Shown: piece after piece, positions 1-64,000 of the stretch
Layout: each line of letters starts with the position of its first letter
How positions within the stretch are numbered: the first letter of the stretch is position 1
Source: Owenia fusiformis
Taxonomy: Eukaryota; Annelida; Polychaeta; Sabellida; Oweniidae
Direction: 5' to 3'
Assembly: GCA_903813345.2 (NCBI GenBank)
Contig: CAIIXF020000011.1
Coordinates: 28,204,166-28,268,165, forward strand
DNA: 64,000 bases
Program-made: the position numbers and the translations under genes
The notes under the pieces: model-generated
Told to the model about the DNA's origin: nothing
Databases searched by the model: none
Seen by the model: only the letters and a program-made list of their open reading frames with translations

Positions 1-19
1 TAAAAAATGTGACACCCTG
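1..19. mobile_element. Right end of a truncated TA-flanked MITE
   Basis: The window opens inside an element that ends GACACCCTG followed by TA. These are the same terminal bases as the complete elements at 1831-2125 and 20805-21423. Only the last few bases are visible, so the call rests on this resemblance. Confidence 0.35.
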
Positions 20-1830
20 TATATGACATGGATAAAAATAAAATCATACTAGGTTTATATTTTCAAATGTTGAATTATCTCAAAAATGCATCATTGAATT
101 ATTTGAAGCATTTTTGTTTCTATGTTTAGATCAAAATAATGTGTCTCATTTTATGATATCATTTTCTTCAATTTTTTCCATTTTCTTTAAAAACAAATGT
201 AATATTGTGTCTGAGAATTCTATTATTGAACTATACACATGTACCTTTCGTTCAAAGATTAGTTGGATATTCAAAATGTATAGGTACACAAGCACCTAGA
301 TGTTGATATATTAATTAAAACCATCACTAAATTAATTGTCAATGTATGGAGTAAATACTAGAAATCTTTGCAATTACTGCATTAGTTGTAAAATTTTTGA
401 ATCGTTCAAGATACAGTCAAATTTTGAAGGTAATTTTTGAATCCTGTCAATGTGTAAAATATTCAGTGGTCAACTTAACAAAAACTAGTGGCAAACATTG
501 GAATTATCAAAATTTAAACGATAAAAGCTATCTAGTTTTTAAAGACCAAGTGACATTTTGGGCATTGGTTCATATTGGAATGTGTATTTGAAGTTAAGAT
601 ATGGACTGTGTGTGTAGAGTTGTATCACACACGATGTAAACAAGGTGTAAAGTATTATAATAACGTATTGCATTTGGTGTAAACTAAATTCTATAATGTA
701 CAAAATCTATGTACATAATGCAAGGAATCTCAACATAAGAATAAACAATATGAAAACCTATTTCAAAATTGAGAATTTTTAGTTTTTTTATTATTGAGTT
801 GCTTGTTACTGTTTAAAAGTCTCATAGCTACTGTATATGGTTATGATGGACCTTGTGTGTTGCCATTAAATTGAAAACAGAAACCGAAGGAAATATATGA
901 TGGAATAGAGAAATAGAGAGTTTGGGAAATGGAGACATGGAAAGTATTGAATTCGTAATACGAATAGAGAATTGAAAAATTTAGAATAAGAGAAATAGAA
1001 AATTGGGGAAATGGACAGATTTGGACAATAGAGAATTTGGGAAATGGCAATGGAAAATATAGAATTGGAAGAAAGAGACTTTGGTAAAGAAATAATTTGC
1101 TGCAACACTGGTTTCATCCAAAAATGAGCAAGATGACAAAGTAGCACTTTCACGTACAATACAATACCTCCAAGATATCCCATCCCAAAAATTTTCAGCC
1201 ACAATCCAGCATAGCTCTGCTATTATTCCATAGCTTCCTTAAGAAAACCCCCTTAGTCAAAATGAAGTAGACGCTCAAATATTTCAGTACAGGGTATTTG
1301 TAAACCATGAGCTTTATAAACCAAATCAAAACATAATGTAGTTATTTTGGTCAAAAACTGAATAGGACCAACCAACCAAAACAATCATTTAATCGGAAAA
1401 ATCATCAATTGTGAAACTACATTTGTAGCATAACTTATGGAGGGGAGTGTAGCATAACCCTGGGCCAAATTACCTTCAAAGTTGAATGACTTGCAAAGGA
1501 CCACAAGTTGTATGTAGAATGAATAGGGAAAAGTTTTTTCATGCCATTTTGCTTATGATTCCATCTAAAAACATCAATACAATATGGAACGTTTCTTGGC
1601 TATAAGATAACATAATTTTATTCAAGGATAATTCATAGAGATGACACCAGGTATTTTTATGTTTCGAACTTCAGGGAGCCACATCACAATAACCACACCA
1701 CCTTTGTCTTGATCTTTTGCAAACAACAGATAATAGGGGTCTGGTGAACAAGATTGAGGGAGCCATGGATCATTGAAAAATAAAGCTTTTGAACGAGATG
1801 AGTGCTGTTATCATAGGACTGTTTAAACTA

Positions 1831-2125
1831 CAGAGTGAGACAAAAAATGCAACACACAATTTTTATTATATTTGTCAAAAATAATCCAATTCTCTTCATA
1901 TCTCTGCCTAAACAAACAATGAAGTGTGAAATTCATATACTGTAGAAATAATGTATATTTCAATCATTATTCCAAATATAGAAGATTGCATTTTTTGGGG
2001 TTACCCCGCATCTGAAAGTACAATCAAGATGTGCAGAGTCAAGCCTACTTGTGCCAAATATGAAGTAGTTTCTACTCTGTGCCTCAAAAATTGTAGTCAT
2101 GAGTTGCATTTTTTGCACCACCCTG
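1831..2125. mobile_element. 295-bp Tc1/mariner-like MITE
   Basis: Imperfect terminal inverted repeats of about 30 bp are present: the left end reads CAGAGTGAGACAAAAAATGC and the right end is its complement, ending CACCCTG. TA dinucleotides flank both ends (1829-1830 and 2126-2127). There is no transposase frame. The CAGGGTG-type ends and TA target fit non-autonomous Tc1/mariner/IS630-type elements; the superfamily is inferred from ends and target only. Confidence 0.6.
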
Positions 2126-2691
2126 TACAAAATGACCAAGAGTCTCATAGACTCATTAACTGTAAATGTTTAATGTTTAAGATAAGGATCACAATTGGGG
2201 TTTTTACAATCTAACAGGATATCAATTCAGAAATTTTTTATTACAGGCCACACAAATATTTTTTCTTTCCAAACAAAATCCCCAAAATATTGTCATAAAA
2301 GAATAGGTGTGTTTAGAGCAACTTACTAAAAGATTGTCATAACTACAATATTTTTTATTCAAACCATTCCATGTTATACCTATTTTCCAAAAAAGGCCAA
2401 GAGTTCTGGCTTTATCTAAAGTATAGAAATTAAAATAACAAAAACAACTTTGTTCATTAAATTATTGCATATCCACGTTCGTGACATTGATGAATATCCA
2501 TTTTTAGAGAACAATCTTAATTATTCATTATCACATTTTAAGTAATTATGAAATGGACAAAAGGATCCCTGGATCCAGGCATAAAAAGAGTGGGTTGTAC
2601 CCCTCTGTATCACAGGCTGGTATTGAAAGATTTGTCCACTGTGACGGAGCATGTTATTTTTCATATAATAAAAACAGTAAACATCCTAGTG

Positions 2692-5308
2692 AAAGGGAAC
2701 TTTCTACTGTACCCGCCTTGCTATCTGACCTGAACGAGCCACCTGGTGGTGAAACTGGTAACTACCTACTCGCATCTAAGTTATTATTTTTTTACTTACA
2801 TGTACTCAAGACCAAGGAATTTTTCTCAAAAGGTAACCAAAAGTTTTTGGTCAGCCCCTTAAAGGGTTCCGATAAGCATCCCGTATAAAAACAATATGGC
2901 GGCTCCAGGCGAATCAACTGGATCAGTCCATTTTTAAGAAATAAGGGGAGTTCTGTAAAATCCAGTTTATTGAAATTGTCTTTGAGATAAAGTAATCCGT
3001 TTATAATGATTTTGAAAATGTTATCCATGGAGTGATTGCGTTCAAACAGTACATGTACAACAGCCAATATAAATCCTTGTATTAGAACTGCTTTGTTTCA
3101 TTTGTAGGATATTTCATATGCCAAGCTGTGTGCTATTACGTTATGGGGAAATTTAGATGCCAATTTTTCCTTATTATACACAAATAGAAGATCCTGAAAC
3201 TTCACCCATAAATTTGGAATTGATTTGTCAAAATAAAAATCACCCTTTTATAAATGTGTGACGATCTATAATATACTTATGCTATATAACAGTTAGAGGT
3301 GTTGACACAACGACATCGAACCTGTGAACCCTTGAGTATTATTCCAGGATCGGGCCTTTTATACTAAATGGTGAGCAACACCAGAAACGAGCGTTCGATT
3401 TGCTAAACGATATGCGTCACCCTTTAAGGTTCACTTATAGTTTACATGTACTTTTTATTATTACATGTATTAATTATGTAGTCTTAGTCAATGAGAAATG
3501 AGCATTTTAATCTGATATTCATTCATACATACAGCTACATGCAACTTTAAAGTGTGAAGTAGACATGAAATTGATGATCTTATTTGTAAATGATGATGGA
3601 TTTTGAAATTACTTAGATACTTCTTCAAGTTACAGTAAAACAGTGAAGTGGATAACATCCCAACACCAACTGACTTTATGTTAATTGAACCTCTAAAGTT
3701 GAACATCACAAGGTGAAACATATTTTAGAGGAACATAGGGGGCTCCACTCATTCAGGTTTTACTCTAGTTGTTTTATTAGAACTAGCAATAGGTGGCTCT
3801 ATGCGAGAGCATAGGAGCAATAATTTGACGAGTGTTTGTTATATCACACTTTTGAAAGATGAGTTTTTTTATTATTATTAACTTTATATTGATGCTTTAT
3901 CAATTATATCCTGTAATGGCATTTTTTATGTATTTTTGTACGTTGCACATACTAGCAACATTTCAGACAAAACATGCAAAATGAAAACTAGCAACATTTC
4001 AGACAAAACATGCAAAATGAAAAATTGTATTTTTCAATGACTAGTAACAAAAAATGAAGTCGATTATACATGACTTTTATTTTACTTTGACAGACATCAC
4101 AAAATATCTTTACTTAAAATAAATATAACTGATTCAAATCTTAAACTGTTAAAGGATTGATAACAATCCATTTGTTTTACAAGCAAAGTTTTTCAATCTC
4201 ATTGTAAATAATAGTTTTTTTTTATAGGTTATTGTTATTTATTTCCATATTATTCAACATAATTATTTACATAGATTGTGAGGGGCCGAGGCTATATAGC
4301 ATTATTGCCCCCCCCCTCTAGAAAGAGAAAAACATAAAATAAATCACTGGAGTGTGTAGGATTGCAACGGACAGACGGTTGTCCACCAGGTCTTGCCGTG
4401 ATGATGTAAGGAGATGTTGTGGTGGAATACTCCTTTAGCTACATTGTACATTTCAATAGCTCAAAGTATTCAAGTTTACGAATATAACAATTGCAAACAA
4501 ATAGTTTTGGACACTTTGGCTTAATCACCCCATGGGAAGATCCATTTAATAAAAGAAAGCTAAATCCTTAGAATGCTAGTCTCGTAGATAATTGATATCA
4601 TCACGCTCCGTAAAATATTAGCACATCCACTTCAAATGGCGAAATGAAACCCGTTGAGGTAAAGGATTGGTACATTCTGACACAGATCATTTCAACATAC
4701 CAACTTTCAAGTTGATCTTGCTGATCAATCTGTACTCGTTTGTGTCCCGATGAGTCTAACGCTAGAGATTGACTAATTAGGATCCCCTGTGGTTGAATAA
4801 TCTGACCTCCTAGCCCATATCTACTACACTATACGAGGCTAGAGAGATAAGAGTCTTTCATGTGGAAAATTGCTAGTCACTTCTCTCATCAGCCAAGTAC
4901 CTGGATGCCGTTTCTGATACCATGTGGATAGAATATCAACTCTTCTATTAATATATCATGTTTTTATGCTACGCTTTATTTATAATATTTGATAATTAAA
5001 GTACCGGATTAATGGTTGGATATTTAAAGTACATGCGCAGGCTAATATTCTAGCCACGTCTATCAATCTTTCATGATTACACTGTAAGTCATCTTACAGA
5101 AATTCTCATATTGGAAACATTTTGAGAAATCAACTTTTGACCTGTGGTATGATCATTAGGAAAGGTATTGGATGGAACAAGATGGTATTTTAATATAAAT
5201 ATATCTCAACCTAAAAACGGAGATGCGAGTAAGTAGTTACCAGTTTCACCGCCAGGTGGCTCGTTTGTGTCAGATAGCATGGCTGGTATAGTAGCAAGTT
5301 CCCTTTAA
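2692..5308. repeat. Inverted repeat pair about 2.4 kb apart
   Basis: The segment 2692-2780 and the reverse complement of 5221-5308 are clearly homologous. Both contain AAGGGAAC, a CTATCTGAC core, GAGCCACCTGG and ACTGGTAACTAC. They could be the terminal inverted repeats of a 2.6-kb element or two opposite insertions of one dispersed repeat. No transposase was seen between them, and no target-site duplication could be fixed. Confidence 0.5.
3952..4023. repeat. 36-bp direct duplication
   Basis: Two back-to-back identical copies of a 36-bp unit beginning CTAGCAACATTTCAG (3952-3987 and 3988-4023). This is a recent simple tandem duplication. Confidence 0.9.
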
Positions 5309-5607
5309 CTTAAATTACATCTGTTTTAGTGGTTCAATTTTCATATAACACTTATGTGTCTAAATTAATAGTTATGCAAATTAAAATATGTCCAGTAAAG
5401 GAAAATGTTAACTGTCCAATACAAGAAAAGATATTTCACTTTTTGTGATTTTGTAACATGGGCTCTGTGGGGAATCAAACCGAAATAAAAGTCACATTGT
5501 ACTTTTACATGTAGATTTCAAATATGACATCGCTTTGACTGAATTTTGAATATTTAATGGCATCAATCAAGATTATTTCTACTCGCATATAGTCTATTCT
5601 ACTTGGC

Positions 5608-6052
5608 ACATTCAACTTCTATCCTTTTCGTCTTGGCTCATTTCATCTTGACTCATTCAATCTTCACGAATTCTATCTTGACCTATTTCTTTCTATTTCA
5701 TCTTGACGGTTCCATCTTGACTCAATCCTTATTGACCCATTCCTTCCTGACCCAATCCTTCCTATTCCATCTTGATGTATCATCTTGACTCATTCCTTCT
5801 TGAACCATTCTATCTTGACCAAATCCTTCTTACTATATCATCTTGATGTATTATCTTGACTCAATTCTTTCTTGACCTATTTCTTCTTAACCCTTTTTCT
5901 CTTGACCCATTCCTTCTTTCTATTTCATCTTTACGTATCCATCTTGACTCATTCCTTCTGGACCCCTTTCATACCTGACCCACCTTTCTTGACCTATTCT
6001 GTCTTGACATATTCCAGATTGACTCATTTTACCTTGACTCATTCCTTCTTGT
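5608..6052. repeat. Degenerate pyrimidine-rich minisatellite
   Basis: About 25 degenerate units of roughly 15-18 bp with consensus close to CATTCCTTCTTGACT; variants read CATTCTATCTTGACC and CATTTCATCTTGAC. The open frames here (MAHSTSILFVL and similar) are repeat artefacts: leucine, threonine and phenylalanine repeat with the array period. Confidence 0.85.
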
Positions 6053-6136
6053 AATGATCAAAATGGTAAATCTAAAGTATCTTATGGCATGTATCTTAAC
6101 AACATGGCATGATTTAACGAGGCATTAACATGCAAA

Positions 6137-6270
6137 ATGTCACTACCTGCCATTTGTTACAGATGCTGAATGCAGATCACTAACTGCCGAACACAAACCA
6201 CCAGATGCCGAAAACCATCCACAAAAAAGTTGGGGACCATAAGAATATGTTACCACTTGTGGTGGTAACA
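6137..6270. repeat. GTGGTGACA-family interspersed repeat, copy 1
   Basis: Begins ATGTCACTACCTGCCATTTG, then TTACAGATGC and a run of C/G/A-rich degenerate decamers (CTGCCGAACA, CCACCAGATG). It then has AAAAAAGTTGG and finishes with the hairpin ACCACTTGTGGTGGTAACA. Three further copies lie in the window, at 7699, 8501 and 47255. No coding potential. Confidence 0.7.
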
Positions 6271-7399
6271 TAATAATAAAAACATTGTATATTGACAAAA
6301 TAGTTTTGTATAAAGCATATATTTCATATTATTCAGTCACTATATATGAAGTTCTGGCTTTTAATTACAAGTCAGAACATTACATTCTGAATTTTACACA
6401 CTTGAGCTTTGCAAACTATAAATTTTTTAATGAAAAATTCTATAGTCAAATAACAGTTCACATTTATTCACAAAATAACAAAAGTTCCTTTGGTTTGTAG
6501 CCAAGGACATGAAAATATATTTTGAAGATGCTACAACAGATGGCTTATTATGATGTAATTTGGCAATTAAAACTTTAGATCCACATTACACTTAGCTATT
6601 GCCAGTTTTATGACTTTTTGATAGTCCAAACACTTTTCCATAAGTGGTTTTTCTGTTTAATTGAATAAAATCACCCGGAAATGTGGATCTTACAAAAAAC
6701 AAGGAGATTCAAGCAAATCTTTTTTTATATATTTACATGTTCCATTTATAGATGGCAGCTGCTTACATACTCTTTGAACCAATTCCAGTTTTCCAGTTTA
6801 AGGGAAACCCACTGGCTAAAAATTCTGTCAAAATCATGCAGTTTTTCACCATTCAGAGCACTTTTCAATGGTAACAGTTGAACCAATGTCCCGATTTAAG
6901 CTGTTTCAAGCAGTTTCACTGTCAATTTTATGTGCCATTTTGAATTTTGAACCACAGAATTTGCACTGAACGAAACTGCCGACCATTCAGAATAGTGGAT
7001 CGATTTGTTTCTCCCTTACAGTTCTTCACAATTTTGAGTGTTTGCCTCGTCCTCATACTCATATAAATCTTCTCTGTTCTTTCCTTTGTCATTTAAAAAC
7101 GTGGCCACCATCTTATTTATTTAACAGTAATCTTCAAAGTTAGGCTGCTTAACAAATCTCAACTGAGGAATATCTGAGGTCATTTAGAATACCATGATCA
7201 GCTTCAAATGAGTTGACATTTCTTTCACCTCAAAGTTCTAGTATTGGACATATTATCATTTTAATTCACCTCAAAGTTTGATTTCCATTTAGAAACCATC
7301 ATCACTTTTAGTTTGATCTCAATTCAGGTTCTATTTAATCACATGAACTCAAGTCACTCAAGCAACCAAATTCACCTCAAGTAGGCATCTACCTTCACC

Positions 7400-7405
7400 T
7401 TTATT
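7400..7405 (-). promoter_or_regulatory. Candidate OTC polyadenylation signal
   Basis: AATAAA on the minus strand, 44 nt downstream of the OTC stop codon. It is the first canonical signal after the stop, so it is a reasonable but unproven 3' processing signal. Confidence 0.35.
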
Positions 7406-7448
7406 TTCCCTCAAAAGTCTTAAGCAGTTCCTTGTTCTGGTATTACTT

Positions 7449-10400
7449 TTACTCTCTTTGAAAGTTTGGTTTGTCTATTTTACAGCTATGGTCTCCTAGT
7501 AGATGTAGTATCACAGCCTGGAGAAAGAAGAGGGCACGATATGAATTTTATGAATATTATATGGTTATATACTGTTGACACATATAGGCATATAGTTGGG
7601 TATTTAATCAAAGGATGAGTGTGAATAGGTTAAAATCAAGAGGTCATATGACAATGACATCATCACTATAAGAACCATATAAGGCATTAAAATGTAAATG
7701 TCACCACCTGCTATTTGTTACAGATGCAAAACACAGAACACCAACCACTGAACACCAACACCAGAAGACCACCCTCAAAAAAGTTGGATACTATAACAAT
7801 ATATCCCCACTTCTGGTGGTGACATTATAACCTGTACCCAGAGACTTGCAGAAAATGGTACACATTTATTTTGTCAATCACTCACTTGTATTGTACAACA
7901 TGTACATAACAGGTTTTTGTTATGTGCACTATGTAATGTGCTAGAATTCTGCTACCATAGACTCTCCTTTGAAATTCCTTCAGGCCCGTAGCCAGGGGAG
8001 GTCCGATGGGTTCGAGCGAACCCCCCCCCCCCCTGGCCAAAAATTCTTTCAAAATCATGCAGTTTTTCACCATTCTGAGCACATTTTGAGTGATTTTTGC
8101 CATTTTTGGACCAAGATTGTCAAAAGTGAACCCCCCTGGAATTTTCCAAAAAGTGAACCCCCCTTGGCAAATCCTGGCTACGGGCCTGGCCTTATACTGT
8201 ACTTATTGCCAGATATGAAATAATTTATATGCATAACATGCAGGAAAATGCTTGCATGTGTTCATTTAAATATTTTAGCTATACTCGCCCATAATTGTTA
8301 TACAAGAAGTTTTGTAACAAACAAAAAATGAAGAAAAAAAATGAAGCAAGTTGAAAAAAGACCTTTTTGACCTTGAGAAGGTCATTGAAGGTCAAATGTG
8401 AAATCTAAAGTCAGATTTGAACTTCTGAGAACATGTAGATGATTTAGAAAAAATTGAAGTCAGTCTAAACAGTATTTGTTAAGTTATAGGAAGTTGTAAG
8501 AAATTGTTACAGACGCCGGACGCCAACCGCCAGACGTCAACCACCGGACGCCAACCTCCAACCGCCGGACGCCAACCGCCGTCAGAAAAAAACGGAGACC
8601 ATAACAATATGTCACCACTTTTGGTGGTGACATAATGAAGAAAAAAAATGATGTCAGTAAAAAGTAGCAAGGTATATTTGGTATATGACAAGGACACATA
8701 TTACGTCAATATGACTTAATTGCACTCTTGTATAAGTTCATGGCACATGCTCCTGTAACATTCCACCCACATCAATCAGTCCCCAATGAATGAATCATTA
8801 ATGTTTCAAGTATTCATGTGTATATACATGTAGAATATGGATTTTGAGAAACAGATTGCTTCTCTATATCTCTACACTACAGACTTCGTTCGGTGGGATA
8901 TCAGTGCAATTTAACTTCATCGTCATATGGTTATCTGGACATTTATAGTTAGTGTAGATCTTGATCTGGTCAATCTACATGTTTGTTTACCTCACACATA
9001 TATTTTTACCTCATCCAACATTGAGTTAGTGTTCTCCCCAAAAAAATTTGAACTGGGTGCAATATGTTCTTTCGCTTTTCAAGGAGGAATGAGTTCTTTA
9101 GCCCTGCATCTGGAGGATGGGACCCCACGGGACAATTTTGGTATCATGGAGAGGTTATTATTTGTAGGTACATGCATAGAAATTAATGTTTAATTGTGCA
9201 ATTTAGATATAAACAATGTTGCAACATTTATTATTTATTCAGCAACTACTTGTACTTGTCTATTATATAATAAAATAAAACAGATTATAAATAAATTATT
9301 TATATTAAATAATTTGCCTAATATGAAGATGTTTCCACTGAAGATTTGTGTCCAATGTATGATTGCTGTTTTTATCGCAGTTTGAAATTGTGCAACATTG
9401 TCTTTTATCGTATGATCTGTAAAATGAAGCCCTCTGATTGGTCAGTTCTTGTGCTGTACCAATCTGTATTGCTACTGAGATCACACGATAAAAACGTTAT
9501 TGAATGATATGAAGTGCAATACAGGATATATTCTGTCTCGATATTCTGTATTGGCACTCGACTTCGTCTCGTTCCAATACGGAATTTCTCGAGCAGAATA
9601 TATCCTGTATTGCACTTCAAATCATTCAATAACTTAAAGTGCTGCTGGACACACATCTGTTCGTCTATGGTTGGTAGAGGCCACATAAATATTGTCATCA
9701 AAATTCCAGATCTGCTTATTCAACTTCAAATTTTTACAGATGCGAGAGCAGACTTGTGCCAAGATCTGATTAGGATTTGGACATGCTGGGTAAATTAAAT
9801 GACGGCCTTTTACTCTTCAAATTGTGATATTCATCAGTATGAGTTGTGTTGTTGTATTTACAGATATATAAATAAATGATAAAAGTACAGAGCCAGGGGT
9901 TTCACAAGAATTTCTCGCAACAGGCTAAATAAATTAAAGCAAAAGGCAAAATTCATGATAATCATAAAAATCAAAAATGTTGAAAAGTCCCTAAAAACAA
10001 CAGGCGATATTGTAGCCTGTTGCCTGCTGCTAATGAAACCCCCTGATAGCACATACCATGGCACTCCATTTGCGATTCTCCGCCTCCTGCCAAACCAGAG
10101 AATGTTTTGTATCGTAGAAAACATCATCTGTCACTTCTTCAGATTTGCGTGGTAAACAATGTAGGAACACCCACTTGGCTGCCATCTCATTGACCAACTA
10201 TATAAAAACAGTATTAATAATAGTACATTTATATTATTCCATAGGTTTATTCCATTCTCAGGGTTTATGGGGGTTTGTTATGGAGTTTCTTACATTACCT
10301 CAATATCACAACATATATTTGTTTTATCACTAGTATTACTAAAGGGCTGTCTCTAAAATACCCCTTTTCAAGATTTGTAACAGCCTGTATTTTGTACAGT

Positions 10401-13400
10401 ATATCAAGTTGAAGCAAATATTCTTTCCAAAAAGCAATTAATCCACTAGGCTACTTTAACCAATGTCTAATGATGGTGCAAGTGAAGAGTTAATCTTAAT
10501 ATTTTGGGGTATTTTAGGATCATAAATAGGCATTGAGCCCCTTTAGTTATATAATAACATAACAGGGTGTCCCATCAAAATGAGCTCAGATCACAGAATA
10601 TGCCTCATAATAACAGAGTGTTTCTGGTGGAACAGAAAGATGCTTGAGTATATCAGAATGGTGATATAGCAGTGCTTATCAAAAAAATACTTCCTTTAAG
10701 TTTCATGTGGCTCAGGGTTCGAAATTAGCATCTGCCCCACTGTCAATGGCAGTCGCTTGGACTTTGAAAAACTGGTTGTTGATTGATCAATGGATTGATT
10801 GCCAGGTGGCAGTCATGTTTTCAACCTAAGTTGTGACACCTGATGTGGCCACAATGACTTACCATGAACCTGAGTTGCAGGCTTTGTATAAAAAACCTCC
10901 TACCTCATACCCACCTACCCATGTACGTGGGACATGATACAGTCTTTAAAGGGTTCAATTTTAAAGATCTTAGTTTATTTAATCTTAGTTTATGATGAAT
11001 TATATTCAAATTATTGACAATAATTTCATTTATGGCAATGTGAGAGTCGGTTAAGGTTTAGGTATGAACAAGCCCTAAGAAGACCATTCCCCGGTTATCC
11101 CAGGTAAATGTTTCTGGTAAGTTACACTGAACGAAACATCAAGCTTCAGATCTCGAGAGTACGAGATGAGACTTTAGACGAGATATCGATAGGATTGTAG
11201 TTGGAGGGTTTTCTCCCTAGGTGCGTACAAAATCCATTAACATCAATGTAAGTTATACATTTCGATTCTTTTCCCTCACCTCCTTCCCCAGCTTACACCA
11301 CCAGTTGGAGATTTATTTTCGCCCAAGAAGATGAGTTGGAGATGGTATTATAATATATCCAATTGAGCTAATTAACAGTTATGTCAAATTGTAAACTCTT
11401 GTAGCTAATTAACTTAAATTAGCCATTATTTTCCAAGGTATTGTGTTTTGTGTTAATTGGCTCAATATTTATTTATATTAATTTTATATTAATAATTTTA
11501 CATGTACGACTCTCACGGCCATATCTATACTCTACATGAACATAAAGATGCATTTGTAACGACCCTTGATAGCAAGTTGCTACTACATCCCAGCTGGGTT
11601 AGATTCCCACTCGGGGCATCGAATTTAGCACACTTTCTTTCAATTTCTTCATCTGCTCGCAGTCGTTAGTTATTTATTCCCCTGGGGCGCCCTCGGGTCA
11701 TTACACATTCAAATGCATCCATATGCCTTTATTTATGGATCTGTCATCTGTCTAGTCACTAAATAAAGCCGGAATTACAGAAATGTTAATAATAAGAGCT
11801 ATTTTGAGATTTCATAATCTTTAAAATTGAACCCTTCAATGACTGTATCATGTTCCACGTAGGTGGGTAGGTAGGTATGAGGTAGGAGGTTTTTTATACA
11901 AAGCCTGAGTTGCAGCTTATTAAATCGGACACACCTTACCTAGCTATCTGTGAATTTACTTTAATGCACCTTACGGCAAGATAGAGCTGGTTATACAAGT
12001 TTACATGATAGCACAGCCAAATCTTACCTTTCTGTCAATCTGGTATCCATGGAAGTCATTCAGTCTCTTCTCTTTCTCTTCCTCTTGTCCCATACTGATC
12101 CATGTATCAGTTACTATGACATCAGCCCTGTAGGCAACCTCCTTTGGATCATTGCTAATACTGATGCAAGAGCCATGCTACAATTGGAAAGCGTAAGGGT
12201 CAATATGTATCAGTTATTATGACATCAGCCCTGTAGGCAACCTCCTTTGGGTCATTGCTAATACTGATGCAAGAGCCATGCTACAATGGGAAAGCGTAAG
12301 GGTCAATATGTATCAGTTATTATGACATCAGCCCTGTAGGCAACCTCCTTTGGGTCATTGCTAATACTGATGCAAGAGCCATGCTACAATGGGAAAGCGT
12401 AAGGGTCAATATGTATCAGTTACTGTACTATGACATTAGCCCTGTAGGCAACCTCCTTTGGGTCATTGCTAATACTGATGCAAGAGCCATGCTACAATGG
12501 GAAAGCGTAAGGGTCAATATGTATAAGCTAATATGACATCAGCCCTGTAGGCAACCTCCTTTGGGTCATTGCTAATACTGATGCAAGAGCCATGCTACAA
12601 TGGGAAAGCGTAAGGGTCAATATGTATCAGTTACTGTACTATGACATTAGCCCTGTAGGCAACCTCCTTTGGGTCATTGCTAATACTGATGCAAGAGCCA
12701 TGCTACAATGGGAAAGCGTAAGGGTCAATATGTATCAGTTATTATGACATCAGCCCTGTAGGCAACCTCCTTTGGGTCATTGCTAATACTGATGCAAGAG
12801 CCATGCTACAATGGGAAAGCGTAAGGGTCAATATGTATCAGTTACTGTACTATGACATTAGCCCTGTAGGCAACCTCCTTTGGGTCATTGCTAATACTGA
12901 TGCAAGAGCCATGCTACAATGGGAAAGCGTAAGGGTCAATATGTATAAGCTAATATGACATCAGCCCTGTAGGCAACCTCCTTTGGGTCATTGCTAATAC
13001 TGATGCAAGAGCCATGCTACAATGGGAAAGCGTAAGGGTCAATATGTATCAGTTACTGTACTATGACATTAGCCCTGTAGGCAACCTCCTTTGGGTCATT
13101 GCTAATACTGATGCAAGAGCCATGCTACAATGGGAAAGCGTAAGGGTCAATATGTATAAGCTAATATGACATCAGCCCTGTAGGCAACCTCCTTTGGGTC
13201 ATTGCTAATACTGATGCAAGAGCCATGCTACAATGGGAAAGCGTAAGGGTCAATATGTATCAGTTACTGTACTATGACATTAGCCCTGTAGGCAACCTCC
13301 TTTGGGTCATTGCTAATACTGATGCAAGAGCCATGCTACAATGGGAAAGCGTAAGGGTCAATATGTATCAGTTACTATGACATCAGCCCTGTAGGCACCC

Positions 13401-16400
13401 CCTTTGGTTCATTGCTAATACTGATGCAAGAGCCATGCTACAATGGGAAAGCGTAAGGGTCAATATGTATCAGTTACTATGACATCAGCCCTGTAGCCAA
13501 CCTCCTTTGGGTCATTGCTAATACTGATGCAAGAGCCATGCTACAATGGGAAAGCGTAAGGGTCAATATGTATCAGTTACTATGACATCAGCCCTGTAGC
13601 CAACCTCCTTCGGGTCATTGCTAATACTGATACAAGAGCCATGCTACAATGGGAAAGTATAAGGGTCAATATTATATCTATCAGTTACTATGACATCAGC
13701 CCTGTAGGCAACCTCCTTTGGATCATTGCTAATACTGATGCAAGAGCCATGCTACAATGGGAAAGTATAAGGGTCAATATGTATCAATTAGTATGACATC
13801 TGAGCCCTGTAGGCAACCTCCTTCGGGTCATTGCTAATACTGATACAAGAGCCATGCTACAATGGGAAAGTATAAGGGTCAATATTATATGTATCAGTTA
13901 CTATGACATCAGCCCTGTAGGCAACCTCCTTTGGATCATTGCTAATACTGATGCAAGAGCCATGCTACAATGGGAAAGCGTAAGGGTCAATATGTATCAG
14001 TTATTATGACATCAGCCCTGTAGGCAACCTCCTTCGGGTCATTGCTAATACTGATGCAAGAGCCATGCTAAAATGGGCAAATGTAAGGGTCAACATTTCA
14101 AAAAAATGGCTCCAAATAATACAAGTGAGCCTGCATACTTAACACAGATTAGATGGAACAATACATCATATATACAATCTCTTATCGACTCATTTTTCCT
14201 CAGCTAAAACCTGGGTAAGTGGAACACCTTTGGTGGTAACCAGACAACTTATCCCCTAAACGACTCATCCCTGGACAACTCATCCCCTAGATAACCCATC
14301 CCTGGACAACTCATCCCCTGGACAACTCATCCCCAATTTGTCTAGGGTATGAGTTGTCCAGGGGATGAGTTGTCTAGGGGATGAGTTGTCCGTAAGCCCC
14401 TTTGGTACCCCTAAAATGTCTTCTACTTGGGAGGTGTTCTACTTACAGAGGTTCATTTAACAATAAGTCAATGCAATAGGCTGCACTCTTTGGGCTCTCG
14501 GGAAGATATATTGTTTATCCCTCGGGATATTCCCTGTATCCAAAACCTCCCAGTGCATAACCCCTACATATCCTTTTAATCCTTGCATAGAAACATATAA
14601 ATGGTTATTATGTAAAATGATCATAACCTATATGTACTCATCAGAATCAGATAGGTAAAATTAACAAAATACATGCAATATTAAATAACAGGAAATTAAG
14701 AAGGCGTAGGTAGGAGCTCTTTAATTTAGTATAAAAACAGTGTCATCGTGCTATTTTTATAATGCTTGATAACTAATAGGCCTAGAGGCTGGGAAGTTAA
14801 ACATAAAATGTGTGTATACTGTAGCTATGACGTAAATGTAGTTTATTGACAATGTTTTATTAATAACAGGGTGCTCACTAAGAAATGACACTAGGTCTCC
14901 CATTTCTACAGTTTTTAACCAATCTTTCTAGATTTTGCACATATTATCTGGCATGTAATAATTAGTGTACATACCAAATTTCATGTCTCAAGAATTAAAA
15001 TATTTATAGGATATCCTATGATTTTGAGGAATATCATTTTTATCTACAAGGTGATATTGATATCTGCACGAGAGAGCAAAGCGAACAAGTGCATATATCA
15101 ATATCACCGAGTAGATTAAAATGATATTCTGAAAAAAAATCATAGGATGTTCTTATTATCCTACACTTAAAAGGAGTGTACTAAATGTATATAATATCAT
15201 TGCAAAATGAATTTCATGCCAAATAGAGTCAATTTGGCGGGAAATCAACAAGCGGAGTATATCGTCACAATATCCTCTGCATATTGGGTTTTACGGAGTA
15301 TATTGTCACGATATCCTCCGCCCGGAGTATATCATCACGATATCCTCCGGTTATTCATTTTGTCAATAGATATCAAATTTATTTTTTAATGTTAATATAC
15401 AGTACATTAAGTACACTAAGTGTAGGATAATTAATTTTATCATATATATTTTGATTTGGTAACATGGTCCTTGACACAGCACATATGACGTCACATTTTT
15501 TAGCATTAATTAAGAATCTTTAATAATGAGCAAACACTATATCCAGCACTCTTGGTCCATGTCAAGTGATACAATATTCACTACAACATAATTTGTATCT
15601 TCTTCAATGCATTTTTATTGTTGTTTAGCCACTCATTTTTGGAAAACATTTGTTTGGTCAAAATTATCTTATTTCAACCTGGCTACCCTTACAATTTTCT
15701 CAATTTTTTTCAATGTATAGATAACCTTAGCTGAGACTTATAATGCAAAGCTTACAAATAAAGCTAAGAGTCTCAATGTACAGATTACCTTAGCTGTGAG
15801 ATTATAGTTTAGATTACCTAAGCTGAGAGTTTTGGATTACCTAAGCTGAGAGTTTTGGATTACCTTAGCTGAGAGTTTCAATGCATCGTGCATAACTGCT
15901 GGATCCACTTCATAACCCTGGAAAACAGTAATCTTTGAATCACAAATACATATTTATGTAATACTCAATCGTTGTCAAACATGGCTATTCCAATCAATTC
16001 TGATACTGATTCTGAGTTTTCCATTCTCTGTTGTACTTCCTAATTTATATTCTATGTACATGAAAGCTTTACTTGTGCATGGAAAATAGTGCATAGTTCT
16101 ATGATGTCTTTACAGGTAGAATCGCAATACATGGTTCTATGTTGGCTTAACCTGTAGGGACTGGCAACAATGCATAATAATTATATGATAGCTTTACCTG
16201 TGCAGTTGCAATGCATAGTTCTATAATGGCTTTACCTTTGGAGTTACAATGGATTGTTCCAAACGGCTTTATCTGTAGAGTGGCAATGCATAGTTCTACA
16301 ATGGCTTTACCTGTGGAGTTGAAATACATAGTTCTATAATGGCTTTACCTTTGGAGTTGCAATACATAGTTGTATAATGGCTTTACTTGTGGAGTGGCAA

Positions 16401-19400
16401 TGCATAGTTCTTACATGGCTTTAAATGTGGAGTGGCAATGCATTGTTCTATAATGGCTTTACCTTTAGAGTGGCAGCACATATTTCTACGATGGCTTTAC
16501 CTTAGGAGTTGCAATGCAATGCTTAGTTTTATAATGGCTTTACCTTTGGAGTTGCAATGCTTAGTTTTATAATGGCTTTACCTTTGGAGTTGCAATGCTT
16601 ACTTTTATAATGGCTTTACCTTTGGAGTTGCAATGCTTAGTTTTATAATGGCTTTACCTTTGGAGTTGCAATGCTTAGTTTTATAATGGCTTTACCTTTG
16701 GAGTTGCAATGCTTAGTTTTATAATGGCTTTACCTTTGGAGTTGCAATGCTTAGTTTTATAATGGCTTTACCTTTGGAGTGGCAATGCATAGTTCTATAA
16801 TGGCTTTACCTTTGGAGTTACAATGGATTTTTCTATAATGGCTTTATCTGTGGAGTGGCAATGCATAGTTCTATAATGGCTTTACCTGGAGTTGCAATGC
16901 TTAGTTTTATAATGGCTTTACCTTTGGAGTTGCAATGCTTAGTTTTATAATGGCTTTACCTTTGGAGTTGCAATGCTTAGTTTTATAATGGCTTTACCTT
17001 TGGAGTTGCAATGCTTAGTTTTATAATGGCTTTACCTTTGGAGTTGCAATGCTTAGTTTTATAATGGCTTTACCTTTGAAGTGGTAATGCATAGTTCTAT
17101 AGTGGCGTTACCTTTGGAGTGGCACCACATTGTTCTATAATGGCTTTACCTTTGGAGTTGCAATGCATAGTTGTATAATGGCTTTACCTGTGGAGTGGCA
17201 ATGCATAGTTCTATAGTGGCGTTACCTTTGGAGTTACAATGCATAGTTCTATAATGGCTTTACCTTTAGAGTGGCAGCACATATTTCAACGATGGCTTTA
17301 CCTTAGGAGTTGCAATGCAATGCTTAGTTTTATGATGGCTTTACATTTGGAGTTGCAATGCATAGTTTTATAATGGCTTTACCTGTGGAGTGGTAATGCA
17401 GTTCTATAATGGCTTTACCTTTGGAGTGGCAGCACATATTTCTACGATGGCTTTACTTTTGTGTCACATTGCAATGCTTAGTTTTATAATGGCTTTACCT
17501 TTGGAGTGGCAATGCATAGTTCTATAATGGCTTTACCTTTGGAGTGGCAATGCATAGTCTAATAATGGCTTTACATGTGCAGTTACAATGCATAGTTCTA
17601 TGATGGCTTTACCTTTGGAGTGGCAATGCGTAGTTCTATACCCATCAAAGGACATCCCATAAGAAATGAATGTGTTATATTGTTACCATCACCAACCCAC
17701 GCAATCTTTAATCCTTGAAGATAACCAAAGTATTCCTGAAAAATAAAACCAAAATTATGTACAATGTAGATGTTGTAGACATAGTTCAGTCAAATGTGAT
17801 CTTCAATATCTAATTTCCCAGGGAAAAATTGCCGGTCCAGAATATATTCTAGACAGGTCCATATGGAACACCACTATGACGTCACATATTTCTCAGGTCG
17901 ATATAGTAAAATGAATGCCTTCTAAACTAGCACTTAAACCCCTAGAACTGGCCCGGCAAGGTGGTAATAATATGCAATAATTGACAGTCAAACTATTTCC
18001 AGACAATGTATATTGAGACTGTGGATGGAGATTTAAAATTATCTTCTTGTATCTCATTTATTTTAATCAATAGTATTGATTGAATACATTGTTTATTGTA
18101 ATTGTAGAACGTGGCTAATAATGCTAAAAGCACAGCCACTTACACTGTATTATTGTATTGTATTCTTTGTACAAATGAAAAACTTAATAAAAATAAATAA
18201 AAAAAAAGTTAAAATTGGTGGATTGATACGATATAGCAGAGTGATCCATAATTGTAACTCTGCTTTTTCCATTGAACACATTATCTACAAATGAAAATTC
18301 CAGAAAATTCCACCACAATCGAGAAACTACTAGTATTCCGATATAAGATGGTTGCATATTTTTGGGTCACCCTGTATATAGTATAGATATGATGGGAAAT
18401 CCAAGTGAATATAACAAGGCACAGACTTGAACAATATTGTACCTAAAATTTAGCATTGTGGTCTTGTTGACCAAGAAAGCAAGATGGCCGCAGAAAAGTT
18501 AATCAGCTCTAGAAATTATCACTGTGTAACATTTGAACGGTTTGGCTGGAAACCTGTAGACAAGTCTTGAAAGTGAAGATTTAAGGACGGAAAATCCAAA
18601 ATGGCCACCTTAAAATTTACCCAGAATGCCCAAAAACCAATCAGTTCTTGATGTTGATATGTAGAAACATCCCTGAAAATTTCAGATGAATCCCTCAAAT
18701 GGTTTGGCTGAAAATCTGTAGACAAGTCTTGAAAGTGAAGATTTTAGGACAGAAAATCCAAAATGGCCACCTTAAAATTTAACCAGAATGCCCAAAAACT
18801 AATCAGTTCTTGACGTTGATATGTAGAAACATCCCTGAAAATTTCAGATGAATCCCTCAAAAGGTTTGGCTGGAAACCTGTAGACAAGTCTTGAAAGTAA
18901 AGATTTTAGGACGGGAAATCCAAAATGGCCACCTCAAATTTACCCAGAATGCCCAAAAACTAATCAGTTCTTGACGTTGATATGTAGAAACATCCCTGAA
19001 AATTTCAGATGAATCCCTCAAATGGTTTGGCTGAAAACCTGTAGACAAATCTTGAAAGTGAAGATTTTAGGACAGAAAATCCAAAATGGCCACCTTAAAA
19101 TTTACCCAGAATGCCCAAAAACTAATCAGTTCTTGACGTTGATATGTAGAAACATCCCTGAAAATTTCAGATGAATCCCTCAAATGGTTTGGCTCGAAAC
19201 CTGTAGACAAGTCTTGAAAGTGAAGATTTTAGGACGGAAAATCCAAAATGGCCACCTTAAGATTTACCCAGAATGCCCAAAAACTAATCAGTTCTTGACG
19301 TTGATATGTAGAAACATCCCTGAAAATTTCAGATGAATCCCTCAAATGGTTTGGCTGGAAATCTGTAGACAAGCTGAAAAGTGAGACGCCGCCCGCCAAG

Positions 19401-22400
19401 CTGACTACAATATCGTACCTTTTGTTAGGTACGATAAAAAGACACACCTGTAGTGTAATGAAATCTGCTAGGATCTGCAAAGGATGGTAAAGATCTGAAA
19501 GTCCATTGATGACAGGAACACTGCTATATTCTGCTAGCTCAGTCACAACCTCATGTCCATATACCCTTGCAAGAATACCATCACACATACCTGAGAGCAC
19601 CCTGAAAAGACACAACCACAATATGATGCTAGACTTTCTATACAAAGCCAAATATTGCAAAATGCATGTATGAAACAGCAAAGAAACACTGCTATATTCT
19701 GCTAGCTCAGTCACAACCTCATGTCCATATACCCTTGCAAGAATAACATCACACATCCCTGAGAGCACCCTGAAAAGACACAACCACAATATGATGCTAG
19801 ACTTTCTATACAAAGCCAAATATTGCAAAATACATGTATAATACAGCAAAGAAACACTGCTATATTCTGCTAGCTCAGTCACAACCTCATGTCCATATAC
19901 CCTGGCAAGAATACCATCACACATCCGAGATAGCATCCTAAAAAGACAAAACCACAATATGATGCTAGACTTTCGATACAAAGCCAAATATTGCAAAATA
20001 CATGTATAATACAGCAAAGAAACACTGCTATATTCTGCTAGCTCAGTCACAACCTCATGTCCATATACCCTTGCAAGAATACCATCACACATACCTGAGA
20101 GCACCCTGAAAAGACACAACCACAATATGATGCTAGACTTTCAATACAAAGCCAAATATTGCAAAAGACATGTATAATTCAGCAAAGAAACACTGCTATA
20201 TTCTGCTAGCTCAGTCACAACCTCATGTCCATATACTCTGGTAAGAATACCATCACACATCCCTGAGAGCACCCTGAAAAGACAAAACCACAATACCATG
20301 CCAGACTTTCACAAAGCCAAATATTGCAAAATACATGTATAATACAGCAAAGAAACACTGCTATATTCTGCTACCTCAGTCACAACCTCATGTCCATATA
20401 CCCTTGCAAGAATACCATCACACATCCCAGAGAGCACCCTGAAAAGACAAAACCACAATACCATGCCAGACTTTCACAAAGCCAAATATTGCAAAATACA
20501 TGTACAATACAGCAAAGAAACACTGCTATATTCTGCTAGCTCAGTCGCAACCTCATGTCCAATGTCCATATACCCTTGCAAGAATAACATCACATATCCC
20601 ACATTTCCCCTGATTGGTAAGTTGTTTTGTATTATTAATTATTGCTTGCTGAAAATTAATATTGATAATTAAAAAAACTCTCTGGCATCCAAAATGAAAA
20701 AAAATGATAATAAAAAAACGGTTTGGTATTCCAGATGGGACATCTCAGATATCGGTCTTAATTGTAAGATAGTATAAACATAGGCATACATATACAGGGT
20801 GTCAAAAAACAACGGCACCCCCCTCTACAGCAAAAAGTACTTAATGTTACATGGTGTGTCATATCTCATTTTAAAGACAATTTAATTCTGGAGTTACCTG
20901 AGAAATTTCAGCTTTATATCATATAATTTTACAGATTTACAGCTGATTCTTAGTAGTTGGTATGACCACCAGCTGCTGATCAAACAGCAGCTTATCTGGA
21001 CGGATATGATTTCAATAAAAATTCACATAAAGGTGTAGCATTGCATTATCCTCTTCGCACTTTCCTCACATTCTTCAGAAATACATCCTTACTGTATCTT
21101 CTTTCAAGAGGCTCTTTGTCCATCAGTTCCTATACCCTGTTTTTCAGAAATGAACCCATATGTTCAGTGCAGTTGAAATCTGGGGTAATTCTTTCATATT
21201 TCACTTTCTGAAGATTTGACCTTAAACCAGTAACAGAGCAGCAAACAAAGTACCGAAGTAGCAAACTTTGAAACAATGTAGCTTTTTTAATATTAAGTTT
21301 TATTAAATGAAATTTGATGAGTAACTCCAGAATTAAATTATCTTTCAAATGAGGTATGACACGATATGGAACATTGAGGACTTTTTGCTGTAGAGGGGGG
21401 TGCCGTTGTTTTTTGACACCCTGTACAGTGTTATATATAATTTTAAAGCATATGATATACTCTTTCAGAATGAATAGGTTTTTAAGTCCCATTTTATAAG
21501 TTGTCATGGTTACAAGATTCCAAAAATACATTGGGTTTGTACTTGGACGTGATATCACGTCCTTCGTAGTCAACATATACGCTTCATGACGTCATATCAT
21601 ATCATGACATGACAGGGCCACAGCAAACAATTGTCAGGGATTAAGAAAAGAAATTTTTTAATATTTACATTGTATATGGTGCATTTGAAACTATAATTTG
21701 TTAATGTTTTTTCAACAAATTTTATGAGTTTTAATGATGTAAATGTGCAAAATTTGCAAACCATTCTAAAATGCTATGATAAATTCATACTTTAAAGAGA
21801 TCTCAAAATAAATGGAAATCCCATGACATGGGGAGTTACCTTGCGCTGTCTTTAATGGACTCATTGACTCCAAGATGAATGTCTTGAGGACTCAGGAATA
21901 CAGGGTGACCACCAAGTAGTGCCATACCTGCAACACAAGTCTTATATTTCATATTTTTATCATACATGTAGTATACTTGCCCATAGCCAGCTTTTACCAA
22001 GGGGGAGCTTTTTTCCAAGGGGAGAGCTAGCTTTTTGACAGTTTTGGCTAGAAAATCATGCAAAAAGTGCTCATAATGGCCAGGGGGAGGAGCATCAGCT
22101 CCCCCTTGGCTACAGGCCAGGTGTAATTAGGTAATGAATATGGCTGAACCATTTTGGTGCGAGGAAGATATAACTCTTTTTAGACCTAATAAGTTTTCAC
22201 ACTTTGGGCAGAGGTGCAAGGAAAGATATCTTTAATTGAACCTGTCTGTAAATTTTAAGACAAAACATCATGCATGGTGAGTGATATTTCAGGCCTTTGA
22301 TACTGTAGATACACATTATTTTTTGGATCTACCTGTTTCATTTGAGATCCTTGTCCGTGTGCTTCTCTTCTGGAAGATCATAGCCAAAGATTTACCCAGT

Positions 22401-23253
22401 AGAGGCTGATAGATCTACAAATAGCATTCAGGTGTATCATATTTCAGTTCCACAATGGTGAGAAATAAAAGATTATTTACCTGAAATATTTACCTGAAAA
22501 TAACATAAAATTGCACAACTGGCTATTTGGCATGTCATGATCAAACTCTCTGCCTCTTTTATTATTAGCATTTACCTCATGATTGCACTTACCTCATGAT
22601 TACACTTACCTCATGATTGCAATTACCTGATTATTGTACTTACCTCATGATTGCACCTCGTAATTGCACTTAACTTATAACTGCGCTTACCTCATGATTG
22701 CTTTTTCATTTATGCACCTACCTCATGATTGCATTTACTTCATGATAGCATTTACCTCATAACTGCACTTACCTTTTGATTACACTTACCTCATGATTGC
22801 ACTTACCTCATCATTGTACTTACCTCATGATTGCACCTTGTGATTGCACTAACCTTATAACTGCACTTACCTCATGATTGCACTTTCATTTTTGCAATTA
22901 ATTCATAATTGCACTTATCTTATGATTGGATTCCTTATGATTGCACTTACCCCTTGATTGCACTTTCCTTTTGATTGCACTTAAACTCATGATTGTACTT
23001 ACCTCATGATTGTACTTACCTCATTATTGCACTCATCTCTTGATTGCACTTACCTCATGATTACACTTACCCCTTGATTGCACCTACCTAATTACTGCAC
23101 TAACCTCTTGATTGCACTTGCCTCTTGATTGCACTTACTTCATGATTGTCTTTGATCCTAGTCTTGAGGTCCATTGCTGTCCATAGCAACTGCTGCAATT
23201 CTGCAGCTGTGAGTTGCTTAAGTGTAAGAAGGTCACGTCCTCGCAAGTTCACC
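7449..23253 (-). CDS. OTC: Ornithine carbamoyltransferase, mitochondrial (exons 2-10)
   Basis: Urea-cycle enzyme joining carbamoyl phosphate and ornithine to give citrulline in mitochondria. Minus-strand exons: 23139-23253, 22333-22414, 21840-21927, 19448-19601, 17613-17735, 15864-15917, 12028-12177, 10057-10197, 7449-7517 (stop TAA). Phases agree throughout, giving 324 residues plus a missing first exon with the transit peptide. Visible motifs, in order: [11 protein letters not shown]; the carbamoyl-phosphate loop [61 protein letters not shown] (ornithine loop); and [12 protein letters not shown] with the active-site Cys. Exons 3-8 (82, 88, 154, 123, 54, 150 nt) equal the sizes I know for human OTC. 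The C terminus is [19 protein letters not shown]. Five introns carry tandem arrays built from the adjacent splice junction (listed separately). A likely start exon with a phase-2 donor should lie above 23253, but I could not identify it. Confidence 0.93.
7699..7824. repeat. GTGGTGACA-family interspersed repeat, copy 2
   Basis: Same organisation as the copy at 6137: ATGTCACCACCTGC head, TTACAGATGC, degenerate ACCAACCACTGAACACC units, AAAAAAGTTGG, and terminal hairpin CCACTTCTGGTGGTGACA. The preceding bases (AAGGCATTAAAATG) also resemble those before copy 1, so the family may extend further left. Confidence 0.7.
7981..8188. mobile_element. GCCCGTAGCCAGG fold-back element, copy A
   Basis: Terminal inverted repeats CAGGCCCGTAGCCAGG and CCTGGCTACGGGCCTG enclose about 175 bp with runs of C (GAACCCCCC) and a core TCAAAATCATGCAGTTTTTC. 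There is no open frame of note. Related copies lie at 35458-35642 and 21979-22118, with fragments near 23443 and 57311. Confidence 0.75.
8501..8633. repeat. GTGGTGACA-family interspersed repeat, copy 3
   Basis: The least decayed core of the family: tandem GACGCCGGACGCCAACCGCC-type decamers (8513-8580). AACAATATG and the hairpin TCACCACTTTTGGTGGTGA follow. The head is missing, starting at TTGTTACAGACGCC. It is GC-rich against an AT-rich background. Confidence 0.75.
9496..9633. repeat. Long hairpin, MITE-like
   Basis: An imperfect palindrome of about 138 bp. GTTATTGAATGATATGAAGT at the left pairs with its complement ending at 9633, and both arms contain GCAATACAGGATATATTCTG. A second smaller inverted repeat (TTTTATCGTATGATCT with AGATCACACGATAAAA, about 9402-9494) adjoins it, so the full element may begin near 9402. 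It sits in OTC intron 9. Confidence 0.7.
10880..11905. mobile_element. 1026-bp TIR transposon, non-autonomous, 9-bp TSD
   Basis: Terminal inverted repeats of about 100 bp begin GGCTTTGTATAAAAAACCTC, and the right end is the complement. A perfect 9-bp direct repeat, TGAGTTGCA, flanks both ends (10871-10879 and 11906-11914). No transposase frame is present. Long TIRs with a 9-bp duplication fit Mutator-like elements. It lies in OTC intron 8. Confidence 0.8.
12178..14095 (-). repeat. OTC exon 8 acceptor-derived tandem array
   Basis: Nineteen occurrences of the marker GTAAGGGTCAAT recur every 100-112 bp from 12193 to 14081. Read on the minus strand, each unit holds a polypyrimidine tract, CCCATTGTAG, and then the first part of OTC exon 8 (CATGGCTCTTGCATCAGTAT onward through GCTGATGTCATAGTAACTGA). 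The true exon 8 is the last unit. Units lack the exon's 3' part and donor. Spacings alternate near 102 and 108 bp, with two spacer variants (TTACTGTACTATG and AAGCTAATATG), which indicates a higher-order repeat. This is the 3' part of intron 7. Confidence 0.95.
14252..14393. repeat. Palindromic array of GGACAACTCATCCCC units
   Basis: Four to five copies of CTGGACAACTCATCCCC or close variants face three copies of their complement (GGGGATGAGTTGTC), separated by about 10 bp around AATTTGTCTAGGG. It can form a long stem. It lies in OTC intron 7. Confidence 0.8.
15005..15157. repeat. Fold-back hairpin with adjacent inverted repeat
   Basis: ATCCTATGATTTTGAGGAAT at the left and its complement near 15150 form the outer stem. 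AAGGTGATATTGATATCTGC and GTGCATATATCAATATCACC form the inner one. A second inverted repeat (TCCTACACTTA at about 15161 with TAAGTGTAGGATA at about 15417) encloses three copies of a GGAGTATATCGTCACRATAT motif at 15256-15350. These are MITE-like and lie in OTC intron 7. Confidence 0.6.
15732..15863 (-). repeat. OTC exon 7 donor-derived short repeats
   Basis: On the minus strand the exon 7 end plus donor, CTCTCAGCTAAG|GTAATC, is followed by near copies: CTCTCAGCTTAGGTAATC twice at a 23-bp period, then CTCACAGCTAAGGTAATC and CTCAGCTAAGGTTATC, which are more widely spaced. Each copy still contains AG|GT. The first base after the bar is the true intron start. This is the opposite end of intron 7 from the exon 8 array. 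Confidence 0.88.
16060..17612 (-). repeat. OTC exon 6 donor-derived 38-bp array
   Basis: About 40 copies of a unit of roughly 38 bp. On the minus strand it reads GAACTATGCATTGCAACTCC then AAAGGTAAAGCCATTATA. The true exon 6 ends GAACTACGCATTGCCACTCC AAAG|GTAAAGCC, so each unit reproduces the last eight codons of exon 6 (ELRIATPK) and its donor. A central block (about 16530-17060) is nearly homogeneous; the outer units are more diverged, as expected for unequal exchange. The period is not a multiple of three. It occupies most of intron 6. Confidence 0.95.
18530..19375. repeat. ~167-bp satellite in OTC intron 5
   Basis: Five units of about 158-169 bp, marked by GTAGACAAGTCTTGAAAGT recurring from 18557. 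The unit also contains AAAATGGCCACCTTAAAATT, TTACCCAGAATGCCCAAAAA and GAAACATCCCTGAAAATTTC. A single diverged relative (AAAATGGCTGCC then TTTACCCAGCATGCAAAACA) lies at about 44937-44992 in CDC5L. The array is therefore a local amplification of a dispersed repeat, not of OTC exon sequence. The open frames through it are repeat artefacts. Confidence 0.9.
19602..20606 (-). repeat. OTC exon 5 acceptor-derived 168-bp array
   Basis: Upstream of the true acceptor (exon 5 starts at 19601) the same junction recurs with starts at 19769, 19937, 20105, 20273 and 20438, plus a truncated copy near 20606. The period is exactly 168 bp for four steps and then 165. Each unit has a pyrimidine-rich TTGTGTCTTTTCAG acceptor and the first 28 codons of exon 5 ([20 protein letters not shown] and so on to EYSSV). 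It then switches to intron sequence before [10 protein letters not shown]. The array is open in the OTC frame through several copies (minus frame from 20125 into exon 5). Confidence 0.95.
20805..21423. mobile_element. 619-bp Tc1/mariner-like element, decayed
   Basis: Terminal inverted repeats of roughly 110 bp: CAGGGTGTCAAAAAACAACG at the left and its complement at the right, with TA on both sides (20803-20804 and 21424-21425). Both arms contain GGCACCCCCCTCTACAGCAA and a CTGGAGTTAC block. The 148-residue minus-strand frame from 21576 crosses the right border and is not a recognisable transposase. It lies in OTC intron 4. Confidence 0.75.
21979..22118. mobile_element. GCCCGTAGCCAGG fold-back family, diverged copy
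   Basis: GCCCATAGCCAG at the left and GGCTACAGGCC at the right face each other, with the family core AAAATCATGCAAAAAGTGCTCA between them and G-rich runs (AGGGGGAG). It is more diverged than the copies at 7981 and 35458. It lies in OTC intron 3, just upstream of exon 4. Confidence 0.6.
22571..23138 (-). repeat. OTC exon 2 donor-derived 17-bp array
   Basis: About 30 copies of a 17-18 bp unit. On the minus strand it reads GCAATCATGAG|GTAAGT, abutting the true exon 2 end GACAATCATGAA|GTAAGTGCAATC at 23139. Each unit therefore repeats the last codons of exon 2 and a strong donor consensus. Decayed units (CAAGAGGCAAGT, TAATTAGGTAGGT) occur next to the exon and in the middle. The array fills the start of intron 2. 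Confidence 0.93.
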
Positions 23254-23867
23254 CTAAATGAATAAAGTACATGTAATAAATATATGAGAGGCCATTTTGA
23301 GCAGGTTTAAGCTGGGACATCATTGTTGGAACTATGCCCAAGTGAAAATGATTTGTATATTAACAGTTTATAGCAGTGCATGAATAAAAATGTGGGAGTG
23401 AACAAGTAGAATAGAATCCCCAAAGGCACTACTGTAGTGTATAGCCCCGAAGACAGCTTTTGCAAGGGGGTTCACTTTTCAAAAAACATCCTGGGGGTTC
23501 TGTAACGACCCTGGGCACGCTTGTCTGGAAGCTGTAGTGTAACAAGCCATATACGAGACATGAAAGGGATTGTGCAGCTTGTGTTTAATTCAGTGCCCCA
23601 TATGGGAATCAAACCCAGGACCTTCTGCTCACAAGACTGACGCTCTACCGCTCGAACCATATTAAGGGCTAGCCACTACAGCTAGGCTGTAGGCCTGTAG
23701 CTACTATGGAGGGTCATTACAGTTCATATTTCTCAACTTTGCTTTGTCTAAAATTATTTACGGACAGACAGACCAGAGACATATAAAACTATTTTATATG
23801 TCTCTGGACATACATGACAATTTCCATCGGCTCGATGTGTAGCCTTTCATAAGAAGTAAGCAGAATC

Positions 23868-23985
23868 ACAGGAACTTGTAGCACTATGATGTGAGATGCT
23901 TATGTCCGATCTGAGTCATTTATATGTCTATATATAAATGACTCAGACATAAGCACCTCATATCATAGTGCTACAAGTTCCTGTG
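23868..23985. repeat. 118-bp near-perfect hairpin
   Basis: CACAGGAACTTGTAGCACTA at the left pairs with its complement ending at 23985. The stem is about 55 bp long with few mismatches and an AT-rich loop around TGTCTATATATAAATG. It has the look of a snap-back MITE. It could also fold as a small-RNA hairpin if transcribed. A second tiny palindrome, CAGAGACATATAAAA with its complement, lies at about 23772-23806. Confidence 0.75.
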
Positions 23986-24101
23986 TGAATAGAATTTAGA
24001 AAAAGTGATGTTGAACAAATTTTCAATTCAAATACCCGCCAGATTGATTTCTGTTTTGTATATAACTGGTCGTTCTCAAACATTGCAGTAGATTTTCTAT
24101 T

Positions 24102-24211
24102 TCAGGACTGTGCACATTTGTCCTCATTAAGCTGCTGATACTTCGCCCGCAATACACCAATGTCTTTACTGCCAGCATATTGCTCAAGTCGTCCAAGGAT
24201 AGAGCCTGAAT
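24102..24211 (-). CDS. Possible terminal exon of an unrecognised gene
   Basis: On the minus strand an acceptor (TTTGACATTGTCAG) is followed by two bases and a 35-residue frame with start SGSILGRLEQYAGSKDIGVL and end QQLNEDKCAQS, then TGA. The residues look like a genuine charged helical protein tail: R, E, K, Q and L are well mixed and there is no low complexity. I do not recognise the family. No upstream exon could be paired with it between here and 28.9 kb. It could be the last exon of a small minus-strand gene, a pseudogene fragment, or chance. The stop argues against it being part of OTC. Confidence 0.25.
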
Positions 24212-24977
24212 CTGACAATGTCAAAAAGTTTGTTTTGAACTAGCGAGAAGGCCTCCGATGTGTACGATTTGGTATTTAGCCGGTTCTGTTTATCTTATTT
24301 CTCCTTAATTTTGAAACTTTTGAGTATAACACATTCAATCCTCATGTCTTTAAAATAGATACATATTCGCTTTATTTTGGTTCTTATCATCATTTTAACG
24401 ATTGAAAAGAATACCAATACTGTTATTTCCAATGCAGTTAAAAAGTTTGGTCCACCGATAGGTGGCTACAAAGTTTGACCTACTTATAAAAGTTGTGGAT
24501 TAGTTTTTTTTAGGTGTGTCAGTTTTATTATAGACACGTTTAGAGCGCGCAGTTATATCTTAAGAAATGACTTCAAACAGAATTGCTGTACTGGACCTAT
24601 ATTTGGTCTAGAATCAAGTTTAGTACCTCTTGTGAAAGGTTTGTACAATATTTTATTTTTGTTCATAGATCTAATTTTTTCAATCAAAAAACTCAATTTG
24701 AAGTATAAAGATGATCTTCACAATAACTCACTAATGAAATGATTTACACTTTCAAAACAACTGTGCTGAAGAATGATCACATGCACCCTAGATGCCAAAT
24801 GAATGGGGTGTACGAAAAAGACTGACCCCTCCAACAATTCCAAGCTCATACTATGGATTTTGGACCCAATTGTGGAGATTGGTGCTCATTGGCTGATTTA
24901 GGGTTACTCGAGTCTCTAGCTTACAGCTAGACGAAACTTCATTGATTTCGTATGTACTGTGCTACACGCACCTACAC

Positions 24978-25451
24978 CAGGCCTGTCAACTTGGGAACAC
25001 CTAACATGAGTGACTTGGAAATCTTGAACACCTCCCCTCAAAATGTGGACACCTTGGTCCAAATCTGAACACCTTGATCCAAATTTTGAACACCTTGGTT
25101 TAAATTTCATTACATCTTGCCAAATTATGAACACCTCAAATTTTTCGCGCTCGCTACGCTCGCGTTTCAAACATCCATCAACGGGGGGGGGGGGGGGGGG
25201 GCTAGGTACAAAGAATTTCGAACGGAATGCGTGACATATACATAATTCGCGTGAAAAGTCCGAACGAAATATGTACATTTTTTTCCGGCGTTCGTATTTT
25301 TGCTGTGTAGACGATCTTTTTTAGAAATTTTTCTACAGAAATATTTTTGCTTGACAATTACCAGGTAAAATGCGAAAATAACTGGCGTGACTTCAAATTC
25401 TTCAGCAAATGCGTGACAAATACGCAAATTGCGGGACAGTTGACAGGCCTG
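24978..25451. mobile_element. 474-bp fold-back element, CAGGCCTGTCAAC ends
   Basis: Terminal inverted repeats CAGGCCTGTCAACTTGGG and CAGTTGACAGGCCTG are bordered by the direct repeat CTACAC (24972-24977 and 25452-25457). A longer CTACACGCACCT repeat lies a few bases off, so the exact duplication is ambiguous. The interior has a diverged GAACACCTTGGTCCAAAT tandem segment (25027-25135) and a run of about 20 G (25182-25201). Confidence 0.7.
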
Positions 25452-26477
25452 CTACACGCACCTAGAACTCATTTTTAATAAATTTTATAAATATTTTTAA
25501 GAATATTAATCATATTTAGGATGAAGCGTTGCTTGTCTGGATTTAGATATTTCAAAATTTCATTTCGGAGTTTGACACATGGTGAAATTTTCTCGCTGTA
25601 GCTAAAAATGGCTTCCGGTTCTGGACGTGAATAGCATTTGAAATTATTCTCGTTTAAAGAAATGAAATATAACAATAGATTCAGACGGGGATGTGAGCTG
25701 ATGTTCTTCAAATCTCATAAAGGTATATTTCATATTATTATGCCATATTTACTGTGCGTGTGACACAATGATTTACAATATTTATAATACTAAGGCAGCT
25801 CAATCTTCCTCCTCAAAGCCGGAATATAGAGAAGGCTTTGGACCGAAGTAAATTTAGGGGCTCCCTTTGGGTTGGCCCAGAACATTTTTTGGGCCTGATT
25901 ATTGTATAGGGCTTTACTTGGCCTTTTTTGGACCTTTTTAGGCTAATTAATATAAAATTGGCCATATTTTCAAGATTTGAGCCCAATTTTTGGGATTTAG
26001 GGGCCTAAAATATTTTTTTCTCATTTGAGATGTGTCCCGCCTTGTTAGATTCTGGGTCTGCCAGAGGTGGGGGTTGGTCTTTTCCATACACCTCATTTTG
26101 ACGTAGCTATCCAATGTCCAGTGGTACAAGCATTATCCAGGGGATCATTTCCAGAAGAACATCCTATACTTTGGATATCGTAACTCCACGACAGTCGTAG
26201 GAATGTAAAATGTTACGACGACTTTACGTCTGGTATATAGCCCTCTTGTAGCCCCGTCGGGGAAGTTCTCAATTTACAATAACTTCTACATCTGGGTCCT
26301 TGAAGATTGCAAACATTTTAAAAAATATGAAGTTTTTATTTTCTCAAACTTTACAATAAATCAAAAATAGATATATTTTGCGCTATAACAAATAAATGTG
26401 ACAATAACTACATTTGAAATAGCAGTTAAACTCTCTTACACAATTTTGAATATTGTTAAAAATGTGCACTTTCTTTT

Positions 26478-27496
26478 CACGCCCGGTGATCGTAAAAAAT
26501 GGATGGAGGGGGGATTAGGCGATTTCTGCAAGAAAACTCAACAAATTTGGAAGATTTATTTTTTCAAGAGAAAATTTACAACTGAATTGTCAAATGAATA
26601 GGCGCAGTGCATGGCAAAACATGTTAGGTAATCTAGTATTTTTTTTGAACTGATACCCTTCAAAGATATGAGATCTATTAAAAAAGGCGCATCATCACCA
26701 ACGTGCAAAAGTCAATGTTTTTGCTATAAATCGGGCAACAATGGTCTACACAACCTGTAATAAATAGGTATAAGGGACGTTATTATCACAATACTAATGA
26801 CATTGCTCACTTTTTAAATTTAATTTCCATGCGTTATACAAAAAATAATCGAAATAAATTAATTTTGGATGGAGGGGGGGAGTGGATGGAGGGGGGGATT
26901 AATATGTCTTTACGATGGAACAAATTCACAAGAACTCGTGTATTTGAAAAAACTAAACTCAGTACCCCAGTAAGAAACTGGATATTATATCTCTGGAGAA
27001 TGAAAAATGGGAAAATTTGGAGTCATAAGAATAAATTCAAGCAGCATGTCTTATCATGTCTTACATACACGTGATCCCCCCCTCCATCCAATCCCCCCCT
27101 CCATCCACTATCAATTTATTTCGATTATTTTTTGTATAACGCATGGAAACCAACTTTAAAAAGTGAGCAATGTCATTAGTATTGTGATAATAATGTCTCT
27201 TATACCTATTTATTACAGGTCTGGAAGACCATTGTTGCCCGATTTATAGCAAAACCATTGACTTTTGCACGTTGGTGATGATGCGCCTTTTTTAATAGAT
27301 CTCATATCTTAGAAGGGTATCAGTTCAAAAAAAATACTAGATGACCTAACATATTTTACCATGCACTGCGCCTATTCATTTGGCAATTCAGTTGTAAATT
27401 TTCTCTTGAAAAAATAAATCTTCCAAATTTGTTGAGTTTTCTTGCAGAAATCGCCTAATCCCCCCCTCCATCCATTTTTTACGATCACCGGGCGTG
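26478..27496. mobile_element. 1019-bp fold-back element with ~425-bp arms
   Basis: The arms 26478-26905 and 27072-27496 are near-identical inverted copies, starting CACGCCCGGTGATCGTAAAA and facing each other across only about 165 bp. Each arm carries ATGGATGGAGGGGGGA blocks at both ends. The direct repeat CTTTT borders the element (26473-26477 and 27497-27501). There is no credible protein. The near-identity of the arms implies recent activity or gene conversion. Confidence 0.8.
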
Positions 27497-28446
27497 CTTT
27501 TACCTTTTATCATTTTGCAATAATGATAGTAATAAGCCCAATTAACCCATTTTGAAATGGGTGAATCAAATTATTTTTAGTAAACCCTGATTTTTTCTCG
27601 GATTTATTTTAAGTCATCCCAATTTTCTTGCAATAATTTTTTTGTAAATCTAAATTTTCTCTCAATTATTCTTTGCAATCCCGCATGATTTTCTCCCAAT
27701 TATTGATTGTAAATCTTGATTTTCTGATGAATTATTTTTAGCACTCTCAATTTTCTCCCGATTTTTTTGAATTGTTAATGTAGTTTTTGTAACCCCTATT
27801 TTTCTCCCAGTTTTTTTTAGAATTCCAGTTCCCACATTTCTTTTTTAGAGAAATCCAGATTTTCCAAAAAGAACTGCAATTTCTCCATAAAATAACTTGA
27901 CTGTGTCTCAGGGTATAGATCTAATGTATTTAGAGTCCATGGAACAATAGTTCCTATTGATTAATAACAAATCATCAATTCAATTCTTATTAACAGTTTT
28001 ATCTTAACGAATTCACAATATTTTATTTTGGATGAAGTGTACTTTTTAAAAACATTCAGTTTCAAGTATTTAAAATCTAAATCTACAACAAAATAAGATA
28101 GTATCAGAATGATATGGATTTCATATCATATCAATTTAAAAAAATTAGAAATGGAAGGACGGCACGTTTGCTCTTGTATTATCAGTATTTATTGTTTTTG
28201 ACTCATGGACAAACTAGTGACAAAAAAATAAGAACAGGTTAAGTTAATTATAGGTCCAGATCTGAAAAATTTAATATAGCAACTAATGCACCTGTAAGGT
28301 ACCCGTCTATCATAGACAATAAAGGCCTACAGGTGCATCTGTGTACTAATATATTCCTAGCAAGTGAGATGAATATTTTCTGCAGTATCTGTCAAATAAT
28401 ATTTGACCAGGTCCTTCTAGTCTGATTCTTGAGAATAAGGTCATAT

Positions 28447-28836
28447 TAGAGTCCATTTCACTGCTTCATTGCGTCAGTAGAACGGCAAAAATAAGAAATT
28501 GGGAGACCATTGTGCAATAATATATGGAAAAGTATATTCATAATGTACATGAATGACATTTGCATATTTCAGATTTCTTAGTTTTTTGTGCAATAAGCCT
28601 GTGCCGTCTTTTAATTTGAAGAATTCATGTTAATCTTATTGAAAATAACATGGCAGGGAAACATCCAAATATAAGAGGCCACACACTTTATAAGCCAAAC
28701 TAGAAGCAATCCAAGATATACAAATGTCATTCATGTACAATAGGAATATATTTTTCCATATATTATTGCAAAATGATATTTTGATTTCTTATTTTTTAGC
28801 TTTTACTGACGCAGTTATACAGTAAAATGGACTCTA
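28447..28836. mobile_element. 390-bp fold-back MITE upstream of FAM20B
   Basis: TAGAGTCCATTTCACTGCTT at the left and its diverged complement ending GGACTCTA at 28836 delimit it. The inner arms share TACATGAATGACATTTG and an AATAATATATGGAAAA block. It ends about 65 bp before the acceptor of the first FAM20B coding exon, so it lies in the 5' intron or promoter-proximal region. The bases between 27502 and 28446 show nothing recognisable. Confidence 0.65.
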
Positions 28837-28950
28837 GCTATATATTTTAGATCATGTGCTAAATCATGTTTAAGACTCCATATTCTAATGTTTTATTTCA
28901 GCTTCACTACAATTCCCGAGATAGAATACACATTTGAAGTAGCTAGCAAT

Positions 28951-31900
28951 ATGGATTTCTTTACAAAGATCAAACGCATGCGTATCAATTGGCCGATTAC
29001 TCTGCTGGCCTCCCTTATGGCTGTTCTACTCGTGATACAAATTATATCCTTAAATGGCAGACTTCTGTCACAAAACAAAGACAGGTCACGTCGTGATTTA
29101 TATGAAGAGGAAGTGCAATATGGTAACAGAGCCAATGTTGAATCAGATCAAGACTTTATAAATACAGGAAGTAACAATATTCATCCGCGTAATAGTGTTA
29201 ATGTAAACAGTCAGGGCGATGAGAGTCCCCTAGTGGACTCCACCATATCTAAACCATGCCCAGCTTATAATCAAGAGGTGGTGGAGAAATATCACAATAT
29301 ATGGATGTGGGCTAATAAGAATATAAACAGTGATGAGTTATACCCAGACTCTCCTGAGGTAGATGGCGTACTTGATGCTCTACATAAAGCCCCAATTGTG
29401 AAAGTTGATATATTAGACTTGGACAACTTTGAAGCAGGGACATCTGGTAAATGGATCCTTACACTTGCAGGTGGGCAGAAAGCTGTATTTAAGCCACTCA
29501 TGTGAGTACCAAGCTATTGTAATTGAGTACCAAGACATTATAGGTACCAGGACATAACCAATTATAAGTACTATTTACTACGATATTATAATAACAAAAC
29601 ATTCAGTGCTTGTTATTATTAGTACATTGTACTAATATTGTACATGTACTTAGTTCCTAAAATACAGTATCTTTTTGCGTGCTTATTGAGAACATGACTT
29701 TCTTATCATTAAAGCATGGTTGAAAATAAAGAGGTTATTTCCTGGAAGGGATTCAATGGGTTTTATTTTATAACTAGACTTTATATTTTATTATGGGTGA
29801 TATTCCCAGAGGGCAAGATGGAAATATCATATTGTCATGAAGAATATACCCATATTTAATCCCAGCTAGTAAATAAGCTGTTTATCCCATGATGTTCATA
29901 ACTCTCATAAAATCATAAGATCATAATCCATATCTGAATTTTGTATGGAACAAAACTAGACTATATATATAGTCTACAAAATATGACATTTTGAAACATA
30001 AACAATTATTGTATAACATTTATACAATTTTTGCCAAAATAGCATGCTATATTGATCCAACTGAATGAAATAGGAAACTTTGTTTTGCAAAACTTCCCGG
30101 GAGGTGAATACCATTTTCGTGAGTGGGATTAGGAGGTGAATGTGATTTTCATAGGTGGGATTGGGTGGGACAATACAATTTATTCAAAATCAGAAATATT
30201 TCCAGGTGTTATTCACCGGGAAGTAATAGTATCATGGGATAAATAACTTGTATGTTATCTCCATGATAAAGCACGTAACTAATGCAAGATGTGAAATTAT
30301 ATGTTAGCTTGCATTATTGTATAATTCACCTATAGCTAATAGGTATATGCATGTTCCAGGGAGAAAATGGGAGAGCCAAAGGCTCACGGTTACTGTAACT
30401 ATGGTTACGAGATGCCAAGTAGTGAAATTGCAGCATGGAGACTTCTGAGGTAAGACCATTATTCACTTTATAACTGTTGTACAATGAAGAGGAAATCTCT
30501 AGCTGTTAATATGCATTGCACATATATTTTGACAATGTTTAACAAATGTTTAGCTCAATGTCCTGTTTCACTATATTCTCCAGACTTCTGGATATAAGAA
30601 ATGCCCCATATGCAGTTGGACGCAAGGTGAATCTGAGAACTGAGATTATTCCTGCGGCCACTCCTAAATTTATGCGCAAGCTAGTCATTAAGGAAGGTAT
30701 GTAAACGCATGTGTTCTTTTCATAAAAAAAACTGGACATTGTATGGACCTACATACATAAGATGGTGCTTATTTGTCCTTTTAATTGCATACTTCTACAT
30801 AGCTATAGAATTAGAAATTGCATTTCTTTGATTCTTGTATCTGCAAGTGGCACATATTGTTGCTTTTACCCATAGATTACTGTTTTGTAGCCTGCATTTT
30901 GCTTGCATGAAATTTGCATTAAATAGGAAGCATGGTTTGTTGATTTGAAATACAATGCTACACAAAAAGAATATTTTCAAGAAAAATACCCCTGATTCAT
31001 TTACTTTTGTAGACCCAGACAAAGTATGTTATGTTGATAAATGTCCATTTTGTAAGACGGAAAATCAACTTTGTCCGAGAGATTTGCGTATTATCGGCTC
31101 AGTTGTTTACTGGGTTCCCCGGAAGCTGAAACAGCATACCAGGCGCCCTCTATTTATGCCCTTTCAAATTCCCAGACGAAAAAAATAGTAAGATTCTATG
31201 TTGTGGTGCATGATGTGGTGCATGATGTGGTATTACCTCCAAACACATGGCATGCAAAATATCAATTTGTGAAGTTTGAAAAAATGCAAAATGAAGTGAA
31301 AAAGTGTGCAATTAGCATATAAAATATTACAATATATTGTAAGCAAGCGGTCTTGTTCCTTCTCATTCCTTAAGAATGGAACGAGTCTGAATATATTTAG
31401 CCATGTCTTGTTTGGAGGTTCCAGAGTATTATTGCATGTTATCTATTAGTTTGGTTAAGTATCTTTTCATCTAATATATTCAAGGAGTATCAAAATTAAT
31501 TGATTATTTTGTAAGCTGCAATGGTTCAATTTTGGAGTTTACGCTATCAAAACTATAATAGGAAATGTTGTTTTGTTTTGAAACAGTTAGCACTGTTTAA
31601 AATAAATTAATGTTTGATACTCCTTGAAAATACACATTGTCTGGTGCAAAGCCACAGGAAAACATGGTGATTATCCAAATCATATGAGCCAATTTCAGAG
31701 GGTCTGCACTAGACTTCATCTTACCAGCATGACCATCCTTCTAACTCACTTCCCTCTTTGTAGATCATTTGTGTTATCGAGACAAATGTCGCTATTGTGA
31801 TAAAGACACAGTAGCATGTCCCGCTGGTGACCTCCTCCCTGGCTCTGTTGTCTATTGGTTACCACGGAAACTGCACATGCACACTAAACCCCCAGACTAC

Positions 31901-34891
31901 ACCCCTTGGTCCACCATTCAGCGTGATAGAATGTAAGTCACTCTTACTTTTCCTCAGCTGTTCTTTTACAAAAGGTAAAGCCAATCTCGGCAGTTTACGT
32001 CACAACTTTGAATGATCAGCATTTTAGCAGTCACAGTTAAATTTAATTGATGGAATAACAGGAGGACAAGTGGGTGATTCCATAGGATCACCATTTGAGC
32101 CAAAAAACAGAATCCTATTTTTGATTTCATAATATTGTTCCATTGATGCATGGTGAACATATATATATTAGCCCACATCCTGTTTATAACATATTTTCTT
32201 TAGAAGTTAAAACGTATCTACAGCTGCACATATTTCAACCCTGTGACTTCTAACTTACACAAGGCATGCTATGATAAACCATAATCTCACTGAACCTCCA
32301 AAAATTGTGTAATCCACTTACAAATTTTATAAGTCGATTATTAACATTTAATTATCAATTTAGTTTTAAATTCTTGTAAAATGAATAATATAACCATGGA
32401 AAGTCAAACCAAAGATTTTGTTACCCGAAGCAACAAATTGACATGTAGCTATACCAGGTAGTTTTAAACAATTGTTTCACTTGAACTACTGTGGCTTGCT
32501 CTGTTGAATATTAGAATTGACCAACATTGTGTCTCGAGTGAAACTATGAAATTTTTGTTAACAAAATTGTACATATATGATTTTCGATGAATCATCAAAA
32601 TACAATTAGCAAAATACAAATACATCTTTGAGATGACCCCCCCCCCCCCTCCCCTTACTACATGTACTTCTCCGATAACTCTTAACAGCCAAAATCTTTT
32701 TTCCAGCTGGGGTAGTATTGGATTTAATAACAAAACATTCTGTAATATGATCCCGAAGATACCTCCATATGGTAACCCAGAATACTTCCGAGATCTCTTT
32801 GATTTTGCTGTCTTTGACTATTTGACATATCATTACGACACAAAACACTATACCATCGCAGATCATAGTGAGGCTCATGGTCTCACAGTGAGGCTAGATC
32901 ATGGGAGAACGTAAGTACATGCTCATTCATACATATGAAATCTCACTCTGTACGTCGTGAACAATCTCACTCAGGAGTTATCTTATAGATATGCTAAATC
33001 TAAACCAAAAACTCAAGTTTTGGGCAAATCTTTAATCATATCAAATGGATGTACTTAATTGAATGCATGAAACAGTCAACAGCCACCTCATTGATAGCAT
33101 TAACATTTCAAGGAAAGAGTCAACCAGGACTGGCACATTTTACATAGCATTATCGGGACAAGAATTTAACTAAACCAAATCCCAATTTCCAGTTGTCAAA
33201 AGTTTGATTTCTAATTGTATTTAGCATGTCACATAGGCCAATGAGATGAGGAATAACTGATAAAATATAACATATCTCAGTGTTATCCACATGATTTTAT
33301 CTCAAGTGGGTGCAAAATTCTCATTTTCACAATTCAGACCGAAATTGGTCAAAATACGCCCATTTTTCATGATTTTTCTCATTTTCAAGTGGGTGCAAAT
33401 GGATTTTCTGTCGGATGCAAGCCTATTAAAATCTCAGGTGGGTGCTGCACCCACTTGGTGGGGAGATCACTGCATATTATACATATATATTTTTAAAAGG
33501 GATAACTACTTATGAATATTCAATGTTTATATTCCAGGTTTTGTGTTCATCGGAAAGATGAAGATCAAGTATTTTTAGCTCCTATATATCAGTGTTGCAC
33601 GTGAGTATATATTTAGAGGTTATGTCACTATCGTGGTATATATGCCCGAGGTCTCAGTGATATATGGCCCGACCTTGTGAGGGACATTGATCTCTGAGAT
33701 ACGAGGGCATATGTGCCACGATAGTGACATAAACGATTTATAACATACCTATGATGATCTAGTCTGGTCAGAGAGTACCGTTTTCTTATAGAATTGACAA
33801 ACATAGAATGACAAACAAATGGTTTGAAAATGATTGAAATGAGTTTAGAAAAATTGCTCGCTCAGTTTTGTCTTCGATTGATTGGTTATGACGTCAGGGC
33901 CTTGACCAATCAGAAAGTTAGCGGGCGCGGACTTTTCAAAACTTATATTGGCCCGCTGTCTTGTGTACACTTTGCACTATACATCATCAGAGGTATGTTA
34001 TAATATCAATATAGTATAGGAGTTATTCAAAGAATATTGACAATGGGTTTATCCTATGGGAGATAATCATTTATTCTTGCACTGGGGTGAATATGACTCG
34101 TCTTCCGAAGGCTGTGCAGTTTATGAGCTAAATATTTGTACCCCAATTTCAAAAACATATTTCACAAATGAGTACAAGGAGAATATTGTTCATGTCAAAT
34201 AAAAACCACTTCTTTTGAGATTTAAAATGTTTATAAATATCAATATAATTGTGAAGCAGAAGAACTCAAGTTGGTTTCGTCTCAACAAGTAGATTCATGT
34301 GGGATAATATTGGTAGAATCCATTTTGAAAAGTAAGAATAGAGAATAGGGGTTCTTAAATAGGACATTGGGCTTCCTTTTTAGAATTTTTTGGCTCTAAA
34401 CATAAATATCATTTATCATAATTGAATGGTTATGCTGAGGATGTTTCCACCACACCCTAAATATTTTCTGGTGAGAGCCCTGAGTGTAGACCAATTAATT
34501 GTATAAATACATGCCTCTGTTTGGTATCAATGTTTGTACATAGACTAATGTGTCCTGCTTTGACACTTTTGTCAATAAAAGAAATATAATTGCATGTCAT
34601 TGTAAATGTCAAATGTGGAAGTAAATTCACTTTGCTTCTAAATATTTTTCTTCCTGTAAAAATATATGATTATTTTCTTTCAGGATTAGGAGAAAACTGT
34701 TCGAAAAACTCCAAGAATTCAAGGAAAATAAACTTAGTGACGCTCTCCGCGATGCCCTAAAAGAAGACCCCTTATATCCTATTCTTGTGGAACAACATTA
34801 CCAAGCTATTGACAGGCGATATAATAAAATAATGGATACTTTTGACAAATGTGCCCAAGCTCAAAAAGGATACGCTAGTATTCTTCTCTAG
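28951..34891 (+). CDS. FAM20B: FAM20B-like Golgi glycosaminoglycan xylose kinase
   Basis: FAM20B phosphorylates the linker xylose of proteoglycans in the Golgi. Exons: 28951-29501 (coding part; acceptor at 28902), 30360-30449, 30584-30696, then either 31013-31187 or 31764-31932, 32707-32910, 33538-33600, 34684-34891 (TAG). All phases agree, giving 465 residues with the second alternative exon or 467 with the first. There is a type II membrane anchor at about residues 15-35 (WPITLLASLMAVLLVIQIIS), then a Ser/Asn-rich stem. Kinase features: GGQKAVFKP (about 174-182, ATP-site Lys), SSEIAAW (helix C Glu), VGRKVNLRTEI, the CxxxxCxxCx6C knuckle in the alternative exon, FDYLTYHYDTKHY (Asp352), VRLDHGRTF (Asp372) and LAPIYQCC. 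The canonical GNxDRHHY loop has changed to YHYDTKHY, so this is a divergent member and may be a paralogue. ATG 28951 was chosen because it precedes the anchor. A candidate AATAAA lies at 35117. Confidence 0.88.
31013..31932 (+). other. FAM20B: Mutually exclusive homologous exon pair in FAM20B
   Basis: Exon 4a (31013-31187, 175 nt) and exon 4b (31764-31932, 169 nt) encode homologous blocks. 4a has CYVDKCPFCKTENQLC then GSVVYWVPRKLKQHT; 4b has CYRDKCRYCDKDTVAC then GSVVYWLPRKLHMHT. Each begins with an acceptor in phase 1 (completing Asp) and ends with a donor in phase 2 (TA|GTAAGA and AT|GTAAGT). Either can join exons 3 and 5 in frame, but including both breaks the frame. The 4a donor leaves TA, completed to Tyr by the next exon. 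Both keep all four cysteines. Confidence 0.88.
33620..33733. repeat. Hairpin just after a FAM20B donor
   Basis: TTATGTCACTATCGTGG and its complement CCACGATAGTGACATAA form a stem, with inner arms sharing ATATGCCC and GGGCATAT. It begins about 20 bp after the exon 33538-33600 donor. Further inverted arms (ATAACATACCTATGATGA at 33741 and its complement near 34005) suggest a larger fold-back element spanning about 33620-34010. Confidence 0.65.
34256..34395. repeat. Dispersed repeat, copy 1 of 2
   Basis: GAAGAACTCAAGTTGGTTTC, ACAAGTAGATTCATGTGGGA, AATAGGGGTTCT and TTTTTAGAATTTTTTGGCTC also occur, in the same order and orientation and about 80 percent alike, at 42637-42778 inside CDC5L intron 14. 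No ends or duplication could be defined. Confidence 0.6.
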
Positions 34892-35457
34892 AATGGAACA
34901 CACACTAAAGAACAAGTGTTTTTGGTGGAGTTTCAGGGGTGATATAATGTGAAATGACTCCTGATCTAATCTAGTGGTTTTCATAACCAGGGAATGGTGT
35001 AACAGGAGCAGCAATTTATGACATCAGGCATGTGACATGAACTGATACTCGGAAATGCAAGAATATCACGCTTCATTTGAGTCGTTACAAAGAAATGATG
35101 TGAAGTAAGCAACAAGAATAAATAGCTGAAACATGGCCATTGGGACATGACTATGTTGTGTCAAATTATCTCTTGGATTGTATCTGAGGTTAGCTCCACA
35201 CTGCCATATGAGGGGAGAGAGGCATTGATCGAATAGGTATTGGGACAAAGTTAAAAGCTAACACAAAAGGTGCTGGATTGATTATTTTTAACACATTCTT
35301 TTGCTCTAGACACTCTAAAATGATAAACTGGTGCATTGCAAAATTCAGTTTAATGTATAATAAGGCACACCTTGTACCAAGACTTAATCTTTAACCTCTG
35401 AATATGATCTGACTGCAGTCTTTAATCCAGTATAAACACTAGAGGCAACATATTGAT

Positions 35458-35642
35458 CAGGCCCGTAGCCAGGGTTCACGTTTTGAAAAATTCCAGGGGG
35501 GTTCACTTGTGATAATTTGGGTAAAAAAATGGCCAAAATCACTTAAAAAGTACTCAGAATGGTGTAAAACTGCATGAGTTTGAAAGATTTTTTTCGCAGG
35601 GGGGTTGCTCAAACCCATCGAACCCCCCTGGCTACAGGCCTG
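35458..35642. mobile_element. GCCCGTAGCCAGG fold-back element, copy B, 5-bp TSD
   Basis: CAGGCCCGTAGCCAGGG at the left and CCCTGGCTACAGGCCTG at the right. The direct repeat TTGAT borders it (35453-35457 and 35643-35647). The interior is related to copy A at 7981 in opposite orientation (GAACCCCCC, AAAACTGCATGAGTTTGAAA). Confidence 0.75.
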
Positions 35643-36207
35643 TTGATCATGGTAAAAATATTGAAAGTTGGATATATGCCATATTTATGTGCAAGAGTGA
35701 ATAATGTTTTGATATTTACTAGATTTGAAATCCACATTCCATGAATCTCATTTTTTTGTTTTATAAATCTATAAAATATTTTACATATGCAATATGTAAT
35801 TTAGTAATTAAATCAGTATGTCATGGTCATAAGACTGAATATATAAAAAATGTAACTATGTAAGATCTGAAATAATATTCCAGTTATGAGATGATCCTTT
35901 AAATATTTGAGGTTCATCATGAAAGATCTTAGGGAATTTCTACATCCCATAGAATGTAACATTCCAAACATGTCAATAATATTACAAACATGTCAATAAT
36001 ATTTCAAACATGTCAATGATTTCCAAGCATGTTGATGAAATCCTATAGCTGTTTTATGTACTGTACTTTACTTATACACATGACATAATATAATGTACAT
36101 TAATGCATAAGGAATGTAAAAATGCTTTTTGTAATTCATAGAGACGTATAGAGGAGCAGTTTAGTTAGAAATGGGTAGCTTGGACTATACTTGCATAAAT
36201 ACATGTA

Positions 36208-36267
36208 CAGGGTGACACAAAAATGTCAGGCAACATTATGTGGGTGGCACTTTTTTGTATCAGCCTG
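36208..36267. mobile_element. 60-bp minimal TA-flanked element
   Basis: CAGGGTGACACAAAAATGTC at the left faces the complement of CAGGCTGATACAAAAAAGTG at the right, with TA on both sides (36206-36207 and 36268-36269). It is essentially two terminal inverted repeats with no interior. The ends match the family at 1831 and 20805. Confidence 0.6.
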
Positions 36268-37005
36268 TACATACAGTACACTATGCAAGGATTAAGATGA
36301 TGGACACCCACTTACATATAATTGTTATATTTAGCTAAAACGAAAAGATGTCCTTGAATTTCTCATTTCATCCATTTTTGATCTCGAAACGTTGTAGTCT
36401 AGATACTTACTAGAGCTGATCGGCTGAGACACCTTTGTCATGTGTGAATATACTGTTAAGGTTGTAGGGTTTATTTTTACTGTTTATAAATATAACACTA
36501 CATAATATACTGTTTCTGCACCAGATTTTAATACTACATACTATGTACTAGTATATTGTGCAGAATATAGTCATGTGCGTCATTCCAAAGGTGCTTTTAA
36601 TTATTAGAACCAGCTATGTATAATGCTAGATATACGCCATCTATCGGGCACTTGGTTCGATAGTGTAGTTTATGATGCTTTAATTGGTGAATCCTGAGAT
36701 ATGCAATGGGCTTTCAAGAGACATCAGTTTTTACAGTATATGTAGTTCATGATTGAAGAATTTTTGAACATTCTATATTTTTGTTATTGTATGGTACGGT
36801 GCCTAATGTTATATTTGTGTAATCTTAAATGCATGTAAACGTTTTGACTGCTTGTCAAATAATGTCTGATGCATTAAGCTGTCTTTCTACTAAAGGCCAG
36901 AGGAAAATATAAATGCTTTTTGCAAAGAATTTTATTAAATATTTAAATTGATATTGGCCACTGCACTTTTAATGTCCAGGAGCAAATTATTAAATGTGCT
37001 GGTCA

Positions 37006-38633
37006 AATTCACCGGTAGTATCCGAAGCCCCGCTATGATTTTAAAGTCGCGAGCAAGTTCCCGCTGAAATCGCGCGGAATAAAAAAGTGATGGGTTGTCT
37101 TTTGTTTACTTGAATTGTATGATGTACAAAACAATTTCTTTTTAATTTTCCGCAATGATTACATGGTATTGAGACTGAAAAGGCAACTGATGGAAAAAAG
37201 TATCACGAGCGGTCGTTCTGTGGTTCTTTATTTGACAATTGAAGAGAGAAAAGTATCATCTTGAATCTTTACCTATATATTTCTATACGTTATAGGTGAA
37301 GAACGACGTTGTCATGTGGTTGAAATAATGGTAGTGATTTGAAATCAAAATGTACTGAGTTTCACTTCCTAAAGCTTTACAGAACACTTTATATTTCAAT
37401 TTTATCATATCTCTCAAGGCCCAGCTTCTAGCGGAGCAAAAAAAGCAAAGACCCCGCTGAAATCATGAGGAGGCCCCGCTGAAAACATGAGGAGGTCCCG
37501 CTGAAAACAGGAGCAAGTGTCTCTCAAAAATGGAATGAATCCTGATTATACCGTGAAAATCTCCCACTATCGTACCCAGCTTGATCCACTATTTTACCCA
37601 GTTTCATGAATACATCATTTGTTGATACCAAACAAACATTGTAGACAAACACGCGCAAAAACGACCAGACGAACGCACGCATGAACGGATGGTCAAAAGA
37701 ACGCACGAACGAACGAACAAACAAACGGTCAGACGAACGCATGCCTGAGCGAACGAATTTCGAACAAACGCACCAACGAACGAACGGAAGGTCGAACAAA
37801 TGCACACACGAACGTACGGTCGGACGAACGCATGCACGAACGAACGAACGAACGGTCGGACGAATGCAAGCAAGAATGGATGATCAGAAGAATAAACAAG
37901 CCAATGAAATATATGTGTCCTCAGAAATTCCTTGGAACATAGAATTATATAGAATTTACATTTAACTGTACAAGTGTACAAAGTCTGTTTACACATTTAA
38001 GAATTTTATTTAATGACGACGCTGACAGATGGATCAAACTGCCTGAAGTTGCAGAAGAAATAGTTGCGATGTTGCCATTGATATGTTATAATGGTTTTAA
38101 TGCGTTATTGGCACGTTCTTGTACGTTCATATAAAGAAACTCAATATCTTCATAGAATAATAATAATAATGAAGCTTTCCTCGCGATCGAAGCGGGACCT
38201 CCTCATGTTTTCAGCGGGGCCACTGAAACACCTTTAATGATGTATTTCGACCCACATGGCAGACGTAATTGCACAGTTACTTATCAATACAGACCATATT
38301 GATCCAATATGTATTATGGAGTATGTAAATCGTATTTATTGCCTTTATTTTAACGATAAAAGTAATATATGAACAGTAAATTATGCAAACGTGCATGTTG
38401 ACGCCCCTCTTTTCAATGCCAGTGAAGAAGAATGATTTTTTATGTCATTGTTTGTCAAATGTATCTGTTTTTAAAGTATTGCTGGAGTATGGAAGAACAG
38501 TAATAAGTATTTTCACCCTTTTGGTCCATTTTCCAAAGTGATGCAAATAAACAGGACTATGCTCGTGATTTCAGCGGGAACTTGCTCGCGACTTTGAAAT
38601 CATAGCGGGGCATTGGATACTACCCGTGAAATT
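37006..38633. mobile_element. ~1.6-kb long-TIR element
   Basis: Terminal inverted repeats of about 75 bp: TTCACCGGTAGTATCCGAAG, CCCCGCTATGATTTTAAAGT and CGCGAGCAAGTTCCCGCTGA at the left, with complements at the right. Inside are a second facing set of CCCGCTGAAAACATGAGGAG blocks (37460-37505 and 38188-38220) and the ACGA minisatellite. The exact borders and target duplication are not resolved. No transposase was found, so it is non-autonomous if mobile. Confidence 0.7.
37645..37875. repeat. Degenerate ACGA minisatellite
   Basis: Repeated ACGAACGAACG and GGTCGGACGAACGCATGCACG units about 4 bp in basic period, with a 30-50 bp higher order. Frames on both strands read as long Arg/Asn/Thr/Glu or Phe/Val/Arg strings and are repeat artefacts. 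It lies inside the 37006-38633 element. Confidence 0.85.
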
Positions 38634-39372
38634 GGTCTCTTGAAAGAAATTTAGTATTTTGAGCTTGCAGATACCCCCAAGACAGTGTGAATACTCAAGT
38701 TGAGTGAATGTTCAGTACATTAACATTCAGATCTTGTTGCCTAATTTGTGTAACTTTTACTTGAATGTGACAGAAATATTAATATTCAAGTTGGGAAATA
38801 AATGAATGCTGTTTCATATAATAAAACATTAAAACTTTCTCTTGTTTTTGAGTGTGCTGTGTGCGAGAACCAGAATTTAAGTTTTTTTATGAATCCCACG
38901 AATTGTCAGATATTCTAGACTTTGTCACAAGGCTCTTGATATGTGTTATGCAAAATATGAAAGTAATTAGAGTAACCTAGTGAGTGCATTTCCCCACCCT
39001 GAAGAGGTTTATTTGGTAGGTTATCTAATTCACAAACTAATTAATTGTCCATACACTACCCCAAAAAATTACATTATTGACATTTTGGCAGCCTACATTT
39101 GCCATCTTCAGAACTATTTATTGTGGAAGTCAAAAATGTCATTTTGACAGCTCTCATATCTTAAGCAAAACCAAAACCAATTAAGTGACATAACAATTTG
39201 TTTTATGAGTTTCTTATTTATTGTTGCTCTTTAAGAATCAAATCATTGAATACATGATAAAAGTTTTATTCCATAATTTCAAATTCAGTTACTAATATTA
39301 TGAAGAAAAGTTAATGAAAACATAGAATGGAATCCTATTTTAATTTAATTAGTTAACATTTTGGTACTAACC

Positions 39373-40298
39373 TAGCCTTGCCCAAGTCGGTATTTTTTAC
39401 TTATCTGATCTTGAATTATTACCGCCTTGTACAATCCAATACATCTCCGCTGCTATTATGCTGGGATATTCAACGGTTTCGAGATTTCCATAATACCTAC
39501 GCTATCAGGGGTATCGCGAAACCTTATTGATTAACAGATATACGCGTGGACACGACGTGTGACTTCAGGCTGATTGACCAATCAAAACGTTATCAGGTTG
39601 AGCTGTACAGCAAAACAATCTTCCCGTCTACGACTTGAAATTCAATGATCTGATCGATCGTTTCTTGAGAGTTACAATATATTCATTATGTAATTAAATG
39701 TACATAGGGAATGTAAGAGTCATTAATATAAATTAAATCATGCAATGGATCTAAAACTAATCTCGCGATGAAAATGCAAGACCTAGTCCAATGTAGCGGG
39801 TCATGTAGTCGTCGATCAGTGATTGAATCTCAGTCTACATTTGAATTCAGCGATCGTTTCAACGTTTATTGTTGAAATCTTCTAACCTCCGGTTACCGAT
39901 CGATGTCTGGCATCCACTTAACTCTGATTGATATTTATCTGATAAAATATTTGTATTTTCATGATGAATTCATGCAAGATTTGTTCGTGAAAAGTCCCGA
40001 CGAAAAGTGTACTTGTTTTTGACCGTGCATAATAATGAGCTAACGCTGCAGGGGTCCGTTTTTGAAACCGTCGTAACTTACGATTTGGTCGCAAGTCATT
40101 GTTCCTTAAAACAGAGACACATGGATTTCTCGGAATCGTAAGTTACGATCGTACGAAAAACGAACCCCTGGGCCGTCGTTGATTGGTCAAATTTTACCGA
40201 CATAAACATTGAGTCGGTAAAGCACGTGGCTTTCTCTTTGGTACAAGGCGGTCATAATAGAAATCAGATAGTAAAAGAGACCGACTTGGGCAAGGCTA
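39373..40298. mobile_element. 926-bp TIR transposon, non-autonomous, 9-bp TSD
   Basis: TIRs TAGCCTTGCCCAAGTCGGT and complement continue imperfectly to about 60 bp. A perfect 9-bp direct repeat, GTACTAACC, borders it (39364-39372 and 40299-40307). A nested inverted repeat inside (GGGGTCCGTTTTTGAAACCG at 40050 with its complement at about 40165) is probably a second fold-back. There is no transposase. The 9-bp target fits Mutator-like elements. Confidence 0.75.
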
Positions 40299-40347
40299 GT
40301 ACTAACCTTGTTTACAACAACTGGCTTTCAGTACTAAGTGTTGAACT

Positions 40348-40503
40348 AGTACAAACCATTCATTCAACTAGTACAAACCATTCATTCAACAAGTACAAAC
40401 CATTCATTCAACTAGTACTAACCATTCATTCAACAAGTACAAACCATTCATTCAACTAGTACTAACCATTCATTCAACTAGTACAAACCATTCATTCAAC
40501 TAG
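40348..40503. repeat. 22-bp minisatellite
   Basis: About seven units of ACAAACCATTCATTCAACTA plus GT, with alternation of CTAGTAC and CAAGTAC and of ACAAACC and ACTAACC. The ISTNHSFN-type open frame is an artefact of the 22-bp period. Confidence 0.92.
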
Positions 40504-41013
40504 TGCCAATAATTCTACAAATATGTGCTTACACACTTAGTAACTTATACCAAATATTTGTGAAACTAATGCCTTCATATTGGATGCAACCAGTGCTAGC
40601 CAATAAGAAAAATATTTTCCAAATACTAGTAGACCCTACTTCACAGAGACGACACAATATTCAATTTTCTGGATATTTTATATTTATGGACATATGCTGA
40701 AAACTATTATGTGAAGTAATTGTAGTTTTATCTCCATGTCTAAAATGGACTCAATTCAAATGTGTCAGGTTTACTCAAGCTAGGAATTATGACTTACTTA
40801 TGAGCAGTCAATTTATCTTTAACATGACTTACTAAAGTCGAAGGAGGACACAATTTGATAAATAACAGTCAAGTCAAGTAAAATTGATTGAATCCATTTT
40901 CACAAACTTGTAATTACTTCGTCATTTCTAGTTAATTGACCACATCAGAGAACTAGGTCACATTCCCTAATGCACATGTTATTCCAAGAATTGTGTTAAC
41001 AATGTCACTAGTG

Positions 41014-52083
<11,070 letters not shown>

Positions 52084-52579
52084 TTTTGATGTTGTTTTAT
52101 TTCTCAAATGCTCGACGGACGTTTCAATGGAGGTTCTAAATTTTGGATCGCATGCGTCCAAAAGCGATTTAATTGAAGCTGGACTAGTTCATTGCTCATA
52201 TCTGTTCCATTGATCTGTAACCTATGGAATATGAGAATAAAAAATATGTTTACTCCTTTCACCTCATTAGCCAACAGTATTGTTGATTATGTATTGATTC
52301 TTTCTTTCTTTACGCCACCAATTATTTGCCGCCCAATACATAAAAACAAGATGTCAGCATAAAAAGTTTGAAACTTTAGGCACTGTATATTTGCAAGAAA
52401 AAGACACTGGACCGACTCATCGGCGTGTATCCAGGCCTGTAATTCAACTGGATAACATACACAATAGAACAAGTAAGAAAACAGTTACTTAGATTAGTCA
52501 GAACTCAGAGGTCTCTGGATTAGTTTAGTCTACAGTGGGGATCATAAAGAATTTCAAAAGCTATGAAAATTAGGGCCTA

Positions 52580-52862
52580 CATGCTGTCGCACATGTAATA
52601 AATTCTTACCTCAGTGTGTTCATTGCTCTATTTTCTCCGTCTTAGTAAGTCCAAATATAGTGGAATTTGTGTCCCTAATGACAAATAAGAACTTCAAAAG
52701 TTGAATTGGATATTCACATGTTATGCCGACTCTTCAAATGTTGAGGTGATTTTGTCGCCCGATTGCGCCGGAACGGAGGATTGGCTCCCAGAATGCCACA
52801 TGACACGTGCCAGCTTTCAAAATGCTGTTCCGCCATTTTGAAACCTGTCATGAGTAAATAAG
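52580..52862 (-). promoter_or_regulatory. Duplicated promoter-like block upstream of CDC5L
   Basis: Sister of 51142-51424. On the minus strand it holds TTCAAAATGGCGGAACAGC (a YY1-type ATGGCGG), GGCACGTGTCATGT, GGGAGCCAATCCTCC and finally CACTGAG|GTAAGAATT. It lies about 500 bp upstream of the CDC5L start codon, so it could be the CDC5L promoter with a non-coding first exon. No clear acceptor before the ATG was found except a weak AAATTTAG at about 52137. The function is inferred from motifs only. Confidence 0.35.
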
Positions 52863-53089
52863 TCGTGACCATTTAAATAGAGAATGAACCGTTTAGTCCC
52901 TTTTTGTAAACCCAAAAACGCAAAAACAGCAGTGCATTTCATGTATTTCAACCGTCAATGTTTTATTATCATATTAGATTTACAATATTTATACAAAGTA
53001 TATGAATATTTCATCAAACCAGATAAAGGTAAAATCATTTTATCAATACATATTCATGTTAATGTCTAGTAAAATTGTGTTTCTTCTTA

Positions 53090-53615
53090 TCGTATAGAAT
53101 TTTCTATGTAACTTCAAACTATATTTTCAAATACACTATCCTCAGATAGAAATTTCTATACAAAAGACTCCGTTGACTTTTCGTATAGAAATTTCTATGC
53201 GGATGAGGCTGGAAATATTAATTTTGTTATTGATGAACATTTGGTTATCGGTATAGAAATTTCTCTACCGATTAAGCAGAAGATTTAAAACTGAATACCT
53301 CTATAGAAATTTCTATGTGAAGGCCGTCGGAAAATACTAATTCTGTTACCAGAAAAACATTTCTCCCCGTATAGAAATTTCTATGCCTTTCTAATTAAAA
53401 CAAGTGTTCGTATAGAAATTTCTATGCAGGTGTAAATATAAATTTTGGTTGCCGGTATAGAAATTTCTATAGGGAAAAGATCGATAAATAAAAATGCTGT
53501 ATAGAAATTTCTATGCGGCGCAGAAAAATAATTTTGCTTGATGGCCAATATAGAAAGTTATATATGGTCAAAAAATGCATGTATAGATATAAAAATCCTG
53601 TATAGAAATTTCTAT
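53090..53615. repeat. Array of 16-bp palindromes, left arm
   Basis: About ten copies of the palindrome TATAGAAATTTCTATA/G: near 53145, 53184, 53252, 53302, 53370, 53411, 53456, 53500 and 53600, plus decayed ones near 53094 and 53549. They are separated by different spacers of about 17-52 bp. Several spacers match, in reverse order and strand, those of the array at 63524-63974. It is therefore one arm of a diverged inverted repeat. Confidence 0.92.
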
Positions 53616-53666
53616 GCGGGTGTTGTACATTTTAATTCACTTATTCATTTAAATATATGATAAAAT

Positions 53667-54029
53667 GTGGTATCAACCACACATGCACAAAAACGTATCA
53701 TGCAACATGTTTACTTCATAATTTTCCTCACAATGTTTTTGTTCACGGTGACGGCTCCTGGTGAGCAATATGGACGTTGGAATGTGTGCTCTTTTCGGCT
53801 ATGCCAGAGTAACTGTCTATCAGTAATCTTTAATATTCATTATGAACCGCCATTACTACGTCCCGCCGTTATGACGTCAAACATTGCACGTATTACCAAG
53901 GATTTTGATCGCGAATATACCCCGGGTGAAATGTTGACTTTGTTTACAGTTTATAGAAGGCGTGAATACAGTCATGTTCGAATGAATTATATAACCACGC
54001 ACCCTCTGCATATATCTTTACATAATTGA
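53667..54029 (+). CDS. Unassigned 120-codon frame with signal-like start
   Basis: An open frame from ATG 53667 to TGA, between the two palindrome arrays. Residues about 11-32 (RIMQHVYFIIFLTMFLFTVT) resemble a signal peptide or membrane segment. The rest (for example ITKDFDREYTPGEMLTLFTV) matches no family I know. A donor-like G|GTGAGC directly after the hydrophobic stretch could make it a signal-peptide exon. A frame of this length is also possible by chance. Confidence 0.15.
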   Translation: MVSTTHAQKRIMQHVYFIIFLTMFLFTVTAPGEQYGRWNVCSFRLCQSNCLSVIFNIHYEPPLLRPAVMTSNIARITKDFDREYTPGEMLTLFTVYRRREYSHVRMNYITTHPLHISLHN

Positions 54030-55650
54030 TGGCAGCTTCTTGTTAGAAAGAGATCTGAGTTTTAAATGACTCTGCCTGTTTACAGCACACAATAGGTATC
54101 AGGTATGAAGTACAAGACTTGTAGGATAAATCCAGTGGTTACTCGAGTCTCTTGCCAATTCTTGGAATGTCATGGAATAGGGCAACACAATAGTTCACTT
54201 AATTATTCACACAGATAAATATTGTCGGCCCTGTTTACCTGTCTATATTACGCAACGGTTGGTCTACTCAAGTGGCGAATGAGGCTGCAATGACTCCATC
54301 TCTTTTTATCTCTTTTCTGCCTGGAAGCAAAGTCAATTCTTCTCTAGTAGAATTACAGAGCTAAACAAACACCAATGCCATTAAGGTAGGCAAATAAGGT
54401 CAGGTACATCATTCAGTCATTATTAAAAGGTGGACAAAGCGAATGGCATTCTCTAAATCAAAAATCATTCGATTGGGGTAGGAAAAGCGAATAAGTTTCT
54501 TTCAATCGAGCATCATTTGATACCAAGATGGTTCCATTAGCCCATCCATAAAGTATCAAGCTTGGTCTTAAAAATTCTTTAAATACATGATTGATGTTAA
54601 TACTTTTGTATTTGTTTGAACCATGGGCTTTCAACTAATTGAAAGCCCATGTTTGAACATAACTCACTGCTTGCGTATGCGACACATTAATTTTGCTTTT
54701 TCATCAAAAGATAAATTATCAATCAAATGATATAGGCTTAGTTTTTGTATTTTGATGAAAGTCCTAAAATGTGGTCTCGTACTCTCATACTTGGTTATAC
54801 CATATAGAGTAGGTAGTATTCGATACGGTATTTAGTTCTGGAGATGATACCAAGCGTTCAAAACATGTGTGGTCATATGAAAGATATGCATCTAATATGA
54901 ATGAATTTTCCCTTCTTGATAAATGTTGAAGGAGTTCTGAATCAACCACAACATTCATTTATTAAATCATATATTGCATTTGAGGTTCATCCTACAATGA
55001 AATTATTTTGATTCTTTTATTTCCTTTTTCTTTTCACCATAATTTGATTATTAATGTTAAATGTATTTGTAAGGGTTGACTCTTAAGACAAATCTATAAA
55101 TAAGTATATCGCATGTGATGACACCATTGAACTTGTTAATCATACAATCTACATACTGTGTAATATTTGGAACATTACCACACTTGAGGATTGATTTAAC
55201 ACAATAAATTTATAATTTCTGAATTGAAGTATTCATTTTAATCATGGAAAACTTTCTCCATGAGAAAGCTTTATATTTATCTACTATGAAAACTGTACAT
55301 ACAAAATATTAACAAAACATGACAAATTAAATGATATACTTTAAAATGACAATTTCACTAATCTACCATTCTATTTTACTATTATCTTACTGGTTTCATT
55401 TTTTCTAATAGTGTCAATCTTTAGTTTCATCCTTTTGTGTCAAAAAATATATTTAAATTCAAAATCGTTTCTTCTCATAGGCAATTCAAGGGTCAACATC
55501 ATTCGAAAAGCCGTCGCTGTTTGTAATGTTGTATTTTTAAATGTATGTGTCTCTTTTTCTGAACCACTTTCCTGCGTTTGTGAGTTCATTTCTCTTTCGT
55601 TCCCCAAACAATTGTTATAATTTTCCAACATAAAATAGATCAGTATACAC

Positions 55651-55673
55651 ATATATATATATATATATATATA
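55651..55673. repeat. TA dinucleotide microsatellite
   Basis: About eleven uninterrupted TA repeats. The YIYIYIY string in the minus-strand frame comes from it. Confidence 0.95.
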
Positions 55674-57545
55674 TGCTTGCAATCGATGGGATTTATATTA
55701 TCACTGCTTATTTAATGTGTTTGACAACTGACAACAAAATCATTCGAAATTAGTTGAGAATGTTTCGAATAAAAAGTCCCTTCAAAAGAAGTTTTCCATA
55801 TCAAATATTGATATCATTGTGTACGACTACAACAAGTGGTTTTATCTGGGTCTTTAAAATCCTATTAACAAATGGAGTGGAATTACAACATATAGCATTC
55901 CAAACTGTGAAATTAACACCACCTCGTGACTGTCTCAGATGTATCAATGCAAATTGCTTATGTTATCCGCTTGTACTTATGACATATCACATCAGGTTCA
56001 AATTCAAAAATTGGTGTACGAGGATTGATCCAAAAGGTCTCCACCGTTTGCTCTAAAATCTTTTTCTTTGACGAATAATATACACATTTTGCCTTAATCG
56101 CCCCCTACATTGTAGCTTCATTTTGTGTATAGATAAACCATGAATTCAAAATTCAACATATGCATCTAGTTACCATAGCAATACAACAACAGGGTATGTG
56201 GAGCTTGAATGAATTAAACCGTTTTGGTAATTTCAGCAACTGAAGCGCTATTTCATTTTCAGAAAACTATGTTACTGATCAAATGCATTGCTTATTTTAC
56301 GCAGAATGAAACTACTACACATGGGGTGGATGAGATACGATATGAAAAATACTCATAAAGTATTAAGATTTTTAGAGCACACGATGCAAAACTTTTGGAT
56401 CGACCCTTGTTTAAAGCTATATTTTCTGAAGAAGCAACTTTAGGCATATGTGAAGGAGATACACGCGTGAATGGTTTTATAATTATCCAATTCCACTGAG
56501 GTACCCATTCATCTTTAAATTATTATTGTATGATGTATTCCCAGATGCCACACGTGTGAATTAGGAATACGCCTTCTTATTTTTAGCTCAAGTTAGAATG
56601 GGAATATCACAATAATATTATTCTTAAAGATATGTGCAACTATTGAAATAAGTTTAACTTACAAGTATATCTTCCACCAGAATCAATTCATCATATTGTT
56701 AGCAAAACAACGAACTTGCTTCTTGTATTACTCTTCAAATAACTTGCCAACGTGCTTCAAAATACACTCTTTATGGACAAGCGTATCGCTGTACTGGATC
56801 ACATACGTGGCTAGAAAACAAAAATATACATTATGTATCAGTCCCAAACGTAAATGCATAGCATAAGGTATCCTTAATGTGTTTATGGTGTGTCTTATTT
56901 GATCAATTTCGACATCATAATACTACTTAAATCGTACCTTTAAGTTTCGCGTTTCCTTCTAAACGTTTTCGTTGTATGTTCTCGTGATCCCCAATCGAGT
57001 AAATATGGTCTCCTCCATGTCCTCCCTTGCGTATACGGTAGCATTTTACCACTTTGAAACGATGAATCAGGTCTCAGGTATATAGCTCACTATATTATAA
57101 GTCTGGTTCAAATTTTGAGAGTTTAGTTGATTTAACAATGTTTAATAACTTCATTTAAGAGGTAACCATGAACTCCAATAAAAAAATTATCATTAGTCAT
57201 ATTTCTATCTCCAAACATGATGAAAGAATTGCCTTTGACAAGTTAGAATATTTGCCTGTTGTGTTATCTGATTTTATCGGAAATAAATTGGCTGGATCAA
57301 ATTGAGATATCAGGCCCGTAGCTTCGGTCATACATCCTTTCAAAATCATGCAGTATCCCCTGTTCTGAGCACTTGTGAATGTTACATGTGAACCGATCTG
57401 GAACCCTTTCCTTGATGTCTGATTTAAATCTGTAGAAGTTGTGCCAATGCGCTTCTCTATTTATTTCAATTGACCTCACCACTTTAATCCACAAGATAAA
57501 ACATGTACTCGTATATAAGTTGCTCAGTTTTTGTCGTGACTGTAT

Positions 57546-57926
57546 CACGCGGTCTATCTTCGACCGTTAATTTGAAAATCAAGGATTGCGAGTCTCATAC
57601 TGCACCGTTTTTCTTTAAACCTTTACCATAAAAGCAGAACAAAATTGCCTTTCTGTCGGTGCATTACTTTATTGTAAAGAGTCCCTCGTTCTAGCAGCGT
57701 TTTGGTCCCCAGCTGTTCGAAGGCCTTCTTACAACTGGGGACCAAAATGCCGCTGGAAGTAGGGACTCTGTTGAAGAGAATAATGTACCATCAGAAAGGG
57801 ATTTGTGTTATGCTTTGAATGGAACAAGTTTGAAGAAAACGGTGCAGTATGAGACTCGTAATCCTTGATTTTCAAACATCCGGTAGGTCAAAAATTCAAA
57901 TTAACGGTCGAAGTTAGGACCGCGTG
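57546..57926. mobile_element. 381-bp fold-back element, 5-bp TSD
   Basis: CACGCGGTC at the left and GACCGCGTG at the right. The arms share CGACCGTTAATTTGAA, AATCAAGGATTRCGAGTCTC and CAGTATGAGACTCG pairings over much of the length, with inner arms TTTTGGTCCCCAGCTGT and complement. The direct repeat TGTAT borders it (57541-57545 and 57927-57931). Confidence 0.78.
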
Positions 57927-58957
57927 TGTATCTTATTTGATCATTGAGATATTCTGTTTGATTTTAATGGGTTAAGAATGACAAGTGTATTCAGGTAGAT
58001 TTCATAACAAAAGATACATTTACGCATTGCAACACCATGTACGGTTTAACTATTGCGCATACCTAATATTTTAAGTCCTCTATAATATGTAGTTTATTTT
58101 TAGTTTTGAGATCATCGTTACAATATTCTTGCCATTGTTATTTTACTATTTTCTATATGCTGTACCACTGCCAATCAACAACTGACGAATAATATTGTGA
58201 GTAATGATATAAAGTTTCCAGCTGTTTATAATATAATGTTTTTGTATAAAAGAGTATTGGACACAGGCACGAAAACACGAGTTTATTGAGGGGGAAGCCA
58301 GCTTTTGGCAATGTGATGGCGTTTGCTCTACTTTGATAAAAATCGTACGAAAAAGTCTATACCCCTATACTCCAAATGTTTAGTTGCTTGAAAATTAAGA
58401 GGCCGATTAATGACAAAGCAGGCCATTATTAGCCCAAATGGCCCACTTATCGTGACCCTTAAAATATTTTAGGCCTGCACTTTTTATCATCCTTTGTTGA
58501 CTTGTTGAGGTATTGATCCGAGAAGGATGACTCTTGAGTAAATTATCTCAGGGGCTTACAATGCATGTGCATGAAGTCAACTGATAAAACCATTGAATCT
58601 GTCACTAAATAAACTTACATATTGAAAATACCATCTCCCAAATTACATTAAATCATGCCTTAAGGCAGATATTTGTACATTTTAATACATTTCTAGGTTG
58701 AGTGAATCCGGAAAGATAAAGGGAGGAGGTCCTTATACATAAATCATACAATATTGAAATGTGCTTTTCTATCTTGTGGGCTATTGTGTCAATTTCAATC
58801 TGAAGAGATGCGTAACATTGTATGTTAACAAACCGCAAGCCTGAGTTTACTCATCAAACAGACTCCTACTTGACCAGTTGACCGATCATTGTAATTTGTA
58901 ATACGTCCACAGGTCAGCAGTTAGTTCAAGTTTATATCCTGAATATGCAGTAATTAT

Positions 58958-60900
58958 GGTAGACTGTAAATCTAGTAAATCTAGTAAATCTAAATCTAGT
59001 AAATCTAGTAAAATCTAGTAAAATCTTGTAAACTTTTTAGGGACCATTCATTTGATGTCGATGTCAGTCTCTATGAAGAGTACTGGTGATTATGATTCCT
59101 TTTACAGCATTAGAAAAATACCTTCTCTGCATTAAAATTCAGAGTCATTCCTTTCACCAAATAATCAGTAAACAATTTTTTTTAACAAAATTGTGAAATA
59201 TTATAATAAAAAAGAATGTTTAAGGGGCTGATATGATATGGCTTTTAACTATTAATTACAAGGAATACAAGGAACATATCATCATCAAAACGTAAATAGA
59301 AAGCATTATAGAAATGTCATACTATACTTTATGGTAGACTGTAAATCTAGTAAATCTAGTAAATCTAAATCTAGTAAATCTAGTAAAATCTAGTAAAATC
59401 TTGTAAACTTTTTAGGGACCATTCATTTGATGTCGATGTCAGTCTCTATGAAGAGTACTGGTGATTATGATTCCTTTTACAGCATTAGAAAAATACCTTC
59501 TCTGCATTAAAATTCAGAGTCATTCCTTTCACCAAATAATCAGTAAACAATTTTTTTTAACAAAATTGTGAAATATTATAATAAAAAAGAATGTTTAAGG
59601 GGCTGATATGATATGGCTTTTAACTATTAATTACAAGGAATACAAGGAACATATCATCATCAAAACGTAAATAGAAAGCATTATAGAAATGTCATACTAT
59701 ACTTTATGTATAGGTAAAGCAAATAGATCAATCAGTAAGTTGTCTCACTCTTCCCCTTACTACAGCATTTGATTGTTTTTATTATTTTGGGGGGTTGGCA
59801 AAAATCAATTTTAAAATTGCCATTTATCTATTCCTCTAACATTGGAACTTCTACAAATATTGTCAATTGAACAGCATCGCCAAAAAATAAGCAATAACTA
59901 AATTATCTGATAGACTAAGCATTATAACATTTTGTGAGGGAAAAACAAGCCTGTGTCATTTAGATGGTACGCATTGTCCCCCCAGTCCTTAAATGTGTGG
60001 CTTAATTTGTTAATAGAGCATGCTTCTTGGGTGGGTTGTGTATGATGATAAAATGGGTGTACCATTTGATAACCATTTTGTTATCCAGTACTAACATATA
60101 GTTGTTTTGTAACTAAATATAATGAAATAAATGTTAGAATTTTTTCTTCATGTTCATTTCATTCATACAAAGGCATTTTCGGTGCTTTTTCGACATTTGC
60201 ACTTATATCCTAGACATTGAATATTCAAGTTTTTACAAGATTTTACTAGATTTACTAGTTTTACAAGATTTACTAGATTTACTAGATTTACAGTCTACCA
60301 TACTTTATGTATAGGTAAAGCAAATAGATCAATCAGTAAGTTGTCTCACTCTTCCCCTTACTACAGCATTTGATTGTTTTTATTATTTTGGGGGGTTGGC
60401 AAAAATCAATTTTAAAATTGCCATTTATCTATTCCTCTAACATTGGAACTTCTACAAATATTGTCAATTGAACAGCATCGCCAAAAAATAAGCAATAACT
60501 AAATTATCTGATAGACTAAGCATTATAACATTTTGTGAGGGAAAAACAAGCCTGTGTCATTTAGATGGTACGCATTGTCCCCCCAGTCCTTAAATGTGTG
60601 GCTTAATTTGTTAATAGAGCATGCTTCTTGGGTGGGTTGTGTATGATGATAAAATGGGTGTACCATTTGATAACCATTTTGTTATCCAGTACTAACATAT
60701 AGTTGTTTTGTAACTAAATATAATGAAATAAATGTTAGAATTTTTTCTTCATGTTCATTTCATTCATACAAAGGCATTTTCGGTGCTTTTTCGACATTTG
60801 CACTTATATCCTAGACATTGAATATTCAAGTTTTTACAAGATTTTACTAGATTTACTAGTTTTACAAGATTTACTAGATTTACTAGATTTACAGTCTACC
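58958..60900. mobile_element. 967-bp Mutator-like MITE interrupted by its own copy
   Basis: TIRs begin GGTAGACTGTAAATCTAGTA and end with the complement, imperfect over about 75 bp and made of TCTAGTAAA subrepeats. The 9-bp direct repeat AGTAATTAT borders it (58949-58957 and 60901-60909). Removing the inner copy (967 bp) and one 9-bp duplication leaves exactly 967 bp. No transposase frame. Confidence 0.93.
59333..60299. mobile_element. Inner 967-bp copy nested in its twin
   Basis: Same ends as the outer element. The 9-bp direct repeat ATACTTTAT borders it (59324-59332 and 60300-60308). Its left and right parts look identical to the two halves of the outer copy, so the insertion is very recent. 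Confidence 0.93.
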
Positions 60901-61514
60901 AGTAATTATAACCAACTTGGAATTTAAGAACAACAAACGTAATGTACTATCAAAGCATTTTAATCGTTGCACAATAAGAGATTTGCATAAAATGGCGTAA
61001 GAATTCAAAATACCAGTGCCCATTACGAGTTGTCATTTAGAGTCAAATGCGAATGTGAAACCAAAGGTGAGATGTATCACTGCGATTAATCATGTTAATT
61101 GTCGGTTGCTGTTTGGGGGATTGATTGGTCGACCGGTGTAAACTCAAACCATGATCATACGAGGTAGGTTTTTAATAAAAACACATGATACAATAATAAG
61201 CTGGGTTATGATATACATGTATTTTATAACAGATTTTATAAAAATGTATTTTAAAACGAAACGGTACATCATTCTGTCCTCGCAATGGAAATCCTGAACT
61301 TTTTATACATTATTTTATAGCTTCCATTCATTAATGTTTCAGTCAAAAGATATCTTCGATGAAAACACAAACGCTCATCTTGGAATATCTAAATACCACA
61401 CCAGAGGGTACACACATGGTACTCTCGATTACACATCAAGAAGACAAATATTGTTTGATTATTGGGCGAGGAATATGAAACAACAGAGGAAAATGAAAAC
61501 TTCCTTCTAACACT

Positions 61515-62240
61515 TATAACAGACTACGGTACCTGGAATTGTTCAGATCATATGGCGATTGCATTCTGATACTCATAGCATCTTTCGGTTTCACCTTTCT
61601 CAGGGCTGAGAAGAAATGAGACGCCATGGTTTATCATCATGATGGGCGATTGTGGAACGTTTATATCTACATGTACAGAATACGAGGGTTGTCCTGAAGT
61701 CCTGAAATGTTTGCTCTAACATCTTAAAATGATATACAGAGAACTATTTTGGACGACGTTCGAAGGACGAGAAAATGGATAATACAAAAGCTCAAAAAGT
61801 AAACTAGTAAACTAAAATCTAAAAGTAAGATCATGACATCTCTAATGGCAATAGTAAAACTAAAATAGAGCGTGTAGGCCATGCAAGTCATCTCGCAACA
61901 TTTAAATTAGAATCAGGTGTAGATTGAGTACGGGAAGTAAGGCCATATTTGCTTTTAACCACAATATGTAAATTAAAAATGATCTTGATTGTTTTATTGC
62001 GGTACAATAACAACTTGAAATATTTGTAAATTAATTTGATACACAATATTGCCCAAAGGGATAGGAATTTGACGAGGAAGCTCGTCCCCATGCCCGGCCG
62101 ATTGAGTAGTTTGTTAAAAAATAAATACACTTATACCAGACTATGGTACCTGTAATTGTTCAGATCATATGCTGATATATGGCGATTGTGGAAAGTTTAT
62201 ATCTACATGTACAGTATACGAGAGTTGTCCCATAAGATCA
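61515..62240. repeat. Pair of direct repeats
   Basis: CAGACTACGGTACCTGGAAT, TGTTCAGATCATATGGCGAT and GTTTATATCTACATGTACAG occur at 61520-61690 and, slightly altered, at 62137-62235. Both end in an ATACGAGRGTTGTCC motif. The first copy has an extra segment of about 75 bp. The origin is unknown. Confidence 0.6.
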
Positions 62241-62847
62241 ACATACTCATCGTATAGTAATGGAAATCGAAGCAAATGTGACCCATATTATCTCTCAACA
62301 TTAATGAGTATAGTCTCTTGACAAGTAACTCTGATGTTTAAATAGAATGGATTCGGGGGAAGGGCCCGGGATCGGGAATACTTGACCAGATATTTTGCTC
62401 CCATGGTGGCCCCGGGGTATGGAACAAGACAGGCCAATATCATTTTGTCAAATTCCCCATCCATGTCCGCGTGGGGGGTCTCTGGCAAACTTTTGAAATG
62501 TAATTAGAATCAAGTTGATTTTATCATTACGTTTGCATTGTTGTACGAAATGACAGGATGATCATACGATATCACCGAAAGCCGTACGTACGATAATCCT
62601 ACGGTGACCATACGGGCGCCGACAGGGTAGGGTCCGATGAGTTTAATTGAGAAAAAATCGGTTAGGCATCTGCACTTTTTATGTGCGAGGTAAAGTTCTC
62701 GCAGCGCCCATACGATGTCTAAAAATCAACTAATTGTTGTCGATGTCCGTACAATTTTGAAAAATACTAATCTTTAAGCAGATTTGAATTGAATCTGACA
62801 CGGCCTTGGGTGGGTTATATAGTGGAGAGTTGTTGGTTATAGAATGT

Positions 62848-63006
62848 AATGCAGTTATATGAAATACTGTGTTTTGATTGGCTAGACTAAGTTTGTCAAA
62901 TTACACTATGCCTACACTACCCTCCATTAGTTTGGAATTCACACATAGCTAGACAAGGTGTGTCCGATTTCAGCCAATCCGAACATAGTATTTCACATAA
63001 CGCATT
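62848..63006. repeat. 159-bp hairpin, MITE-like
   Basis: AATGCAGTTATATGAAATAC at the left pairs with the complement of ATAGTATTTCACATAACGCATT at the right. Inner arms hold GATTGGCTAGAC and AGCCAATCC. No coding capacity. Confidence 0.65.
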
Positions 63007-63523
63007 GTGCGTGAAATAATCAATAACACATCCAAGGTCATTTCTTAGGTGGTTGCAAAGGTGACAAGTTCACTCAACAGATAAAAATTGGTGGTTTGCC
63101 AACTTGACCCTTGCAAAAAGTTTCATTTAAAATATGTCATTTTAGTGATTTCGTATCTTTTAGGTGACATGGTAAAAATATTTTGCAATGTGTGAATTGA
63201 ATTTAAGCCCGAGACTCAATGCATTTTGTAATTACCAACTTCTTCAAAGAATGATCATTCCACATTGCACTCAGTCAAGGGCTTAAATCCTTAAACCTTT
63301 TCCCCATGTGCCAGAGCCACTCAATGTTTTATTTTTAATTTTCATAACTTTCAGCGACAAAAAACCATGTAAATCAACAATTTTTCTGGCTGTTATGTAA
63401 TTTGACTGCATTGGCTATACCTCCAAATATTTTCAAATACTATTACAATAGGCCGAAAATTTAAGACTAATTACAAATATTCTTTATATAATTATTCGAT
63501 TTTAATTTTTTAAATTTATCCAT

Positions 63524-63974
63524 ATAGCAATTTCTATACGGACAAACTTAATTTTTGAGCACCAAATGTTTTCGACTACACCCGCATAGAAATCTCTATA
63601 TAGGCATTCAATTTATATTTTTGACCATATAGAAATTTCTATACAGCAGGCAATCTAGGAAAATAATTTTCTGGGCCACATAGAAATTTCTATACAGCGT
63701 TTCGATTTTTATTTTTCTACTCTATCCTTATAGAAATTTCTATACCAGCAAACATAATTTAAATATGCACCCATATATATAGAAATTTCTATGAAGCGTT
63801 TCAATTTTTATTTTTGACTTTATCAATATAGAAATTTCTATACGAGGAGAAATGTTTTACCAGTAACATAATTATTATTTTCCGACGGCCTTCACATAGA
63901 AATTTCTATACCGATAACCAATTAAAATGACAAAAATTGATATTTCCAGAGTCATCTGCATAGAAATTTCTATA
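63524..63974. repeat. Array of 16-bp palindromes, right arm
   Basis: Nine copies of TATAGAAATTTCTATA or close variants, near 63524, 63585, 63628, 63679, 63729, 63777, 63827, 63893 and 63959, with spacers of about 25-50 bp. Read in reverse complement, the spacers follow those of 53090-53615. For example TGAAGGCCGTCGGAAAATA appears in both, as do TTGGTTATCGG and TGGTCAAAAA. The array runs to the window edge, so its outer border is not seen. Confidence 0.92.
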
Positions 63975-64000
63975 CGGAAAGACAATGGAATATTTTGTAT

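Follow-up and report, generated by a model that had tools for sequence, protein, structure and literature searches.

Five tandem arrays were found in the gene for ornithine carbamoyltransferase (OTC) of the annelid Owenia fusiformis, and each of them spans an adjacent splice junction, three at a donor and two at an acceptor. They are probably minisatellites of the type known as mirages, formed by tandem duplication across an exon edge, enlarged on the intron side and tolerated as half-exons, with five such events in OTC. Junction-spanning arrays are a real, genome-wide feature of this organism, and an excess of arrays at junctions over random seeding is suggested, not secure.

The analysed assembly comprised 498 Mb in 525 contigs. 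The window, i.e., the whole stretch of 64,000 nucleotides that was analysed, corresponds to C11:28204166-28268165, and positions given without a contig refer to it. The OTC gene is located with its introns at 10057-23253 on the minus strand. It was identified by a profile search, in which Pfam OTCace and OTCace_N matched some of the window exons, and by alignment of the protein encoded by the joined exons, which runs along human OTC and contains the STRTR and HCLP motifs. Exon numbers were taken over from a preliminary description of the window, and exons 2 to 9, which include neither the leader exon nor the last exon, were placed, all on the minus strand. Exons 5 (19448-19601), 6 (17613-17735) and 8 (12028-12177) were placed by profile match and sequence reading, and exons 2 (23139-23253; 5' end TTTAG/GGTGAAC, with the slash marking the boundary here and below), 3 (22333-22414), 4 (21840-21927) and 7 (15864-15917) by sequence reading. 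Exon 9 (10057-10197), which carries the HCLP motif, was assigned the donor CCATG/GTATG and a provisional 5' end. AG and GT border exons 2 to 8 as read from the sequence, and the exon joins agree with human OTC in the alignment.

A complete, intronless OTC of 365 amino acids with a leader-like N-terminus was detected in the same genome (locus L115, C6:9958900-9960700). Because this intact copy exists on C6, decay of the window OTC was examined. Relaxed constraint or decay was not supported: purifying selection acts on the window exons (dN 0.17 and saturated dS against the intronless paralogue), and the numbers of unique changes (20 vs 14, chi-square 1.06) revealed no significant difference in rate. 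The intronless gene is a retrocopy-like paralogue, and an old one since synonymous sites are saturated in comparison to the window OTC.

Arrays were called with Tandem Repeats Finder (TRF), and all five junction arrays were assigned to the minus strand. The exon 2 donor (after 23139) is spanned by a 17-bp array of 35 copies at 22568-23148 with the unit consensus AATCATGAG/GTAAGTGC, in which GT is present in 21 of 26 junction-like sites. With GAG/GTAAGT, the decoy donors of this array are closer to the donor consensus than the real donor of exon 2, GAA/GTAAGT. The exon 6 donor (after 17613) is spanned by a 38-bp array of 38 copies at 16177-17640, the unit of which contains ...ACTCCAAAG/GTAAAGCC, corresponding to the ATPK end of exon 6; GT was found in 33 of its 36 junction-like sites. 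The third donor array (23 bp, 3.1 copies, 15808-15878) spans the donor of exon 7 (after 15864). At the exon 5 acceptor (before 19601), a 168-bp array of 6.4 copies occupies 19517-20600, and at the exon 8 acceptor (before 12177), an array at 12102-14093 was called with a period of 103 bp (19 copies) and also of 211 bp (9.5 copies). The spacings in the latter array are mostly 103 or 108 bp with a higher order of 211 bp, TRF identity is 95% for the 211-bp row vs 92% for the 103-bp row, and AG is present in all acceptor-like sites (19/19). The 103/108 alternation and the 211-bp identity correspond to the concerted or higher-order turnover by which mirages are recognized; among the five arrays this applies to the one at exon 8 only.

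These data agree with the preliminary description in that the five arrays are mutually independent and each contains the adjacent OTC junction, i.e., the donors of exons 2, 6 and 7 and the acceptors of exons 5 and 8 (TRF and exon reading). The unit lengths given there (17, 168, 38, about 23 and about 105 bp) were recovered by TRF as 17, 168, 38, 23 and 103/211 bp, and the units are unrelated among themselves, with a best local score of 11 between any two. When mismatch limits were applied, 91 sites resembling real OTC junctions were counted at exons 2, 5, 6, 7 and 8 (26+5+36+5+19). Intact GT or AG was present in 83 of these (21+5+33+5+19), the five real sites included, so that the earlier estimate of about 100 decoy sites has to be lowered to nearer 80. 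Copy-to-copy TRF identity in the OTC arrays is 74-95%. Based on TRF ends and copy comparison, the arrays reach 10 bp into exon 2, 85 bp into exon 5, 27-28 bp into exon 6, 15 bp into exon 7 and 76 bp into exon 8; the units at exons 5 and 8 thus include the first 85 and the first 76 bp of the respective exon. Since the duplicated unit extends 10 to 85 bp inside the exon, the AG/GT microhomology that had been put forward as breakpoint is unsupported.

The earlier inventory was correct for the five junction arrays and left out one more large array in an intron (162 bp, 5.2 copies, 18539-19384, called by TRF with no strand assigned). This array lies in OTC intron 5 and spans no exon. Its sequence is dispersed, with at least 39 other full-length places, mostly 98% identical, among the 40 of 491 candidates that were scored; it is part of a dispersed element and is not junction-seeded. 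Small arrays inside OTC cross no junction, such as those at 14243-14391 in intron 7, where two arrays of one 16-bp unit face each other in opposite orientation like an inverted-repeat element. For the arrays at 40344-40504 and 47400-47628, inspection of the surrounding stretches by eye revealed no adjoining exon. Further arrays were called by TRF in the window, such as at 53410 and 58954, and at 58954-59708 a 375-bp stretch is present twice in tandem with 100% identity. One exon in the window we take to be CDC5L.

For comparison, 182 loci of the same genome with 261 exons and 447 junctions (275 kb) were sampled. A junction was defined as the end of a domain match that stops inside the domain; closer visual reading was confined to junctions with an array. 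The first kinase sample consisted of 60 exon loci from 144 PF00069 matches; these were hand-picked partial-domain matches, and long frames, paralogues and dubious matches were left out. The second kinase sample covered 48 regions with 90 exon matches and drew on those listed among the 158 PF07714 matches; the Ras-family sample covered 74 regions with 111 exon matches and drew on those listed among the 153 PF00071 matches. AMP-binding (14 matches) and ABC (25 matches) families were left out because of too few exons. Arrays with a TRF score of at least 120 and a period of at least 15 were counted and assigned to classes by eye. Flanks covered 350-600 bp only, so arrays at the edges are cut, or are counted though seeded outside. 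The expected number of junction arrays is 3.5 when the smallest period is used and 4.8 with the best-scoring period.

Clear junction-spanning arrays were present at 10 of the 447 sampled junctions (2.2%; 95% interval 1.1-4.1%), and junction seeding is therefore not the property of OTC alone as which it had been presented. At a rate of about 2% per junction, a lack of arrays in two ordinary genes, as stated for CDC5L and FAM20B in the preliminary description, would not be surprising. Six of the ten lie at the acceptors of L019 (86 bp), L046 (51 bp), L086 (52 bp), L094 (42 bp, two or three copies), L157 (52 bp, two or three copies) and L185 (65 bp), and a seventh at the acceptor of L164 (113 bp, 2.8 copies; C12:35840543-35842086). 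The remaining three are at the donors of L019 (71 bp, two or three copies), L033 (54 bp; C10:27469368-27470765) and L062 (26 bp). In L164, which is presumably a Rab35-like gene, both ends of one intron are duplicated, the donor with 20 bp in 2.2 copies and the acceptor with the 113-bp unit in 2.8 copies. In L033, a palindrome-like insert breaks up the 54-bp array and occurs twice, as if co-amplified. Coordinates of the 17 clear arrays (five in OTC, ten sampled, L110 and L112) showed none that includes both junctions of its own exon (0/17).

Four further arrays were kept out of the strict count: at L169 the array ends about 5 bp before the acceptor (TRF), at L171 it reaches about 1 bp into the exon, at the second acceptor of L185 the qualifying row ends just before the acceptor, and the donor array of L164 is clear, with 2.2 copies and a score of 65. 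Inspection of the L062 donor at 501 and of L088, L091, L043, L059 and L159 revealed arrays that cross no junction. L058 (C10:2256296-2257805) was rejected as an array and turned out to be a whole-exon duplication. Its two kinase exon copies, which we assume to be GSK3-like, lie about 178 bp apart and are both open with splice sites; they could possibly serve as alternative exons.

Donor doublets were searched genome-wide with the pattern AGGTAAGN{8,18}AGGTAAG, which gave 557 sites vs 413 for the reversed pattern. Many of the places among the matches listed stem from dispersed families, and on account of these counts and this origin the excess is of no use as proof. Six doublet arrays were picked by this pattern. 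Two of the six (L110 and L112) were seeded at a coding exon, the array of L109 lies about 48 bp beyond a donor, and no exon was found at the arrays of L111, L113 and L114. Donor-like motifs at many places among the matches listed come from a dispersed minisatellite whose unit resembles AGGTAAGCCATACAACCGA.

Since tandem duplication inserts sequence without overwriting, an array can span a junction only where this was already true of its first unit. For seeds distributed at random over the collapsed OTC gene, for which 15 junctions were assumed, P is about 1e-5 for five spanning arrays out of five; for five or more out of six, with the 162-bp array added, it is about 2e-4. Both values are post hoc because the gene was chosen for its arrays. 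In the pooled sample, 10 junction arrays were found vs 3.5-4.8 expected at a score of at least 120 (P 0.001-0.014), a threshold which was set after the first sample, and that sample holds most of the excess; at a score of at least 200, the numbers were 8 vs 3.0-4.3 (P 0.005-0.047). The first kinase sample contributed 4 vs 0.7-1.0 expected (P 0.004-0.014), the second 3 vs 1.8-2.8 (P 0.25-0.57) and the Ras sample 3 vs 1.1 (P 0.08). Variation of margins and thresholds in the two kinase samples gave P values between 0.006 and 0.18. Inclusion of three borderline arrays raised the pooled count to 13 vs 3.5-4.8 (score 120; P 3e-6 to 3e-4). The excess is weak because the two later samples jointly, without the first, gave 6 vs 2.8-3.9 expected (P 0.05-0.17). 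The comparison of junction overlap with random expectation, which the preliminary description had proposed, was thus above chance in the pooled exons and weak when the first sample was omitted; it was neither clearly passed nor failed, and leans towards above chance. Clustering by locus was not significant in the strict set (one locus with two arrays, P 0.19), and the widest set (n=14, with the three borderline arrays and the weak L164 donor) had three loci with two arrays vs 0.43 expected (P 0.004).

Conservation was compared between the exonic and the intronic part of the decoy units. At exons 2, 6 and 8 the exonic part was not more conserved. A first impression of higher conservation in the exonic part at exon 5 disappeared with gapped alignment (P 0.28). 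Divergence was no higher in junction arrays than in the others (mean TRF identity 90 vs 87, P 0.34), and mere longer retention is therefore not supported. Since the exonic copies at these four exons lack extra conservation and the OTC coding exons are conserved, the simplest reading is that the decoys would be neutral half-exon copies beside a working exon.

The formation of mirage-type minisatellites by tandem duplication, which we consider the most plausible explanation, would proceed in three steps. A short tandem duplication would cover an exon end, the splice site and flanking intron sequence. Slippage or unequal exchange, of which the 103/108 alternation may be a sign, would then enlarge the array towards the intron. 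Finally, the outermost copy alone would have a partner site at exon distance, and a spliceosome working across the exon would use it; the remaining copies would be half-exons with no partner site nearby, ignored provided that exon definition operates in this animal. OTC would survive since no copy other than the outermost one forms an exon with both acceptor and donor. The five OTC arrays would represent five such events, and the same process would act at about 2% of the sampled junctions elsewhere. The duplication mechanism, tolerance via exon definition and normal splicing are what this sequence-based model predicts. Against tolerance stand the decoy donors at exon 2, which look stronger than the real site, and tolerance is not a rule, since human boundary repeats are described in PMC2812944 as activating cryptic sites. 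Against five ordinary events stands the number of arrays in one gene, which greatly exceeds the rate in the sample (P about 1e-5 to 6e-4 with 15 junctions; 1.4e-5 to 2.4e-4 at the strict rate and up to 5.7e-4 at the lenient one). Among the 26,966 genes given for Owenia fusiformis in PMC9977687, however, 0.4 to 6.5 genes with 5 of 15 junctions hit are expected at the strict rate and up to 15 at the lenient one; OTC is thus extreme and need not be a hot spot.

The same expectation of about 0.4 to 15 genes fits pure chance of place, according to which a minisatellite-rich genome is seeded anywhere, arrays at junctions are not purged and OTC marks the tail of the distribution. This explanation deserves serious consideration and is still rather improbable: 27 of the 37 arrays in the sample (score at least 120, period at least 15) contain no junction by the strict count and the later samples, above all the second kinase sample alone, are compatible with chance, but the observed number exceeded the expected one in every version, with the pooled P values given above at both scores. 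Because the pooled count exceeds random seeding, some factor may favour junctions. That junctions are preferred seeds, by way of transcription-, R-loop- or spliceosome-linked DNA damage or of AG/GT microhomology, is unlikely; the strict and the borderline-inclusive counts and the clustering in the set of 14 argue for it, whereas the non-significant clustering in the strict set, the loss of strength without the first sample (P 0.08 for Ras alone), breakpoints well within the exon instead of at AG/GT, and AGGTAAG doublets that largely belong to dispersed families among those listed argue against it. A function of the arrays, by which decoys would sequester U1 or U2AF, slow splicing or yield regulated isoforms, is very improbable. 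The splice dinucleotide is kept in all aligned acceptor copies (6/6 at exon 5; 18 of 19 copies aligned at exon 8), and the exon 5 unit has a length divisible by three, with one frame open for 303 codons across several copies and the exon; on the other hand, the dinucleotides at exons 2 and 6 are preserved to about the same degree as other columns, and the exonic parts are not better conserved than the intronic ones. Misassembly that created or stretched the arrays would have a precedent in an amphioxus globin mirage, one of which was aberrantly assembled in the draft genome according to PMC3087553. Copy identities of 74-95%, the 103/108 alternation in one array and the recurrence of arrays in unrelated genes make such an artefact hardly credible; the copy numbers of the OTC arrays may be wrong even if the arrays are real. 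The wider proposition that junctions are preferred birthplaces of minisatellites in certain animal lineages outside the cephalochordates, with some genes as hot spots that have arrays at many junctions and with a steady supply of duplicated splice sites for the shift or birth of introns, appears doubtful. Junction arrays provide a natural setting in which to test how the spliceosome selects among tens of near-identical sites, and models of intron gain and sliding can draw on them as a concrete source.

A literature search beyond amphioxus, with subscription papers mostly outside its scope, yielded, among the papers listed, human boundary repeats and no annelid case. For human duplicated genes, PMC2812944 reports that variable repeats where exon and intron meet activate cryptic splice sites and give rise to new introns. 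Like the OTC arrays, these are minisatellites at exon-intron boundaries, with units of about 30 bp; unlike them, they are found in primate paralogues of recent origin, differ from copy to copy and reportedly generate introns. The intron gain in potato RdRp (PMC4974935) shares with OTC an intragenic tandem duplication that affects splice signals. A new intron was inferred there, whereas the OTC copies lie inside existing introns and none is evidently new. Dual-specific splice sites of the UBC type (PMC10809524) resemble OTC in array units that carry splice motifs; those repeats are coding and their sites are used, whereas the OTC units are part exon and part intron, with decoys that are predicted only.

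The closest system is that of the amphioxus mirages, which PMC3087553 and PMC3902484 describe for the globins BflGb6 and BflGb9, Adh3, TnC and PGBD5 and present as peculiar to a few amphioxus genes. Both systems consist of minisatellite-like duplications across an intron/exon boundary, at a donor or an acceptor, with an intact genic copy. The OTC arrays have the defining characters of mirages: they are tandem and minisatellite-like within a gene, and their units contain an exon edge with its splice site (three donors and two acceptors). Published unit lengths are 10-72 bp in amphioxus Adh3 and 150-160 bp in the globins, compared with 17, 23, 38, 103 and 168 bp in OTC; the 103-bp unit falls between these two and close to the PGBD5 values of 60 and 108 bp, and the 168-bp unit is slightly above them. 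Haplotype length differences are reported for amphioxus, and data on Adh3 and globins, according to PMC3087553, suggest that mirages leave regular splicing undisturbed; a second haplotype of OTC was not found among the family profile matches in the assembly. The mirage literature examined contains, in its accessible parts, no genome-wide count of junction-spanning arrays. In the papers examined mirages have a cephalochordate host, which is a matter of range and no mechanistic requirement, whereas the OTC arrays belong to an annelid, in which five occur in one gene and about 2% of the sampled junctions carry such arrays. The OTC arrays thus probably represent mirages in a new, annelid lineage, together with what would be the first rough count across a genome; with about 2% of sampled junctions and five arrays in one metabolic gene, mirages become a countable genome-wide feature.
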